Shown here in pieces: positions 1 to 64,000 of a stretch of 64,000 nt of DNA. This stretch comes from Planctomycetales bacterium 10988. GTDB lineage: Bacteria > Planctomycetota > Planctomycetia > Pirellulales > Pb10988. The notes under the pieces are model-generated. The model was not told the origin of the DNA and searched no databases. It saw only the letters and a program-made list of their open reading frames with translations. A program made the position numbers and the translations under genes. Every line of letters starts with the position of its first letter. Within the stretch, counting starts at the first letter, position 1. The stretch spans positions 3,438,709 to 3,502,708 of the forward strand of contig CP043547.1 of NCBI GenBank assembly GCA_009664345.1, read 5' to 3'.

Positions 1-1
1 C

Positions 2-625
2 AATGATGGAACCGAGCAACTCCGTTCGCATTCCTACCCGGAAACGTTGTTCCGTTACGGGATTTTGGCCGATTGGTTGGAACTGCGGCTCGATTGGAAC
101 TATGCCGAAGAAGAAATTCGGGGAGCCAATCCGGACCTGCTTTCCGGGGGCGAGGACTTGGGCCTTGGCTTGAAAGTGGCACTGACGCCGCAAGCGGGGC
201 TTCTGCCAGAGATGGCGTTGATTCCGCAAATGTCTGTGCCGACCGGGAGTTCCGCGTTCTCCGACGAAGAGGTTCTACCAGGAGTGATTTGGATTTATAG
301 CTGGGAGGTTTCTGATCGGATCAGCACTGCGGGGAGTTCTCAAATCAATCGGGCCATCGACGGGCTGTCCGGGGAAGCGTACCTTGAGTTTGCTCAATCG
401 TGGGCGGCGTCGCTTAGCTTTTCCGAAAAACTCGGGGGTTATTGCGAGTGGTATGGTTTGATCCCATCAAGTGCGGAATCCGTTTTGCCGGAGCATTATT
501 TCAATGGCGGCCTGACCTACTTGATCAACAACGATCTCCAACTCGACATCCGAGCGGGAACCGGTTTGAATGATGCGGCCCTCGATTACTTTGTCGGCAC
601 CGGGATTTCGATTCGAATGCCCTAA
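2..625 (+). CDS. Outer-membrane beta-barrel-like protein, 3' part only
   Basis: The reading frame is open from the left edge, so the true start lies outside the window; a TTG at 47 is internal. The roughly 207 visible residues show alternating short strands, Gly/Asp/Asn turns and a C-terminal strand rich in aromatic and hydrophobic residues ending in IRMP. The segments GLGLKVAL, SVPTGSSAF and AGTGLNDAALDYFVGTGIS are typical of the MetA-pathway/transporter-like outer-membrane barrel family common in Planctomycetes. That assignment rests on recalled family resemblance. It probably sits in the outer membrane; substrate unknown. The gene converges on the reverse transcriptase gene, with 24 bp between the two stop codons. 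Confidence 0.6.
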   Translation, partial: NDGTEQLRSHSYPETLFRYGILADWLELRLDWNYAEEEIRGANPDLLSGGEDLGLGLKVALTPQAGLLPEMALIPQMSVPTGSSAFSDEEVLPGVIWIYSWEVSDRISTAGSSQINRAIDGLSGEAYLEFAQSWAASLSFSEKLGGYCEWYGLIPSSAESVLPEHYFNGGLTYLINNDLQLDIRAGTGLNDAALDYFVGTGISIRMP

Positions 626-649
626 GGCGGAAATGCTAAAAGCACTTTT

Positions 650-2368
650 TTAGTTTACCGCATCATCCTTAGGGACTTGCTCGAAGGCCGCTTGCAGCTG
701 CTTGCCTTTTTCAGGTTGAACCATCGAGATATAGGCAATCATCCCTTGCACCCAGCCTGCGAAATGGGGATGATTTTCTCGATTTTGGGCAGCGAGTCCG
801 GTCTTTTGGGCTTGATGCAAGATCGCACGGAGACGGCGAACGACCGGGCGAGGAACCCCAGGGCGATCATTGACGACGATCCCGGTAACCTGTTGCCGTT
901 GCGAAGGCCGTTGAATCCGTGTCTTCTGCTCATTCAAAGCAAAAGTCTCTTCATCGATGATCGCGAGGACTTGCGAGAGCAGATAGCCGTAATTGGGTTG
1001 TTTCCCATTCTCTCCGGCACTTCCCTTCCAAGAGAAGGTCAAGTCATCGGCATAACGGCTATAAGTCCAGCCGATTTTTTGAGACATGCCGGTCAGTCGA
1101 GCGTCGAGTTTTCTGGCGATCAGATTGCTCAGCGCCGGGCTGGTACAGGCCCCTTGTGGCAAAGACCGCGGCCCTTCGGCCACATAATAGCGTTTGCCGC
1201 TTAGCTCGATCGTTCGTCTCGGGGCTTCGGTACAAAGCAAGGCGAGAATCGTGGCGATTGCCGGCGAATAGCCGAACGATTCGAACAGCCCTCGCACACG
1301 CGGAAACGTGATCGAGGGGAAAAAGTCTGCTAAATCCATCTGTGCGACGAGGTCACAACCGACATGCAGGTTCGCATGAGTCACGGTACTTCGGCCGGGT
1401 ACAAAACCATGTGCCGCTTCATGCGTCGGCAGCTTTTGCAAGATGTTCGTCAAAACCCATTGCTGCGTTTTGGACAAGGCTTGATGGGGGGCCGAGAGAA
1501 TGCGACTTCCACCACTTTTTTTGGGGATTTCAAATTGCAGATAGTGAGTCCGTTCGGCGGCCTCATTATGAAAAGTGAGCCACCGGAGTTGCGGGATTTC
1601 GACCTCGAGGATCTTGGCCAACTCATCGGGATGATCTAGAAACGGCAGTTGTAGCTGATCTAACTGTTCACGATTGCTTTGGCGATTGGCCAGACCTTGC
1701 GACACCCCACGACCGAGATAAACAATGTCCGTTTTTTTGGCGAGTTCGATCTCGGCCTGACGGACGGCCGCTCGCCGCGCGGCTTCCTTCTTCTTTTCTT
1801 CCTTGATTTTTTGCTTGTCTTGCTCTTCCGCAGCGACCTGTTGCCGGGCAAGTTCCAAAGCATGCTCCCGCAATGGACGCAGTTCGTCCATCTCAGCCCC
1901 AACGCGATGGATCTCTTCAAGTTCCTCCGCAGTAATCAACCCATGGCCGATCATGGCCCGATCGATCAAGCTGGTACGTGGATTTTCCAAGGAAGGAATG
2001 CGGTCTCGCCGATCCCAACCGCCACTCATTCGCCAAGAAATATTGGAAGCTTTCGCCTCGCTCTTAGCCTCATCCAGTGAAAGCGGAGCCAATTCCCCCA
2101 TGGCCAGGGCATCCCCAGAAACAGAGCTAACCGGTGGTTTCGGGGGTTCTTCCTGCTCCGTTATTTTGACAGCGCGGGCGGTCTTCGAGACCCTTGCCGG
2201 GGGATCGGCCACTTTACTTGGTTTCAGAGTTTCGGTCGTGGGAGAAGGTTGCGGCTCAGGGGTGGCGACCGGATTGGGGTCTTCGGGCGATTTGCGGGGC
2301 GGGATGGGACGTTGCTCTTCAGGAGACGCTGAACCGAAAAGTTTCTGTAGCCAATCGAAGAAGCTCAT
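650..2368 (-). CDS. Retron-type reverse transcriptase with long N-terminal extension
   Basis: A 572-residue RNA-directed DNA polymerase. The catalytic core spans about residues 240-560: a fingers segment IPKKSGGSRI (281-290), HANLH (331-335, the retron NAxxH-type motif), motif A MDLADFF with D345, LPQGACTSP (403-411), the YADD box at 439-442 giving D441 and D442, and VTG (494-496), also typical of retrons. The first 240 residues are an extension: an amphipathic start, a Pro-rich linker (about 14-80), a conserved-looking helical part, a Lys/Glu/Ala coiled coil (about 165-212) and GRGVS (219-223). From memory this extension recalls the myxobacterial Mx162-like retron enzymes. I chose ATG 2368; an upstream in-frame GTG at 2458 would run into the ncRNA end. 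Two ncRNA units lie 75 nt and further upstream on the same strand. No separate effector is fused. The expected role is msDNA synthesis, probably for phage defence. Confidence 0.9.
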   Translation of the reverse strand: MSFFDWLQKLFGSASPEEQRPIPPRKSPEDPNPVATPEPQPSPTTETLKPSKVADPPARVSKTARAVKITEQEEPPKPPVSSVSGDALAMGELAPLSLDEAKSEAKASNISWRMSGGWDRRDRIPSLENPRTSLIDRAMIGHGLITAEELEEIHRVGAEMDELRPLREHALELARQQVAAEEQDKQKIKEEKKKEAARRAAVRQAEIELAKKTDIVYLGRGVSQGLANRQSNREQLDQLQLPFLDHPDELAKILEVEIPQLRWLTFHNEAAERTHYLQFEIPKKSGGSRILSAPHQALSKTQQWVLTNILQKLPTHEAAHGFVPGRSTVTHANLHVGCDLVAQMDLADFFPSITFPRVRGLFESFGYSPAIATILALLCTEAPRRTIELSGKRYYVAEGPRSLPQGACTSPALSNLIARKLDARLTGMSQKIGWTYSRYADDLTFSWKGSAGENGKQPNYGYLLSQVLAIIDEETFALNEQKTRIQRPSQRQQVTGIVVNDRPGVPRPVVRRLRAILHQAQKTGLAAQNRENHPHFAGWVQGMIAYISMVQPEKGKQLQAAFEQVPKDDAVN

Positions 2369-2442
2369 CACGACCCATTCTCGAAATTCCGGGAGATAGA
2401 AAAAGTACTTTTGGGATGAAACATCAAGCGGAAAAAACAGTC

Positions 2443-2659
2443 GCGAAGAGAGAAGCACAACTAACTTCTGACTAAGGACCGAAGTCGTTCACTCACCGGG
2501 ACCGGTACTATTCTATCCCGGAGAGCCTTGGCTCGTGTCGGTCCATATAGAATAGTACTGGTCCCGGATCACGAACAACGGCTTTGGGGAAGCATGGAGA
2601 GTCATGAGCGACCACGGCGGAACGCCGCAGCAAATCGTCTTAGTTCTGTCTCTCTTCGC
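2443..2659 (-). ncRNA. Retron ncRNA (msr-msd), unit 1, next to the RT gene
   Basis: A 217-nt structured unit read on the minus strand, ending 75 nt before the RT start. Its ends are a perfect 11-bp inverted repeat (2443-2453 and 2649-2659), the position and form of retron a1/a2. Read 5' to 3' on the minus strand it has a GC-rich hairpin (CGGCG/CGCCG, 2615-2627), then a 7-bp stem with one G-U pair (2573-2579 with 2484-2490). That stem encloses a long hairpin with 20-nt arms (2498-2517, 2546-2565) and a 28-nt loop holding a small GAGCC/GGCTC stem-loop (2523-2534). The layout matches msr followed by msd. The branching G and the msd ends cannot be fixed from sequence alone. Confidence 0.8.
2498..2565 (-). 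repeat. Variable msd-like hairpin of ncRNA unit 1
   Basis: On the + strand the arms are GGGACCGGTACTATTCTATC (2498-2517) and TATAGAATAGTACTGGTCCC (2546-2565). They pair at 18 of 20 positions, with one internal A-C mismatch and a mismatch at the loop end. The 28-nt loop between them (2518-2545) is the same in unit 2. In a retron this would be the reverse-transcribed stem. Confidence 0.85.
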
Positions 2660-2810
2660 TTGACTGTTTTTATCGCCTTTCTTTCTGGAATGCCGCGAAA
2701 ATGACTTTGCTTGAAGCCATAAACGCCACATCTCAGTGAGTTCAAATCGTTTCTTACACTTCTCTGTCCATCGCTCCACTTCACGCCGGACGATGAAAAA
2801 GGCAGGCAAA
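2660..2810. other. Spacer between the two retron ncRNA units
   Basis: These 151 bp share no evident similarity with the flanks of either unit. No convincing gene is present; a minus-strand open frame crosses it but also runs through the ncRNA stems, so it is not credible. Read on the minus strand the spacer has a TTGAAC box and, 18 nt on, TATGGC, a weak possible promoter for unit 1. The second box is a poor match, so the call is tentative. Confidence 0.4.
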
Positions 2811-3021
2811 GCGAAGAGGGAACTAACTTCTAGCAAAGGACCAAAGTCGTTCACTCACCGACACCCCGTCTAGAGGGATCCGGAGAGCCTTGGCTCGTGT
2901 CGGTCCACTCCCTCTAGACGGGGTGTCGGATCACGAACAACGGCTTTGGGGAAGCATGGAAAGTCATGAGCGACCACGGCGGAACGCCGCAGCAAATCGT
3001 CTTAGTTCTATCTCTCTTCGC
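2811..3021 (-). ncRNA. Retron ncRNA (msr-msd), unit 2, upstream tandem copy
   Basis: A second 211-nt unit, same strand, 368 nt from the first counting left end to left end. The right flank (2928-3021) matches unit 1 at 92 of 94 positions and the 28-nt loop (2880-2907) is identical. The left flank is slightly diverged and lacks 6 nt. The end repeat pairs at 10 of 11 positions (2811-2821 with 3011-3021). The GC hairpin recurs at 2977-2989. The central 20-nt arms (2860-2879, 2908-2927) are a different sequence from unit 1 but complementary to each other at 19 of 20. Both units look intact, so neither is an obvious relic. Confidence 0.78.
2860..2927 (-). repeat. Variable msd-like hairpin of ncRNA unit 2
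   Basis: On the + strand the arms are GACACCCCGTCTAGAGGGAT (2860-2879) and CTCCCTCTAGACGGGGTGTC (2908-2927). They pair at 19 of 20 positions, failing only at the loop end. Aligned to the unit 1 arms, about 7 of 20 positions agree, close to chance, whereas the sequence immediately outside and the loop inside are conserved. Confidence 0.85.
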
Positions 3022-3046
3022 CTGTCTGTATTCGCTTCGGTTTCTT

Positions 3047-3136
3047 AGAGGCTCGGACAAAACCTCCCGATTCAGTGCAAAAACACTTGCGATTGAGTGT
3101 TTAGACACTTTGAAATCAGTTTTTATCAGAGCCTCT
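3047..3136 (-). other. Branched inverted repeat between SWIM gene and retron
   Basis: Outer 8-bp arms AGAGGCTC (3047-3054) and GAGCCTCT (3129-3136) enclose two small hairpins: AGTGT/ACACT (3096-3109) and AGTG/CACT (3074-3087). The right arm touches the last base of the SWIM stop codon. It could be an attenuator, a processing site or a weak terminator separating the SWIM gene from the ncRNA array. There is no long T run after it on the minus strand, so a classical terminator is unlikely. Confidence 0.4.
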
Positions 3137-4848
3137 TAATTCACGGAGTTGCTCCAATTGACGAGTCGATCGTACCAATCGGAGGCCTTTTCATCCGTCG
3201 TTTGTTTCTTCTGAAGATTGCGGGCCCGCAAGGCCAGCATATGTTGACAAGGCCCGTTCTTCAAAGCGTACTGTTTATAGTGTCGGCAAGTGCATTTGCC
3301 CCGTTTGATCCTGCCTTCGCCATCGAGCAAGACTTCGGTTTCGCACCCGGCGATCTTCGCAGTGAGCAAAAGTTGCTCGGAATCGACTTCTTGCGTCGAA
3401 AGGTTTTTCACTAAACCCTTCGCCAACAACTTTCGCGACGCGACAAGTTCCGGGGATTCCGGCCCCATCTCCCGCTCTCCGAGTGCTTCGGACATCACTT
3501 GTCGCCAGCGATAGACCCCGGACGCTAGATCATAAATGACCTGACCAGTGTGCGCCAAGTAGCTAAGACCTGCTAAACATTCTGCTCGATCAATGCCAGT
3601 GGCGGTGGCAAGTTCTTCGAGGGAAACCGCTTGGTTTTGACGAATATGTTGAGCAATCCGGTCTCGGGCTGCCTTTTGCAAGTCAACCGGCGGGGCCAAC
3701 AAATCAATGGCCGAACCGCGAGTCCAATCGTTCGTTGTCCACCCGGAAAGCCCCATCGTCAGCCGCATCTCACCCAACTGAGCCACCCAAAAACTCGGTA
3801 AGCCCGTCCCTAAAAGATAGACATCCACATGATCGAGCAGCGGCAATAGCCGCGAAAGGGCCAAGAGACGACGGCGTCCCCAAATGCGAACCGGCTCTTG
3901 CGAGGGTCCATCGTAACGAGAGTGCCGCGAGACAATTCGTTCTTCCCAAGGTTCCAGCACCAGTTGCGGAAATTCTCCTGGCAGCAATTCGAATCGCAAT
4001 GCCCGAGGACTGGTTTTTGCTTTATTTCGTTTCAGGAAAGCCATTAAAGAATAGACGGCTTCCCGACTCAGCCTGACTTGTTTGGTGGGAAGTCCCATGG
4101 CGGCCTGAATTTGCATAAAGCCACGTAACCAACCGGGGGGCAGATCGATTTTTTCTTCGCGATAATCGGGATGGCCTTCGGTGGCGACTCCAAAACCGGC
4201 GGGATCGACCTTCAGTCGGGTTTCGCGATAGCTCCGCAACGACTGAAAGTAATGATAAAGGTCCCAAGAATAATCGACATTGGTCGTTCCGAACTGCATT
4301 TCATCCGAACGCCCAAAGCCGGCTTCTCGCTCGACGGTCAAACAGCCGTAACTCGATTCATCCGCCGAGAAACATTCAAAGAAGACGACCTCATCGCTGA
4401 CAGTCACCACCGGATCGCAAGGCATGATCTGCCGCCACAATTCAGGATCATGCTTCCAAAGATATGTGTTGAATTTACTTCGAGCTTGCCAATACTGTTT
4501 GTTTTTCGCCTCAAATAACTTTTCAAAATCCTTGGAAATCTCTTTCTCTTGCTTCTGTTGAATTTCTTTCCAATTGGCTTGGCTGAGTTGTCGAATGCGT
4601 TGTGCGCGGAGATTGTCTTGCTCTTTTTTCCAAGCGAAATAGGCGGTTTTGTCGCGAGGTTGAAAGCGGAGATCGCTAATGACAATATCATGCAAGGCGG
4701 AGATCGCTTCGCGAAACCGGAGAGGATGCTTCAAAGCGGCATCGAAGGCGACCGGATCGCGTTGCAGATTGGGCATCAACTGCATCACATTGCCGCCGCC
4801 GGTATTGGTCAACCGGCTTTTGCCCAAATAGGCCAGAGAAAGATTCAT
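3136..4848 (-). CDS. SWIM zinc-finger protein
   Basis: A 570-residue protein of unknown function with a C-terminal SWIM finger, C519-x-C521-x12-C534-x-H536, a zinc module used for DNA or protein binding. The N-terminal 500 residues have no fold I recognise; residues about 40-120 are charged and helical, and residues about 455-495 (the stretch ending in GVYRWRQ) look like a winged-helix-type module with a strand pair. The start was set at ATG 4848 because its ATGA overlaps the stop of the HEAT-like gene upstream, the usual coupling in this genome; the longer open frame runs antisense-like through that gene. It lies 114 bp upstream of the retron ncRNA array on the same strand, so co-transcription with the retron is possible but unproven. 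Confidence 0.75.
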   Translation of the reverse strand: MNLSLAYLGKSRLTNTGGGNVMQLMPNLQRDPVAFDAALKHPLRFREAISALHDIVISDLRFQPRDKTAYFAWKKEQDNLRAQRIRQLSQANWKEIQQKQEKEISKDFEKLFEAKNKQYWQARSKFNTYLWKHDPELWRQIMPCDPVVTVSDEVVFFECFSADESSYGCLTVEREAGFGRSDEMQFGTTNVDYSWDLYHYFQSLRSYRETRLKVDPAGFGVATEGHPDYREEKIDLPPGWLRGFMQIQAAMGLPTKQVRLSREAVYSLMAFLKRNKAKTSPRALRFELLPGEFPQLVLEPWEERIVSRHSRYDGPSQEPVRIWGRRRLLALSRLLPLLDHVDVYLLGTGLPSFWVAQLGEMRLTMGLSGWTTNDWTRGSAIDLLAPPVDLQKAARDRIAQHIRQNQAVSLEELATATGIDRAECLAGLSYLAHTGQVIYDLASGVYRWRQVMSEALGEREMGPESPELVASRKLLAKGLVKNLSTQEVDSEQLLLTAKIAGCETEVLLDGEGRIKRGKCTCRHYKQYALKNGPCQHMLALRARNLQKKQTTDEKASDWYDRLVNWSNSVN

Positions 4849-6620
4849 GAGGATTCCTCCGTCGCCGTGAGTGCCGGATCGAGATTGAGTTCGGGAAAGA
4901 GTTCTTGCACCATCGGTTCCAGCTTGGGACGTCTGGCCAGAACATGCATGACCGTGGAGAGGGCCGCCCGTTGTTCCGGCTTTCGCAAACTTCGCAGGGA
5001 GATGGCCAGAATCGGCAAGAGTTCCTCGGCCCGGTTCGGTTCTTGAATGAGTACCTGTTGCAATTGCCGAAGGGCTTTGAGCTTTTGTCGGCCGCCGCGA
5101 TGAATCCCCAGCAGGATGGCACTCCACATTGGGGAAAGTTGGTCGGTGCCCAGCCCCGGTAAGTCTTCCCGTTTTTCCAAGAGATCGATTAAACGCAAGC
5201 GGGTCATGTCGTAGGGCGATTCCAACAGCCGCACCCACAGCAGCGGGTCCGTGTAAGCCGGGGAATCGGTGGTCAGAAAATTCCAAGCCGCTTTGCGAGG
5301 CCCTTCTTCCAGGCTATCGAAGAAACTCAACACCGAATCGTGATGATAGGTTTCTGGGGAATTGAACTTTTGCAAGGCGAAGTCGGCCAATTCTTCGTTG
5401 ATGGCATCACATTTTGAATTCGCCAGCCGAGAGAGTGATTGCCGCAATGCATCGGTATCCCATTGTTTTTGTTGAAGATAGGAAAATCCAACACGGGCGA
5501 CCGGCGGCAACGTGGACATCGCCAAATCGAGGGACTGCTCGTGGCTGACCGTTTCCGGCGGGTGTTGGGTAATCAACTTTGGGCAAAGAACCGAGAGGGC
5601 CGTCAAATTTTTGGTCGATAACAATTGCAACCAAATCTCGAAGGAAAGTTGCTCCTTAGCGATTCTTGCTTCCAACCCTTGTAAAGCCAGCTCTTGAACA
5701 TCTTCAGAAGGATGTTGAAAGAGTTCGAGCAAGGTAGCAATCGAAAAATTCTCGAAGTAGCCGGGGTGTTCTTGCTGAATCATATCCCGTGCCCAGACGC
5801 GAATGGTCTTGGAGGGAGCGGATTTTAAAAGTTCAAACAATTCATCGGCAGCCTCGGAACTTTTCCAAACTTCCGGAAAACTTGGAGCGGGCTTCAAGTC
5901 GGCGAGTTGGTGGCCGGGGAGAAGATTGATCCCGCGGGGGTGAAACTTGAAACCAGGAAATCCTCGATAACAAATATGCATCAAGCTCCAACTATCAAGC
6001 AGAGCGATGCCGTCGTTGAGGTCGCTGTCTTGGTATTGCAGCAAGGCATGCAGGGCGTACTTTTTATATTCCGCAGGATTTTGATATCCCAGGTGGCGGA
6101 AATATCGCCATGCTCGGCGGCGAAGATAGCGCTTGGTCACCCCGAGAAAAAGCTTCGCCCCTTCCGGCTGATAGGTATAATAAACCGACTTGTTCCTATA
6201 ACTATAGGTAGGTTTTTTCGTCGGAGTCAGTCCGCCTGCCGGATTTTGCAGAACTTCGTAACTGATATTACGTTGGTTTTGGCGGTCCCATTCATACTGG
6301 GTTCGAAGTTTACGGCGACTGAGGCGATCGAAGACACTCAAAAACGTGGCCATCAACTCGCGATCATCGCTCTTTTCCGCATGTTTGAAAAGTTGTTTGA
6401 CAACGACATTATGATTGAGTCGGTCGAGCGGAAAACTTAAATAGTGGAGAATTTGTTGTTGTGCCCAGGGACGAGGGTCTTTTACCCACTGCCGCACCAG
6501 CCCCGATAGGGCATTGCTATCATAAAGCTCACGGATTTCAGAAACGAAACGAGCATCTTCATTCGCAAAATATTCCCGTGCGAGTGTGATCGAACCGTTC
6601 TCTTGAATATATTGTGCCAT
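4845..6620 (-). CDS. HEAT-repeat-like protein coupled to the SWIM gene
   Basis: A 591-residue, mostly helical protein. Repeated helix pairs such as the one around ELFQHPSEDVQELALQGLEA indicate HEAT/ARM-like repeats, mainly in the central and C-terminal part. The N-terminal third has a Tyr- and Arg-rich region of unknown nature. No signal peptide, membrane segment or enzyme motif was seen. ATG 6620 is preferred to the longer in-frame start at 6668 because MAQYIQENGS begins the regular part. Its TGA overlaps the ATG of the SWIM gene (4845-4848), so both are made from one mRNA and may form a complex. Function unknown; a scaffold role is an inference from HEAT architecture. Confidence 0.65.
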   Translation of the reverse strand: MAQYIQENGSITLAREYFANEDARFVSEIRELYDSNALSGLVRQWVKDPRPWAQQQILHYLSFPLDRLNHNVVVKQLFKHAEKSDDRELMATFLSVFDRLSRRKLRTQYEWDRQNQRNISYEVLQNPAGGLTPTKKPTYSYRNKSVYYTYQPEGAKLFLGVTKRYLRRRAWRYFRHLGYQNPAEYKKYALHALLQYQDSDLNDGIALLDSWSLMHICYRGFPGFKFHPRGINLLPGHQLADLKPAPSFPEVWKSSEAADELFELLKSAPSKTIRVWARDMIQQEHPGYFENFSIATLLELFQHPSEDVQELALQGLEARIAKEQLSFEIWLQLLSTKNLTALSVLCPKLITQHPPETVSHEQSLDLAMSTLPPVARVGFSYLQQKQWDTDALRQSLSRLANSKCDAINEELADFALQKFNSPETYHHDSVLSFFDSLEEGPRKAAWNFLTTDSPAYTDPLLWVRLLESPYDMTRLRLIDLLEKREDLPGLGTDQLSPMWSAILLGIHRGGRQKLKALRQLQQVLIQEPNRAEELLPILAISLRSLRKPEQRAALSTVMHVLARRPKLEPMVQELFPELNLDPALTATEESS

Positions 6621-6834
6621 GGCCGTGGGTTGCCTCGGTTTGGAATCATTGATGGACAAAAGTCGCACCGATTCCTTGAGAGTTTACCATACCGGGAAAG
6701 CATGCGTAAATCGTCTCAACGATCGATTTGTCCGATTATTCCAAGGAGGCAATGTGGCGTCAAGACCCAATCTGTACAAGTTTTTATATTGCGAAATAAT
6801 CTAGTTTTTTATAGACGCAACTAGTCAACATTGT

Positions 6835-7788
6835 TTAATGACAGGTGGAATCGCAACAGAGGCGGCAGAAAGTCGAAAGGATGGAACTGCGGCGGAGATA
6901 GTCGGCCCAGTCGTGATTCTTGCCCACTTGGTTGGTCACATTGATTTGTTGAACTTCAGGGCGAGACCACAACCCACCGACACCGACATACCCCATGGCT
7001 TCCGGAGACCGGCCTTTTTCCAAAAGCGGATACCATCGCAGGACCGGGTCTTGGGTATTTTTCGTGATCACCATTTTCTCAACTCCGTTTAACGCCATGC
7101 CGAAACGTCCATGCGGATACAGCCAACAAGATTCCATGGCCGCGGCGATCAAAAGAGTTTTGGCAGGGGGTAAATGCTCAGACGGTTGATCAAGAACCCA
7201 ACCGCGATAGCTTCCGCCTTCGAGAAGATGCAACGCCGAGCAAATCGAGCGTGCCCCTAAACTATAGCCGACCAGATGATTCGGCAGTTGCGGCTGCGTC
7301 TGGGCGATGAGCCATCCCATATAGTAACCCTGAGCATCACTCTTACAGGCTTTATCTTGAATATCGGGGCGAAGGCGGGCTTGTGACTTATCCGCAGGCC
7401 AAGACCAAATGACTGTGCGAATCCCTTTGCCTTCGCCACAACGACATTTAGCCATGGAGTGGATTAGCCGACCAAAAGAAATAGCACTACTCTGCGTCAT
7501 CCAGTTGCCATGCACGGCATACCAGGTTTCCAAGAGCGGGTCTTCGGTAGCAAGAAACGTTTCTAAATCCGACGACTGCCAGCAACCATGTTCCAAACGA
7601 TAGAATTTCATCCGATCGGCATAAAAAGACAAATGCCCACAGGTGGGGAGATGCCGTGTCGAGATGAGCCAAGTTTGATCTTCAGGAACAATACATTCTG
7701 TTTGTGAATCTTCCTGGACAGAAGTGTTCACTATTTCTGCTGAATAAACATTCATAGCGAATAAAGAAAGCAACGCAAAAGTAAACAT
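6835..7788 (-). CDS. Secreted alpha/beta-hydrolase-like protein
   Basis: A 317-residue protein starting with a clear signal peptide (MFTFALLSLFAMNVYSA). The mature part has the alpha/beta hydrolase layout: HGN after a strand (oxyanion region), the nucleophile elbow GYSLGA, and a late NHDW supplying a likely catalytic His. It is Cys-rich, including a CRCGEG segment. An upstream in-frame start at 7917 exists, but it would put the signal peptide in the middle of the protein, so ATG 7788 was chosen. Substrate unknown. It reads in the same direction as the HEAT/SWIM pair and is 214 bp from it. In that gap a TTGACT box lies just after the stop on the minus strand, a possible start of the next unit. 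Confidence 0.65.
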   Translation of the reverse strand: MFTFALLSLFAMNVYSAEIVNTSVQEDSQTECIVPEDQTWLISTRHLPTCGHLSFYADRMKFYRLEHGCWQSSDLETFLATEDPLLETWYAVHGNWMTQSSAISFGRLIHSMAKCRCGEGKGIRTVIWSWPADKSQARLRPDIQDKACKSDAQGYYMGWLIAQTQPQLPNHLVGYSLGARSICSALHLLEGGSYRGWVLDQPSEHLPPAKTLLIAAAMESCWLYPHGRFGMALNGVEKMVITKNTQDPVLRWYPLLEKGRSPEAMGYVGVGGLWSRPEVQQINVTNQVGKNHDWADYLRRSSILSTFCRLCCDSTCH

Positions 7789-8181
7789 GCTCGAAGTGTT
7801 TATCTTGCAATGTTTCTTGACGTGTGGATTCGATGCATAGGCTGGAGCGATGAGCCGCCCTCGAAAGCAACCGGGAAGGAAGGATTGAATTCGCCAATAA
7901 AGGAGTATCCAGTTCATGGTTTACTTAAGTCCTATCCATCTACGTTATTCAAGTCAGGCAAAATAAAAGGAGCAAGTGACTGCTCAAAAAGCTCCTGTTC
8001 CAAAAGATTTCACATAAACACAAAAGTGTCAAATCAATTCCATCTTACCTAGTTAGGCGATTTTCCTTAGACAGGAAAGCTTCAATAAAAAATAGATTTT
8101 TTTTGCCATGTTTTACTAAAGTGGTAGAGTTGAGTGTCTGGCAAGCAGGCTATGCGGTTTATATCGCCTGTTGAAAGAATC

Positions 8182-8249
8182 GTGAATTTTAGAATGCCTC
8201 CTGTTCTATAAACCGTTTTTTATAGATCGGACTTCTTTTTAAAATTCAC
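8182..8249 (+). promoter_or_regulatory. Nested inverted repeats in the long leader of a lipoprotein gene
   Basis: Outer arms GTGAATTTT (8182-8190) and AAAATTCAC (8241-8249) enclose an inner pair TCTATAAA (8205-8212) and TTTATAGA (8219-8226). A third hairpin, CTTTCT/AGAAAG, lies near 8301-8321. The stretch from 7789 to 8401 holds no gene, so this could be a structured 5' leader or an operator of the small lipoprotein at 8402. It does not match a riboswitch I know. Confidence 0.4.
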
Positions 8250-8401
8250 AGAAACACTAGAGCGGTCACTCATCCTCACCACGAGTTCACACCTGGTTGA
8301 CTTTCTTCCATGGAGAAAGCCAAGGAGACGTTTCAAGGAGGATCGGCACCGCCCGGCATCGAACTTTTATTGATCAGCAAACTCGGAAAGGAGAACGTGT
8401 G

Positions 8402-8626
8402 ATGCCTCGCCTTTTAATTGGTGTAATCGGATTAATGTTTTTGGGAGCCACGGGTTGTCAATCTTGCAGCTGGTGGAATCGCGGAGAAACCGTCTACTGT
8501 AGCCCGGCTACGGTCAGCTCGCCATGTTGCGAATGTGGTGAAGGCCCGGTCTTCCCCGGCAGCGGCTACTATGGAACTCCCGGCATGGTGCCCGAGGGAA
8601 CGACCTTTGTTCCCGGCCCTCAATAG
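8402..8626 (+). CDS. Small Cys- and Gly-rich lipoprotein
   Basis: A 74-residue protein: a short hydrophobic signal sequence followed by the lipobox GATGC (residues 16-20), then Cys- and Gly/Pro-rich low-complexity sequence with SPCCEC and PGSGYYG. It should be lipid-anchored at the cell envelope. ATG 8402 has a strong ribosome site AAAGGAG at 8387-8393, 8 nt away; the longer open frame starting at 8297 lacks this. A terminator follows at 8681. No enzymatic function is suggested; small lipoproteins of this composition are frequent in Planctomycetes. Confidence 0.7.
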   Translation: MPRLLIGVIGLMFLGATGCQSCSWWNRGETVYCSPATVSSPCCECGEGPVFPGSGYYGTPGMVPEGTTFVPGPQ

Positions 8627-8680
8627 TTTTGTGAATGTAAACGGTTTTTGATCAACCCTCGTTGATCAACCGGATTCAAT

Positions 8681-8724
8681 AAAAAACTCGCCTTCTTTGA
8701 ATCAACAAGGAAGGCGAGTTTTTT
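8681..8724. terminator. Rho-independent terminator, probably two-way
   Basis: A 15-bp stem, AAAAAACTCGCCTTC (8681-8695) and its complement (8710-8724), with A and T runs at the ends, lies between the convergent lipoprotein gene and the gene ending at 8752. It can serve both strands. Confidence 0.9.
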
Positions 8725-8751
8725 ATTTGTTTATAAACAGTTCGAACGGGA

Positions 8752-9156
8752 TCAAGAATCCTCTATTGATAGCCAGCTTTGTAAAGCTTTATACGTAATG
8801 ATAACCGATTTGCTTGGATGAAATCGTTGCGTTAGCTCGGCAAGTACTTCGCTAGGATCATCGGGAAATTCACTCTCCGCAAACGCTCGGATCTTCGGTG
8901 AATCACCTCGGCCCGCTTGAAAAGTGACTTTATCCTTCGAGAAATAAGCGGCTAGATATTGAGCAGTTTCTTGAGAATCGTAATCCGCGGCGATCAAGTC
9001 CCAATGATCGTTCCCGCTTTCGGCTGGGAACCTGGCAAGTTCCTCTCGATACATTTTAAGATAATCGATTAGCCAATGTTTGGCCTGATCCAAAGTGAGT
9101 TGGTTTATAGAATCTGGATCAGATGTTTCAAGCAGCAAGTGTTGAATTTCTTTCAT
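8752..9156 (-). CDS. Hypothetical protein
   Basis: A 134-residue soluble acidic protein that I do not recognise. It has helix-rich segments (AKHWLIDYLKMYREELARF) and no signal peptide. It is 43 bp downstream of a SUKH-type gene in the same direction and belongs to a run of small genes at the 3' end of the vWA/MoxR cluster. By context it may be an immunity-type or accessory protein; this is inference only. Confidence 0.55.
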   Translation of the reverse strand: MKEIQHLLLETSDPDSINQLTLDQAKHWLIDYLKMYREELARFPAESGNDHWDLIAADYDSQETAQYLAAYFSKDKVTFQAGRGDSPKIRAFAESEFPDDPSEVLAELTQRFHPSKSVIITYKALQSWLSIEDS

Positions 9157-9199
9157 TATGACTTTTAGAGACCTGAATTTTTTAATAACCTGGATGGAA

Positions 9200-9685
9200 T
9201 CAAGATAAATTTAAATTTTTACTAAAGGTGCGGAAGTTTTGATCGTACTCCATGGATTCCATAAAGTGTTTAAACGTGTCGGCGAGTTCCACTTCATTGG
9301 TGCCGGGTTGATTTTGTAAAATCCAATAGACGACTTCTTCGGTGTAGCGACGAAAACATAAAAGGTCTCGATTGCCGGCGCGGGCAAAAGGAATCAGAGA
9401 TTCTGGGCGATCGTCCAAAGGGAAATGGATATTGTGGACGACATTAGAAACCATTTGATGGCTGAAACTAAATAGCTTGATGAAGCTGGAAGTTCTCTCT
9501 TTATCAAGTTGCGGATCGCGATAAAGAAAGAAGCGGTGACTCGGGGTGCCTTCATTATAATTTTCAATACAGCGTCGGAAGGAAAGTGGCAGCGGCATCC
9601 CTAGCGCGGATTCAAATTCGCGAATGATCTCCGGCGATGGCGTCCCTCGATAGCCAGCCCATTCAATTTCTGCTAACCGTACCAT
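9200..9685 (-). CDS. SMI1/KNR4 (SUKH) family protein
   Basis: A 161-residue protein with the SUKH pattern: an N-terminal WAGYRGTPSPEIIREFESALGMPLPLSF segment split here as helix, G-Pro turn and helix (an E-x-x-hG-x-x-LP-x-x-(Y/F) motif), then LIPFARAGNRDLLCF, a strand with the usual G-(N/D) before a hydrophobic strand, then VVYWI. SUKH proteins are mostly immunity proteins against contact-dependent toxins. No toxin gene is visible nearby. The gene follows the ankyrin gene by 52 bp on the same strand. Confidence 0.75.
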   Translation of the reverse strand: MVRLAEIEWAGYRGTPSPEIIREFESALGMPLPLSFRRCIENYNEGTPSHRFFLYRDPQLDKERTSSFIKLFSFSHQMVSNVVHNIHFPLDDRPESLIPFARAGNRDLLCFRRYTEEVVYWILQNQPGTNEVELADTFKHFMESMEYDQNFRTFSKNLNLS

Positions 9686-9737
9686 TCTGCTGAAGCCGCT
9701 TTGTAGAAGTGAAGCCTGAAGTAAGAAGATGTCCTAT

Positions 9738-10241
9738 TTACTTTGTAGGCAGCTTTTTCCAACGGTCAAATAGATCGAGTGCCTTTTGATGGCCGTAAAA
9801 TTCCGCAATTTGGTAGGCGGTTTCCCCCTCTTTGTTTTTTAGAAAAGGGTTGGCTCCTAAATCTAGCAGCAATTTTGTCAGGTAAATGGTTGGTTCCGAG
9901 TCAGTTTGCCAAGCTCCATCTCCTTCTAAATCAACGGCTAGATGGAGTGGGGTCCAACCTTTTTGATCACGAAAATTGACATCGAGACCATTCTTGATAA
10001 AAAGTTGAATCAACTCTATCTGTTCAAATTCCACAGCAATATGAAGGATTGACCAGTGATCCGGCGGAAGGTGGCTCGGATCTGCTCCATGTTTTAGAAG
10101 TATTTCGGCAATGGAGGCCTTCCCTTGTCGAGTTGCTTCCGCTAATGCGAGCCACAAATCCTTTTGCTGAAAGGCATTTGCTCGAAGAACTTCAGACAGT
10201 TGTTGATGGCTCCCTTTATTAATAACGTCAATCAATTGCAT
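9738..10241 (-). CDS. Ankyrin-repeat protein
   Basis: A 167-residue protein made almost wholly of ankyrin repeats: KASIAEILLKHGADPS, then a WSILHIAVEFEQIELIQLFIKNG unit split at its turn, then GWTPLHLAV, LLLDLGANPFLKNKEGETAYQIAE. Each has the TPLH-like and GAD/GAN signatures. It should bind a protein partner. It starts 6 bp after the vWA gene ends, so it is very probably the last core gene of the vWA/MoxR operon or an add-on to it. Confidence 0.85.
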   Translation of the reverse strand: MQLIDVINKGSHQQLSEVLRANAFQQKDLWLALAEATRQGKASIAEILLKHGADPSHLPPDHWSILHIAVEFEQIELIQLFIKNGLDVNFRDQKGWTPLHLAVDLEGDGAWQTDSEPTIYLTKLLLDLGANPFLKNKEGETAYQIAEFYGHQKALDLFDRWKKLPTK

Positions 10242-10247
10242 GAAAAG

Positions 10248-11438
10248 TTATTCCGGTGGAAGGCCTTTCGTGACGATTTCATTTTTAGCGGCCCACTGAT
10301 AAATGTTTTCTTTTTGAATCGCGGCGGCCATGAGATCGGGGAAAAGATCAGGCGTGCAGGCGAAAGAAGGAACGCCGAGGCTCGACAGTTTGGCGGCGAG
10401 CCGTTCGTCATAACAAGAGGTTCCATCATCACTTAAGGCAAGTAGGCAAATCATCTGACAACCGGAAGCGACGATCTCCGCGGTACGCCGGAGAAGTTTT
10501 TGCTCAACGCCGCCTTCGTAAAGATCGCTGATCAAGACAAAAATCGTATCAGAAGGTCGGGTGATCTGTTGCTGACAATAGCCGACGGCACGATTGATAT
10601 CCGTTCCGCCTCCAAGTTGCGTGGCGAAGAGGACTTCGACCGGGTCTTCCAAGTGTTCGGTGAGGTCGACAATTTCGGTATCGAAGACGACCATCTTGGT
10701 GGAAACCGCTTTGAGGGAAGCGAGGACCGCCCCAAAGATACTCGAATAAACAATCGAGGCGGCCATCGAACCACTTTGATCAATGCACAGAACAATATCC
10801 CGTAGCGAGGATCGTTTGCGGCCGTACCCGACCAGCCGTTCAGCGATGATTGTCTTTTTCTCGGGCAGATAGTTTTTAAGATTTTTGCGAATCGTCCGAT
10901 CCCAATCGATCTCATTGGCCCTCGGTCGTGAAGTTCGGGTGGCTCTGGAGAGGGCTCCTTTGACGGCTTCGGTCATGGGATTTCGCAGCTTTCTTTCCAA
11001 TTCCGACACGACTTTTTGCACCACGGTTCGGGCGGTCTCCTTGGTTTTGGCGGGCATCACTTGTTGCAAGGAAAGCAACGTGCCGACCAAATGGACATCC
11101 GCTTCGAGGGTTTCCAAGACCTCCGGCTCCATCATTAAACGCTGTAAATTCAGGCGTTCGATGGCATCCTTTTGCATCATTTGCACGACCGACTTGGGGA
11201 AATAGGTACGAATATCCCCGAGCCAGCGGTTGATATTGGGACAAGAGGGTCCGAGTCCCCCGGAGCGATCCGTATCGTACAGGGCCTCCAAGGTCTTATC
11301 CATCTTTAAATAATCGGATGGCAGGTCGTTCGGGAGGCCATCGCCTGCCTTGCCGGCAGCGGTGGAATTGGGGCAGCCATCTTTGCCGAGGACCAGCCGC
11401 CAGCGTTGAAGTCGTTCTTGTTCAGGAAGCGGGGTCAT
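10248..11438 (-). CDS. vWA-domain protein of the MoxR cluster
   Basis: A 396-residue protein. The first 200 residues are helical and basic; the C-terminal vWA domain starts near 213 with the metal-binding MIDAS motif DQSGSM (D220, S222, S224). The TDIN stretch after GGG (about residues 277-283) supplies the later MIDAS threonine. In MoxR/vWA systems the vWA protein is the partner on which the AAA+ ATPase acts. It overlaps the DUF5682-like gene by 17 bp and is the fifth gene in the unit. It is cytoplasmic: no signal or membrane segment. Confidence 0.88.
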   Translation of the reverse strand: MTPLPEQERLQRWRLVLGKDGCPNSTAAGKAGDGLPNDLPSDYLKMDKTLEALYDTDRSGGLGPSCPNINRWLGDIRTYFPKSVVQMMQKDAIERLNLQRLMMEPEVLETLEADVHLVGTLLSLQQVMPAKTKETARTVVQKVVSELERKLRNPMTEAVKGALSRATRTSRPRANEIDWDRTIRKNLKNYLPEKKTIIAERLVGYGRKRSSLRDIVLCIDQSGSMAASIVYSSIFGAVLASLKAVSTKMVVFDTEIVDLTEHLEDPVEVLFATQLGGGTDINRAVGYCQQQITRPSDTIFVLISDLYEGGVEQKLLRRTAEIVASGCQMICLLALSDDGTSCYDERLAAKLSSLGVPSFACTPDLFPDLMAAAIQKENIYQWAAKNEIVTKGLPPE

Positions 11439-13791
11439 AAGGAACTCCCAAGAATTGAGCTAAGTTCGGCAAGGTCCGTCGGGCACGATCGAGTTGCAGC
11501 GGAAGTTCGGAATCGCCCTGTTTCGTGCTCTCTTTTTTCGTTGGGGCGAGCTGGTCGAGATTCTTGACTTTATCTCCCATCTGACGGCGTTCGGCCGGGG
11601 TAAAGTCAGAGAACGCCCGGCGAATCAACGGGGCAAGTTCGATAAACGTCTCCTCGGGGAGTTCGCTTAGCCAGCGATCGAAGACTTGCCAGAGGGCATT
11701 CAAATGAAGCAGCACGAGGCCACTTCCCCGGAGCAAGCCGGTCGCCCAAGCGGTCGCCTTTTGCGGATCGTTCGCCGGAGAAAGGGCCAGCCGCGTGTGA
11801 ACTTGCAGGGCTTCTTCGTCGATGGCCCCTTGTTCCAGGAGCTTACGGCAGGCCCAACCTTTCAGCAAACCGTGCAGGTCGCTGGTGAGGAGCTTTTGCA
11901 ACTGCTTTTCCCAATCCGCTTGCCAATCCTCACGATGGAGAAGTTCCAGGGTTTGTTGAACTTTCTCCATACTCTTAAGCATCTCTTCAGCGGCTTCTTC
12001 ACTCAAGTTGGAACAGGCCGGGAGCAGCCCGACGCAGGCCCGTTCGAACATCCCTTCCAACACGGGAAGCAGGTCATCGGCTTGCGTGCCGCGAACATTT
12101 CCATAGCGCGTGACGCGGGCGAGGGGGAGCAGACTTTCCATTAAATGCCGAACATCGGAGGAAATCGCGGCCTGTTTTTGAATCGTTTTGAGGAGTGGAT
12201 CGATGGCCTGTTTCAAATCCGCCAAGAGGCAATGATCGAAGGCTTCCGTCAACTCGGTGAGCTTCGTCGATTTTTTGGCAAGGTCGATGAGCTTCGTGGT
12301 GGCGGCTTCCTCAATGGTGTTTCCCCAGACACTTGCTTCGATAAAATCGACTGCGAATTCCGGTTGCCACTGGACTTGCCACAACTCATGAAAGGTGGAG
12401 GTTTTCTTCTCGGAATGAAGCGGGTGCCCCCAGGGAATCTCTAATACCGTCAAGCGATGGAGGAGATGACTACGGGCCAAATCGGTCGGCTTGCGGAGAT
12501 CGAAGTCGTGCTGGCGAATGGCGGTCGTCGGCTTGAATCTCAGGGATTTCTGTAACTTTTCGAGGTCCTCCAAAATCGGAACTTGCGGGGTTTCCTCGCT
12601 GACGACGCCTAGGCGATCGCCGACTTCTAGCTTCTCGCGGATCAGATTGAGGGGCGATTCTTGCCCATGACATAAGACGGAGAGCATCGCTTCATTGAGT
12701 TCGCGAAGGCCGGGACTGCACAGATCACGAAGGGCAGCCAACGAATCGGCAAGCCGCAACGATTCAATGACGCTGGCCGAAGAGGCATCCAGGTCCTGTT
12801 CCCGGAGCAGTCGCGCGGCCTGCGTCAACCAGCGGGTGGGGGCCTTTTGCGGATGTTCCCAAACATGGGCGTACCAACCGGGGGAATTGATGCCGGCCCC
12901 GTAACCACTTCGATAACTCAAGCGGTCGTACGTCCACGGAATCCAGGTGGCGACGGTTTTTTCTTTCGAAAGCCCTTTGAGCCGTTTTTTATCCTCTTTG
13001 GAAGAACATTCCGCCGGGTCGCCGGCAAGTGCCGCTTCGGTCAAGACCGGACTATGCCAAGCCCCGCAGATAATCGCGATTCGCTCGAAGCCTTCCTTTT
13101 GCACTTCGCGGATGGTGGTCCGCATGTAGGCTTCCCGCAACAGGTCCCGTTCGGTGGTTTCGGGATAGTGCTCCCGCACGGTTTGCATCGCTTCCAAAAT
13201 CGCATCGAAGAGGTCCGTGGCATCGGCCCGGCGTTCGATTTGTTCTTCCCACCAAAGTTCATGGTCTTGATAACCGGCCGCTTCGGCCAAGAGGGCCAAA
13301 GGATCTGTCCGCCAGCGGGTGGGTTGCTCGGGAGTCGATTCGTTTTCGGAAGATTCTGGTTGCTTGGATTCGGTGACTTCCGCTTCTTCACGATCTTCTT
13401 GCTCGTTCTCCGCTTGTTCCTTTGCTTCTGCTTCCAAAAGCGCTTTTTCGATTGCCTCCTCTGCCTGTCGGTCGAGGGGGATGCGGATGGCTTGCGGCAA
13501 GTCCATCAAGCGGATGGGGACCTCTTCCGCGAGAGCCCAGCGGATGGCTTGCCACTCCGGCGAAAAGATGGCGAAAGGATAGAAGACCGAACGCCGGGGT
13601 TCGCCGGGTGGATAAAGAAGCATCGCCACCGGAGGTTCCATCTTCTCGGAAGCGGCGAGCGGCAAGGCTTCTTCCGCGTCGGCCGGTCCTTCCAAGACAA
13701 TGACATCCGGCTTCCATTCGAGGAGTGCGGCCTTCAACCCACGGGCGCAGCCGGGGCCATGATGTCGAATTCCGAAGATACGCTGGCTCAT
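11422..13791 (-). CDS. DUF5682-like protein of the MoxR/vWA cluster
   Basis: A 789-residue protein. The N-terminus, FGIRHHGPGC with PDVIVLEGPADAEE shortly after, is the family signature and resembles the TraB/ChaN/erythromycin-esterase-like fold, in which His and Glu residues sit in the active site. A Glu/Gln-rich acidic stretch follows at about 130-165, then a long helical region; a further IICGAWHSPVLTEAAL motif (about 246-261) carries a conserved His. The start was set at ATG 13791 because it overlaps the MoxR stop as ATGA. The biochemical activity of DUF5682 is not known to me; a hydrolase role is inference. Confidence 0.8.
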   Translation of the reverse strand: MSQRIFGIRHHGPGCARGLKAALLEWKPDVIVLEGPADAEEALPLAASEKMEPPVAMLLYPPGEPRRSVFYPFAIFSPEWQAIRWALAEEVPIRLMDLPQAIRIPLDRQAEEAIEKALLEAEAKEQAENEQEDREEAEVTESKQPESSENESTPEQPTRWRTDPLALLAEAAGYQDHELWWEEQIERRADATDLFDAILEAMQTVREHYPETTERDLLREAYMRTTIREVQKEGFERIAIICGAWHSPVLTEAALAGDPAECSSKEDKKRLKGLSKEKTVATWIPWTYDRLSYRSGYGAGINSPGWYAHVWEHPQKAPTRWLTQAARLLREQDLDASSASVIESLRLADSLAALRDLCSPGLRELNEAMLSVLCHGQESPLNLIREKLEVGDRLGVVSEETPQVPILEDLEKLQKSLRFKPTTAIRQHDFDLRKPTDLARSHLLHRLTVLEIPWGHPLHSEKKTSTFHELWQVQWQPEFAVDFIEASVWGNTIEEAATTKLIDLAKKSTKLTELTEAFDHCLLADLKQAIDPLLKTIQKQAAISSDVRHLMESLLPLARVTRYGNVRGTQADDLLPVLEGMFERACVGLLPACSNLSEEAAEEMLKSMEKVQQTLELLHREDWQADWEKQLQKLLTSDLHGLLKGWACRKLLEQGAIDEEALQVHTRLALSPANDPQKATAWATGLLRGSGLVLLHLNALWQVFDRWLSELPEETFIELAPLIRRAFSDFTPAERRQMGDKVKNLDQLAPTKKESTKQGDSELPLQLDRARRTLPNLAQFLGVPYDPAS

Positions 13792-14957
13792 GCTCCGACC
13801 TCGCGGCTTGCGCGGTAGAGGTCCTTCCACCCATCTCGGTCTTTGACAACCGTTTGCAGATATTCTTGCCAGACGATTTGATCCTGTACGGGGTCTTTCA
13901 CAACGGCCCCGACCAGGCTGGCAATCAAGTCGCTCGCTTTGAGAACCCCATCGCCATAGAACGCCGCCATCGCCAGGCCGCTCGATACCACGGAGATCGC
14001 CTCGGCGGTCGAAAGCGTTCCACTGGGAGATTTGAGCTTGGTACGACCATCTTCGGTGACGCCGTTTCGCAGTTCGCGGAAGACCGTGACAATGCGGCGA
14101 ATTTCTTCCAAAGCAGGCTTTTCGGCAGGAAGTTCCAAAGCCCGGCCAAGTTGATCGGCCCGACGTTCGACGATTTGCACTTCTTCGTCCATGCCATCGG
14201 GGACCGGCAGGATCACCGTATTGAAACGACGCAAAAGGGCGCTGGAAAGTTCATTGACGCCTTTATCCCGATTGTTGGCTGTCGCGATCACGTTGAAGCC
14301 GCGTTGGGCCTGTACTTCGGTATTGAGTTCCGGAATAGGGAGCATCTTTTCCGAAAGAATGGTAATCAGGGTATCTTGGACCTCGCTGGGAATCCGGGTG
14401 AGTTCCTCCACGCGGGCGATTCGGCCGGTCGACATGGCATCCATCAGCGGGCTGCGGACCAAGGCCGCTTCGGAAGGGCCTTCCGCCAAAAGCCGGGCAT
14501 AATTCCAACCATAACGCAACGTCGCTTCATCCGTGCCGGCGGTTCCTTGAATTAACAGTGTCGAAATTCCACTAATCGCGGCGGAGAGATGTTCGCTCAC
14601 CCAACTCTTTGCCGTGCCAGGAACACCGTAAAGAAGCAAAGCCCGATCCGTCGCCAAGGTAGCAATGGCGATTTCCATCAGGCGTTCGCGGCCAATATAT
14701 TTCGGAGTGACCTCAAAGCCGTTGTCGAGTTTTCCCCCGAGTAAGTATGTTTTCACCGCCCACGGCGAAAGCTTCCAATTCGGCGGACGCTGCCGATCGT
14801 CTACTTCGGCCAAGGCTTCCAATTCGGCAGCGTATTGCTGTTCGGCATGCAGCCGCAGGGCCTTTCCATCGGTTTCTGACACTCCATTCCCGTTGGAAGC
14901 TGTCGCGGTTGCCGCTTTCTTTCGAGGCGTTTTTTTTCGAGCTACTTTCTTTGCCAC
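13788..14957 (-). CDS. MoxR-family AAA+ ATPase
   Basis: A 389-residue ATPase. Walker A is GVPGTAKS (111-118). The Walker B region reads RIARVEELTR, with Glu-Glu where a classical box has Asp-Glu. Sensor 1 is IATANNRD and the arginine-finger region is SALLRRFN. The first 25 residues are a Lys/Arg/Ala-rich tail resembling histone-H1-like tails, which could bind nucleic acid (inference). MoxR enzymes remodel vWA partner proteins using ATP. The neighbours are the DUF5691-like gene (71 bp upstream) and the DUF5682-like gene (ATGA overlap). Confidence 0.92.
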   Translation of the reverse strand: MAKKVARKKTPRKKAATATASNGNGVSETDGKALRLHAEQQYAAELEALAEVDDRQRPPNWKLSPWAVKTYLLGGKLDNGFEVTPKYIGRERLMEIAIATLATDRALLLYGVPGTAKSWVSEHLSAAISGISTLLIQGTAGTDEATLRYGWNYARLLAEGPSEAALVRSPLMDAMSTGRIARVEELTRIPSEVQDTLITILSEKMLPIPELNTEVQAQRGFNVIATANNRDKGVNELSSALLRRFNTVILPVPDGMDEEVQIVERRADQLGRALELPAEKPALEEIRRIVTVFRELRNGVTEDGRTKLKSPSGTLSTAEAISVVSSGLAMAAFYGDGVLKASDLIASLVGAVVKDPVQDQIVWQEYLQTVVKDRDGWKDLYRASREVGA

Positions 14958-15028
14958 GCTTGTTCTCCCTACGGTGTAATAAAGTTTATCTGTTGGCGAA
15001 TAATTTTAATGCCATACACAATAAATAT

Positions 15029-16609
15029 CTATTTGGTCGCTTTCTTGAGTTCTTCATAAAACCTTTGTTGCAACCGAACCTTGTCTTGAAGGTTTCCGAG
15101 TACTTCCTCGATTCTACGTCCATACCAATTGTTTTTTTTCTTCACCTGAAGCTCCCAACTGAGGATCAGTGGCAGACACTCCTTGGTCAGTGAAGAACAG
15201 TTCGCGATTACTTTTTTCAAAATCTCTTCCACTTCATAAGGGTGGTTCGATTTGAGAAATTCATCCAAGAGGAGCTTGAGGGCTTTCAGATAACTTGCCG
15301 GAAAATCACAAGTAAGAGAGTCGAGCAAATAATTCAGCTGCGGAAGGAATTTTTGCGGGGCATCGATGGCAAGTTCCGCCGCTTGTGACAATTCAGCAGT
15401 CGTGAGTTTGGAAGCGAGCAAGGCCAAGGCTTCCGGCAGTTGTTGCGTTGGTTTAAGAATTTTGTAACTCAGCGAGAGTAAAGCTGGATGCCATGGCTCC
15501 TCTTCCCTTGTCCGGGGCAAGACACTTGCGGCATTGAGCCAGCCGAGCAGAAGTGGGTGGTGATGCTCTTTCAATAAGGCCGCACTTTCGGTGATCGTTT
15601 GGGGGTCGGCCCCGAGATGCTCTTCCCAAAACGTGAGCGGAACATAGCGCAGAAATTGAATGACTTTGACCTCTTTCTGACTAAACCCTCTTCGGCGGAG
15701 GTCCATAAATCCAGCGATTTGCCAATCTTTGGCCATGACTTGAGTAGGAACACATTCAAATTGTAAGAGGCCTCCTTTTTTACCCGTTGTCTGAAGGAGC
15801 TTTTTCGCCCGTTCTTGTATGAGTGTCGCAAATTCTGAACCTGGAATCGCAGCCAATAAATCGACGGCTTTCTCTTTCACAAATTTACTGCGGTCGGTGA
15901 CTTGGTCTTGGAGGAACGTTTCATCATCCAAAGAGAGATTAATTTCCAAAGCCTCGAGAAGTTTTACACGATCTTCGGCTTTCTCCTTGTTCAAATCCGC
16001 GGCAAGCCAATCGATGGCCAAAGCGGGCTGATGCCTGCGAACGGTTTTCAACACGTCGATTCGTTCTTGAGTCGTTCCTTCTTCCCAAATCTCTTTCGCT
16101 TCGCTCTCCGAGAATTGTTCGGTAGAAAGTGATCGCGAGCGGAGCCACTCAGAATCAGGCACCCATTGACTCAGCCAGCGGCCACGTTCGCCAATGACCT
16201 GGGGAAGGATATGTCCAAACTCCTTCGCTTTGAGTTGGAGCAAGGCTGGAAGAAATCCCGGCGGTATCAACAACCCCTGGGCGGCAAGTTCTTCGAGAAA
16301 GCGAGGAAGAGGGCCTTTCTCGGCATCCTGCAAGGCAGTGACCAGCATGCCCGTCAGAGAGTGGGGGCAGTAAGGCTTCGTCTCTTCCGGGGCAGGTTCG
16401 ATGACGGAAATCTTTGTCGTCGGCAAATACCCGGCCTGTTGAAAGATCGCATCCGCTGCCCCACGCAAGAGGGCTTCTTTGGGCGTGGAAAGCTCCTCCT
16501 TGCCCGCTTTCAAAGGAGAAACTAACGCATCGGCTTCGTGACATTCCGGCGGAGCCCCGCCCGATCGTGAAGTTCCCGCCAAGGTCCAATCCACAAGTGG
16601 TTGCATCAT
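15029..16609 (-). CDS. DUF5691-like helical-repeat protein
   Basis: A 526-residue protein of helical, HEAT-like repeats, for example around TTQERIDVLKTVRRHQPALAI split at its turn and LAELSQAAELAIDAP-type pairs. No catalytic motif was seen. The assignment to DUF5691 rests on position between the SWIM and MoxR genes, where this family is known to lie in other bacteria, and on length; sequence support is modest. The ATG overlaps the SWIM stop region by 4 bp, so translation is coupled. Likely a scaffold or substrate-binding part of the MoxR/vWA system (inference). Confidence 0.65.
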   Translation of the reverse strand: MMQPLVDWTLAGTSRSGGAPPECHEADALVSPLKAGKEELSTPKEALLRGAADAIFQQAGYLPTTKISVIEPAPEETKPYCPHSLTGMLVTALQDAEKGPLPRFLEELAAQGLLIPPGFLPALLQLKAKEFGHILPQVIGERGRWLSQWVPDSEWLRSRSLSTEQFSESEAKEIWEEGTTQERIDVLKTVRRHQPALAIDWLAADLNKEKAEDRVKLLEALEINLSLDDETFLQDQVTDRSKFVKEKAVDLLAAIPGSEFATLIQERAKKLLQTTGKKGGLLQFECVPTQVMAKDWQIAGFMDLRRRGFSQKEVKVIQFLRYVPLTFWEEHLGADPQTITESAALLKEHHHPLLLGWLNAASVLPRTREEEPWHPALLSLSYKILKPTQQLPEALALLASKLTTAELSQAAELAIDAPQKFLPQLNYLLDSLTCDFPASYLKALKLLLDEFLKSNHPYEVEEILKKVIANCSSLTKECLPLILSWELQVKKKNNWYGRRIEEVLGNLQDKVRLQQRFYEELKKATK

Positions 16610-17919
16610 AACGCACGAAACTTTTCATTGAAAAAGAGACCCATCGGATAGAACCATTCCCCGTCCCACTCTCCGCTCAGAGAAGTCGGCTGCCCGCCGC
16701 TATGAGCCAGCCAGCTCCACGGCATTCCCCCCGCTAACGGCAACGAATGTCCCTGCCGGTCCCGCAAATACCATTGTTCTCCCTCGACCGCCGGGGTGAC
16801 TTCGTGGAGCATTCCCGCATATTGCAAGGTCCAAGGCTGTCGGCTGACCCCGGTGGCAACGGCATCCAAAAAGCTTTCCACATCGGCATATCCGGGGAGT
16901 TCTTGATGTTGCTTCAAAGGACTGGGTTCCGCTTCCGTCAGCACCGCACGTTGCGGGAAAGAACTGGGATAGAAAAGCAGTTCCGTTTCGTAGGCCGAGC
17001 CGAGGAGCAAAGGGGGAGCCTCGAAAGGGCGATTTCCCACGGCAAAAGTCAAAATCACGGCAACTTGCCCGGTCTCGCATCCCATCAACCACAGCCGCTC
17101 GACCCGCACCCGCTCGGTCTCTTCCGCCCGTTTGCCAAGCACCTTCCACCGGTCTTTGATGCGGATGCCCTCAGTTTGCAATTCCTCCTTCGTTACCGTC
17201 CAGCCGATCAATTGTCGCAAGTCGGCCTGACTCTCGGGCGAAAGGGAATCAACCCGGCGAAAGGCATGTACGGCCAGTTGAAGCTTTCCCAATTCGTGCA
17301 ACAATTTTTGGGGCCAATTCGACGAAGCATGCGGAATCGCGGCCAAGCTTTCCACCCGAGCCGCTAACCCTGGGGCCTGAGAATCGACGAGGCGTTTGGC
17401 TTGTTCGTTCCAAAAGGAAGGCGGTTGAGCATCGACTTGAGCGAGCCCGCTACGAACGAGGTCTTGCAACCAGAGTTCGAATTGATCAAGACCGGCCTGC
17501 ACGCGTTTCAGACGTTGGGCGGCGCGACGGGCTTGTGCCTTCGGATCAGCGGCTTTTTTCGCGGGTTCAGCCGCTTTTTGCACCTTGGCTTCTTGGCGTT
17601 GTTGCCGTTTTTCCAGCCAAGTGGTGACCCATTCCGGCGGTTCGGCAGCTTGAACACTGCTCGGATCAGAAGCCAAAATCATCAACAGGCCCAAGGCATG
17701 TTTGCAAGGAAACTTGCGGCTCGGACAACTACAAGCAGAACCATAATTAGAAAGGTCAATTTTGACCTGATAGAGGGCACTCCCTTTGCATTCCCCCCAG
17801 AGAACTTGGTCATTTTTGCCGAGCGTGGGCCAGTGCCGAACGGCGTTGAGCTTGCGACCGGCGGCAACCGATTTGTCATCGGGGGCCAGTCCCTTGATTT
17901 GCTCCAACGAAATGGACAT
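16606..17919 (-). CDS. SWIM zinc-finger protein, first gene of the MoxR/vWA operon
   Basis: A 437-residue protein with an N-terminal SWIM finger, C63-x-C65-x6-C72-x-H74 ([13 protein letters not shown]). A Lys/Ala/Gln-rich charged linker follows (about 100-140), then a helical domain and a beta-rich C-terminal half. This layout matches the SWIM proteins that lead DUF5691/MoxR/DUF5682/vWA clusters. The finger may bind DNA or tether the complex. It differs from the other SWIM protein of the window (3136-4848), whose finger is C-terminal and has a 12-residue spacer, so the two are not recent duplicates. Confidence 0.85.
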
Positions 17920-18082
17920 GTCGCTTCCCTTTTCACAAGTCGCGATTTTTTCAGATAGCCGATTTGGTAGTAACGGTATCAGTCCACTTGCCCAAAGTCA
18001 AGCAAATGTACACTACTCCGCAAAAAATTCTAGCCAGCTTCAGCAGACAGCTCCGATGGTAGCCCCGACTTGTGAGGAAGTG

Positions 18083-18238
18083 ATGAAGAGAAGAACGAAA
18101 CAGAACCTGCCGCAAAAGATTTGCCCTGTCTGCGGACGTCCCTTCACGTGGCGAAAGAAGTGGGAAAAAGATTGGGAGAATGTCATCTATTGCAGTAAGT
18201 CTTGCAAAAAACAAAAAGTACCTTTTGATAAAAAGTAA
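18083..18238 (+). CDS. DUF2256 small zinc-ribbon protein
   Basis: A 51-residue protein with [16 protein letters not shown] and, after a short spacer, [10 protein letters not shown], two Cys pairs forming a small zinc site, the hallmark of DUF2256. Its role is unknown. ATG 18083 has GAGGAAG just upstream (18074-18080). A longer open frame runs back into the antisense of the SWIM gene and is not credible. Divergent from the SWIM operon. Confidence 0.85.
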
Positions 18239-18275
18239 AATCAAGCCTCGCCGTTCTATGGTATGGTATGGTATT

Positions 18276-19409
18276 CTATTTCTTAGGTTTTAATTGATAA
18301 ACTTTGATTGTTGAAGAGTCAGATAATGTTGCGAAAGTTAAAGGATCACCGTTAAGGGCTAGGAGATTTTTTTGAAGGTTGGGAGAATAATCTATAGGAC
18401 AGACAGATAGGAATTTTCCATCTTTTACTTCTCTAAAAACAAAAGAGTTATCTAGTTTATCATAATAAGCAAAATGCTGCCCATCAGAAGACGCGATGAA
18501 ATGATAACTTCTAAAAGATTTCCGGCTTTCTTTTGAATCGGTATCGTTTACACATGCCTCATACTCTCCGACAATCCGATTCTCTTGAAAATTCCAGCGT
18601 ATAAACTGTGATCCATTCAATAGAATTAACACTTCTTTAGATCCTGCCAAACAATAGAAATCATTGATGCTATAGTGATCAACATTCTTATCAGGAAGTT
18701 GAATTGGATCGAATTTATCATCAATTGAAGTGTTAATTAATTCAAAATCATCCATTGAAAAGACAGCTAATTCCGAAGATTCTTCCTCACCTAAATGATC
18801 TTCTAAACCAACCCAAAATTTTCCATCGGGAGTCAATGAAGATCGATGATAGGAAGTCTGAATTTCTGAAGGAACACTTTTCAGTTCTGTAAACTTTGTA
18901 AAATTTTGATTCAGTCGAAATCTTAAACCACCTGAAGTGAGTAGCGTTCTTGATTTAGGAGCATAGTCTTCGAAACGCCAATAATTCCCATCAGACCAAA
19001 TATACCAGTAGTTTTGCTTGGCTATGTCAACTCCCATATATCCACAAAATAATGTGCCTACAAGGATATGAGAATTATCATCCAACCAAGCTATGGTTCC
19101 AAATTTACAATAATTGCCTTGATCTTCCAGTTTAGAGTCCTTGTATAACCTTATATCATGGAGATGCCTTTGCCTTTTTAGATCCCAAACTCCTAATATA
19201 CTGGCTTCCACTCCATTAGTGGATGCAAGCAAATAATTACCATTCGGAGATAGTAGAATATGGTCATCAAAAGGATTGAAAGTGTATTCCCATTTGAACT
19301 CATGAACTTCTACTTCGTAAGGATATTCAATTGTTTGTGCTTTTGTTTGGAATGGAATCAATGAGAATAAACAAAAACCAAGAAGACCAAGTTGTTTGAA
19401 AGGATTCAT
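18276..19409 (-). CDS. Secreted beta-propeller-like protein
   Basis: A 377-residue protein with a signal peptide (MNPFKQLGLLGFCLFSLIP..., cleavage near KAQ-TIE). The rest is a series of beta blades of WD40-like spacing: ILLSPNGNYLLAS, ILGVWDLKRQRHLHDI, SSLTPDGKFWVGL, FIASSDGQHFAYY, FATLSDSSTIKVYQL. It would act outside the cytoplasm as a binding or structural protein; partner unknown. Base composition is clearly more AT-rich than the genes on either side, which may point to transfer. The only unusual feature beside it is three tandem copies of a 5-bp TATGG unit at about 18257-18271, downstream of the stop. Confidence 0.6.
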   Translation of the reverse strand: MNPFKQLGLLGFCLFSLIPFQTKAQTIEYPYEVEVHEFKWEYTFNPFDDHILLSPNGNYLLASTNGVEASILGVWDLKRQRHLHDIRLYKDSKLEDQGNYCKFGTIAWLDDNSHILVGTLFCGYMGVDIAKQNYWYIWSDGNYWRFEDYAPKSRTLLTSGGLRFRLNQNFTKFTELKSVPSEIQTSYHRSSLTPDGKFWVGLEDHLGEEESSELAVFSMDDFELINTSIDDKFDPIQLPDKNVDHYSINDFYCLAGSKEVLILLNGSQFIRWNFQENRIVGEYEACVNDTDSKESRKSFRSYHFIASSDGQHFAYYDKLDNSFVFREVKDGKFLSVCPIDYSPNLQKNLLALNGDPLTFATLSDSSTIKVYQLKPKK

Positions 19410-19545
19410 GATGCTCCTTAAAGTGATATAATTTTTTGGAAAGTGTGAAATTTAATATTGTATAAAATAAAAAAGGGGAGACGGATTGACTGTTTGGTAT
19501 CCGCTCCCCTTTGTCGTTTGACACTTGTTGATTTTATAAAATGTT

Positions 19546-20946
19546 TTAAAAATGAATGGCCCGTTTGTTGACGTCGAGGGCGGCTTCGTGGAGGGCTTCG
19601 GACATGGTCGGATGCGAATGGCAGCAGCGGGCGAGGTCTTCGCTACTGGCTCCAAACTGCATCGCCACGGCGGCTTCGGCGAGGAGGTCTCCGGCACCGG
19701 CTCCGAGAATATGCGCCCCGAGGACACGGTCGGTCTCTTCGTGAGCGAGGACTTTGACAAATCCTTCCGTTTCGCCGATCGTGCGGGCTCGGCCATTGGC
19801 TCGGAAGGAACAAACCCCTTTCTTATAGGGAATTTTTTCCTCTTTGAGTTGGTCTTCGGTTTTGCCGACCGCGGCGATTTCCGGATGGGTATAAACGACG
19901 CTGGGGATCGTGTTGTAATCGAGATGGCCGTGGCCTTCGATCATTTTTTCTACACAAGCGACGCCTTCATCGGAGGCTTTATGGGCCAGCAGGGCCCCGC
20001 CGATGCAGTCGCCGATGGCATAAATCCCTTGGACACTGGTGGAGAAACTGTCATTCACTTGAATGAAGCCCCGCTTGTCCATTTCGACGCCGACTTCTTC
20101 CAAGCCCATATTGGCTGTGTAGGGAGTCCGTCCGGTGGAAAGGAGAACGCGATCGGCTTCGATAGGGTCTTGATCTTTCAGCTTGACGATGCAGCGGCCT
20201 TTTTCGACTTTGGCCCCTTCGACCCATTGGCCGAGTTTGAACTTGAGGCCTTGTTTTTCAAACATCCGCTTGGCCATCTTGGCGATTTCGGTATCGGTCA
20301 GCGGCAAGATACGATCGAGAGCCTCGACCATAATCACTTCCGAACCGAGACGATTCCAAACCGAGCCGAGTTCCAAACCGATGTAACCGGCCCCGATGAC
20401 GACGAGTTTTTTCGGGACTTTATCATAGGAAAGGGCCGTGGTGCTGGTGCCGATGTATTGATCGTCCAGTTCGATCCCTTTCATGGGAGCGGGTTGGCTA
20501 CCCATCGCGAGGATAATCCCTTTGGTTTTGATCACGTATTCATCGCCAGAGTCTTGCGTCGGTTGGACGATGACTTCGGTCGGGCTTTTGATGCGGGCAC
20601 GGCCGCGATAGCCTTTGACTTTGTTCTTTTTGAAGAGGCCATCGATCCCTTGGGTGAGGGTGTCCACGATCTCCTCTTTCCGCTTCAACATGGCGGAGAG
20701 ATCGAGTTGGACATCTTGCAATTTCACCCCGTGGGCTCGGAAGGTTTCCTTGGCTTCTTGGAAGGCGTGACTGCTTTCCAACATGGCCTTGCTGGGAATG
20801 CAGCCGACTCGCAGGCAGGTTCCGCCGAAGCGGGCGTTTTCATCAATACAAGCGACATCGACACCGAGTTGAGCGGCCCGAATCGCGGCGACATAGCCTC
20901 CGGGTCCGGCTCCAATAACAACGAGTTCGTGCTCGATTTCTTTCAT
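19546..20946 (-). CDS. lpdA: Dihydrolipoyl dehydrogenase (E3)
   Basis: A 466-residue flavoenzyme that reoxidises lipoamide with NAD+. FAD site GAGPGG near the start, redox disulfide GGTCLRVGCIPSK (C45 and C50 approx.), NAD-binding GAGYIG in the middle, GDC-IGG for FAD, and the C-terminal HSHPTMSE with the active-site His-Glu pair. Full length for the family. It is the third gene of the sucA-sucB-lpd run and should supply E3 to the 2-oxoglutarate (and perhaps pyruvate) dehydrogenase complex. It lies 139 bp after sucB. Confidence 0.95.
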   Translation of the reverse strand: MKEIEHELVVIGAGPGGYVAAIRAAQLGVDVACIDENARFGGTCLRVGCIPSKAMLESSHAFQEAKETFRAHGVKLQDVQLDLSAMLKRKEEIVDTLTQGIDGLFKKNKVKGYRGRARIKSPTEVIVQPTQDSGDEYVIKTKGIILAMGSQPAPMKGIELDDQYIGTSTTALSYDKVPKKLVVIGAGYIGLELGSVWNRLGSEVIMVEALDRILPLTDTEIAKMAKRMFEKQGLKFKLGQWVEGAKVEKGRCIVKLKDQDPIEADRVLLSTGRTPYTANMGLEEVGVEMDKRGFIQVNDSFSTSVQGIYAIGDCIGGALLAHKASDEGVACVEKMIEGHGHLDYNTIPSVVYTHPEIAAVGKTEDQLKEEKIPYKKGVCSFRANGRARTIGETEGFVKVLAHEETDRVLGAHILGAGAGDLLAEAAVAMQFGASSEDLARCCHSHPTMSEALHEAALDVNKRAIHF

Positions 20947-21085
20947 GCTAACGCGTTTCTATTCACCTTGAAGGTAGGCGTAAGAGTTAGGTTGGGAATG
21001 TTCAAAGAGTTACGCAAAGCCCGATTGCTCTACGTAACTCTTTTCTGTATATGGGTTTATAGGGGGAAGTTTTCCCGGACTCAGC

Positions 21086-22435
21086 TTAGACTTCCAAGAA
21101 AAGTCGGGCGGGGTCTTCCATATTGTCTTTGATGCAACGCAGGAACCCGACGGCTTCGCGGCCATCGACAATCCGGTGATCGTAGGTCAAGGCGACGTAC
21201 ATCATCGGGCGGATGACGACTTGGCCATTGAGGGCGATCGGGCGCTCTTGGATCGTGTGCAGTCCCAAGATCCCGCTTTGTGGAGGATTGACGATCGGCG
21301 TCGAAAGCAAGGAACCATACACGCCACCATTGGAAATGGTGAAGGTTCCGCCAGCGAGGTCCTCACGTTGAATTTTATTATCCCTGGCCTTCACGGCAAA
21401 GTCACCGATCTGCTGTTCGATGGCTGCGAAACTCAGGCGTTCGGCATTTCGCAGGATCGGCACGACGAGACCTTTGCCGCCACCGATGGCGATTCCGACA
21501 TCGTAGTAGCTACGTTGGACGATGTTTTCGTCACGAATTTCGGCATTGACCAAGGGGAATTGCTTGAGGGCTTCCACGGTGGCCTTGGTGAAGAAGGACA
21601 TGAAACCGAGTTTGACACCGTATTTCTTCAGGAACGTATCTTTATATTTGCCACGGAGTTCCATCACGGAGGACATATCGATTTCGTTGAAAGTCGTCAG
21701 CAGAGCGGCGGTTTGCTGGGCCGAGACCAAACGGCGAGCGACGGTCCGCCGCAGCATGTTCATCGGGGTAACTTCTTCGTAGCGATCCCCGCGGAGGCCT
21801 TCGTCGGTGATGAGCTGGCCGGGCGCGGAAGAGGAACTGACCATGGAGGTGGAAGCGGCCGGCTTTCGAGGTTGGGCAGAAGTCGAGGCCGGTTTTTTCT
21901 CTTCTAAATAACGGAGGACATCTTCTTTCAGGAGTCGTCCGCCGAAGCCCGTGGCGGGAACCTGTGAAGGATCGAGTCCATGTTCTTCCAACAAACGCTG
22001 GGCGGCGGGCATGACGATCTTTTCGCCATCCGCTTGACTTGCGGCAGGTTGCGGAGCGGGTTTCTTCTCTTCGGATTTCTTTTCAGCAGGGGCCGGAGTG
22101 CTGGCGGTCGCCGTGGAAGAGGCGGAAGATTGGGCAGACGATTCGGCCTTGGCTTCTTGTTTGCCATCGGAGGAACCGGACGATTGGCTAGGTTCGCCAG
22201 AGGGATCGAGTTCGCCGACAATATCCCCGACGTTGGCAAATTCGCCTTCTTCTTTGAGAATGTTCGTCAAGGTCCCCGCTTCAGGAGCGACCAATTGAAT
22301 GGTTGCTTTGTCGGTTTCAATATCGACGACTTCTTCATCTTTTTCGACCCAGTCGCCCGTTTTTTTCAACCATTGCCCGATTTGAACTTCGGTAATGGAT
22401 TCGCCGGCACTGGGAACTTTCAGTTCGACACCCAT
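21086..22435 (-). CDS. sucB: Dihydrolipoamide succinyltransferase (E2)
   Basis: A 449-residue E2 subunit. N-terminal lipoyl domain (1-80) with the lipoylated Lys in IETDKAT; a long Ser/Ala/Pro/Lys linker (about 80-150); a peripheral subunit-binding domain around [26 protein letters not shown] read in two parts; and the catalytic acyltransferase domain ending in [12 protein letters not shown] with His and Asp of the active site. The sequence class fits the succinyl rather than acetyl type, supported by its sucA neighbour. It carries succinyl groups to CoA in the TCA cycle. Confidence 0.93.
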
Positions 22436-22769
22436 CGCTCGCTATCTTTCTAAAGAAAATGAGCATCTTTCTCTCGGTCGGGGATTTTTTCGGTCGGGAT
22501 CATCCCGTTTCCTCCTGGTGAAGGGAAATCTGCTCTAAGTGAATACGCGTTAAGGGACCTACGAGAAAGGTAGCTTGGCTTGGCACCAAGAGGCTCGATT
22601 TGTCTCTTAACTAAAAAATTCCTTGGGAAATTGACTACTATTCATGTGAGGGCAAAACTTGTTGGATGGTTACCACTTTGGTTTTATCCTGAGTTCCAAC
22701 AAGTTTTGGCCGCTGGCTTATTGTGGGTGATCCTTGAAAAGAGGAATACTCTCTCACTTAGGAAGTGTT
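22436..22769. other. Intergenic gap, sucA-sucB
   Basis: These 334 bp between sucA and sucB hold no credible gene or strong hairpin. Short open frames read on the plus strand are not supported. The length suggests that sucB may have its own promoter. Confidence 0.5.
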
Positions 22770-25616
22770 TTAACGATCTCCGAAAGCTCGTTCAACTAGT
22801 TCTTGTTGTTCCAGTTTATGCGTTCGAGCGGACCCCGTCGATGGGCTGGCAGATTCCGGACGGGAAATGTGCTCCAAGGGGAACCGATCGAGGAGGCGAT
22901 TGCCGTACTTCACTTTAATGAATTGCGATGCACCCATATTGGACGGTTCTTCTTGCACCCAATAGGTAGGCGTTTCATCCGCATAGGCCGAGAGAACTTC
23001 CGTCAAGCTATCGATCGGCAGTGGATAAAGTTGCTCCATCCGCACGATGGCGACATCATCACGGTTGTTTTCTTCGCGATAATCGAGCAATTCGTAATAC
23101 AATTTACCCATGCAGAGCAGGAGACGCTTGACGTTTTTCCGTTCGGGATTCTCGTCGGGGATGATCCGTTGGAAATGCCCTTCGGTTAAATCTTCCATCT
23201 CCGAGACAGCCTTGGGGTGACGCAGCAAACTCTTCGGAGTAAAGATAATGAGTGGTTTTCGCCATCTTCGAATCACTTGTCGACGCAAGCAATGATAATA
23301 TTGTGCTGGGGTCGTCGGGTACAGAATTTGAATATTGTCTTCGGCGGTAAGAAGCAACAGGCGTTCGATCCGGGCACTGCTGTGTTCGGGGCCTTGTCCT
23401 TCAAAGCCGTGCGGCAAGAGCATCACCAAGCCACTGAGGCGATTCCATTTATCTTCCGCACTGGTGATAAATTGATCGACGATGACTTGAGCGGCATTCC
23501 AGAAGTCACCGAATTGGGCTTCCCAAGCGACGAGGGCTTCCGGGTAATCCAGGCTATAGCCATATTCAAAACCGAGTGTTCCCGTTTCGCAGAGCGGGCT
23601 ATTGATGACCGTGAAGGGGGCTTGTTCCGGCGAAAGGTTTTGCATCGGCACATAGATAATGCCGGTGTCCGCGTGATGGAATTCGGCATGGCGATGCGTG
23701 AAGGTTCCCCGGCCGGTATCTTGCCCGGTGAGGCGAATCGGATGCCCCTCCATTAATAAGGAGCAAAGGGCAGCGGCTTCTCCGGCGGCCCAATCAAGCG
23801 GGCGTTTCCCGTTGGCCATTTCCAGGCGTTGTTTGATGAAACGTTCGAGTTTCGGAAGAACTTTGAATTTTTCCGGCTTCTCGACACTTCGGGTCAAGAG
23901 ATCGCAAATGCGTTCGCGAGAGAGGCTGGTATCGGGATCATCGTCTTTCGGTTCATGATCCCCAACATAGCCATTCCAATACCCTTGCAAGGCCTGGCGG
24001 TCTTCGTGGAAGTCTTCTTTGCGGGCGGCTTCCAGCTCTTGTTCGAGTTTCGTACGGCGATCCTCGGCGATTTTGTCAGCTTCTTCTTCGGTAATCCCGC
24101 CAAGTTTGAGTACCTGACGCTGATAGCTGTCGCGGACGGTTTCGCGGCGATTGATAATTTGATACATCACCGGCTGGGTGTAGCGGGGTTCATCCGCTTC
24201 GTTATGTCCCCAACGGCGGTAGCAATACATATCGATCACGACATCACGATGGAAGAAGTGACGGAATTCCATGGCCAAATTGACGACATGGGCGACCGCT
24301 TCGGGGTCTTCACCATTGACGTGGAAGATCGGGACTTGCAACAACTTCGCCACATCGGTCGCATACCGGCTGGAGCGGCCTTGTTCCGGCGGCGTGGTGA
24401 AGCCGATTTGATTGTTAATAATAACGTGTAAAGTGCCCCCGACTTCGTAACCGTTGAGTCGGCTCATGTTGAGGGTTTCTTGCACGACGCCTTCGCCGGC
24501 GAACGCGGCATCGCCATGAATCATAATGGTCATGACTTGATGACGGTTTTCATCGTGAATCCGATCTTGTTTCGAACGGACACGTCCCAGGGCCACGGGG
24601 TTGACGAATTCCAAGTGGCTCGGATTGAAACAGAGCGAAAGGTGCATGTTCTTTCCTTCGCTCGTTCGCCAATTCCCACTATAACCAAGGTGATAACGGA
24701 CATCGCCGCGACCGCGATGGGCCTCGGGATTGGGGTCTTCAAATTCCCAAAAGATGTTCTTCGCCCGCTTGCCGAGGATATTGGCCAACACATTCAAACG
24801 GCCCCGGTGGGCCATCGCCAAAACACACTCTTTAATATCTTGGCTGCCGGCTTTTTCGAGAGCCAAGTGCAACAGCGGAATGAGGCTTTCGGCCCCTTCC
24901 AAGGAAAAGGTCTTCGCCCCTTGGAATTTCTTGCGGAGATATTCTTCAAACGTAATCGCATCAATGAGCCGGGCGAGAATCCGCACTTGAGTCTCTTTAT
25001 CGAGGGCCAAGCGATTCTCGGAGCGTTCCATCCGCTGTTGGAGCCAATGGCGAATGGCAAAGTCGTCAATATGGGTAAACTGGACCCCGATCGAGCGACA
25101 GTACGTATTTTCCAGCCGCTTGAGAATATCCTTTAATTTCAAGGACTCTTGCCGACCGGCTTGCCCCGGCGCGGCGAAACTCTCTTCAAGCATCTCTTTG
25201 GAAATGTCATAAAATTCCGGGGCCATCTCCGTAGCATAGGAAACTCTCGGGATTCCCAACGGATCGAGGCGTGCCAATAAGTGACCACGTTCGCGGTACT
25301 CGCGGATGAGCTGAGCGACGCGATCTTGTAATTGTGAAGTGCTTAGATGGGCGATCGGGCGGCTTGATTTTCCATTTGTGGCTGAGGCATTCCCGGTCAA
25401 CAAAACGCCGGGTTCCCCATTGGAAGTGCCATTCAAGCGGGGAGCAATGGGAGCGTTTTTCAGAAACTCTTCCAAACTTTCCAGCGTTTGCCCATTCCCT
25501 AGCGATTCGAAGAAAGGTCGCCATGCCGGATCGGAGGTCTCCGGGTCGGCTAAAAACTCGTCGTACAGCCCCGCGACATACGCCAAGCTCAAAGTGTTCA
25601 TACTGTTTTGACTCAT
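22770..25616 (-). CDS. sucA: 2-oxoglutarate dehydrogenase E1
   Basis: A 948-residue thiamine-diphosphate enzyme that decarboxylates 2-oxoglutarate and passes succinyl to E2. The N-terminus LAYVAGLYDEFLADPETSDPAW and later the HIDDFAIRHWLQQRME motif are typical of OGDH; the ThDP/Mg motif GDAAFAGEGVVQETLN and IGFTTPPEQGRSS follow, and FEYGYSLDYPEALVAWEAQFGDF is present in the transketolase part. Full length for the bacterial family. First gene of the sucA-sucB-lpd unit on the minus strand. Confidence 0.96.
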   Translation of the reverse strand: MSQNSMNTLSLAYVAGLYDEFLADPETSDPAWRPFFESLGNGQTLESLEEFLKNAPIAPRLNGTSNGEPGVLLTGNASATNGKSSRPIAHLSTSQLQDRVAQLIREYRERGHLLARLDPLGIPRVSYATEMAPEFYDISKEMLEESFAAPGQAGRQESLKLKDILKRLENTYCRSIGVQFTHIDDFAIRHWLQQRMERSENRLALDKETQVRILARLIDAITFEEYLRKKFQGAKTFSLEGAESLIPLLHLALEKAGSQDIKECVLAMAHRGRLNVLANILGKRAKNIFWEFEDPNPEAHRGRGDVRYHLGYSGNWRTSEGKNMHLSLCFNPSHLEFVNPVALGRVRSKQDRIHDENRHQVMTIMIHGDAAFAGEGVVQETLNMSRLNGYEVGGTLHVIINNQIGFTTPPEQGRSSRYATDVAKLLQVPIFHVNGEDPEAVAHVVNLAMEFRHFFHRDVVIDMYCYRRWGHNEADEPRYTQPVMYQIINRRETVRDSYQRQVLKLGGITEEEADKIAEDRRTKLEQELEAARKEDFHEDRQALQGYWNGYVGDHEPKDDDPDTSLSRERICDLLTRSVEKPEKFKVLPKLERFIKQRLEMANGKRPLDWAAGEAAALCSLLMEGHPIRLTGQDTGRGTFTHRHAEFHHADTGIIYVPMQNLSPEQAPFTVINSPLCETGTLGFEYGYSLDYPEALVAWEAQFGDFWNAAQVIVDQFITSAEDKWNRLSGLVMLLPHGFEGQGPEHSSARIERLLLLTAEDNIQILYPTTPAQYYHCLRRQVIRRWRKPLIIFTPKSLLRHPKAVSEMEDLTEGHFQRIIPDENPERKNVKRLLLCMGKLYYELLDYREENNRDDVAIVRMEQLYPLPIDSLTEVLSAYADETPTYWVQEEPSNMGASQFIKVKYGNRLLDRFPLEHISRPESASPSTGSARTHKLEQQELVERAFGDR

Positions 25617-26278
25617 GTTCCTAAACCGTCAATAAAGCAAAAACGGTCTCCCCTGAGAGGGTTAGCTGTGGAAAGGATCTGTGGAAATACGATGGACCAA
25701 ACCCTCACGAAAGACGGTTCTATCTATCCTACTCCAGCAACGCCGACGATGGGATGGGAGAAACACTATTTTCTGCCTTGAAAGTAAAATTTTTATGTTC
25801 TTTCGAAGTCATTCCAGAGAAACCAACCATTGCAGGGGGAATAAAATCATTTCGGCTTCTACTGAGATTTCGCAGATGAAAATTTTCTTCTGCCATCTAT
25901 TTTTTTAACGGGTAACTCCCCGAAAGAGATCCATTCTTTGACTCTTCAAATCTTGACGGGTTGCGCCGTTTTTTTATAGGTGATACATCTGTTCAATAGC
26001 CGCTTCCTTTTCCCTCATTTACATTCCGTTGCAGTGGCGGAAACTTGAAGAGATTCCCCGGCAAGAACTGACATTGCCTCAGAAACCTACTTACTTTACG
26101 TTACTTTTCCCAGAAATGATTGTCTGTCAAGGCAAGGTTTTTAAAGAAATAAAAAGGGAGCGATTCCTTTCATTTGAATTAGGCAAAAATACCGAGAAGG
26201 GAATTCTTGGTTTTTTAATCGTAAAAGGTGTGTTCCTGGCACTCAGGTCTCTTCGCCCGAATCCAAGGAGTGGAAACG
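25617..26278. other. Intergenic gap between sucA and the FKBP gene
   Basis: These 662 bp between two divergent genes hold no gene I can defend. One open frame at 26029-26292 starts MQWRKLEEIPRQELT but overlaps the FKBP start out of frame and shows no family pattern. Promoters for both directions should lie here; no clear boxes were picked out. Confidence 0.4.
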
Positions 26279-26956
26279 GTGGCAATTTCTAGTCAAGCAT
26301 GGAAGCCTTCGAGCTTTTTCGGACCTTCGGGGTCTTTGATTTTTCGTGGTTTCTTTCCGGACTTTCCCAAAGCTTGGGCAGTCCTCTTCGGCTGTCTTTT
26401 AGGAGTGGGGTGCTTCTGGCTGACCGGCTGTGGTTCGGCCGACAAAAATCGAACACCGGAAACCCTTTCACAACAAGACCCTACTGCGGAAACCACCGAG
26501 GCGGAGGCCCAAATTGCTTCGACTGAAGGCACACCTCCGGCGGACCCGAATAGCCAAGTGCAACCCGCTTCCCATACCACCGCGATGCCGGAACAAGGAA
26601 CGGCAACTCCCGGCGGAGCTCAAATGACCAGGGCTTCCAGTGGCTTGAAATACCGCATTCTCACCCCATCCAACGGCCGACGACCCAAGCCGTGGGAACG
26701 CGTCACCGTCCATTATCGCGGTTGGTTGGATGACGGGACGGAGTTCGATAGCTCTTATAAACGCCTTTATCCGGCGACGTTTGCCCTCAATTCCGTCATT
26801 CCAGGATGGACCGAAGGGCTGCAAAAGATCGGCGAAGGCGGCAGCATCGAGTTGGAAGTTCCCTCGTATCTGGGGTATGGCCCTCGCGGCAAACCGCCCG
26901 AGATTCCCGGCAACGCCACCTTGCACTTCACCATTGAATTGATCAAAGTGCATTAG
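26279..26956 (+). CDS. FKBP-type peptidyl-prolyl isomerase, lipid-anchored
   Basis: A 225-residue protein. A membrane segment ends in a lipobox-like LTGCG, followed by a Thr/Ala/Glu/Pro-rich linker and a C-terminal FKBP domain with VTVHYRGWLDDGTEFDSS, PGWTEGLQKIGEGG and the YGPRG-(x)n-PPEIPGNATLHF core. It should speed proline isomerisation in exported proteins. I chose GTG 26279 because AAGGAG lies 8 nt upstream (26265-26270); the longer frame to 26228 has no ribosome site. The long N-terminal stretch before the lipobox is odd for a lipoprotein signal, so anchoring as a membrane helix is an alternative. Confidence 0.85.
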   Translation: MAISSQAWKPSSFFGPSGSLIFRGFFPDFPKAWAVLFGCLLGVGCFWLTGCGSADKNRTPETLSQQDPTAETTEAEAQIASTEGTPPADPNSQVQPASHTTAMPEQGTATPGGAQMTRASSGLKYRILTPSNGRRPKPWERVTVHYRGWLDDGTEFDSSYKRLYPATFALNSVIPGWTEGLQKIGEGGSIELEVPSYLGYGPRGKPPEIPGNATLHFTIELIKVH

Positions 26957-27005
26957 AGCGAATCCCTTTCGTCTGTTGCCATTAAACTTCCCGGATCGAG
27001 AAACT

Positions 27006-27254
27006 GTGAATTCTGAATCTGATCCCTTAGCCGCCGACCGGCCATCAATCCGCTTGGATCAATTTTTGAAATGGCAAGGGATTGTCGGCACTGGCGGCCA
27101 GGCAAAATTTATGATTCAGGAGGGGTATCTCATTGTCAATGGCGAAATCGAATACCGCCGAGGTCGCAAAATCTACCCGGAAGATGTGATCGAATTGACC
27201 GAAGATTCCCCCCTCGGCGAAGGCAGTTGGGTCTGTCCACCGCTGGAAAAATAA
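27006..27254 (+). CDS. S4-domain RNA-binding protein
   Basis: An 82-residue protein that is essentially one S4 domain: IRLDQFLKWQGIV, then AKFMIQEGYLIVNGEIEYRRGRK split as helix, turn and strand, then IYPEDVIEL. It matches the small YbcJ/YaaA-like S4 proteins, which bind structured RNA. GTG 27006 and TTG 26976 are both possible starts; neither has a strong ribosome site. It follows the FKBP gene by about 50 bp and may be co-transcribed. Confidence 0.8.
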   Translation: MNSESDPLAADRPSIRLDQFLKWQGIVGTGGQAKFMIQEGYLIVNGEIEYRRGRKIYPEDVIELTEDSPLGEGSWVCPPLEK

Positions 27255-27269
27255 TCGGACTCTCCTTGC

Positions 27270-27755
27270 TTAACTCTCTTGCTGTGAAGGAGAAGACGAA
27301 TCGAGAAAACGTTCTCTCAACTCCGGCGTCGGAATGCGGCAACTTTCTTCTTTGCCAAACCATCGATAACGATTCCTGGCGATCCATTGATAAACCGGGT
27401 CGCGGATCATTCGGGGAATAATCAAAAAGACCGCCAATAATGGCCACGGCCACTTGAGCAACTTGGCGGCTCGCAGGGCAGCCGTGGATCGTTGCGACGC
27501 CCGATCTCCTTCAATCAAAACCACCGAATCCCAATCCTCCGTCGGCAAGCCATGTTTTTCCAGCAGTTGCTTGCCCACTTCCGATTGCAATGAAGCGAAG
27601 TGGAATTTCTTGCCCGGATCGCGATCCAAGATAAAATGAACACTTGCATGACAAAGATTGCAAACCCCGTCGAAAAGTAAAATCGGCCCTTCCGTCGAAG
27701 GTGCTTGCGAGCGGCTTTCAGGAACGTTCTCTTTTTCTTTCACTTCGCCCGACAT
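27270..27755 (-). CDS. DCC family thiol-disulfide oxidoreductase (DUF393)
   Basis: A 161-residue protein with ILLFDGVCNLCHASVHFILDR, read as strand, DGVCNLC and helix; the DGxCxLC motif defines the DCC family with a redox-active Cys pair. Later FHFASLQS and RSTAALRAA are also family landmarks. A Glu/Ser-rich tail of about 25 residues precedes the domain. The specific substrate is unknown. Convergent with the S4 gene, 15 bp apart. Confidence 0.88.
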   Translation of the reverse strand: MSGEVKEKENVPESRSQAPSTEGPILLFDGVCNLCHASVHFILDRDPGKKFHFASLQSEVGKQLLEKHGLPTEDWDSVVLIEGDRASQRSTAALRAAKLLKWPWPLLAVFLIIPRMIRDPVYQWIARNRYRWFGKEESCRIPTPELRERFLDSSSPSQQES

Positions 27756-27820
27756 TGGATGACTCCTTTTTTAAAAATGAACTTCCATGGAATTATAGGG
27801 CGGATGGCACCAGAAAACGA

Positions 27821-27860
27821 AAAAAGGTGCCAAGTTTACAACCGTAACTCGGCACCTTTC
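27821..27860 (-). terminator. Rho-independent terminator after the Gfo/Idh/MocA gene
   Basis: The 9-bp arms AAAGGTGCC (27823-27831) and GGCACCTTT (27851-27859) are followed on the minus strand by a T run. It ends transcription from the oxidoreductase gene. Confidence 0.8.
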
Positions 27861-27898
27861 CCACCTGAAATTCTTAAATCTCGGTCGATCTTTTCAAA

Positions 27899-29221
27899 TT
27901 AAATCGACCACGGATGCCGCATTTTCGGCAATAACATCCCATTCGCTTCCGGATCGTTCAAGACCACTTCGCGTTCGGGGTCCCATTCCAAGGTCCGCCC
28001 GGTGATCATCGCGATGTTATTTAAATGACAAATGGTGGAAGTTCGATGCCCAAATTCGCCCGTGGCAACCGGTTCTTCTCGCGATTTCACACAATCCAAG
28101 AAGTTGCGGAAATGCCCCGGCGAACGACCGAGAATATAATCTTCCTTCGCCAAATTAATATCGAGCAAGGAAACCGGATCAGCAGTCAGCTTTCCACCAT
28201 GAATGGCAATGAAGATTTTGCCATCTGAGCCGATCAATTCCAAACCGCGAGGGCCGGAGTTATCCCCGACGACTTTGACCCCGTTGTCATAAGTATTCAC
28301 GAATTGAAAATCCATGAAAGCATCATAAAGGCCCGATTCATTCCGGGTTCCCTTGGCTTCAAACCGCACGGGCCCGCTGCGATCTTTTCCAAGTGCCATC
28401 TGGGCAATATCGAGAATATGGGCACCACGGTCGGTCATCTCTCCGCCACCATAGGCCAATTGGAACCGCCACCAGAAATGGCAACGTTCTTCATAATAAG
28501 GCACTTCCGCGGTGTGACCGAGCCACATATCGTAATCGAATCCTTCCGGCACCTCTTGCTTTTTCGGCATGGAGACAAGCTCGCGGGCTTGCATATGATG
28601 AGCTTGATCGGTCGGCATTTGAATCCGGATCGTATGGATTTCCCCCAAATACCCATTGAGGGCCAACTCACAAGCGTACCGAATCGTCGAGCGGGAACGT
28701 TCATGACTTCCCGTTTGGAGGACGACTTTGTGTTGCTGAGCCGCTTCGCACATCGCCCGGCCTTCCATAACGGAATTGGCCAACGGCTTTTCACAGTAAA
28801 TATCTTTACCGGCTTTTGCGGCGGCGATGGTGGTCAAGGCATGCCAATGATCCGGCGTCGCAATCGAAACGGCATCGATCCCGCTATCGGAAACTATTTC
28901 GCGGAAGTCTCGCGTCACTTTTGAAACCGTTGGAGACCCTTTCACGCCAGCGAGGGTCTCTTGAGCCAGTTTCAAATGGGCCTGGTCGAGATCGCACAAA
29001 GCCACCACTTCGGAATCCGGCTCTTTGGCGAACTCGGTCATATTTCGCCGGCCTTTCCCGCCTAAACCAATACATCCCACCGTGATGCGATCGCTCGGAG
29101 CAGGCCGGTTCGGCTTTGCAAACACCGAAGAAGAGACGAAATAGGGGGCTTGGCTCAACCCGGCAACGGCAGCGGATTGTTTCAAAAAAGTACGCCGAGT
29201 CGTTGGGCGAGGATTCTTCAT
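27899..29221 (-). CDS. Tat-exported Gfo/Idh/MocA-family oxidoreductase
   Basis: A 440-residue protein with a twin-arginine signal (TRRTFLKQ at residues 8-15) and a hydrophobic core ending near VFA. The Rossmann part has GCIGLGGKGRRN and later DAVSIATPDHWHALTTIAAAKAG split by its turn, then YCEKPLANSVMEGR with the family's catalytic EKP. The C-terminal substrate domain contains the CHFWWRFQLAYGGGEMTDRGAH region with a conserved Gly-rich helix. Expected to oxidise or reduce a sugar-derived substrate in the periplasm; substrate unknown. Many paralogues are typical of Planctomycetes. Confidence 0.92.
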   Translation of the reverse strand: MKNPRPTTRRTFLKQSAAVAGLSQAPYFVSSSVFAKPNRPAPSDRITVGCIGLGGKGRRNMTEFAKEPDSEVVALCDLDQAHLKLAQETLAGVKGSPTVSKVTRDFREIVSDSGIDAVSIATPDHWHALTTIAAAKAGKDIYCEKPLANSVMEGRAMCEAAQQHKVVLQTGSHERSRSTIRYACELALNGYLGEIHTIRIQMPTDQAHHMQARELVSMPKKQEVPEGFDYDMWLGHTAEVPYYEERCHFWWRFQLAYGGGEMTDRGAHILDIAQMALGKDRSGPVRFEAKGTRNESGLYDAFMDFQFVNTYDNGVKVVGDNSGPRGLELIGSDGKIFIAIHGGKLTADPVSLLDINLAKEDYILGRSPGHFRNFLDCVKSREEPVATGEFGHRTSTICHLNNIAMITGRTLEWDPEREVVLNDPEANGMLLPKMRHPWSI

Positions 29222-29702
29222 CGATGCTCCTTCCAGTGGGTTTTGCCAGCCTTACAAGGACACAGCAAACAAATTAATCAAAGAAGGCTTGTCGTTTCAG
29301 GATCAAAAAATGGAAAAGGCCTCCTTCATTCAGATTCCACCTACTATGACGGGCCAACCTACGCCATGCAAGACAAGTAAGCATATTTTGATAAGAAGCC
29401 CCGGCAAAACCGATTTGAGAACACCGAAAGCTCCTGAAACGCGAGAATTGTTGCTTCAAATGAGTTGTTTAAATCCAAGTCACTTCGCAATAGATGTTGG
29501 AAGTACCATTCAAGAAAGAGCAAATTGGTCTTGGTATGAATTTAATAATGGTTTATCAATACACGACCTCGCTTTGCCAAGCGGCAACGGTAGCGAATCA
29601 CAGTCTCAAATCGCATGGTCAAATGAGATAGAGCCAAGGCGGAACACTCTATCCAGACCGACAAAAGACAAATCTGCTCAAATCTTGCGTCAGGCATTTA
29701 CG
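29222..29702. other. Intergenic gap before the polysaccharide cluster
   Basis: These 481 bp mark the shift to more AT-rich DNA. An open frame in phase with the first glycosyltransferase covers most of it, but it shows no domain and the glycosyltransferase fold begins only at 29703. I see no terminator or clear promoter. It could hold the promoter of the cluster. Confidence 0.4.
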
Positions 29703-30935
29703 ATGCACCTCTTAATTGTCAGTCAATATTTTTGGCCGGAATCCTTTCGGATAAATGATTTGGCACAAGAATTTGTAAAGCGGGGCCATGAAGTCACCGT
29801 TTTGACTGGCATTCCCAATTATCCCAAGGGAAAATTCTACTCTGGCTACAATCTCTTTTCCCATTCGGAAGTATGGCAAGGAGTAAATATTATACGCGTT
29901 CCGATCATCCCCAGAGGGAAGGCAAACGCGATACGATTAAGTTTGAATTATTTATCGTTTATGATCATGGGGTGCCTCCTTTGTTTGTTACGTTGTCCGA
30001 AAAAGTTTGATGCACTTTTTGTCTTTCAAACATCTCCGATCACCGCGGGTTTACCAGCCATTGTCTTAAAAAAAATCTATCAAGTGCCAGTCTACTTTTG
30101 GGTACAAGACTTATGGCCGGAAACATTGATTGCGTTAAACAAAGTTAAGTCAAAGATTGCTCTAGGATTGATTACAAAATTTGTAAAATATATTTATCAG
30201 CAATGTGATGTCATATTAGTACAATCGCGGGGCTTCATCGATTCAATTCTCAACCATGGAATCAGCAGAGACAAAATTGTTTACCTACCAAATTGGGCTG
30301 AGTCGCTCTATTTAAAGGAAGTGGAAAGTGTGGAGTCACCGGCAGTTCACTTCCCTGAAGGATTTAATATTTTATTCGCAGGAAACCTTGGAGAAAGCCA
30401 GGGTTTAGAAACGATTATTGAAGCAGCGGAATTGACGAAAGACAACCTTCAGATTCATTGGAATTTGTTAGGGGAAGGTCGAGTTAAAGAAAAGCTACAA
30501 CAACAAATCAATGAGAAAGAACTATCACAAACAGTTCATCTTCATGCGAAGCGTCCTATCGAGGAAATGCCCGCCTATTTCAAGGCATGCGATACACTTC
30601 TTGTCACACTTCAAGATAACTTTTTATTTCGCTTAACCATTCCTAGTAAATTGCAGTGTTACCTAGCCAGTGGCAAGCCCATTCTAGGGGCATTGAATGG
30701 TGAAAGTGCCCATATTTTAAAAGAGTCAGGTGCCGGTCTGGTCGCCGATGCCGAAGACCCGAAACAGCTAGCGGCTGCGGCATTAAATATGTCAGCCTTG
30801 TCAGAACATAAAAGACAAGAGATGGGCGAACTTGGTAAAGTTTATTATCAAGCCAATTTCTCTAGAGAGGAATGTTTAAGTCAACTCGAATCATTACTCC
30901 CCCAAACGAAACATAGTGAACCATGCGTTGTTTAA
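29703..30935 (+). CDS. Glycosyltransferase family 4, WbuB-like
   Basis: A 410-residue GT-B enzyme. The start MHLLIVSQYFWPESFRIND is typical of WbuB-type transferases; GNLGESQGLETIIEAAEL is the donor-binding loop and helix, and SGKPILGALNGESA the late Gly/Glu region. In O-antigen clusters WbuB-like enzymes move an L-fucosamine-type sugar, which fits the sugar genes just downstream. ATG 29703 was chosen because the fold starts here; the open frame extends further up without homology. It overlaps the next gene by 13 bp. Cytoplasmic, membrane-associated. Confidence 0.85.
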   Translation: MHLLIVSQYFWPESFRINDLAQEFVKRGHEVTVLTGIPNYPKGKFYSGYNLFSHSEVWQGVNIIRVPIIPRGKANAIRLSLNYLSFMIMGCLLCLLRCPKKFDALFVFQTSPITAGLPAIVLKKIYQVPVYFWVQDLWPETLIALNKVKSKIALGLITKFVKYIYQQCDVILVQSRGFIDSILNHGISRDKIVYLPNWAESLYLKEVESVESPAVHFPEGFNILFAGNLGESQGLETIIEAAELTKDNLQIHWNLLGEGRVKEKLQQQINEKELSQTVHLHAKRPIEEMPAYFKACDTLLVTLQDNFLFRLTIPSKLQCYLASGKPILGALNGESAHILKESGAGLVADAEDPKQLAAAALNMSALSEHKRQEMGELGKVYYQANFSREECLSQLESLLPQTKHSEPCVV

Positions 30936-31816
30936 TCATTGGCGGAACCGGCATGTTAGGTCGCCAACTGTTTAAAAGTTGGAACGATCGATGGCAGGTC
31001 GCAGTAACAGTACGAAAAACAAAAGAAGAAACCATTGATTATCGGTCCGTTGATCGATGTCAGGTCTACGAAGGGATGGACCTCACCCGAGAAACGGATT
31101 GGGAACATGTCATTCAGCATTTTCGTCCTCAGGCAGTCATTAATGCCGCCGGGGTGATCAAGCAGAAATTACAGAAATCTGACACTCAGCAATGTCATTA
31201 TATCAACGGAGTCTTTCCACATCGGATGCAAAGTCTTTGCGAAAAATATAATGCAAAGTTCATTCAGATTAGTACCGATTGTGTCTTCAAGGGCGATCGT
31301 GGAAATTACCGAGAGACAGACCCGATTGACTGCTTTGATCTTTATAGTACTTCAAAGGCAGCCGGAGAAGTAACCCATTCATCAGGTCTGACACTTCGAA
31401 GTTCGATTATTGGGTTGGAAGCAAGCACCCAAAAAAGCTTAATCGAGTGGTTTCTAAGTCAACATGGAACCATAAAAGGTTTCACCGGGGCCATCTATTC
31501 CGGTTTTACAACGTTAGAAATGGCCAATATTATTGAAAATGTTTTAATAAATTATTTTGATTTAACGGGCTTATATCATGTAAGTTCCGTGCCGATCTCT
31601 AAATATCATCTCTTACAACAATTAAAGGAACTCCTCAACCTTCATCAGGTTGGTATCGTTCCAGATTCAACATTTCAATGTAATCGTTCCCTCTGTTCAG
31701 AGAGATTCCAGCAACACACTCACTTCACCCCTCCTTCCTGGGAGCAAATGCTTCAAGGATTGGCAGATCAAATCAAAAAGCGAGAGCAAAACAATGCAGT
31801 CGGAAAAATTGCTTGA
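30923..31816 (+). CDS. RmlD-like sugar-nucleotide reductase (SDR)
   Basis: A 297-residue extended SDR. NAD(P)-binding GGTGMLG (residues 7-13), VINAAGVIKQ in the middle, STDCVFKG and the catalytic YSTSK (Tyr and Lys). It lacks the C-terminal cupin of CapF/FnlB reductases. Together with the next two genes it fits the reductase of a UDP-linked 2-acetamido-2,6-dideoxy-L-hexose route, as the RmlD-like WbvR does in the L-quinovosamine route; this placement is inference from context. Overlaps the next gene by 23 bp. Confidence 0.8.
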   Translation: MRCLIIGGTGMLGRQLFKSWNDRWQVAVTVRKTKEETIDYRSVDRCQVYEGMDLTRETDWEHVIQHFRPQAVINAAGVIKQKLQKSDTQQCHYINGVFPHRMQSLCEKYNAKFIQISTDCVFKGDRGNYRETDPIDCFDLYSTSKAAGEVTHSSGLTLRSSIIGLEASTQKSLIEWFLSQHGTIKGFTGAIYSGFTTLEMANIIENVLINYFDLTGLYHVSSVPISKYHLLQQLKELLNLHQVGIVPDSTFQCNRSLCSERFQQHTHFTPPSWEQMLQGLADQIKKREQNNAVGKIA

Positions 31817-32870
31817 AGGTAAAAATATTTTAGTTACCGGAGGGACTGGCTCTTTAGGAAGAGTCTTAACACATCGTCTGTTAACAGGGGAGCTAGGTGT
31901 CCCCAATCGGGTGACAATACTCTCGCGTGATGAAGCAAAACATCATCAAATGCGTGGACAGTTTGCCAGAGCAAAAGACCTTGTTGCCTCCGCAAACAAA
32001 AAGTTGTTTTTCCGCCTTGGGGACATTCGGAACGTCGATGACATTACCGGTTCACTTCATGATATAGATATCGTTTTAAACTGTGCTGCATTAAAGCAAG
32101 TTCCGAATTGTGAATACTTTCCTGAACAAGCCATTCTGACAAATTGTATTGGTCCAACCAATATTTTAAAAGCGATTCGTGATGGCCGTTTTCCTGTCGA
32201 AACAGTGGTTGGAATTAGTACGGATAAAGCTTGTCAGCCGAACAACGTAATGGGTTTGACAAAAGCTTTACATGAAAAAATCTTTATTGCAGGAAATTTA
32301 AGTTGCCCGAATACTCGATTCGTTTGTACTCGATACGGGAATGTATTGGCATCACGTGGTTCGGTGATTCCACTCTTTCATGATCAAATTCGTCGCGGTG
32401 GACCTTTGACAATTACCGTGCCAAATATGACCCGTTTCTTTATGAGTTTAAATGAAGCCGTAACTTGTATTTTTGAAACCTTGAAATATGGGAAACCTGG
32501 CGATATTTATATCCCCTCCGCCCCAGCGACGACCATTGAAAATTTAGCAAAAGCTTTAATTGGTGATCGAAAGATTCAAATTAAATACACTGGGATTCGC
32601 CCAGGTGAAAAACTGCATGAAGTCTTAATCTCAGCTGAAGAAATGCTACGTTCCGAACCGGCTGGAGAGGGATATGTAATCCATTCTTCTCTTCCAGAAC
32701 TGTTAGATAATTCGCCTGCTACCGGCCCACTTCAGGTACAGGGCTTTAGTAGTGATGATCAAGTCATCTCGCTTGAAGAAACCTATGAATTACTGCAAAA
32801 AAATCATCTGTTGTTAGAGCAGCAATTAGACTATCACAACGCCCCGCACTTCCGCTTCCAGGCAGCTTGA
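31794..32870 (+). CDS. UDP-GlcNAc 4,6-dehydratase/5-epimerase-like (FnlA/CapE type)
   Basis: A 358-residue SDR of the polysaccharide CapD-like class. NAD-binding VTGGTGSLG near residue 14, ISTDKACQPNNVMGLTKALH with the Lys of the active site and Met in the place of the usual Tyr, as in the FlaA1/CapE group, TRYGNVLASRGSVIPLF, and the late GIRPGEKLHEVLIS signature. It would start the route from UDP-GlcNAc to UDP-linked 6-deoxy-L-sugars. ATG 31794 is the first start that preserves the Rossmann fold and lies inside the reductase gene. Confidence 0.88.
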   Translation: MQSEKLLEGKNILVTGGTGSLGRVLTHRLLTGELGVPNRVTILSRDEAKHHQMRGQFARAKDLVASANKKLFFRLGDIRNVDDITGSLHDIDIVLNCAALKQVPNCEYFPEQAILTNCIGPTNILKAIRDGRFPVETVVGISTDKACQPNNVMGLTKALHEKIFIAGNLSCPNTRFVCTRYGNVLASRGSVIPLFHDQIRRGGPLTITVPNMTRFFMSLNEAVTCIFETLKYGKPGDIYIPSAPATTIENLAKALIGDRKIQIKYTGIRPGEKLHEVLISAEEMLRSEPAGEGYVIHSSLPELLDNSPATGPLQVQGFSSDDQVISLEETYELLQKNHLLLEQQLDYHNAPHFRFQAA

Positions 32871-32881
32871 GAGTAAGTACG

Positions 32882-34054
32882 ATGTCAAAATGTTATAAAG
32901 TGATGACGGCCGTCGGGACGAGACCAGAGATCATTAAATTAAGCCGAATTATTCAGGAATTAGACCGGTTTACCAATCATCAATTTGTACACACGGGACA
33001 AAACTATGATTACGAGCTAAGTGAAATTTTCTATAAAGACTTAAATCTTCGACAGCCAGATTTTTACCTGGATGCCGCTGGAAATAACTCGGCGGAAACA
33101 ATCTCCCAAGTGATACTTAAAGCCGATCAAATCTTTGAGAAAGAGCAACCTGACGCGGTTGTTTTCTATGGAGATACAAACTCTTGTTTAGCAGCGATCT
33201 CCGCTAAAAGAAGAAAGATACCGATTTTCCATTTAGAAGCAGGAAATCGTTGCTTCGATCAGCGTGTACCGGAAGAACTAAATCGAAAAATTATCGATCA
33301 TATTAGCGACATTAATATGCCACTGACGGAACATGCCCGACGACATTTAATCAATGAGGGAATTCGAGCTGATACGATCATTAAAATTGGTTCGACGATG
33401 CAAGAAATTCTGCAATCTCATCGTTCCGCAATCGAGGGGTCTCAGGTACTGCACCAGTTAAATTTAACGAAGAATCAATACTTTTTGGTGTCTTCACATC
33501 GGGAAGAAAATGTTGATTCCCCCGTTCGATTTGAAAGTTTTGTAAAATCATTAAATGCGCTGGCTGATAAATACCAACAACCAATTATCGTTTCAACCCA
33601 TCCACGTACTAGGCAGCGGCTGGATGTATTTTCTTCCAAAAATGCGAATGCACTTCATCCACTGATCCAATGGTTAAAACCCTTGGGGTTCCATGATTAT
33701 AATCATTTGCAATTATATGCTTCATGTGTTATTTCTGACAGTGGAACATTGACGGAAGAGGCTTCAATCTTAAATTTGCCGGCAGTGATGATTCGTCAGA
33801 CCCATGAACGTCCGGAAGGAATGGACGCCGGGGTTTCCATTATGGCTGATTTTAGCCCCGATAAACTTTTACAAGCAGTTCATATTATACAAAGTCAACA
33901 TGCCTATCAGGGTTATAAATATTCCCGGATCGAGGACTATCAAGAAGAGTCTGTATCCACGAAAGTAACTAGGGCAATTATTAGCTACATAGATTACATC
34001 AATCGAACGGTGTGGCATAAATCTTCGTCGGAAAGCCATCGACAATCGGCTTAG
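32882..34054 (+). CDS. UDP-N-acetylglucosamine 2-epimerase-like (WecB/FnlC type)
   Basis: A 390-residue GT-B-fold epimerase. Early VGTRPEIIKLSRII, then GDTNSCLAAISAKRRKIPIFHLEAG read in two parts, PEELNRKIIDHISD, SSHREENVD, and SDSGTLTEEASILNLPAV near the C-terminus. These are the landmarks of non-hydrolysing 2-epimerases. With the preceding dehydratase and reductase it would complete UDP-L-FucNAc or UDP-L-QuiNAc. The gene starts 11 bp after the dehydratase gene. Confidence 0.9.
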   Translation: MSKCYKVMTAVGTRPEIIKLSRIIQELDRFTNHQFVHTGQNYDYELSEIFYKDLNLRQPDFYLDAAGNNSAETISQVILKADQIFEKEQPDAVVFYGDTNSCLAAISAKRRKIPIFHLEAGNRCFDQRVPEELNRKIIDHISDINMPLTEHARRHLINEGIRADTIIKIGSTMQEILQSHRSAIEGSQVLHQLNLTKNQYFLVSSHREENVDSPVRFESFVKSLNALADKYQQPIIVSTHPRTRQRLDVFSSKNANALHPLIQWLKPLGFHDYNHLQLYASCVISDSGTLTEEASILNLPAVMIRQTHERPEGMDAGVSIMADFSPDKLLQAVHIIQSQHAYQGYKYSRIEDYQEESVSTKVTRAIISYIDYINRTVWHKSSSESHRQSA

Positions 34055-34071
34055 AAAGTTTCGAGTGTTCT

Positions 34072-35049
34072 ATGGAATCTTTGCAACCTCATCTACCACT
34101 CGTCTCGATTGTAATTCCTGCTTACAATCATGCAAAGTATTTATTAAAAGCCATTGAAAGTGTAACTGCCCAAACCTATCCGTCTGTTGAAATTATTGTT
34201 ATCAATGATGGTTCGACGGACAGTACCGCAGAGATTTTAAATCATTTCAATCACCCTCGAGTACAAATTATACATCAAGCGAACTGTGGTCAGGCGGAAA
34301 CACTCAACCGAGGGTGGAAGCTTGCTAAAGGGGAGTACCTTGGGTATTTAAGTGCGGATGATCAACTTACACCTCAGGCGATAGAAACTTCAGTCCAAGT
34401 ATTTAAAGATAATCCCGAGATCATTCTAACCTATTGTGACTTTGAATTGATCTCTCCACACTCAAAAAAGCTCTATAAAATCCCAACTCCGGATTATAAT
34501 TATTACAAGATGATCACACGTCTTGAATGTTATCCTGGCCCTGGAGTCCTCTTTAAGAAAAGCTGTTTTCTAAAGCTCGGTGGTTGGGATCGATCTTATG
34601 TGCAAATTCCCGACTTAGAGTATTGGACACGATTGGGTGAATTAGGGTCTTTTCAGAGAATTTCTCAGGTTCTAGCCTATTTTCGCTCCCACGATGGATC
34701 GATGACTGCTGGGGTTTCAACAAGTGTACGAGCCGAGGAGTATGCACGGCTTGGGAAGAGTTTGATTGCAAACAACCATACACTTCAAAACAATAGAAAA
34801 GCGGCGCGAACATGTTTTGCATTTAGTCATCTACGAACGGGCCAACTTCATGCCCGTGCTGGAAGATATTTACAAGCGTTTAAACATTTTTTTCAGGCAG
34901 TTCTTGCGCATCCCAGGATTCTTTTTTCTACGCTAGCACATCGTATTTTATTGAATGCGTTGATTAATCGGTACTGGAAAAAAGTTCTTTGGTCAAGAAG
35001 GCTTTTTGCTTTCAGCAGGATAAAAAATCTTGGGTTATCCAATCACTAA
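34072..35049 (+). CDS. Glycosyltransferase family 2
   Basis: A 325-residue GT-A enzyme: VSIVIPAYNHAKYL at the nucleotide site, VINDGSTDST, and the DxD-like SADD, followed by the acceptor-side region ending in a basic tail. It transfers a sugar to a growing surface polysaccharide on the cytoplasmic face. It lies 17 bp after the epimerase gene in the same operon. Confidence 0.88.
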   Translation: MESLQPHLPLVSIVIPAYNHAKYLLKAIESVTAQTYPSVEIIVINDGSTDSTAEILNHFNHPRVQIIHQANCGQAETLNRGWKLAKGEYLGYLSADDQLTPQAIETSVQVFKDNPEIILTYCDFELISPHSKKLYKIPTPDYNYYKMITRLECYPGPGVLFKKSCFLKLGGWDRSYVQIPDLEYWTRLGELGSFQRISQVLAYFRSHDGSMTAGVSTSVRAEEYARLGKSLIANNHTLQNNRKAARTCFAFSHLRTGQLHARAGRYLQAFKHFFQAVLAHPRILFSTLAHRILLNALINRYWKKVLWSRRLFAFSRIKNLGLSNH

Positions 35050-35191
35050 GGCTGCTGAGTACAGAACCTAAAAAATGATTTCATATTTGACATCCTAAGA
35101 AGAAAATTATGCGTTTAAAGGAAATGGTTGCATATTACGAAGACACTCAAACCTCGATCCTCTTCTATTATGAGTGATAGGATTCCTTCCT

Positions 35192-36739
35192 ATGAAATTT
35201 ATCGCAGCTCTACTTTGGGTAGTTCTGACAACGATTCTCGCTTACTTCGCATTCACGAATCACGTTGGTGACTTCTCGATCTTTTGGCTATTTCATGCTG
35301 TTTTTATCTTGTTGCCATTGTTGGCCATTTTAAAGCCTTTTTATTACAGCTATCTTTATCTATCAGGATTTTTGTTCTTAGGATTCTGGCTGAAGTATCA
35401 ACTTCATTTATTGATTCAACATGCTTATATAGAACCAACAGGTTTCTTTGATTTTTCCTCAGACGGTTGGGATAAGGTTCTGCTGTTCTCTTCTGTGGCA
35501 TGCTCAGGATTATTGGTTGTCCGGTGTTTGAGTTTGTTTTTTCCTGCTTCTTCCAAACCTGGTAGAGCAGCGGATCAATCCACAAGCGATCAGTCTCCGA
35601 GCTTTTATTCTGTATACCGAACGCCGATCTGGATGTCATCCATCTTATTTTTTCTTATGTTGCAGTTTCTCAACTACTTTGTTGGGTTTTATCAAATCGG
35701 CATCAATCCGAAAATTTTACTGCCAGGATATTTATTTATCCCTGCCGCTTGGCTCATCTCCGTTGGGTTTAGTTTTTGGTTGGCCGTTCTTTTTTATTGG
35801 GAGCTTCAATTTCGTAAGAGGGCCAATCTGTTATTAGAAAGCACTTTTTTTCTTGAGTCGTTGATCACTTCCGTGATTGCTTTAAGCCGTTCACTTTATC
35901 TTTTTCATGGCATACCTTTTCTTATTACAAGGTTAGTTGAGAGGAACGCTTTTTCAATTCCGTTACGACGGTTCTTGATTTTATTTATTTTCTTTATTGC
36001 GGGGTTTGGAGCTTCTTTAGTAGGGGCTACTAAACTAAGAATGATTAACTATTTCCGTCCCAGTTTATTGTCTCAGAAAATCGCCACACTCCCCAATGAA
36101 CAAACGGTTCATCATGATACCGAGAAGACAATATCAACGATTTTGACAAAAGATGTAGCCATCAATGAGGTAAACGTTCAGCCGGAGTGGGAGGAATTAA
36201 ATTCTGTTTATCTCCGTCAATCCCTTCAACTTGTTTCCGAACGTTGGGTAGGATTGGAAGGGATGATGGCGGTTACAGCAAGCAAGGAGTCTGGCTTTCC
36301 GTTGTTTTTCTCCGTTTGCTTTGAAGACCCAAAGTTGGGGAATGCGGCAATCTATCAAACCTTGGCTCACTCTAGCTATCAAGCTTCCGAACGATTTACG
36401 TTTCTGGCACTTCCAGGGATTGTGGCGATCTTCTCTATGTCAAATTCTCTTGTGATCGTTTTCTGTGGGATGGCAGGAGTGCTTTCAATTCTATTGTTGA
36501 GTGAATGGGGAATATCAAAGCTTTTGGCAAACCCTTTCTTAACTTCTATCACGATGCTAAGTCTGGTTAATATTTGTTGTCAGCTACACTTTCCTTATTT
36601 GTTATTTGTTTTCTTTCTTCAACTATGGTTGTTTATTCTTGCGGTGTTTTGCTTACAAAATGAATTATGGAAATATATGCCCTTCTCCTTCTTTAGTAAG
36701 CTTTTCCGAAAAGTTTTGCCACTGAAGGTGAATCGATGA
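35192..36739 (+). CDS. Polytopic membrane protein, possible polysaccharide polymerase
   Basis: A 515-residue protein with about ten to twelve hydrophobic segments and one large hydrophilic loop (about residues 290-385). This shape, and the place in the middle of a glycan cluster, suggests a Wzy-type O-unit polymerase; the sequence itself carries no diagnostic motif, as is usual for that class. ATG 35192 was chosen; a GTG at 35174 is also open. The stop overlaps the next start by 4 bp. Confidence 0.65.
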   Translation: MKFIAALLWVVLTTILAYFAFTNHVGDFSIFWLFHAVFILLPLLAILKPFYYSYLYLSGFLFLGFWLKYQLHLLIQHAYIEPTGFFDFSSDGWDKVLLFSSVACSGLLVVRCLSLFFPASSKPGRAADQSTSDQSPSFYSVYRTPIWMSSILFFLMLQFLNYFVGFYQIGINPKILLPGYLFIPAAWLISVGFSFWLAVLFYWELQFRKRANLLLESTFFLESLITSVIALSRSLYLFHGIPFLITRLVERNAFSIPLRRFLILFIFFIAGFGASLVGATKLRMINYFRPSLLSQKIATLPNEQTVHHDTEKTISTILTKDVAINEVNVQPEWEELNSVYLRQSLQLVSERWVGLEGMMAVTASKESGFPLFFSVCFEDPKLGNAAIYQTLAHSSYQASERFTFLALPGIVAIFSMSNSLVIVFCGMAGVLSILLLSEWGISKLLANPFLTSITMLSLVNICCQLHFPYLLFVFFLQLWLFILAVFCLQNELWKYMPFSFFSKLFRKVLPLKVNR

Positions 36740-37689
36740 GTTCCTTACTTGTCTTGGGTGGAACGGGATTTGTAGGTAAATACCTCCTTCAAAATGCAGA
36801 CTTAACCAGTTATCAAACTATTTATGTTTTGACACGAGATCGTCATAAGGCTTTCAGTTTACTTGGATCGAAGCCTGTTAAATATATAGAGGCGGAGCTT
36901 TCAAATATAAGCGTGATAGCTAAGGTCTTGGAAGAAGGAATGGATATTGTGAACCTTCTCCGTCCGCCTTCGTGCAATCTGTCAGCTTTTATCAAATCTT
37001 TGTGTTCAATTCTTTTGGCAGCAAACGAAAAGAAGGCTCGACGATTTCTTCATTGTGGAACTGCGGCAGTTGTAGGTCGATCAAGTCAAACTCTTATTGA
37101 TGAAACAACTTCTTGTCATCCTTTTACGGACTATGAAAAAGATCAATTTGCTATTGAAAAAAGGGTTTGTTCCCTGCCTGTGAATCATTTGGAAATAGTT
37201 ACTCTACGTCCTACCGCGATTTTTGGACCAGGTGGAAAGAATTTACTTTCTTTAGCGGATAGAATCACTTCGTCTTCAACCATGAAACAAGTTTCGATGC
37301 GGTGGTTTCAGCAAGATCGTACGATGAATCTTGTGCCTGTGGGTACTGTGGCTGAAGCGATTTCTTTTTTATGTAAGTTTACAGGCAATCTTCAAGGTGA
37401 GATCTTTCAGATCTCTACTGATCAGGAAGCTTTGAATCAGTATCGATTGCTAGAAAAATGGATTGTTTCTCGGCTGAATTGTGCTAACATTTCGAACCTT
37501 CAGCCACAGCGGCCAGATTGGTTCTTTTCCCTTGTTTCAAGGGGTTTGGGTCGCTCGAATATTGCCCCTCATCGACGCTATTCTGCGGACAAACTTTACT
37601 CTCTCGGCTTTCAATCCAAGGTTTCTTTTGAACAAGCTTTAGAAGAGTTTCTTGATTGGTATTTAACTACCAAGACGATGGCTGCTTAA
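36736..37689 (+). CDS. NAD-dependent epimerase/dehydratase-like SDR
   Basis: A 317-residue extended SDR with GGTGFVGKYLL at the N-terminus, LHCGTAAVVGRSS and TLRPTAIFGPGGKNL in the core. The usual YxxxK is represented by YEKDQFAIEKRV, which is looser, so catalysis is uncertain. It probably modifies a nucleotide sugar of the cluster. Its ATG overlaps the stop of the membrane protein gene (ATGA). Confidence 0.75.
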   Translation: MSSLLVLGGTGFVGKYLLQNADLTSYQTIYVLTRDRHKAFSLLGSKPVKYIEAELSNISVIAKVLEEGMDIVNLLRPPSCNLSAFIKSLCSILLAANEKKARRFLHCGTAAVVGRSSQTLIDETTSCHPFTDYEKDQFAIEKRVCSLPVNHLEIVTLRPTAIFGPGGKNLLSLADRITSSSTMKQVSMRWFQQDRTMNLVPVGTVAEAISFLCKFTGNLQGEIFQISTDQEALNQYRLLEKWIVSRLNCANISNLQPQRPDWFFSLVSRGLGRSNIAPHRRYSADKLYSLGFQSKVSFEQALEEFLDWYLTTKTMAA

Positions 37690-37721
37690 ATCATTTTCGA
37701 ATCTATAGAGAAGTTGGTATT

Positions 37722-38924
37722 ATGCGTGTTCTCATTGTGCTAAGGACGCTTGATCCAAAGATTGGTGGTGGAACAACCGAGCGAACCTTTCATCTCTGTC
37801 GAGAGTTGGTTCGAAAAGGGGTGAATGTCAATTTAATTACCCTGGATCTCGGTCTTGATGAAGAACGGCGACAGGCATTAAGTGGGGTGAATATTTTAGC
37901 TTTGCCTTGTTTATGGAAACGCTTTTATTTTCCAAAGTTTCTGTTAAGTAAGATTCGAGCTTTTGTTTTATTGAGCGATGTTGTTCATTTTGTCGGACAT
38001 TGGAGTGTATTAAATCTCTTGGTCTGGCGAGAGGCTCGTAAATATGAAGTTCCTTTTCTTTTAAATCCAGCAGGTGAGTTTAAAATTGTTGGACGGTCCC
38101 GGCCTTTAAAACAATTGTTCGATTTCTTTTTTGGCCAACGGATGAAGGAAGAGGCGAAAGGTTATCTAGCGGTTACGGCTCAAGAGAAAGAAGAGTTTAC
38201 CCAACAGGGTCTCAATCCTTTACGGTGTGACATCGTTCCGAACGGGGTTGATCCTGAGCAGTTTAATACACAGCCAACTTGCGATCTTTATCAGAAATAT
38301 CATCTTCCTCGAAAGCCATATCTATTTTTTATGGGACGTCTGGAGCCGATCAAAGGGCCTGACCTTTTACTTGAAGCCTTTGTTCAGATTGCCAATGATT
38401 TTTCAGAGATTCAACTTGTCTATGGTGGGGCTGATAATGGACTGCTTTCTACCTTGCAAAGAAAGGCAAAAGAGCCCGGCCTTCAAGGGCGAGTGCATTT
38501 CCCCGGGCTGATTGCGTATGACGATCGCGAGACAGTTTATCGGGCGGCTGAAGCGGTCGTGATTCCGTCGCGGCGTGAGATGATGTCGCTTGTTGTCTTG
38601 GAGGCGGGGTTGTGCCGCCGTCCGGTGTTGCTGACTTCGACATGTGGGTTTGAAGCTTTGGAAGAAGCCGAGGCCGGCTGGACGGTGGAACCTACTGTCG
38701 AAGGGCTGGCTGCTGGGCTGCAAGCATTGCTGGCATCGGCAGAAGAACAGGCACTCCGTGCCGAACGGCTTGAGCAACTTGTGCTTGCGGAATACACCTG
38801 GGAAGTGATCGGTCAGCGGCATTTAGAAATTTATTCTCGACTTCTTTCCAAAAGTGATGCTAATCTTGAGATAAGTGAGAATGAATCAGATAATCTTACC
38901 CAGATTAACAAATCTGCAGCCTAG
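37722..38924 (+). CDS. Glycosyltransferase family 4
   Basis: A 400-residue GT-B enzyme. Start MRVLIVLRTLDPKIGGGTTERT with the Gly-rich loop; VPNGVDPEQF, YLFFMGRLEPIKGPDLLLEAF split at its turn, and PSRREMMSLVVLEAGLCRRPVL (the E-x7-E donor motif, with two residues of variation). Last gene of the plus-strand cluster. GC content clearly rises from about position 38480 to the end compared with the first two thirds, which may mark a recombination edge. Confidence 0.85.
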   Translation: MRVLIVLRTLDPKIGGGTTERTFHLCRELVRKGVNVNLITLDLGLDEERRQALSGVNILALPCLWKRFYFPKFLLSKIRAFVLLSDVVHFVGHWSVLNLLVWREARKYEVPFLLNPAGEFKIVGRSRPLKQLFDFFFGQRMKEEAKGYLAVTAQEKEEFTQQGLNPLRCDIVPNGVDPEQFNTQPTCDLYQKYHLPRKPYLFFMGRLEPIKGPDLLLEAFVQIANDFSEIQLVYGGADNGLLSTLQRKAKEPGLQGRVHFPGLIAYDDRETVYRAAEAVVIPSRREMMSLVVLEAGLCRRPVLLTSTCGFEALEEAEAGWTVEPTVEGLAAGLQALLASAEEQALRAERLEQLVLAEYTWEVIGQRHLEIYSRLLSKSDANLEISENESDNLTQINKSAA

Positions 38925-39246
38925 GCCGAATTGAGGCAACTTTTCAACAAGTGCCTTAAAATTAGGCAATCTTTCGAGGCAAAGAAGAATTTTTGAGCGA
39001 ATCCAAAAATTTCTTATCCTGATTTGCCTGGACTATCCATCTTAAATCCTTTTTCTGCTATGAGTTAGCTCGGTAACTCTCCTAGGGGCGAGTCTGCAAA
39101 AATTGTTGACGGTATACCGTTTGCAGATTTATGAGTTAATGTTGAGAGTACCGTTACAGATTACCTTGTCTGTAAGGTTGATCGTCGATCGAACTCACCA
39201 TCCATCTCGCAGTCATTGCGTTCGCCCCCAAAGTGAGCAGGCCCCT
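38925..39246. other. Intergenic gap with possible promoter and operator
   Basis: These 322 bp end the glycan cluster. No gene is visible. The only notable part is 39093-39134, listed separately. No T-rich terminator follows the last glycosyltransferase gene. Confidence 0.45.
39093..39134 (+). promoter_or_regulatory. Possible promoter with palindromic operator
   Basis: A TTGACG box (39106-39111) and, 18 nt on, TATGAG (39130-39135) could be -35 and -10. A perfect 12-bp palindrome ACGGTATACCGT (39109-39120) overlaps the -35 box, and TCTGCAAA/TTTGCAGA (39093-39100, 39120-39127) form a second inverted repeat around it. It would control the transglutaminase-like gene at 39247. Boxes are imperfect. 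Confidence 0.35.
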
Positions 39247-42200
39247 ATGCTTGTTTCGTTGCATCATATTACGCATTATCGTTACGATCGCTCCATCGCC
39301 CTTGGGCCGCAAGTGATCCGTTTGCGACCGGCTCCCCATTGCCGCACCCCGATCCGCAGCTATTCGCTCCGGATTACCCCGCAGGAACATTTTCTCAACT
39401 GGCAACAAGACCCGCAGGGCAACTATATGGCCCGGTTGGTCTTTCCGGAAAAGACTCGTGAATTTCGAGTCGAAGTCGATATCGTGGCGGAGTTGATCGC
39501 TATCAATCCGTTTGATTTCTTCTTGGAAGATTCGGCATCTCAGTACCCGGTGAAGTACACGGAAGTTCAAAAGAAAGAGCTAGAGCCTTTCTTAGAGAAG
39601 ATGACTCCGGGGCCGTTGTTGAAAGAATTGATTGACAAGTTCAAAGATCACAAAGGCGAGACTAACGACTTTTTGGTCATGGTCAATCGTGCGATTCAAC
39701 AGCGGGTGAATTACCTTATTCGCCTGGAACCGGGGATTCAAGCTCCGGAAGAAACCTTGGAAAAAGGTTGTGGTTCTTGCCGCGATAGTGCTTGGCTGTT
39801 GGTCAATTTAATGAGGCACCTGGGGATTGCTGCTCGGTTTGTCTCGGGCTATCTCATTCAATTGCAATCCGATCCCGATGAAACGCTTGATGGCCCTGAT
39901 GGTCCTGAAAATGACTTTACCGATCTTCATGCTTGGACGGAAGTTTATTTGCCGGGTGCCGGTTGGGTCGGGCTGGATGCCACTTCCGGTTTGATGGCGG
40001 CAGAAGGGCATATTCCGCTGGCCTGTAATTCCGATCCTCCGAATGCCGCGGCGATCTCCGGGGCGATTGAGCCTTGCGAATCGACGATGCACTTTGAGAT
40101 GCACGTCAAACGCTTGAAGGAACCGCCTCGCACTACCAAGCCTTACACCGATGAGCAGTGGCACGCGATTCATGAATTAGGTCAAAAGGTCGATGCTCAG
40201 TTGCAGGCGGATGATGTCCGGTTGCGAATGGGTGGCGAACCGACCTTTATTTCCGCAGACAATCGAGACGCCGACGAGTGGAACACCGGGGCCGTTGGTC
40301 AGGAGAAACAAACCAAAGGGGCTAAGTTGCTGGAACGCCTTCGTCAGCGCTATGGGGCGAATGGGCTGGTGCATTTTGGCCAGGGGAAATGGTATCCCGG
40401 CGAACCGTTGCCGCGTTGGGTCTATAACCTTTACTGGCGAACGGATGGTGAGCCGTTGTGGAGCGATCCCAGTCTTTTCGCCATGGAAGCCAAGGATTAT
40501 GGCCAAACGATTGAGCAGGCCCGCGAATGGCTGGAAGTTCTCACCGAGAAGCTGAATGTCGATTCTCGCTATATCCGGGATGCGTACGAAAACCCCTTGG
40601 AATATATCGACGAAGAGCGAAAAGTCCCTGTTAATGTCAAACCCGGCGATGTGAAACTCGATGATCCGCAAGAACGGGCACGTATTGCCAAGCTCTTTGA
40701 CACACAACTTAGTAAGCCGACGGGCTTCGTCTTGCCGCTGGATCGCCGCCGCTTCAGCCCCGCCCGTTGGGTGACAGGCCCGTGGATGACGCGATCGGAA
40801 CGCCTTCTGCTTTTGGCAGGGGATTCGCCAGTGGGTTTGCGTTTGCCGGTGGCTTCTTTGCCGTATTTGCCGGAAAACGAATTCCCTTGGCTCTATCCGC
40901 AAGACCCGACCGAACGTCGATCGCCGCTCAGTTCACAGCGTCGCCGCGTGGCGGTGGGGGCAAGTTCGACGCCGCGACAGATGATTCGTCCGCAATTGCC
41001 GGATGATGAGTTTGTCATGCCGGAGGAAATGGACCCGCTGAAGGAAGAAGAACTTACCGAAGAAGATCGCGAGAAGTGGGAAGCGAAGAAAAAGAACATC
41101 GTCTTCGATCTCTATACTGCTTTATGTGTGGAAATTCGCGATGGCTGCTTGCGGGTCTTTTTGCCGCCGACGCGGAGCCTGGAAGATTTTGTCGATCTGA
41201 TCAACGCGATCGAAGCGGCTTCCGCCGAATGTGAGATGCCACTGGTGATCGAAGGCTATGGGCCTCCGCCGGATTCGAGAATTCAAAAGCTTTCGCTTGC
41301 TCCCGATCCCGGCGTGCTGGAGATCAATGTTCATCCGCTCGATACATGGGAAGAACTCGTTGAGCTGAACGAAGGGCTTTATCGCGATGCCCAGCGTGCG
41401 GGACTGACGGCTGACAAACATATGCTCGATGGGCGTTATGCCGGCTCCGGGGGTGGCGCCCATGTGACGTTGGGTGGTCCGACGCCGTTGGATAGTCCGT
41501 TCCTTCGCCGTCCTGATTTGCTCAAGAGTATGCTGGCGTACTGGGTGAATCATCCGTCGCTTTCGTATACTTTTTCGAGTCTCTTCATCGGGCCGACCAG
41601 CCAAGCTCCGCGAATCGATGAAGCCCGGCATGAAAGCGTCTACGAATTGGAAATCGCTTTCCAACAGATTAATGATGATCTGCCTTGCCCGCCGTGGTTA
41701 GTGGATCGGGTCTTCCGCAATCTGCTGACGGACCTGACCGGGAATACGCACCGTTCCGAATTCTGTATCGACAAGCTTTATTCGCCGGATAGTTCCAGCG
41801 GTCGCTTGGGGATTTTAGAGCTGCGGGCTTTTGAAATGCAGCCGCATCCGCACGCGAACTTGGTGCAACAACTCCTCGTTCGGGCGATTGTGGCCCGTTG
41901 TTGGCGAGAGAAATATCGGGCACCGCTGAAGCATTGGGGGCAAGAACTCCACGACCGCTTCATGCTGCCTTATTATTTAATGAAGGATTTGCGGTGGGTC
42001 GTCAATGATTTGAATGACCACGGCTTCCCGTTCCGTTTGGAATGGTTCCAACCACACCTCGGTTTCCGTTTTCCGGTCTTTGGCTCGATTGAGTTCAAAG
42101 GGATTGAGCTGGAAATTCAGGCGGCTTTAGAACCTTGGAACGTCCTCGGTGAAGAACCCGGCGGTGGGGGAACGACTCGCTTTGTCGATTCCTCGGTCGA

Positions 42201-42606
42201 ACGGGTTCAGGTGCGTGTCCGCGGATTCGACCCCGACCGTTATATTGTCTCTTGTAATAATCGCCGTGTTCCGCTGCATAAGGCGGATGCGATTGATGAT
42301 TATGTCGGGGGGGTTCGCTTCCGAGCGTGGCAACCGCCGAACTGTTTACATCCGACGATTCCAGTGCAGGCTCCGTTGGTGTTTGATATTATTGACACTT
42401 GGCATTGCAAGGCCGTCGCGGGTTGCACTTATCACGTGAGTCATCCCGGTGGACGTTCGCACGAGGATCAACCGATCAACGCCCGGGCCGCCGAGACCCG
42501 TCGTCGTGCCCGCTTCTTCCCGCATGGTCATACCCCCGGAGCGGTCCAGATCCCTTCGAACGAATTTAATCAATTTATGCCGCACACTCTCGACATGCGG
42601 TTTTAA
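39247..42606 (+). CDS. Transglutaminase-like/DUF2126 fusion protein
   Basis: An 1119-residue protein. N-terminal transglutaminase-type beta domain (about 1-100, HHITHYRYD start), transglutaminase core at about 140-260 with KGCGSCRDSAWLL (Cys), DLHAWTEVYLPGAGWVGLDATSG split as His and Asp parts, giving a complete Cys-His-Asp triad. After a linker, the C-terminal 700 residues are DUF2126, regarded as an amidoligase-like domain (RLGILELRAFEMQPHP is a landmark). In other bacteria such proteins sit with ATP-grasp and alpha-E genes in a peptide-modifying system; none of these partners is visible here. Start ATG 39247 preserves the beta domain; the open frame extends upstream. Confidence 0.88.
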   Translation: MLVSLHHITHYRYDRSIALGPQVIRLRPAPHCRTPIRSYSLRITPQEHFLNWQQDPQGNYMARLVFPEKTREFRVEVDIVAELIAINPFDFFLEDSASQYPVKYTEVQKKELEPFLEKMTPGPLLKELIDKFKDHKGETNDFLVMVNRAIQQRVNYLIRLEPGIQAPEETLEKGCGSCRDSAWLLVNLMRHLGIAARFVSGYLIQLQSDPDETLDGPDGPENDFTDLHAWTEVYLPGAGWVGLDATSGLMAAEGHIPLACNSDPPNAAAISGAIEPCESTMHFEMHVKRLKEPPRTTKPYTDEQWHAIHELGQKVDAQLQADDVRLRMGGEPTFISADNRDADEWNTGAVGQEKQTKGAKLLERLRQRYGANGLVHFGQGKWYPGEPLPRWVYNLYWRTDGEPLWSDPSLFAMEAKDYGQTIEQAREWLEVLTEKLNVDSRYIRDAYENPLEYIDEERKVPVNVKPGDVKLDDPQERARIAKLFDTQLSKPTGFVLPLDRRRFSPARWVTGPWMTRSERLLLLAGDSPVGLRLPVASLPYLPENEFPWLYPQDPTERRSPLSSQRRRVAVGASSTPRQMIRPQLPDDEFVMPEEMDPLKEEELTEEDREKWEAKKKNIVFDLYTALCVEIRDGCLRVFLPPTRSLEDFVDLINAIEAASAECEMPLVIEGYGPPPDSRIQKLSLAPDPGVLEINVHPLDTWEELVELNEGLYRDAQRAGLTADKHMLDGRYAGSGGGAHVTLGGPTPLDSPFLRRPDLLKSMLAYWVNHPSLSYTFSSLFIGPTSQAPRIDEARHESVYELEIAFQQINDDLPCPPWLVDRVFRNLLTDLTGNTHRSEFCIDKLYSPDSSSGRLGILELRAFEMQPHPHANLVQQLLVRAIVARCWREKYRAPLKHWGQELHDRFMLPYYLMKDLRWVVNDLNDHGFPFRLEWFQPHLGFRFPVFGSIEFKGIELEIQAALEPWNVLGEEPGGGGTTRFVDSSVERVQVRVRGFDPDRYIVSCNNRRVPLHKADAIDDYVGGVRFRAWQPPNCLHPTIPVQAPLVFDIIDTWHCKAVAGCTYHVSHPGGRSHEDQPINARAAETRRRARFFPHGHTPGAVQIPSNEFNQFMPHTLDMRF

Positions 42607-42634
42607 ATAAAACTTTTATTCGATCTATAAATAG

Positions 42635-42673
42635 AAAAGGCGGACCTGTTTTCATAAGCGGGTCCGCTTTTTT
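42635..42673 (+). terminator. Rho-independent terminator after the transglutaminase gene
   Basis: The 12-bp stem AAAAGGCGGACC (42635-42646) and GGTCCGC with a T run (42661-42673) ends the transcript. Confidence 0.9.
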
Positions 42674-42757
42674 ATTGTTTTTCAGTGCAAAAAGTTTTAA
42701 TTTTCATCGATCACCGGGTTCGGTGATTATAGATAAGGCTGAAAGGAAGAGTCAGAG

Positions 42758-43123
42758 ATGGAGACTGACAAAGAGAACTTTCGAGCGACTGCAAGAATTT
42801 TTATTGAAGTGGACAATCTAGAAACTGCCAAGGAGGCGGCTTCGGAGATTATCAATAAACTACCTGAGGGACTTGCGATAGAGAGAAAAGTTTTAGAGCA
42901 ATATTGGAAAATTCCAGAATATTACGAACTCTTTCTAGAACTACAAACTCAAGGAATTTCGTTCGCTGAAATGTTTCATCGGCTTCAATCTTTGGCTACA
43001 AAATGGAAATGCCACCATACCGAATTTGATCTCGATGCGATGTGGACTCCTGAGGTAGGAGGAGCCTTTGTCCAGCCTCAAGTTAGGTGGGCTCATATTA
43101 ATTGTTTCATCGATCGCCAATAG
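42758..43123 (+). CDS. Hypothetical protein
   Basis: A 121-residue soluble protein with a predicted alpha/beta pattern (ATARIFIEVDNLETAKEAASEI as strand then helix) and a strongly aromatic C-terminus (MWTPEVGG, VRWAHINCF). I do not recognise the family; the size and the neighbouring TIR gene fit a stand-alone immunity-like or sensor protein, which is guesswork. A ribosome site (AAAGGAAGA) precedes the ATG. It converges with the TIR gene, 3 bp apart. Confidence 0.6.
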   Translation: METDKENFRATARIFIEVDNLETAKEAASEIINKLPEGLAIERKVLEQYWKIPEYYELFLELQTQGISFAEMFHRLQSLATKWKCHHTEFDLDAMWTPEVGGAFVQPQVRWAHINCFIDRQ

Positions 43124-43126
43124 ATT

Positions 43127-45283
43127 TTATTGAACCAACTGACTCGGTTGCAGTAGTTCCGATGGGGGAGCGAGGCGGTTCGGAGAGATGAGCGGGACGA
43201 CGTGGACAAAGTCCGGGCCACGCATTTCGAGGGCGGTTCGCCATTCTTGTTCCACTCGCTTGGAGCGATTCGCCGCCGGGGACCAGAAGAGATAGAGAAT
43301 GTCCCGCGTATCGATTTCGTTTTTGAAGGTTTCATCCCAAGCGGCATCGGTTTCGTCGGAGCCTTTGTGTAAGACATCCCAGTTCGGAATCGCCGTCGCG
43401 ACACGGCCGAGGTAATTGGCCACGCGTTGGCGGTCTTCCTCGGCATAACAAGCCAAGACCCGCTGGCAGCGTTTCATCCGGGCGGGGAGGCGAATCGGGG
43501 CCGTTTCCTTTTGCCCAACGCGTAGCCCTAAATAAAGACGGGCGACCAAAATTCCAGCGATCTCTAAAGAGACTTGACCGGAATGGACCGTGCGGCGGGC
43601 ATTGCCAGGGATATTAATGAAGAAGTTCGCATTACCGATCTCTTCATCCCAAATCAAACAATCGATCGGGTCTTCGACCTGAAGCCCATCGACTTGCAGA
43701 TGCGCGGTGAGGGCCAAAGCATGCGGATCGAGGTCCGCCGGCTTGGAGCGAATCGGCACGACTTGCTGTTTATAGGCTCGCCGGGCACGACTCAAAACCA
43801 CCGGGCGATGTTCTTTAATATGTGCCCAAGCATCCAACAGGTAGCTATTGCCAGGGAGCATGGTCCCCGGAGCCGTCAGCGAGAATTCCAGCTCTTCGGA
43901 AAGTGGACGTGGCAACAAGATGCCATCTTCGAGTTCCTCGGTCGATTTGGGTTGCGAATCCCAAGAGACGGAAGTGGCGGAATCGCCAGTGTCGATTTCC
44001 ATTTCATCCGCGGTAAAGATCGAAATGGCCGTGTCGGAGGGGTCGTGACTGTTGAAGTATTGTTCGCCATTTTCTTCCGCTAAGGTGAGTGCGGAATCCT
44101 CCGAAGGTTCTTCTTCCTGCGAGGTCTTGTCCGATTCGTTCGTGTCCTCATTTTGCAAAGCGAGGAAGGTTTCCAGCAACATCGTCTTGCGTTTGCCTTC
44201 ATCGGTGGGAAGTTGGCTGGCAAACGGAGTCGGCGGCTCGTGATCTGCCTCAGGGTCTTGGAAGATCTCGGCTAATGCATCTTGATTTTGCGAGACCGGC
44301 TCCAAGGTTTCGATCTCGTCTTCAACCTCTTGTTGATCGGAGTCGGAAGCCGCTGTCTCTTCTTGAAGTCCTTCCAACGAAGAACTCACTGTCTGTTCGA
44401 CCGCGTCATCGGATGCCTCGGGAAGGCTGGAGGCCGAGGAACCTTCGAGCGGGGAAAGGCTGGAATCTTCCGAAGATTGCCGGTAAGGATTTTCATCGAC
44501 TTCCGTTTGGCTGGTATCCGTGACGATCCAGCTACCCGGTTCATCCACGGAAATCTGCGAATCAACCAGAATACTCGATCCCGGTTCCGTAAAGCTATCC
44601 GCTTCTGCATCTTCCAAGACGTGCCGTGCTCGGGCTTCCTGACTGGAGATTTTCGTATCTTCAAAGTAATAAGGGGAATTTTTCTCGGAACCCTCTTCGA
44701 CAAGTGCCGAATCGTGCGAAGAATCATCCCCTTGTTGTGCGGCGGTTCCTTCTTGCGATTTGTTTGTCGCTTCGGAATCAACCCGCTTTTGAATATCCAG
44801 CAAATCTTGAGTGCTGATGTCCCCGCTACCCGAGGAGCCTTCATGATCCTCGTCGATTTCTGCCAGGACGCTCCCTTCGATTTCTTCGTCGCTGACCTCA
44901 TTGGGGTCTTCGTCAAAGGTCGGAGCCAAATAGGCCATTGAAGAACCAGGTTCGACGATTTCTTTTTCTTCGGAGCCGGAACCGTTAGAAGACGCAGGGG
45001 CGGGAATCCTACTGCTTGAGGACTCGGATTTGCCCAGGGGTTCGCCAAAAGTGGTTGCCAGGTCTTCGCTCTGTTCAGAGGTCTCAACAGAAGAGACCGC
45101 CGCTTCTTCCCGTTCTTGAGTTGGAGAAGCTTCCAAAGTAGGAGAAACCGGCTTCTGATCCGAGATAGGGGCGGATTCCGAGGGCGAATCGTTTGACCCA
45201 GCGCGTTTGCTATCCGGGCTGAGGATCAGCCACAGAGCGAGAAGTAACGAGCTGATCATGAGAAAGACGAGAAGCGGTATCAC
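43127..45283 (-). CDS. Membrane-anchored TIR-domain protein
   Basis: A 718-residue protein. Residues 4-22 form one membrane helix, then a very acidic, Ser/Glu-rich low-complexity linker (about 28-470). A beta-rich domain (about 480-600) contains LTAHLQVDGLQVEDP and FFINIPGNARRTVHSG; I do not know its family. Residues 605-718 look like a TIR_2-type domain: RVLACYAEEDRQRV, then WDVLHKG, then DILYLFWSP and VEQEWRTALE, with E680 where NAD-cleaving TIR domains have their catalytic Glu. It may be a NADase or a signalling adaptor at the inner face of the membrane. Distant resemblance only, so TIR is likely but not certain. Confidence 0.72.
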   Translation of the reverse strand: MIPLLVFLMISSLLLALWLILSPDSKRAGSNDSPSESAPISDQKPVSPTLEASPTQEREEAAVSSVETSEQSEDLATTFGEPLGKSESSSSRIPAPASSNGSGSEEKEIVEPGSSMAYLAPTFDEDPNEVSDEEIEGSVLAEIDEDHEGSSGSGDISTQDLLDIQKRVDSEATNKSQEGTAAQQGDDSSHDSALVEEGSEKNSPYYFEDTKISSQEARARHVLEDAEADSFTEPGSSILVDSQISVDEPGSWIVTDTSQTEVDENPYRQSSEDSSLSPLEGSSASSLPEASDDAVEQTVSSSLEGLQEETAASDSDQQEVEDEIETLEPVSQNQDALAEIFQDPEADHEPPTPFASQLPTDEGKRKTMLLETFLALQNEDTNESDKTSQEEEPSEDSALTLAEENGEQYFNSHDPSDTAISIFTADEMEIDTGDSATSVSWDSQPKSTEELEDGILLPRPLSEELEFSLTAPGTMLPGNSYLLDAWAHIKEHRPVVLSRARRAYKQQVVPIRSKPADLDPHALALTAHLQVDGLQVEDPIDCLIWDEEIGNANFFINIPGNARRTVHSGQVSLEIAGILVARLYLGLRVGQKETAPIRLPARMKRCQRVLACYAEEDRQRVANYLGRVATAIPNWDVLHKGSDETDAAWDETFKNEIDTRDILYLFWSPAANRSKRVEQEWRTALEMRGPDFVHVVPLISPNRLAPPSELLQPSQLVQ

Positions 45284-46564
45284 GGACCCGGTCCTTTTAA
45301 ACAGTCGTAGACGATAGGTAGCACGACAGTGAGAGATAGGATGCTATTGTACTGAACCTTTCCCTCTCAGGAAAAGGAGTGCAACTCTCAAACGAGCAGA
45401 AGAAAGGACAATTTCCTATTTGGCTTTCCAAGCAAGTGCCGATTGAACGGGGCGAACGCTTCCAGTGATGGCATCCAGAAGTCTAAATAGTATGTTTCTG
45501 GTTGGCTTGCTTCCTTGCTTGAATTCTATGGATTCAACTTTAGGTTGATCTCCAATACCGGGTGCCTGTGGTTAGTCTAATCGGTATAGCCAGGTTAATC
45601 GTTCTAGAGATAAGAGGGTCGCCCGCCCCGTAGCATCCGCAAAGATCAAAAACTCTCTCCTCTAGTTTGATTGATCAAACAATCCTTGTCGAGCGGTTTT
45701 TATTTCACTTTTTATATTTTAGGTTGTTGTTTCCCAATTGTTCGAAAATAACGGGATGCACTTCTCCTTTTTGTCCAAGCTTGGCCGGAATGGGCCAGAA
45801 TATTTGGTAAAAAGGTTTCAGCCCTTCTAGCATGCTCCTTCGCCCTTGGGGGGTTACCTCAAATTGAGGCCGTTCTTCCACCTGGGCCTTACCTAGAAAA
45901 ACCCTCATTTTCTAGGCAAACGTCTTCCTAAGATTGATCTCAAATCGGTGCCTGGTCCCCTGCTATTGAGTTAACGACCGCCATTATCGGGAAATTCAGC
46001 GGATTCCTAGGTGCTTGTTCAGCAATCAAATCGGAGCCTTTTAAATCAATCCCTAGAATCGACAGGCAGTACAACGCGGCCAAAGAAGGCAATCTTTTGC
46101 TCAAAAAAGATTATTTTTAGACCAAGTATCCTAGATTGGCGCGACACTTGCGACATGTAACTCCCGTAGCATTTGGCTAACAACTTCACCAACGACAAGG
46201 CAGAAGCGATCTACTCTCGGAAGGTTTCCGGAAGTTCGCTGCTTTTCCTAGAAAATCGAGCAGATTTTAACCTAGGGATGGAAGAGCAAACGGTCTTTTA
46301 GTTTGAAGTAGAAAACGATAAGAGCCAGGAGTGGATTCACTTGAAACGACCTCCTTCGCTCACCCCTTAGTTCTTTATTTAAAATCTGGATCGAAGGCTG
46401 CTAAGTTAGCCTCCAGATTTCCAGGACTAAGAAGCTCTGACAAAACTGATTCGAGAATGTCTTTACCACTCAAACGCGAGTGTTTTTGCTCCGAATACAG
46501 CGGTTTTGCCTGAGCCTCTAAAATAACTTCCTCAAAAGATTCAGCAACAAGGAGCTATAGCATC
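45284..46564. other. Long gene-poor stretch
   Basis: These 1281 bp contain no gene I can support. A 67-codon minus-strand frame (45705-45908) has a reasonable codon look (FEVTPQGRRSMLEGLKPFY) but no relatives I know, and a 60-codon plus-strand frame near 46331 is weak. No tRNA-like or terminator-like structure was seen. It may hold decayed genes or long regulatory DNA for the genes on both sides. Confidence 0.4.
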
Positions 46565-47455
46565 ATGTCAAAGCCATTACATGTAGTTACCCGAGAGAAT
46601 AAATGGGCCATCAAACGCGAAGGAGAAGATGAAATCCTTTCGAAGTTTGAAACGCAAAAGAAAGCTATCGATGCCGCGAAGGAATTGGCCAAAGAAGAAA
46701 AAGCGGACCTCTTTATTCATCGCTCGGACGGAACCTTCCGCGACCGCATCAGCTATTCGGATATCGATGATCAAACTTCCGAAGAGATGGTTAACGAAGA
46801 CTCCGAAGCCATTGTCACTAAGAGAGCTGGAGCGATCTCGCCAAAAGCGATTGGAGCGGACGATATTCTTCCCATTGCCAGTCGTGTCAGTTGGCCGGCT
46901 CTGTTGGCAGGGCTTGTCATGACCCTCACTGTTTACATTGGAACGGCCATTCTTGGGGTTTGTTTGACGCTCTCCTTGGCCAGCATTGCCAGTGCGGAAG
47001 TGTTGACTGTTTTCGCCGGGGTTTGGTCGGCCTTGAGTCTCCTGCTGGCGATCTTTATCGGGGGCTTTGTGGTCAGTCGCATGACCGTCGGCGAGACCGA
47101 ATACGAACCGTTAATCTACGGGGCTCTCTTGTGGGGACTCCTGTTTGCCGTCATGCCGATTATGGTTTCTTTAGGGATGGACCTGGGCTTTGGCGAAGTG
47201 AATTTGACCCAAAGTGTCATGACCGCCCCGGAAGTGAATCCGCAAGATTTGCAAGATGCCGGACTCACTGCTGAACAAGCTGAAAAAGTCAACGAAATGT
47301 TCTCTGGAAATAACGAAGCCAAAACCTATCTTGGCACCACCGGAGCAGCTTGGATGACCTTTGTTTGTATGTTGCTTTCGCTCTTTACCTCCATGGCTGG
47401 AGCGATCACCGGAGCTGGTCCTCAGGTCCGCCTCCTTACCGGTGAAGAAGTCTAA
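46565..47455 (+). CDS. DUF2188-membrane fusion protein
   Basis: A 296-residue protein. The first 70 residues are a DUF2188 domain (HVVTRENKWAIKREGEDEIL, then a KAIDAAKELAK helix and FIHRSDGTFRDRISYS). After a linker there are four hydrophobic segments (VSWPALLAGLVMTLTVYIG, a second around residue 140, a third LLLAIFIGGFVVSRM, and a late one TFVCMLLSLFTSMAGAI). The combination suggests a small integral membrane protein with a cytoplasmic sensor-like domain; function unknown. The ribosome site AAGGAGC precedes ATG 46565. Confidence 0.75.
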   Translation: MSKPLHVVTRENKWAIKREGEDEILSKFETQKKAIDAAKELAKEEKADLFIHRSDGTFRDRISYSDIDDQTSEEMVNEDSEAIVTKRAGAISPKAIGADDILPIASRVSWPALLAGLVMTLTVYIGTAILGVCLTLSLASIASAEVLTVFAGVWSALSLLLAIFIGGFVVSRMTVGETEYEPLIYGALLWGLLFAVMPIMVSLGMDLGFGEVNLTQSVMTAPEVNPQDLQDAGLTAEQAEKVNEMFSGNNEAKTYLGTTGAAWMTFVCMLLSLFTSMAGAITGAGPQVRLLTGEEV

Positions 47456-47498
47456 CCAATAACGTCTGTTTAATACAATAAAAACTGATAAACAATAG

Positions 47499-47536
47499 AA
47501 AACCCTTCAGTCGAATTTCGATTGAAGGGTTTTTTC
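47499..47536 (+). terminator. Rho-independent terminator
   Basis: The 11-bp stem AAAACCCTTCA (47499-47509) and TGAAGGGTTTT (47523-47533), then T residues, ends the transcript of the DUF2188 gene. Confidence 0.9.
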
Positions 47537-47718
47537 TTATAGAATGATAGGTAAATAAATTAGTTTTAAATATTCGCTGACAAAATGATAAGTTATTTAA
47601 TAGAATATCTGTTTTGAAACAACTTTTTGATTGTATGTGAGAAAAATTTAGTTTACGATTTCCAAAGCACTTCTCTGGAAGAGAGTGTTGATTTTTAATT
47701 GACAGGAGTTTTCTTCCT

Positions 47719-48657
47719 GTGGAATTAGAAACGGTAGGAAATCAAGTCTTGTTCAATCGTCTCCTGAGTCATGACGTTCCGCTCTTTTTAGATGGGGCCA
47801 ATGGTACCGAATTGGAACGTCGCGGGGTCACACTCACGTTGCCGTTGTGGTCCGCGGCAGCCATCTACGATCACCCTGAATTGATTCAAGAAATCCATCG
47901 CGACTACCTCTCCAGTGGTGCCCATCTCCTTACAGCCAATACTTTTCGTACTTCTCCTTATGCCTTAAGAAACACTCTACTGGCGGGGAAAGCTCAAGAG
48001 TTAACTCGACAGGCCGTGAACCTTGCCCGGCAAGCTATTCAGACATTTCGGGAAACCCATACGCCGACCAGCCATCGACCTCTCCTGGTGGCCGGTTCGA
48101 TGGCACCTTTGGAAGATTGTTATCGTCCGGAGCGGGTCCCGTCAGCTTCAGCCCTGCACTTGGAACACCGCAAGCATGCCGAAAACCTAGCCGATGCCGG
48201 AGTGGATTTTATTCTCGTTGAGACTCAAAACAATCTCGCCGAGGCGCAGCAAGTCACCGCAGCGGCCTTGGCAACGGGGAAACCTGTCTGGATTAGTTTT
48301 CTTTGTCAACCGACCGTTCCCTTGCGATTTCTCTCCGGAGAGCCTCTGAAACCCTTCCTTCATGAGATTCAGGGCCGTGGCGTGCAGGCGATTTTGTTGA
48401 ATTGCTGTGCGGCCCCGGTGATGAACAAATTGGTCGAAGAGCTGAAAGTTAATTGTATTGTCCCTTGGGGGATTTATGCCAATACCGCGGCCTTATTGGA
48501 AGATGGCACTTGGCAAGACACGCCTGCGGTGCAACCGGATCGCTACGCGGATTGTGCCGAGCATTGGCAACAACTCGGTGCGAGTATCCTCGGCGGCTGC
48601 TGCGGCACAACCCCCGATCATCTCCAAGCCGTCGTTCAACGGTTCCAACGACCTTGA
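47719..48657 (+). CDS. Homocysteine S-methyltransferase
   Basis: A 312-residue member of the Hcy-binding family. Start region FLDGANGTELERRG, then LTANTFRTSPYAL, VETQNNLAEAQQ, LLNCCA and the C-terminal GGCCGTTPDH, the Cys pair that with the earlier Cys forms the zinc site. It methylates homocysteine to methionine, with S-methylmethionine or a similar donor (donor inferred). The start is GTG 47719, with AGGAG at 47704-47708. It ends about 97 bp before the TAXI gene. Confidence 0.9.
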   Translation: MELETVGNQVLFNRLLSHDVPLFLDGANGTELERRGVTLTLPLWSAAAIYDHPELIQEIHRDYLSSGAHLLTANTFRTSPYALRNTLLAGKAQELTRQAVNLARQAIQTFRETHTPTSHRPLLVAGSMAPLEDCYRPERVPSASALHLEHRKHAENLADAGVDFILVETQNNLAEAQQVTAAALATGKPVWISFLCQPTVPLRFLSGEPLKPFLHEIQGRGVQAILLNCCAAPVMNKLVEELKVNCIVPWGIYANTAALLEDGTWQDTPAVQPDRYADCAEHWQQLGASILGGCCGTTPDHLQAVVQRFQRP

Positions 48658-48754
48658 AACCGCGCAAGGCCCTGTCGCTTGAATTGTCGAGGAAAGGACA
48701 GTAGAAATTGCTACATCTCTCTGGTTCTCCTTCCTCTGCGTTTCCTGACAACCG

Positions 48755-50122
48755 ATGAAAAGCAAGATGCAACTCTCTTATCTAGAACGCTATCAACGGC
48801 GTCGTCGTTGGATGGCGGTCGGTTTTACGATTCTGTTTGCAATCCTCGTGGTGATCTATCTTTGGTGGATGGGGCCAGGGCCTCCTCGCGAAATCACCGT
48901 TGCCACCGGACCCGAAGGCGGGGCCTATCGCGCCTTTGGCAAAGAATATCAAACCCGGCTGGAAGCGATGGGCTTGCAAGTGAAGCTCATCGAATCACAA
49001 GGTTCCCTGGAAAATATTCAACTTTTAAAAGCAGGCAAGGCGGACTTGGCGTTTGTCCAAGGCGGGACGGTTGGCGATGGAAAAGGAATTCAGCCCCCTG
49101 CGGAAGCCGAATCGCTCCGAGGAATGGCGGCGTTGTTCCTCGAACCGGTCTGGGTTTTTCATCAGCAGGATTTAGCGTTTGAACGGCTGGATCAGCTGGA
49201 AGGCAGGAAGATCGCCATCGGCCCCAGCGGAAGTGGAACAGAGGTCGCCGCGCGGCAGCTCTTGCGTGCCAGCGGGGTCATGCCGGAAGAATTTGAGCCG
49301 TTGCAACTTCAATTGTCAGAATCCGCGAAGCAGCTCATTGAGGGAAAAATCGACGCGGCCATCTTCGTGGCATCACACCGTAGCCCCTTGATTCAGGAAT
49401 TAGTCCGTCAAGAAAATCTCGCCCTCTTGGACTTTCGCCGGGCACAGGCCTATACCCGAAGATTGAGTTATTTACAAACCGTTCATCTCGGCGAAGGGCT
49501 TTTTGACCTGGAGGCCAATGTTCCTGATCGCGAACTGACACTCGTTGCCCCGGTGGTGGAATTTGTTTGTTTAGAGAATCTCCATCCTCGGGTGGCCGAG
49601 CAAGTGTTAAGAGTTTCGCAAGAGTTACATTCGCCAGGGAGTTTAATTGACCCACCAGGTAAATTTCCCACTCTCGACGGAGTTGATCTTCCGGTACTCG
49701 TGGCGGCTAGAAATTATTTACAATCGGGCGAGTCGTTACTTTCTCGTTTGCTTCCCTATCGTGTCTTGATTTGGGTTTTACGTTTACAAATCTTTTTACT
49801 TCCACTGTTAACCTTGTGGATTCCCTTTGCAAAATTTTTACCTTCCATCCTTCAATTCCGCATCAAAAATCTTTTAAAGATCCACTATGGAGCGTTGCGT
49901 GAAGCGGAAACTTTAATTGAAGAAGCAAAAACGCCTGAGGAGTTAGAAACAAGAATTGAAGACCTGACACAACTCCGTGAAGAAATGGAACGGCTCAGTC
50001 GCAAAGTGCCCGGTTATTTACAACGAGAAGTTTATCATTGGCGTTTACATATTGCCTTGGTTCATGACCAAGCTGTACGCCGATTGGAAGAATGGAAGGT
50101 GAAAGAAACGGAAGAGAACTAA
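48755..50122 (+). CDS. TAXI-family TRAP solute-binding-like protein
   Basis: A 455-residue protein. One N-terminal membrane helix (about 20-40) is followed by the TAXI fold: VATGPEGGAYRAFGKEYQTRL, then GSLENIQLLKAGKADLAFVQGG in two parts, and GPSGSGTEVAARQLL. A second hydrophobic segment (about 335-365) and a coiled coil (EAETLIEEAKTPEELETRIEDLTQLREEMERLSR read as repeats) follow. The extra C-terminal helix and coiled coil are unusual for a TRAP binding protein, and no TRAP permease gene lies nearby. It may therefore be a sensor or an anchored binding protein. Confidence 0.8.
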   Translation: MKSKMQLSYLERYQRRRRWMAVGFTILFAILVVIYLWWMGPGPPREITVATGPEGGAYRAFGKEYQTRLEAMGLQVKLIESQGSLENIQLLKAGKADLAFVQGGTVGDGKGIQPPAEAESLRGMAALFLEPVWVFHQQDLAFERLDQLEGRKIAIGPSGSGTEVAARQLLRASGVMPEEFEPLQLQLSESAKQLIEGKIDAAIFVASHRSPLIQELVRQENLALLDFRRAQAYTRRLSYLQTVHLGEGLFDLEANVPDRELTLVAPVVEFVCLENLHPRVAEQVLRVSQELHSPGSLIDPPGKFPTLDGVDLPVLVAARNYLQSGESLLSRLLPYRVLIWVLRLQIFLLPLLTLWIPFAKFLPSILQFRIKNLLKIHYGALREAETLIEEAKTPEELETRIEDLTQLREEMERLSRKVPGYLQREVYHWRLHIALVHDQAVRRLEEWKVKETEEN

Positions 50123-50556
50123 GCTGTCCCTGCTTCGGCAAGTTCCGAAGTGCAATTCGGACAACGAGTCGCATTTTTATCAATCACCGTCTTACAATAG
50201 GGGCAATTTTTCGTCGTCGAAGGAGGAGGCGTCTCCGCTCTTTTCATTCTGTTTATTTGTCGAATTAACAAAAAGACGGCAAAGGCCACAATGATAAAAT
50301 TAATGACGGTGTTAATAAACAGCCCGTAATTTAACGTGACGGCTTCCGCCTCTTCCGTCTTTTGCTTCAATATAAGCGAGAAGTCTGAGAAATCGACATT
50401 CCCCAGCAATAGCCCCAGCGGTGGCATCATCACATCATTGACAAGTGACGTGACAATTTTATTGAAAGCCCCGCCGATAATAATTCCCACCGCCAAGTCG
50501 ATGACATTTCCCCGAACGGCAAACTCTTTAAACTCATTGAAAAATTTCAAAGCCAT
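50119..50556 (-). CDS. mscL: Large-conductance mechanosensitive channel with zinc-ribbon tail
   Basis: A 145-residue MscL. N-terminal helix FNEFKEFAVRGNVIDLAVGII split at the GNV turn, first membrane helix, a short loop, the second membrane helix FINTVINFIIVAFAVFLLIRQINR in two parts, then a C-terminal CPYCKTVIDKNATRCPNC zinc ribbon of about 28 residues instead of the usual helical bundle. MscL releases solutes on osmotic downshock. ATG 50556 was chosen; a GTG at 50565 is also in frame. Its stop overlaps the stop of the TAXI gene (convergent, 4 bp). Confidence 0.93.
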   Translation of the reverse strand: MALKFFNEFKEFAVRGNVIDLAVGIIIGGAFNKIVTSLVNDVMMPPLGLLLGNVDFSDFSLILKQKTEEAEAVTLNYGLFINTVINFIIVAFAVFLLIRQINRMKRAETPPPSTTKNCPYCKTVIDKNATRCPNCTSELAEAGTA

Positions 50557-50672
50557 CGATTCCACCGTTTTTTATTTTCAACGATTCAATATTTAACTAT
50601 TGAAAGAGTATCTTCACGGAGGAAATTGGACAGGTGAAAATTCGAACGCTTCGTCGATAGAGTCAGAGTTTT

Positions 50673-52115
50673 CTATCGCCAGAAGCGATTGCCATTTAAT
50701 GAAGAAGGCATGGTAACCGGCGGAGAAACGACAGTCTCGGGCTTGGAAGTGCGAGGCGAAGTTTCGGTTTCCGGCTTCGATGCACTTCGAGGCAGATAAA
50801 TCGAGCCCGGTTGCTGGGGCGGAGCGGGCGAATTTTCATCCCATTCCAAGATCATCTGTTGAGCCGGTTGCGGGGGTTGCGGCCGAGCGGATTGGCTTGA
50901 TTCGGCCGGTGTGTAAGGTTGTTGTGAGGGAGCAGGTCGAACCGCCGGATTGGCGACCGGATAAGGATTATTGCTTTCGCGGGAAGAGGCGATTAACTCC
51001 GGGTCCATTTGACGAGTCCCTGCTGGATACCAGCCATCATTGGTATCTCGACGGTGGTTGTCTGTTCGCGATGCCATCGAAGAAGGTTGCGTTGCTTCAG
51101 CAAGACGAACCCCGCCGGAGTTTGGTTCTTGCGGAATGCGGATCACATTGCCACGGCGTTGATGAGGTTCGGTGCTGGCGACTTCCACTTGCGAAGTCTG
51201 ACGAATGGCACTGGGGAAGGAAGAGGAAGCGTCCGATTGTCCGGCAAAGCGTTGACGGGTCGGATTTGCTACCGGCTCGGCTGCCGCCAAGGTATGGCCT
51301 GGGCAAAGATCACCCGGCACCGGAAGGGGCGTGCCGCGGCGAACCCATTCGAGCCAGTTTTGTTGTAAATTGCCTAAACTGGTGTATCCATAAAATTGTC
51401 CCGTCGCACGGACCCAATTGTCATCTTCCAGCCCACTCGATAAATACTCAATAAACTTTTTCTTGCCTCCTTGGTCCACAAGAAAACGCGTTAACGCATA
51501 CCCTTGGGAATAAAGCGGCAAGACATCGCGAGGATACGTCTTCATGGCAAACATTTTACTAAACGCGATGCCACGATTTGTCTTGAGAAATTCAACAAGC
51601 ATCCGTTCTTGCTTGGCCTTTTCGACCGGATGTTCAACCATGGTGCAAGAACCTTCATCGGCCCAACGCGGCAGCGGTTGACGGAAGTGCGTGGCGAAAA
51701 TCGTATGCGTCACTTCATGCGGCAATACCGAGTCAAGCACCCGCTCAGGCGTTCCTTGAATCGACATCTGCCAGCCAAAAACTTCGCCGTTATGGAAGTT
51801 GAAACTCGTCACGCCGCCGGCTCCGAGATTCGGACCGACTTGGACGGTAATCGGACAAGGGCGAGCCCAACGACGTTCAAAGCGATAGCCCAACCATTCC
51901 ATGGCGAGTTCGTTCCGATACTGTTCTGCCATGTCTCCGACTTGCTTCGCAAATTCAGCGGTCGGAGCCGTGACAACAAAGTTCGGAGTTCGATAGCTTG
52001 CCCCCATCAAACAAAGTAGAGGAAGCAAACAAACAAAGCTTCCTGCACGTTGCAGAAGTGAAATTACGGGGCGAAGGTTCCCATGTTGGGCTGGTTGCTG
52101 TCGTCGAGCTTCCAT
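50673..52115 (-). CDS. Gluzincin-type metallopeptidase-like protein with Pro-rich tail
   Basis: A 480-residue protein with an N-terminal membrane segment or signal (LLQRAGSFVCLLPLLCLMG). Residues about 40-290 form a peptidase MA-like domain with the zinc motif HEVTH and, 24 or so residues on, WADEG with the third zinc ligand Glu. Residues 290-480 are a Pro/Ser/Gln-rich low-complexity tail, probably extracytoplasmic and flexible. Substrate unknown. ATG 52115 precedes the hydrophobic segment; a longer open frame is likely not used. Confidence 0.75.
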   Translation of the reverse strand: MEARRQQPAQHGNLRPVISLLQRAGSFVCLLPLLCLMGASYRTPNFVVTAPTAEFAKQVGDMAEQYRNELAMEWLGYRFERRWARPCPITVQVGPNLGAGGVTSFNFHNGEVFGWQMSIQGTPERVLDSVLPHEVTHTIFATHFRQPLPRWADEGSCTMVEHPVEKAKQERMLVEFLKTNRGIAFSKMFAMKTYPRDVLPLYSQGYALTRFLVDQGGKKKFIEYLSSGLEDDNWVRATGQFYGYTSLGNLQQNWLEWVRRGTPLPVPGDLCPGHTLAAAEPVANPTRQRFAGQSDASSSFPSAIRQTSQVEVASTEPHQRRGNVIRIPQEPNSGGVRLAEATQPSSMASRTDNHRRDTNDGWYPAGTRQMDPELIASSRESNNPYPVANPAVRPAPSQQPYTPAESSQSARPQPPQPAQQMILEWDENSPAPPQQPGSIYLPRSASKPETETSPRTSKPETVVSPPVTMPSSLNGNRFWR

Positions 52116-53133
52116 GCTCTTGCCTGTCCAAATAATGTGCGGAATAAAAATTTTGCGAGAGATGATCGTTGGTTGACAACCGGATATCTTTCCCATTGCC
52201 GTGTCAGGATTGGAAGTCTTTTCCAAAGTCCTTTCAGGTCGTGATCACATCAATCGCAAATCTGAGACCACTCGGTCAATTTCAAATCAAACGATTGTCC
52301 TCGGTTTGTCCTAACTCTTGATTCGATTCAACTTTAAAAATTTAAAGATTGATAAAGTGTCAGAAAGTCGTTTGAGGAAAATTTACCTTTCTTCCTAAAA
52401 AAAGGAAAAAAGACTTCAAGAACATAGCCACTTCCGCCGAGTCGGCCTAGATCGAATTTTCCAATTCCCATCGCGGTCAATAGGGAAAGGTAGGAGAGAT
52501 AGTGAACAAAGTAAATCGTTTGTTACTTCTCTAGTTTCCGGGGTAGCCTCTCTTTTATCTCAATGGATTCCCAGCTTGTTTATTTTGTTAGAAAATATCA
52601 AAGTCTGGAAAGTTAAGTAAAAGAAAAGGTTTTGGCGAGGTTTCTATTGCGAGTTCCCAGCAGGACCCGCTTGATACAAGAAAGCCGTAAATCGCGACTT
52701 CCTGATATATCTGTTCGAACGTTGAGAACCGAACCTTTGGTGAAATTCGGATCCTTCGCAAAGTCAACCGAATTAATAAGTTAGGACTAGCATGTAGTGA
52801 TAGCAGGTGTTGTAGTGGCAGTGATGGCTGAATTGATTTTGGCAACTGAATCGCTTGTCTGGGTTATCTGGCTTCCGGACCAGATCGTGTTCGGTTTTCG
52901 GTGTTCCGTGTTCGGTTTGATCGAGTGAAAATGTGTTAAGTGGGAAATGTAGAGGTGAGTTTATTTATTAAGAAAAGGGATCTGGATAAAAGAAAGAAGT
53001 AAAGAGAATAGAATAGCAAGCTTTAACTGGAATGGATTTGTAGAACGATCTTCGATTTTGTAGAAAAATTTTTGGTAGAGGAGCATGGAAAGGGTTGCTC
53101 TTATATATAGAAAAAGATCTGACAAATAAAAAT
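52116..53133. other. Gene-poor stretch with tandem-like short repeats
   Basis: In 1018 bp between the metallopeptidase and priA no gene is supported. Around 52888-52918 a run of near copies of TTCGGTTTTCGGTGTTCCG occurs, probably local slippage. AT-rich DNA with short T and A runs precedes the priA stop. No terminator hairpin of note was found. Confidence 0.4.
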
Positions 53134-55437
53134 TTAGAGCATCGACATGGGATCGATATCAATAATCCATTCGACATCGTCGGGAAGCGATTTTTCGCGA
53201 TCCATTTGTTCTTGAGCCATTAAGAGAGTGTCGCGGAGTTCTTGTTCCTCCTTGGATTGTAATTGTAAATTATACCGAAATTTGTCTCGGAGCTTGGTAA
53301 TCGGGGCGGGGGCAGGGCCGAGAAGGCGAATGGTTGCCCCGACGGTTTCGGCGGCTTGTTCGTACTGTTGTTTTAAATATTCCCCCATGCGGGCGACTTG
53401 CTGTTCTCGGGGGCCTCGCAGAATAATACGGACCATCGTTCCGAACGGGGGGTAGTTGAGGGCCTCTCGCAAAGGAAGTTCTTGATCGGCAAAGGCAAAG
53501 TAGTCGTGCCGCGAAGCCGCTTGAATGGCGGGGTGTTCGGGCGAATACGTTTGCACAAAGACCCGACCGCCGCGATCTCCGCGACCGGCCCGACCGGCGA
53601 CTTGTGCCAAAAGTTGAAAGGTCCGTTCCGCGGAACGAAAGTCCGGCATGTGAAGCGCCAAGTCGGCATTGATCACCCCCACCAAGGTGACATCGGGAAA
53701 GTCCAGCCCTTTGGCAATCATCTGCGTTCCTAAAAGGATGCGGATTTTTCCCTCGCGAAAGGCGGCCAAAGCCCGTTGATGGCTCCCCGGAGCGTGCATC
53801 GTATCCGTATCCATCCGCAAGCAGCGATAATTCGCAAACCGTTGCTGGACTTCCTTTTCCAACTTTTGCGTGCCTAGCCCGGAAAAGCGAATCCCTCCAA
53901 AGCCGCACGCCGCACAAGTTCGTGGCACCTTCTCCTCATGATCGCAATAATGGCACAATGCCACGTCATCCTGACGGTGGTAGGTCATTGCAATATCACA
54001 ATGATTGCAAGTCAAAACCTCCCCACACGAGGGGCATTGAATATGCGTCGAATACCCTCGACGATTGAGCAGAAGAATGACTTGGCCGCCCTTTTCTAGC
54101 TCCCGCTCCATCTCTTGAGCCAGCAATGGGCTAATCGCTCCGCTGGCAGATTTTGAGGCCGAATCCCTTCGCAGGTCCAAAATGCGAACGGTCGGAAGCG
54201 GACGATGATGAATCCGATGAGGAAGGGTAAGTAATTGATATTCCTTGGTTTGTGTTCGATGCCAGCTCTCCAGCGAAGGAGTCGCGGAACCCAAGACAAG
54301 AGGGATTTTCTCCATCCGCGCCCGTTGAAGAGCAACTTCGCGGGTATGATAACGGGGGGCATTTTCTTGTTTGAAACTCGTTTCGTGCTCTTCATCCATC
54401 AAAATCAGACCGAGATGCGGTGTCGGGGCGAAAACCGCACTGCGAGCGCCCACCACGACCGAGACTTCCCCGGAAGCGATTTGTTCCCAATGCCAATGCC
54501 GTTCGGCGTCACTCAGATGGCTATGCAAGACAGCGACTTGCGGAAATCTCGCCCGAAAACGCTCCACGGTTTGCGGCGTCAGGCTGATTTCAGGCACCAA
54601 GACAATCGCCTGCCGCCCGAACGTGAGGACTTCCTGAATCGCCCGAATATAGACTTCCGTCTTGCCACTTCCAGTGATGCCATGCAGCAACAAAGTGGCA
54701 GCTTCGCCTGCGTGCAAAGCTTTGACAATTGCATCCAGGGCCGTTTGTTGTGCCGTATTTAAAGGCAGGTTCTCGACTTGCGGCGAAGCGGCCACTTGAA
54801 CAGATTGCGGAGGAGTCCGTCTTTTTTCCGTCTCCACCAAGCCTTTTTTTATCAAACTATTGATAGGAGCTTGTGTACTCCCAATCGTGCGAGCCAACTC
54901 CTGGGTGGTGATGGCGGAATCGCTTTCGACCAAAACCTTCAAGGCTTTGGCCTGTTTGAGGGGGAGTTTGAACTTCTTTGCCTTGCGGACTAAGGCCCGA
55001 ACTTCATCATTCACATAGACATATTTGGCGAGCCGCGTTCCTGCTTGCGTTCTAACTCCTGCGGGGACAACGGTTTCCAGCACTTGTCCCCAACTGCAAA
55101 GGTAACGCTCGGCGATCCACCGCGTGAGGCGAATCATCGCGGGAGAAAGCAGGTCCTTCTCGTCCATCACCCGCGAAAGATATTTGAGCTTCCGTTCGCC
55201 GACTTCTTTGGTTTCAATTTTGACACAATAGCCAATGACGGGACGGTTTCCGCGACCGAGCGGGGCCTCAACTCGGCGGCCTGGCCGGATCGATTCCAAG
55301 TACGGCTCCGGGACGAGATAATCAAATTCACCCTCCAACGGACCGGGAAAGACAAGCGTAGCGACCAACGCCTCGGCGGCATCATCGGCCTCCCAGGGGG
55401 CATCTTCGAATAAATGTCCCTGTTCTCCACTCATCAA
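53134..55437 (-). CDS. priA: Primosomal replication restart helicase
   Basis: A 767-residue helicase. N-terminal DNA-binding domain, then the Walker A GITGSGKT (within LLLHGITGSGKTEVY), DEEH box MDEEHETSF, and a zinc-binding region of Cys pairs CPSCGEVLTCNHCDIAM with CHYCDHEEKVPRTCAACG. Helicase motif V/VI QVAGRAGRGDRGG follows. Full length for PriA. It rebuilds the replisome at stalled forks. Confidence 0.96.
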   Translation of the reverse strand: MMSGEQGHLFEDAPWEADDAAEALVATLVFPGPLEGEFDYLVPEPYLESIRPGRRVEAPLGRGNRPVIGYCVKIETKEVGERKLKYLSRVMDEKDLLSPAMIRLTRWIAERYLCSWGQVLETVVPAGVRTQAGTRLAKYVYVNDEVRALVRKAKKFKLPLKQAKALKVLVESDSAITTQELARTIGSTQAPINSLIKKGLVETEKRRTPPQSVQVAASPQVENLPLNTAQQTALDAIVKALHAGEAATLLLHGITGSGKTEVYIRAIQEVLTFGRQAIVLVPEISLTPQTVERFRARFPQVAVLHSHLSDAERHWHWEQIASGEVSVVVGARSAVFAPTPHLGLILMDEEHETSFKQENAPRYHTREVALQRARMEKIPLVLGSATPSLESWHRTQTKEYQLLTLPHRIHHRPLPTVRILDLRRDSASKSASGAISPLLAQEMERELEKGGQVILLLNRRGYSTHIQCPSCGEVLTCNHCDIAMTYHRQDDVALCHYCDHEEKVPRTCAACGFGGIRFSGLGTQKLEKEVQQRFANYRCLRMDTDTMHAPGSHQRALAAFREGKIRILLGTQMIAKGLDFPDVTLVGVINADLALHMPDFRSAERTFQLLAQVAGRAGRGDRGGRVFVQTYSPEHPAIQAASRHDYFAFADQELPLREALNYPPFGTMVRIILRGPREQQVARMGEYLKQQYEQAAETVGATIRLLGPAPAPITKLRDKFRYNLQLQSKEEQELRDTLLMAQEQMDREKSLPDDVEWIIDIDPMSML

Positions 55438-55725
55438 CGATCCGTTTCCTGCCTTGAGTTGTCCCTATATATAGAGTGTCTTCAGCCGTCCATAGGGAAA
55501 ACAACTCTCAAGAAAATGTACATCCGACCAGTTTTCTATTGTAAAACGAATTGATTCGGAGGCAAGCAGCAGCTTGAAGAACCGGCCTTTCCTGGCCAAA
55601 ACGGCGGTAGAAGAAAAGTCAAACTCGCAGTATGCTAAAGAGAAGGGTATTTGCGGCTACAGCGCTCTACTAGCAGCGATGAATCCTACATGTAAGAAAT
55701 CGAAATTCGATCGGAGTAAACAAAG

Positions 55726-56361
55726 ATGCGACTTGGGATTTTTGGAGGAACGTTCGATCCGATCCATTATGGGCACCTTCTTCTGGCGGAAACGGCCAGG
55801 GAACAATGTGCCCTCGATGAAATACGTTTTATCCCAGCGGCGGTCTCTCCGCATAAAAAAGCTCAGGTTTCCCAAAGTCAAAAACATCGTTTGGAAATGA
55901 TTCGGCTGGCCATCGGCGGACACCCTCAGTTTACGCTTTCTACCAGAGAAATTGAACGCGGGGGAGTAAGCTATACGGTCGAAACCCTTGAAGAACTGCA
56001 TCAAGAAAACCCCGATGCTGAATTATTCTTCCTTGTGGGAGCCGATATTCTCCCGCAGTTTTCAACTTGGCATCAACCAAAGCGAATCTGCGAACTGACA
56101 ACACTCATCGTCGGCCAACGCCCTTATCATCAAGAAAATGATTTAGGAGAGTTTCTCAAAAATTATTGGAAAGAAGATCGGCCCGAAACGATTCGTGAAA
56201 TTCAGGTGGACAACCCTGCCTTTGGTATTTCCAGCCGAGAAATCCGCCAACGGATCGCTGAAGGACGCAGCATCCGTTATCGAACCCCCCGAGCGGTAGA
56301 AATATATATAGAGACCCATCAGCTTTATCAAAGTGAACAGGGTCAGAGGGAAAAGGAATGA
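55726..56361 (+). CDS. nadD: Nicotinate-nucleotide adenylyltransferase
   Basis: A 211-residue enzyme that adenylates nicotinate mononucleotide in NAD synthesis. GIFGGTFDPIHYGHLLLAE has the HxGH-type nucleotide motif (HYGH), and the late GISSREIRQRI is the ISSTxIR-type motif. ATG 55726 is the natural start. It overlaps the HEAT lipoprotein gene by 4 bp. Confidence 0.94.
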   Translation: MRLGIFGGTFDPIHYGHLLLAETAREQCALDEIRFIPAAVSPHKKAQVSQSQKHRLEMIRLAIGGHPQFTLSTREIERGGVSYTVETLEELHQENPDAELFFLVGADILPQFSTWHQPKRICELTTLIVGQRPYHQENDLGEFLKNYWKEDRPETIREIQVDNPAFGISSREIRQRIAEGRSIRYRTPRAVEIYIETHQLYQSEQGQREKE

Positions 56362-58130
56362 AATGCGTTAATCTCAAGCTCCCACACGCGGTTCTCTCTT
56401 TAGTGACAAAGGCAGTTTTTTCAAGTCTGAAGATTTTCTTGATCGTAACCTTGGCAATGGCAGGCATCCTTCCAGCAGGTTGTGGAAAAGAACGTACGGA
56501 CGAATCCAAACTCAATCGCATCACCGTTATTCGAAAAGCGGTTTTGGCGGCAAGTTCCATGCGGCAAGATGTTCCTCAAGAAGATATTGAAGAACTCGCC
56601 CTTTATCTGGGAGACGACAACGAAGAAGTAAAGATTCGTGCCCAATATGTTTTGGAAGATGCAGGCGGTTATATGGTCAATGGAATGTTGATTTGCTTGG
56701 AAGACAGCGATCCCATTGTCCGCAAAGGAGCCGCGACCGCCTTGGGAAACGCTCCGGTTTCACAACAGAAAGTTACACGAGCACTGAGTAAACATCTGAC
56801 AGATTCCAGTCAAGAAGTGCAACTGGCTGCGATTCATTCTTTAAATGAATTAGGTGGAGAACATTTAAACAATCAACAAGAAGTCGCCCAACAACTAAAC
56901 ACTTTTTTGAAGCAAACATCGGAACAAGAATCAAAAATCGCTGCCATCAATTTGGCTGGAAAATTGCAAGAGGCAGGAGCCGCTGTAGTACCAACGATGC
57001 AATCGATGTTGATCGGGGCCTCGGTTCCATTGACCGAAGCGATCTATCGAGCCTGGGGAAATATCTATCGCCAAGTGGAAGACATTCCGCTACCGATTTT
57101 AAAAGATTTAGTGCAAGGGTTAAGTGAAGTAAAAAATAAAAGTAGTAACGCGGCGGAAGCGACTTTGAAAAGGCTAGGTCCAAATGCCGCTCCAGCGATT
57201 TCTGCCTTAATTCCATTACTGAAAAGTCAAGAGGATGCCGTCCAACTAAAGGCGATTGAAGTGATTGCCGGAGTGGGACCAGCCGCCGAGGAGGCAGCCC
57301 AGCCCCTTGGTGAATTGATGTTATCTTCCAAGATACAAAAAGTGCGGCAAGAAGTTTTGGAATGTTTGCAGCAACTAGAGAAAGGTGCCAAGCCAGCTTT
57401 TCCTCAATTGCTAACCGCGTTAGAAACATTTAAAGGGAGAGAAGTTTCGCAGGCCTATTTGGTCATTGATAAGTTAACATTAGAAAACAACGAACAACAA
57501 CAGCTCGCGAAACACTATGGAAAAATAAATAAAGATGTACGCCCTCGCCTTCAAACATTGATGAAGAATTGGAAAGAGCCGTCGATTGAAACCGTTAAAG
57601 AATTGGCTACTTGGCTCGATGCTCAAGGAGAGCCTTCGAAAGAGTTAGAATCTTTACAAGCCGAAGTATTGAATATCTATCAATCATGGCCAAAGATCAC
57701 TCCCGAGATCGCCCAACAACTAGTAGAATTTCTACCAAGTAAACAACGAACGATTCGGGACCGCTCTCAAGACCTTTTGGAGCAACACCCTGAATATGCC
57801 AAACAGCTTGCCCCGCAAGTTGCCAGGTTGTTAAATCAACAAGATAGTCTCTTGCGTCGTACCGTGTGGGAAGTGTTGAGAAATTGGGATGATCAGGCCC
57901 TGACCGCCATTCCTGTTTATGTTGAACTTTTGGAAAGAGAAGAGACGCCGGACCGTGTTGAAATCATTAAACACTTAGCACGCTTTCCAGAACAATCAAC
58001 CCCCGCGGTTCCCATTTTACAACAAATCGCTGATCAAGCAGATTCAAGCTCGTTAACCAATCAAGCCAAACAAGCATTAGAAAAAATAAAGCCAAAAGCC
58101 GAAGTGCCATCGGTGGAGTCGAGCGAATAG
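56358..58130 (+). CDS. HEAT-repeat lipoprotein
   Basis: A 590-residue protein. The signal sequence ends in the lipobox LPAGC (around residue 42). The rest is HEAT/ARM-type helical repeats, for example around DDNEEVKIRAQYVLEDAG, DPIVRKGAATALGNA and SSQEVQLAAIHSLNELG. It should be lipid-anchored and act as a scaffold. It is translationally coupled to nadD (ATGA overlap at 56358-56361), with no obvious functional link. A Gln/Lys-rich C-terminal part ends the protein. Confidence 0.8.
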   Translation: MKCVNLKLPHAVLSLVTKAVFSSLKIFLIVTLAMAGILPAGCGKERTDESKLNRITVIRKAVLAASSMRQDVPQEDIEELALYLGDDNEEVKIRAQYVLEDAGGYMVNGMLICLEDSDPIVRKGAATALGNAPVSQQKVTRALSKHLTDSSQEVQLAAIHSLNELGGEHLNNQQEVAQQLNTFLKQTSEQESKIAAINLAGKLQEAGAAVVPTMQSMLIGASVPLTEAIYRAWGNIYRQVEDIPLPILKDLVQGLSEVKNKSSNAAEATLKRLGPNAAPAISALIPLLKSQEDAVQLKAIEVIAGVGPAAEEAAQPLGELMLSSKIQKVRQEVLECLQQLEKGAKPAFPQLLTALETFKGREVSQAYLVIDKLTLENNEQQQLAKHYGKINKDVRPRLQTLMKNWKEPSIETVKELATWLDAQGEPSKELESLQAEVLNIYQSWPKITPEIAQQLVEFLPSKQRTIRDRSQDLLEQHPEYAKQLAPQVARLLNQQDSLLRRTVWEVLRNWDDQALTAIPVYVELLEREETPDRVEIIKHLARFPEQSTPAVPILQQIADQADSSSLTNQAKQALEKIKPKAEVPSVESSE

Positions 58131-58146
58131 TTAAAGGAAAACGGCA

Positions 58147-58848
58147 ATGCAATCAAGCTATGTCCTAGGGATCACTGGAGCGAGTGGGGCAGTTTATTGC
58201 ATTCGTCTGTTGCAAGTATTACTGGAAACTGGAAGAAAAGTTCATATAACGATCAGTCCTTCCGGGCAAGCGGTCATGCAACACGAAATGGGCCTTCGTT
58301 GTGACTTAGAAAATTTTGACCCCGAATCCTTGTTTGGAAGACATTGTTTAACAGAACAAAAATATCGCGTATTGCAAAAGGCTGCTGGACTGGATCATTG
58401 GGAAGAAACAAAAGTTCCTGCTGTAAACAACTTACACTATCATCACTATAAAGATTTTATGTGTCCGATTGCGAGTGGTTCTTACTTAACAGAAGGAATG
58501 GTCATTTGCCCTTGTTCGGGAGCCACGGTAAGTGCCATCGCCCACGGAGCCTCGACCAATTTAATTCATCGAGCGGCCGATGTGCATTTAAAAGAAAGAC
58601 GACCTTTAATTTTAGTCCCACGAGAAACGCCACTATCCATGATTCAACTTGACAATATGCACCGCTGCACCCAAGCAGGGGCCGTCATGCTTCCGGCGAT
58701 GCCGGGGTTTTATCATGAACCTTTAACCATCAAGGACCTGGTAGATTTTGTGGTTGCAAGAATTTGTGATCAACTCGGGATTCGAAATGCACTTGTAAAA
58801 CGTTGGGGCGAGCCGGATTCAATAAAGACTTTCAATCAAGAATCATAG
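58147..58848 (+). CDS. ubiX: UbiX-type flavin prenyltransferase
   Basis: A 233-residue protein with the family start VLGITGASGAVYCIRLLQ and the late conserved VPRETPLSMIQLDNMHR. The first prenylates FMN, giving the cofactor of UbiD decarboxylases. No ubiD is seen in the window. Next to a UbiA-type gene and mqnE, so a role in menaquinone synthesis is likely. It is 16 bp after the HEAT lipoprotein gene and overlaps or abuts the next gene region. Confidence 0.92.
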   Translation: MQSSYVLGITGASGAVYCIRLLQVLLETGRKVHITISPSGQAVMQHEMGLRCDLENFDPESLFGRHCLTEQKYRVLQKAAGLDHWEETKVPAVNNLHYHHYKDFMCPIASGSYLTEGMVICPCSGATVSAIAHGASTNLIHRAADVHLKERRPLILVPRETPLSMIQLDNMHRCTQAGAVMLPAMPGFYHEPLTIKDLVDFVVARICDQLGIRNALVKRWGEPDSIKTFNQES

Positions 58849-58874
58849 AACCATTTTTGTCAATAAACAGTTTG

Positions 58875-59837
58875 ATGTTTACTTTTGCAAGCAATCTAGA
58901 ATCGAATCGCGGAATAGGAACCAGCTATCAACGTTTGGTTCATATTCTAGAAATGATCCGCTTTAGCCATACACTTTTTGCTTTGCCGTTTGCCCTTTTG
59001 GCCGCTTTGATGGCTTGGGGGATTTCGGCGGAGGAACAAGGACAACCTGCTTGGCGATGGACGGAACTCATCGGCATTTTATGGTGTATGACAACCGCCC
59101 GCAGTGCCGCGATGGCCTTCAATCGTTTAGTCGATCGCAAAAGTGATGCGAACAACCCTCGTACTCAATCGCGTCATTTACCTGCTGGTGTGTTAAGTGT
59201 CAGAAGTGTATGGATCTTTACCATCCTAAATTCCTTAGCGTTTATTTTAGGAACCCTTTTCTTTTTGCCGAATTGGCTCCCACTTGCGTTTTCGATTCCG
59301 GTGTTGGCTTTTTTACTTGGCTATAGTTTGACAAAGCGTTTTACGCGCTGGACGCATCTTTGGTTGGGTGCCGCTTTGATGTTAGCTCCGATTTCTGCTT
59401 GGATTGCTATTCGCGGTGAAGTGTTGATCGAGCATCCCGCGGATATCTTGCCGGCGATTTGTTTAGGACTGGCTGTGCTTTTTTGGGTAGCAGGCTTTGA
59501 TATTTTTTATTCTTGTCAGGACGCCGAATTCGATCAACAAGCCGGACTTCGCAGTGTACCTTCGACCTTTGGGGTAAAGAAAGCGTTATGGATTGCGGCA
59601 GGCTGTCATTTATTGATGCTTGTTTGTTTACTGTTGCTTCCGCTGGTCTATCCGCTTTTTGGTTGGGTTTATTTTGTAGGAGTCCTTTCTATAGGGTGTT
59701 TGCTTTTTTATGAACACTCCTTAGTGAAAGCGAATGATCTAACACGGGTTAACATCGCCTTTTTTAATGTAAATATCATGATCAGCTTAGGATTGTTAGT
59801 CCTTGGGATTACGGACCTGTGGGTGCATTCGATTTAA
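58875..59837 (+). CDS. UbiA-type prenyltransferase (menaquinone branch)
   Basis: A 320-residue integral membrane enzyme with about eight hydrophobic segments. The two Asp-rich motifs are DRKSDANNPRT and DAEFDQQAGLRSVPSTFG, which bind prenyl diphosphate through Mg2+. It joins a polyprenyl chain to an aromatic ring; with mqnE downstream the likely acceptor is a futalosine-pathway intermediate (MqnP-type), by context. ATG 58875 was chosen; the open frame begins inside ubiX. Confidence 0.88.
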   Translation: MFTFASNLESNRGIGTSYQRLVHILEMIRFSHTLFALPFALLAALMAWGISAEEQGQPAWRWTELIGILWCMTTARSAAMAFNRLVDRKSDANNPRTQSRHLPAGVLSVRSVWIFTILNSLAFILGTLFFLPNWLPLAFSIPVLAFLLGYSLTKRFTRWTHLWLGAALMLAPISAWIAIRGEVLIEHPADILPAICLGLAVLFWVAGFDIFYSCQDAEFDQQAGLRSVPSTFGVKKALWIAAGCHLLMLVCLLLLPLVYPLFGWVYFVGVLSIGCLLFYEHSLVKANDLTRVNIAFFNVNIMISLGLLVLGITDLWVHSI

Positions 59838-59896
59838 TAAATATAGTAGTTAAAAAATAAAACTGACGATTTCGAAACTATAAAAAGGATTGATCA

Positions 59897-61054
59897 ATGG
59901 CCGAGATATTAAATAAAACAGAAGTCGAAGCTCAACTGCGAGACATTCGACAAAAGGTAGAAAACCAAGAACGGCTAAGTTTGGAAGAAGGTGTTTTTCT
60001 TTATCGTCCCGAAGTGTCATTGCATGAAGTAGGCGAGCTAGCCAATCAGGTCCGGCAACGGATGAATGGAAAAGCGGCCTATTATAATGTGAATACGCAT
60101 CTCAATCCGACGAATGTTTGTGTTTATCGTTGTAAGTTTTGTGCCTTTCGTTCTGACTTGCGGGGGCCGAAGGCTTACACGATGAGCGATGAACAGATTT
60201 TGCAACGTGGAAAAGAAGCCGATGACGCCGGGGCTACTGAAATGCATATCGTCGGTGGCTTGCATCATAAATTGAAATATGATTGGTATCTGCATGTCAT
60301 TAAAATTTTAAAAGAACGTTACCCTCGACTTCACTTGAAAGCATGGACAGCGGTGGAGTATGAATGGTTTCGCCATTTAACAAAACGTTCGTATCATGAC
60401 ATTCTTTCAGAGATGAAAGAAGCAGGTGTTGGAAGTCTGCCCGGTGGTGGGGCGGAAATTTTCCATCCTGAAATTCGTCCGGAGATTTGTGATCATAAAG
60501 CGACTACGGAAGAATGGATGAATGTCCATCGTACCGCCCATCAGATCGGGTTGCGAACGAATGCAACCATGCTTTATGGGCATATTGAAAATGCGATGCA
60601 CCGCGTCGATCACATGATTCATTTGCGAAAGCTTCAAGATGAAACGGGTGGTTTTCAAACTTTTATTCCACTTTCGTTCCATCCAGAAAACAATAAACTC
60701 AGCCATTTGAAAAAGCCATCGCCACTGTTGGATTTACGCACGATGGCGGTGAGCCGGTTGATGCTGGATAATTTTCAACACATTAAAGCGTATTGGATTA
60801 TGCTCGGGATCGGCACCGCTCAATCGGCTTTAAACTACGGGGCGGATGATTTAGACGGCACCGTACGGCATGAAATTATTTATCATGAAGCCGGGGCAAA
60901 AACACCTGAAGTTTTGTCCGTCGAACACATTCGCCGCTTGATAGAAGAGTCCGGCCACAAGCCGATTGAACGCGATACGCTTTACCATAAAGTCGTTCGT
61001 GAAGGCGATGAATGGGAAGCTTCTGAGGCCCTCCCTGCTGCATCGACGGCTTGA
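59897..61054 (+). CDS. mqnE: Aminofutalosine synthase
   Basis: A 385-residue radical SAM enzyme. The cluster motif CVYRCKFCAF (C-x3-C-x2-C) lies near residue 75, preceded by YYNVNTHLNPTN. GGLHHKLKYDWY and GIGTAQSALNYGADDLDGTV are other family landmarks. It joins SAM-derived adenosyl to chorismate-derived enolpyruvyl benzoate to give aminofutalosine, the first committed step of the futalosine menaquinone route. Ends 10 bp before the convergent DUF1499 gene. Confidence 0.93.
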   Translation: MAEILNKTEVEAQLRDIRQKVENQERLSLEEGVFLYRPEVSLHEVGELANQVRQRMNGKAAYYNVNTHLNPTNVCVYRCKFCAFRSDLRGPKAYTMSDEQILQRGKEADDAGATEMHIVGGLHHKLKYDWYLHVIKILKERYPRLHLKAWTAVEYEWFRHLTKRSYHDILSEMKEAGVGSLPGGGAEIFHPEIRPEICDHKATTEEWMNVHRTAHQIGLRTNATMLYGHIENAMHRVDHMIHLRKLQDETGGFQTFIPLSFHPENNKLSHLKKPSPLLDLRTMAVSRLMLDNFQHIKAYWIMLGIGTAQSALNYGADDLDGTVRHEIIYHEAGAKTPEVLSVEHIRRLIEESGHKPIERDTLYHKVVREGDEWEASEALPAASTA

Positions 61055-61064
61055 TATTTTACAC

Positions 61065-61574
61065 TTACTCTTTATTCATTGCCGCTTGAAATTTTTGTCG
61101 AATGCTTTCCATCCGTTTGCGGTTGACGCCGAGGTCGGAATAACCTTCTCGACTCGCGGAGCGAAATTGAATGCTCTTTTCTTCTGGCTCTAAATAAAAT
61201 TCGACATCGTCAACAAAACGAAAAATTAAACTGGTGAACGTGACATAGAAATATTGATCGTTCACCGTTTTTATTTGGGTGCGAGGTTCGCTTTTGAGAA
61301 CTTCTTGTAACGTTGTCCAAGCAACCTCTGGATCGCCTTCAAAAGTGATTGGTTCGATACTGTGTTCAGTGTCAGAACTGTCCGTCTGCGTATTGACACA
61401 ATTCGGGGAAGCGGGGCAAGCGGCAAGCTGTCCGTTGTTTACCCCTAAGTTCGTAGGGGCTTTGGAAAAGACACTTCGCACAAGAAAGAAACTAATCACG
61501 ATCACGAAAAGACTTAATAAAGCCCAGAGCATCTTTGGTTTCTTCTTTTCTGTTTGGTTTGTAATTTCTGACAT
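61065..61574 (-). CDS. DUF1499 membrane-linked protein
   Basis: A 169-residue protein with one N-terminal membrane helix (about 15-35) and then the DUF1499 domain: LAACPASPNCVNTQTDSSD, the conserved CP-(x)n-SPNCV signature, then HSIEPITF and YFYVTFTSLIFRFVDDVEFYL split by its turn. Function unknown. It probably follows the larger gene upstream (8 bp gap) as a unit. Confidence 0.88.
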   Translation of the reverse strand: MSEITNQTEKKKPKMLWALLSLFVIVISFFLVRSVFSKAPTNLGVNNGQLAACPASPNCVNTQTDSSDTEHSIEPITFEGDPEVAWTTLQEVLKSEPRTQIKTVNDQYFYVTFTSLIFRFVDDVEFYLEPEEKSIQFRSASREGYSDLGVNRKRMESIRQKFQAAMNKE

Positions 61575-61582
61575 GGTTTATT

Positions 61583-64000
61583 TTAAATAGCGGAATAAAC
61601 TTTAAGAATTCCTTCTGCATACAAAACGGCAAACTGATCGCGATCCGGGGCTGGGAACACATCGACAGGGGTATGGTCGGGGAGGAGATTGATCCGTCTT
61701 TCAAATTGAATTTTACCGGCTTTCTTTGATTTATAAATAGTACAGCGATTTTTTTCAGCAATGATAATATGCCCGCCGCGTGTGAACGTGCCGCAGGGAT
61801 GATCAAATCCATCTTCTGAAAGGATGCTGACTTCAGGCCATTTTAAACCCCCGTAAACAATCACTGCGTCGGTTGTGCCTAACACCAATAATCGTGGTTT
61901 GGTGTATTTGGGAGATGTTTTTAGTTGATGAATAAGAAAGGGCAAGACGAAACTGTCGTTGACAACTTTTCCGGTTTTTTGGTTGAACTGATAGAGAATA
62001 CTTTCTTTACTAACAGCGCTTGCGAATCCTAGATAAACATTATCTCCGGCACATAAGTGTATTTGTTTATATGTATTTTCTGGATTTACTTCAATTAGGT
62101 AATCTGTAATTTGAACAACAAAGTTTCTCTCTGTGGGAGGGGCAAATCCTTTTTTACCTTCGATAAACGGGAGATGAGTTTTCACTAAATATAATTCAGG
62201 CTCATTGCTTTTCTCGATGTACCAAAAGGCTCCCTCTCGATCAAAGATGAAGACGAGGACTTCTGCAGGAATCCAATCAACAAAACCTGCCCAATAGGAA
62301 GGAAGTGAAAGTTGATTAGAAGACAGGTGGGTGATCGGAAATTTAATTTTACTTCCAGATATAAAAATTCTACTTTCCAGTTTCGGGTCCGCTGCCAGAC
62401 TGATGCGGCCACCTTCTATAGAATTCCATTTTATATTTTCTGGAATTCGGTACGGGGGAATAATTTTTAAATAGACCGTTTTGTCATCTTTAACACCCAA
62501 AGCTAGCCAACTATTGGCATGCCAACATCCGCCGAGCCATGCAACATCCGGTTCCAAGGTGAAACTTAAAAGTTTTTTATCCTTTGCTAAAGGGTAGGTT
62601 GAGTTTTCAATTGTTTCAATTCGTTGATTACAAAAAGCTTGAGCGTCTCGATTGAGGAGTTGATCCTTCGGGTCGAGAGTTTGTAATAAACGGGTAAGCT
62701 CATAGGCATCGTTTTGATTGGCGGAAGGAAATCGCTTGCCGATGAGGATTCTTGAACGATCTTGAGCCTTTTGTCGAATGGCTTCCAAGGGGTAATCTTT
62801 CGAGGCTTTAACCATCACCTGGAGGGCCAGTTCGCCAGGGAGTCCGGGGAGCGGCTGATCGGCGAAACTGTCAAAGAGGCGACCAACTTCTTGATGGCGG
62901 TCGAGCCGGGCCAAAATTTCCAGCTGCTTTTGCAGGCACTCGCGAGCTTCCGACGTATAGGGCCAGGCTTCTTTGAGATAGTTCAACGTCCGCTCGGTGT
63001 CGTGAAGATAGGTTTCGGTCAAGCGAGCGGCTTCCATAAAATGTTCTTGCTCGATCGCCGCCTTGATCGCGAGTTCAAACCTTTGCTCAGCTTGTTCGTC
63101 TTCCCCCAATCGCTGATAGAGTTGCCCGGCGGTCTCCCACTCTTTTTTCTTTTCATAGAGAAGAATCGCCTCTTGGAAGAGACCTGCCTTTTCATAACAT
63201 TTCGCGGCTTCCAGGGGCGACTTCAATTCATCCAAGTAGAGCGCGGCGGCCTCTTGAAAATAGCGACCTTCACACAACACCTGGGCCGCGAGGGCGTGAT
63301 TTCCTAGGAGTTTTGAATAGATATAGGCCGCCCGGCGGTAGCGGCCGAGGGTGCGTTCGCGGTTCGCCAATTCGGTATAACGGTCGGTGAGCCATTGAAA
63401 ATCTTGCTGATTGATATCCCAAGGGTCCGCAGGCCCAGCCGTTCGCATGCCGTCGAGATTGAAACGGACATCTCGCAGAGGGAGCTTGGAACCACCTTGG
63501 GCTTGACCGCGACCGGGACCGCCGAACAGCGGTAAGGCGTATTTCAATCCTTCATCGGGATTTTCCAGTAAGAGCCGCATCAGGCGTTCCAGCTCTTTGC
63601 GGCGTTCTTCGCTGGGAGAGAGGGAGAAAAGCCCTTGTTTCGTTTTGGATTCCGCCCAATTCATCCACTTGACGAGCCAAGCCGGGTCGGGCGAGGCCGT
63701 CGGGGAGGTAGGTCGCATATTGTTCATGCCAAGCAACAATTTGGCGATGCCGAGTTGAAAGGCTTTCTTGATCGACGGAGGAATTTGCTTCGACTTTTCG
63801 TTTGGGTCGTCGCTGAGCAGTTCGGGAGGAATTTCTTCCGGTAAGGCGGCGGCAATCTCTCGCCCCACGGTTTCCATCAGCGTTTGCAGACTTTGACTCG
63901 GTTCCACTTCCACTGTCAATGGGTGGCGGACGAGGTGCGGCAACTTCCAGCCGGTTCCTGGTTGGGCCCGATCCCAAGTGGTTGGGAGTTCGCGTGGGGC
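61583..64000 (-). CDS. TPR/beta-propeller protein, 5' end cut by window
   Basis: At least 805 residues are visible; the frame stays open to the right edge, so the start lies outside. A Gly/Pro-rich N-terminal section is followed by TPR-like pairs (about residues 210-350: ALAAQVLCEGRYFQEAAALY, KCYEKAGLFQEAILLYEKK, LYQRLGEDEQAEQRF). The C-terminal 380 residues look like a beta-propeller (SKDKKLLSF-type strands, FTRGGHIIIAEKNRCTIYKS). Together TPR plus propeller recall large partners in MoxR/vWA/beta-propeller conflict systems, which would extend to the right; this is inference. No enzyme motif was seen. Confidence 0.6.
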   Translation of the reverse strand, partial: APRELPTTWDRAQPGTGWKLPHLVRHPLTVEVEPSQSLQTLMETVGREIAAALPEEIPPELLSDDPNEKSKQIPPSIKKAFQLGIAKLLLGMNNMRPTSPTASPDPAWLVKWMNWAESKTKQGLFSLSPSEERRKELERLMRLLLENPDEGLKYALPLFGGPGRGQAQGGSKLPLRDVRFNLDGMRTAGPADPWDINQQDFQWLTDRYTELANRERTLGRYRRAAYIYSKLLGNHALAAQVLCEGRYFQEAAALYLDELKSPLEAAKCYEKAGLFQEAILLYEKKKEWETAGQLYQRLGEDEQAEQRFELAIKAAIEQEHFMEAARLTETYLHDTERTLNYLKEAWPYTSEARECLQKQLEILARLDRHQEVGRLFDSFADQPLPGLPGELALQVMVKASKDYPLEAIRQKAQDRSRILIGKRFPSANQNDAYELTRLLQTLDPKDQLLNRDAQAFCNQRIETIENSTYPLAKDKKLLSFTLEPDVAWLGGCWHANSWLALGVKDDKTVYLKIIPPYRIPENIKWNSIEGGRISLAADPKLESRIFISGSKIKFPITHLSSNQLSLPSYWAGFVDWIPAEVLVFIFDREGAFWYIEKSNEPELYLVKTHLPFIEGKKGFAPPTERNFVVQITDYLIEVNPENTYKQIHLCAGDNVYLGFASAVSKESILYQFNQKTGKVVNDSFVLPFLIHQLKTSPKYTKPRLLVLGTTDAVIVYGGLKWPEVSILSEDGFDHPCGTFTRGGHIIIAEKNRCTIYKSKKAGKIQFERRINLLPDHTPVDVFPAPDRDQFAVLYAEGILKVYSAI

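Follow-up and report, generated by a model that had tools for sequence, protein, structure and literature searches.

Two tandem ncRNAs with different paired stems at a planctomycete type XIII retron, and a CRISPR spacer that matches one folded stem

Retrons are usually pictured as one reverse transcriptase (RT) with one template. The locus described here lies in a 64,000-nucleotide stretch of the chromosome of Planctomycetales bacterium 10988 (the window) and carries two ncRNAs beside one RT gene; they share a scaffold and differ in their central stem. The reading that we favor, with a probability of about 0.75, is that of a type XIII retron in which one RT is served by several ncRNA templates, the central stem being a hypervariable module that is always paired.

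The locus was identified as a type XIII retron with PADLOC, whose RT_XIII, SWIM_XIII and HEAT-ARM_XIII profiles were all matched by genes of the window:

653..2368, minus strand: type XIII retron reverse transcriptase (PADLOC RT_XIII, E=2e-161; Pfam RVT_1)
3139..4851, minus strand: SWIM zinc-finger protein of the type XIII retron (PADLOC SWIM_XIII, E=4e-189)
4848..6668, minus strand: HEAT/ARM repeat protein of the type XIII retron (PADLOC HEAT-ARM_XIII, E=3e-174)

RT_XIII was the best of 52 families for the RT among the PADLOC profiles. The protein has 572 aa with a probable ATG start (MSFFDWLQ...) that is kept in relatives, and its stop codon is at 650-652. The HEAT/ARM protein was modeled as an alpha-solenoid (pLDDT 88). 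Residues 35-373 of the SWIM protein have a predicted sliding-clamp fold (AlphaFold2 model, pLDDT 81), and the model aligned with PCNA over 232 residues (Z 19.1, 2.8 A rmsd); this PCNA-like part precedes the C-terminal SWIM part. We know of no report of a sliding-clamp fold in the SWIM protein of type XIII retrons. A protein with the predicted fold may hold a DNA duplex such as the stem of an msDNA. A second retron-like RT of another kind (34% identical), with inverted repeats upstream, is present in the same genome (L034; C1:384227-385174).

Plus-strand positions 2443-3021 contain two repeats, 362 nt apart. The first-pass annotation had described them as two tandem retron ncRNAs on one scaffold, and both are indeed present, on the minus strand between the RT and SWIM genes and upstream of the RT, with cores at 2471-2634 and 2833-2996. 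On that strand, which is also the direction of the neighboring genes, each unit is bounded by ends complementary to each other and contains an msr-like hairpin and a long stem, with a loop that is conserved. Two covariance models are used below: R1, built from the two window units alone, and R2, a second model run over the genomes of the class. The parts of the units are as follows:

2443..2676, minus strand: proximal retron ncRNA unit including the terminal a1/a2 duplex; core matched by R1 (built from it) and R2
2496..2516, minus strand: proximal unit, 3' arm of the variable stem (repeat comparison)
2547..2567, minus strand: proximal unit, 5' arm of the variable stem, CCGGGACCAGTACTATTCTAT on the RNA strand
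2612..2630, minus strand: proximal unit, msr-like hairpin, CTGCGGCG TTC CGCCGTGG, identical in both units
2805..3030, minus strand: distal retron ncRNA unit including the terminal a1/a2 duplex; outer limits approximate
2858..2878, minus strand: distal unit, 3' arm of the variable stem; msDNA (plus strand) CCGACACCCCGTCTAGAGGGA; CRISPR spacer match
2879..2908, minus strand: distal unit, loop, 28 nt of which are common to the proximal unit
2909..2929, minus strand: distal unit, 5' arm of the variable stem (repeat comparison; CRISPR spacer)
2930..2936, minus strand: distal unit, flank, reading ATCACGA in the sense of the msDNA; one end of the CRISPR spacer is its reverse complement, TCGTGAT
2974..2992, minus strand: distal unit, msr-like hairpin (fold)

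Both units have the layout of a retron ncRNA, that is, a position adjacent to the RT gene, complementary a1/a2 ends, an msr hairpin and an msd stem-loop. Pairing of a1 with a2 exceeded that of swapped flanks (p=0.01 for each unit), and folding was more stable than that of shuffled sequences (z -7.8 for the proximal and -6.5 for the distal unit). Where a priming guanosine in a TAGC-like motif would be expected after a1, there is a conserved GAGAC, AAGAC in the window; CAGA and GAGC variants of the retron priming motif are known. No Rfam family reached threshold for the window units, and a search around them for a sigma-70 promoter or a terminator found none. The identical 28-nt loop noted earlier is real (2518-2545 and 2880-2907). 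Complementarity of the arms within each unit also held, but the figures of 18/20 and 19/20 did not: the stems are 21 bp each, paired at 20 of 21 positions in the proximal unit (one A.C) and at all 21 in the distal one. Similarly, agreement between the arms of the two units is low as claimed, at 9 of 21 positions in register rather than about 7 of 20. In a gapless alignment of 164 columns (A6), differences fell in 24 of the 42 stem columns compared to 6 of the 122 others (Fisher p=2e-12). Twelve of the 21 stem pairs differ between the units, 11 of them fully compensated with standard pairs in both, and shifting the partner by 1-3 columns reduced pairing of the window stems from 98% to 36-48%.

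Multiple units are not peculiar to the window. R1 had matches at type XIII loci in Planctomycetota, Verrucomicrobiota, Myxococcota, Proteobacteria, Bacteroidota, Bacillota (Hazenella) and a Helarchaeota archaeon; the covariance model was built from these units and may have missed distant members. R2 gave 71 positive genomes among 398 of the class, with at least two matches in 26 and at least three in 12; these counts include a few fragments, such as one G087 unit that is apparently split. One ncRNA per RT is the usual form of a retron, though not a strict definition of it, and the window has two. The array form is not unique: of the genomes positive in the class, roughly one in three had at least two matches. 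Within the window's own order 12 genomes were positive and only the window genome had two units; three relatives of that order (L031, L032 and L033) have one unit each, in which the scaffold is that of the window and the stem is a different one, paired throughout. Beyond the class, units were mostly single, and the Bacillota isolate Hazenella has two in tandem at its type XIII locus. The units have the orientation of the genes and occupy the gap between ARM and SWIM, that between SWIM and RT, or both, with one to three per locus. A genome-wide scan with the single window RT as query found nothing, and an alignment (A2) was needed. Multiple type XIII ncRNAs went unmentioned in the matches of a full-text literature search, the scope of which lay outside the primary retron classification. 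In a Helarchaeota archaeon genome bin, the type XIII RT is followed on its 3' side by three ncRNA units in tandem (L070:9266-9942). Divergent units of about 190 nt occur at L282:7372-7840 and L288:7349-7537, in genomes whose SWIM_XIII-like genes belong to a second group; at L282 there are two in tandem and their stems differ.

Comparison of units showed how the stems change. Mean identity in 31 within-locus pairs was 0.88 for the scaffold and 0.57-0.58 for the arms. Length (about 20-28 bp in planctomycete units) and pairing of the stem are constrained, and its sequence is not. Orthologous slots could be compared in L226, L231 and L239, three relatives that belong to one genus and whose RTs are 93-97% identical. 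Scaffold identity at slots 1 and 3 was about 0.97-0.99 and four-fold sites were 0.76-0.90 identical, while the arms were identical in one pair at slot 1 and in another pair at slot 2 and otherwise 0.47-0.67 identical. In L226 and L239, for example, the arms were 0.47-0.55 identical at two slots and 1.00 at one, with the RT at 0.97 (aa) and four-fold sites at 0.90. In the tandem copies of Hazenella the scaffold is identical and the arms 0.72 identical, with compensated changes, and about 370 nt of the repeat are nearly identical apart from these changes. Because arm identity is either about 50% or 100% beside four-fold sites at 76-90% and scaffolds at 97-99%, the arms are, as judged from these alignments, replaced in jumps and on both sides together. 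This supports the first-pass suggestion that both arms were exchanged at once. Recombination within the conserved flanks would be the simplest route by which whole hairpins move as cassettes, because arm, loop and arm form one contiguous segment of about 75 nt between those flanks. At L260:2285-4491, the stems of two units in different slots are almost the same, a single compensated base pair setting them apart, and one slot seems to have been copied to the other recently. Palindromic operators were considered as an identity for the arms and rejected: the excess of internal dyad symmetry is modest (z 3.1 relative to shuffles, 4.9 relative to chimeras) and has no fixed center.

Units also occur away from any RT. 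Eleven stretches (L269-L278 and L280) had units with no RT, SWIM or ARM match nearby, mostly in about 7 kb examined on each side; L280 is a 5.8 kb contig with its unit 0.8 kb from the end. The neighbors examined were housekeeping genes, e.g. recJ, tatD, ubiA and floA. Scaffolds were intact except at L275, where the unit is split. Of the 11 units tested, 7 kept their own a1/a2 pairing (p<=0.05 relative to swapped flanks). The RT-less unit of L275 (6632-8031) seems to be divided, its two parts lying about 1.1 kb from each other, as an insertion would leave them. The clearest case of one RT with many templates is G076, a genome in one contig of 6.7 Mb with a single retron-like RT match and seven units spread over four places (the retron locus with two, a tandem of three and two single units). 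These seven have one genome-specific scaffold and seven different stems, and in their gapless alignment both bases have changed in 22 of 25 stem pairs, with 98.3% of cells paired. Further retron RTs are present in genus g85, so use in trans by one RT is cleanest in G076 only. The earlier proposal that one RT may make several msDNAs gains support from G076 and from a CRISPR spacer that matches the distal unit of the window.

A 19-mer of the distal stem has one further occurrence in the genome, and this lies within a CRISPR array (C1:5580627-5582960) whose 33 repeats are perfect. The spacer (35 nt, C1:5581238-5581272) reads TCGTGAT-CCGACACCCCGTCTAGAGGGA-TCCGGAG. Base for base, it is the 21-bp stem with 7 nt added at each end: on one side the reverse complement of those that follow one arm in the 3' direction, on the other side those that follow the second arm in the 3' direction; TCCGGAG is the first 7 nt of the distal loop in msDNA sense. 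It has the sense of the DNA copy and corresponds to the folded hairpin with 7-nt 3' overhangs in msDNA polarity. It is contiguous on neither chromosomal strand, the longest contiguous stretch being 28 nt, and the 3'-overhang ends expected from an RNA hairpin or from the other DNA strand are different (TCACTCA and GTGGACC). Among 32 spacers it is the sole convincing match elsewhere in the 6.65 Mb chromosome, the next being a 19-nt match with E=0.19. Cas2 and a Cas4-Cas1 fusion are encoded beside the array, and the host CRISPR system scores best as type I-MYXAN (Cas1, Cas5, Cmx8). Cas1-Cas2 prefers duplexes of 22-23 bp with 5-7 nt 3' overhangs (PMC10504553), and the 21-bp stem with its 7-nt 3' overhangs is close to that geometry. 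Since the spacer is the folded hairpin with both 3' overhangs in msDNA polarity, the match strongly suggests that msDNA of the distal unit existed in vivo and that its folded stem was captured by the host CRISPR system. The capture is one event: stems were tested in about 50 other genomes and no other was found. No spacer from the proximal unit was detected, its stem giving only a 3-mismatch match in its own genome. Searches with the stems of nine genomes gave self matches and a few weak matches only, as did 32 of the 56 stems of a second batch against 42 genomes. A weak spacer match in G076 was discarded, as it looks like a protein-coding gene. About 400 bp away from the spacer-bearing array there is an RT gene (L295:4483-5715, equal to C1:5578982-5580214) whose RT match is distant and group II-like.

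Neutral drift would account for a stem that is paired yet free in sequence if the RT and its partner proteins needed only a duplex of a given length; the stem would then drift with compensation and the duplication would be functionless. The predicted clamp fold of the SWIM protein, which would read a duplex and not its sequence, agrees with this. What such drift fails to give is the tempo, since turnover is faster than at four-fold sites: arms stand at random level in genomes whose four-fold sites and scaffolds remain 76-90% and 97-99% identical, they are fully identical at a neighboring slot, indicating jumps, and those of Hazenella differ though the surrounding repeat of about 370 nt is nearly identical. 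We consider drift unlikely. The hairpins might instead be some other structured element, e.g. a terminator or a mobile repeat, and some copies do lie far from RT genes beside housekeeping genes; yet the same strand and position beside RT_XIII and SWIM_XIII from Planctomycetota to Bacillota and an archaeon, the a1/a2 and msr layout, and a search that found no terminator-like site make that scarcely credible.

The spacer bears on the remaining two alternatives. It could have come from a hairpin on single-stranded chromosomal DNA, during replication or as a cruciform, and would then be uninformative on msDNA; the plus strand has the same sequence as the msDNA. This is improbable, as a sole convincing chromosomal match among 32 spacers in 6.65 Mb implies that the hairpin was probably enriched, and the polarity fits msDNA and neither the RNA nor the other strand. 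That the distal unit alone left a spacer, and that the proximal stem has an A.C mismatch, would also fit a locus in which one unit is used and the other is a decaying copy. Against this, scaffold, a1/a2 and stem are kept in both units and relatives commonly have two or three intact ones, and we think it quite improbable. Supply of the RT with more than one template remains the reading that we adopt.

Under that reading, all templates would keep the scaffold that the RT requires (complementarity of a1 and a2, the msr-like hairpin, and a conserved loop and base of the stem), with the central stem of 20-28 bp as the hypervariable, always paired module. From a template the RT would make msDNA, the stem of which forms double-stranded DNA on folding, the SWIM protein with its predicted clamp fold may keep that stem as a duplex, and whole hairpins would be swapped as cassettes through recombination in the conserved flanks. 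Phage detection by retrons is described as acting through msDNA (PMC13405049). If the stem is the part of the msDNA met by phage factors, stem diversity would be selected, and several, often-changed stems could widen the range of triggers or evade phage countermeasures; we infer that the stem may act as a variable phage sensor. Copies of viral DNA were rejected as an origin of the stems: in IMG/VR the two window stems had only 4 and 2 exactly matching stretches of 16-17 nt, whose contexts were unrelated. These look like chance and lend no direct support to a role of the stem sequence in phage sensing. Three viral contigs (L289, L291 and L292) share an 18-nt match, ACACCCCGTCTAGAGGGA, with the distal stem and have similar surrounding sequence, probably also by chance. 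We would put at even odds the wider proposal that a single RT acts on a genome-wide repertoire of cis and trans templates, with stem cassettes under diversifying selection, as a variable innate-immune sensor array, and that CRISPR adaptation naturally records retron msDNA.

If so, the templates have become numerous and dispersed from their RT while only a single module differs among them, in the manner of variable immune receptors, and this one-module variation is a handle on the question of the purpose of the msDNA stem. The spacer would be a natural record of retron DNA that was folded and present in cells and able to feed a second immune system. An RT that accepts many trans templates with free stems of 20-28 bp would also be useful as a tool.

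Several known systems can be compared to this locus. The type I-G Cas4/1 adaptation system (PMC10504553) likewise has a Cas4-Cas1 fusion and a duplex substrate of about 22 bp with 7-nt 3' overhangs, but the host system here scores best as type I-MYXAN. In the Retro-Cascorder, as described in PMC11394691, a retron-made DNA duplex is likewise integrated as a CRISPR spacer; that system is engineered and uses two hybridized ssDNAs, whereas here the genome is natural and the substrate would be a single folded hairpin. Retron-Mxa1 (Mx162) and other myxobacterial retrons have an RT with an extended N-terminus, as does the window RT (PMC6868368). The Myxococcus RT found in our search also had RT_XIII as its best match, and R1 was below threshold at that locus. 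Unlike the window, Retron-Mxa1 is described with one msr-msd beside its RT. Type XIII retrons as defined in PADLOC have all three proteins in the order ARM-SWIM-RT with the ncRNA in intergenic gaps, as here; the window differs by having two ncRNAs with different stems instead of one, and its relatives by having up to three units per locus plus units in trans.
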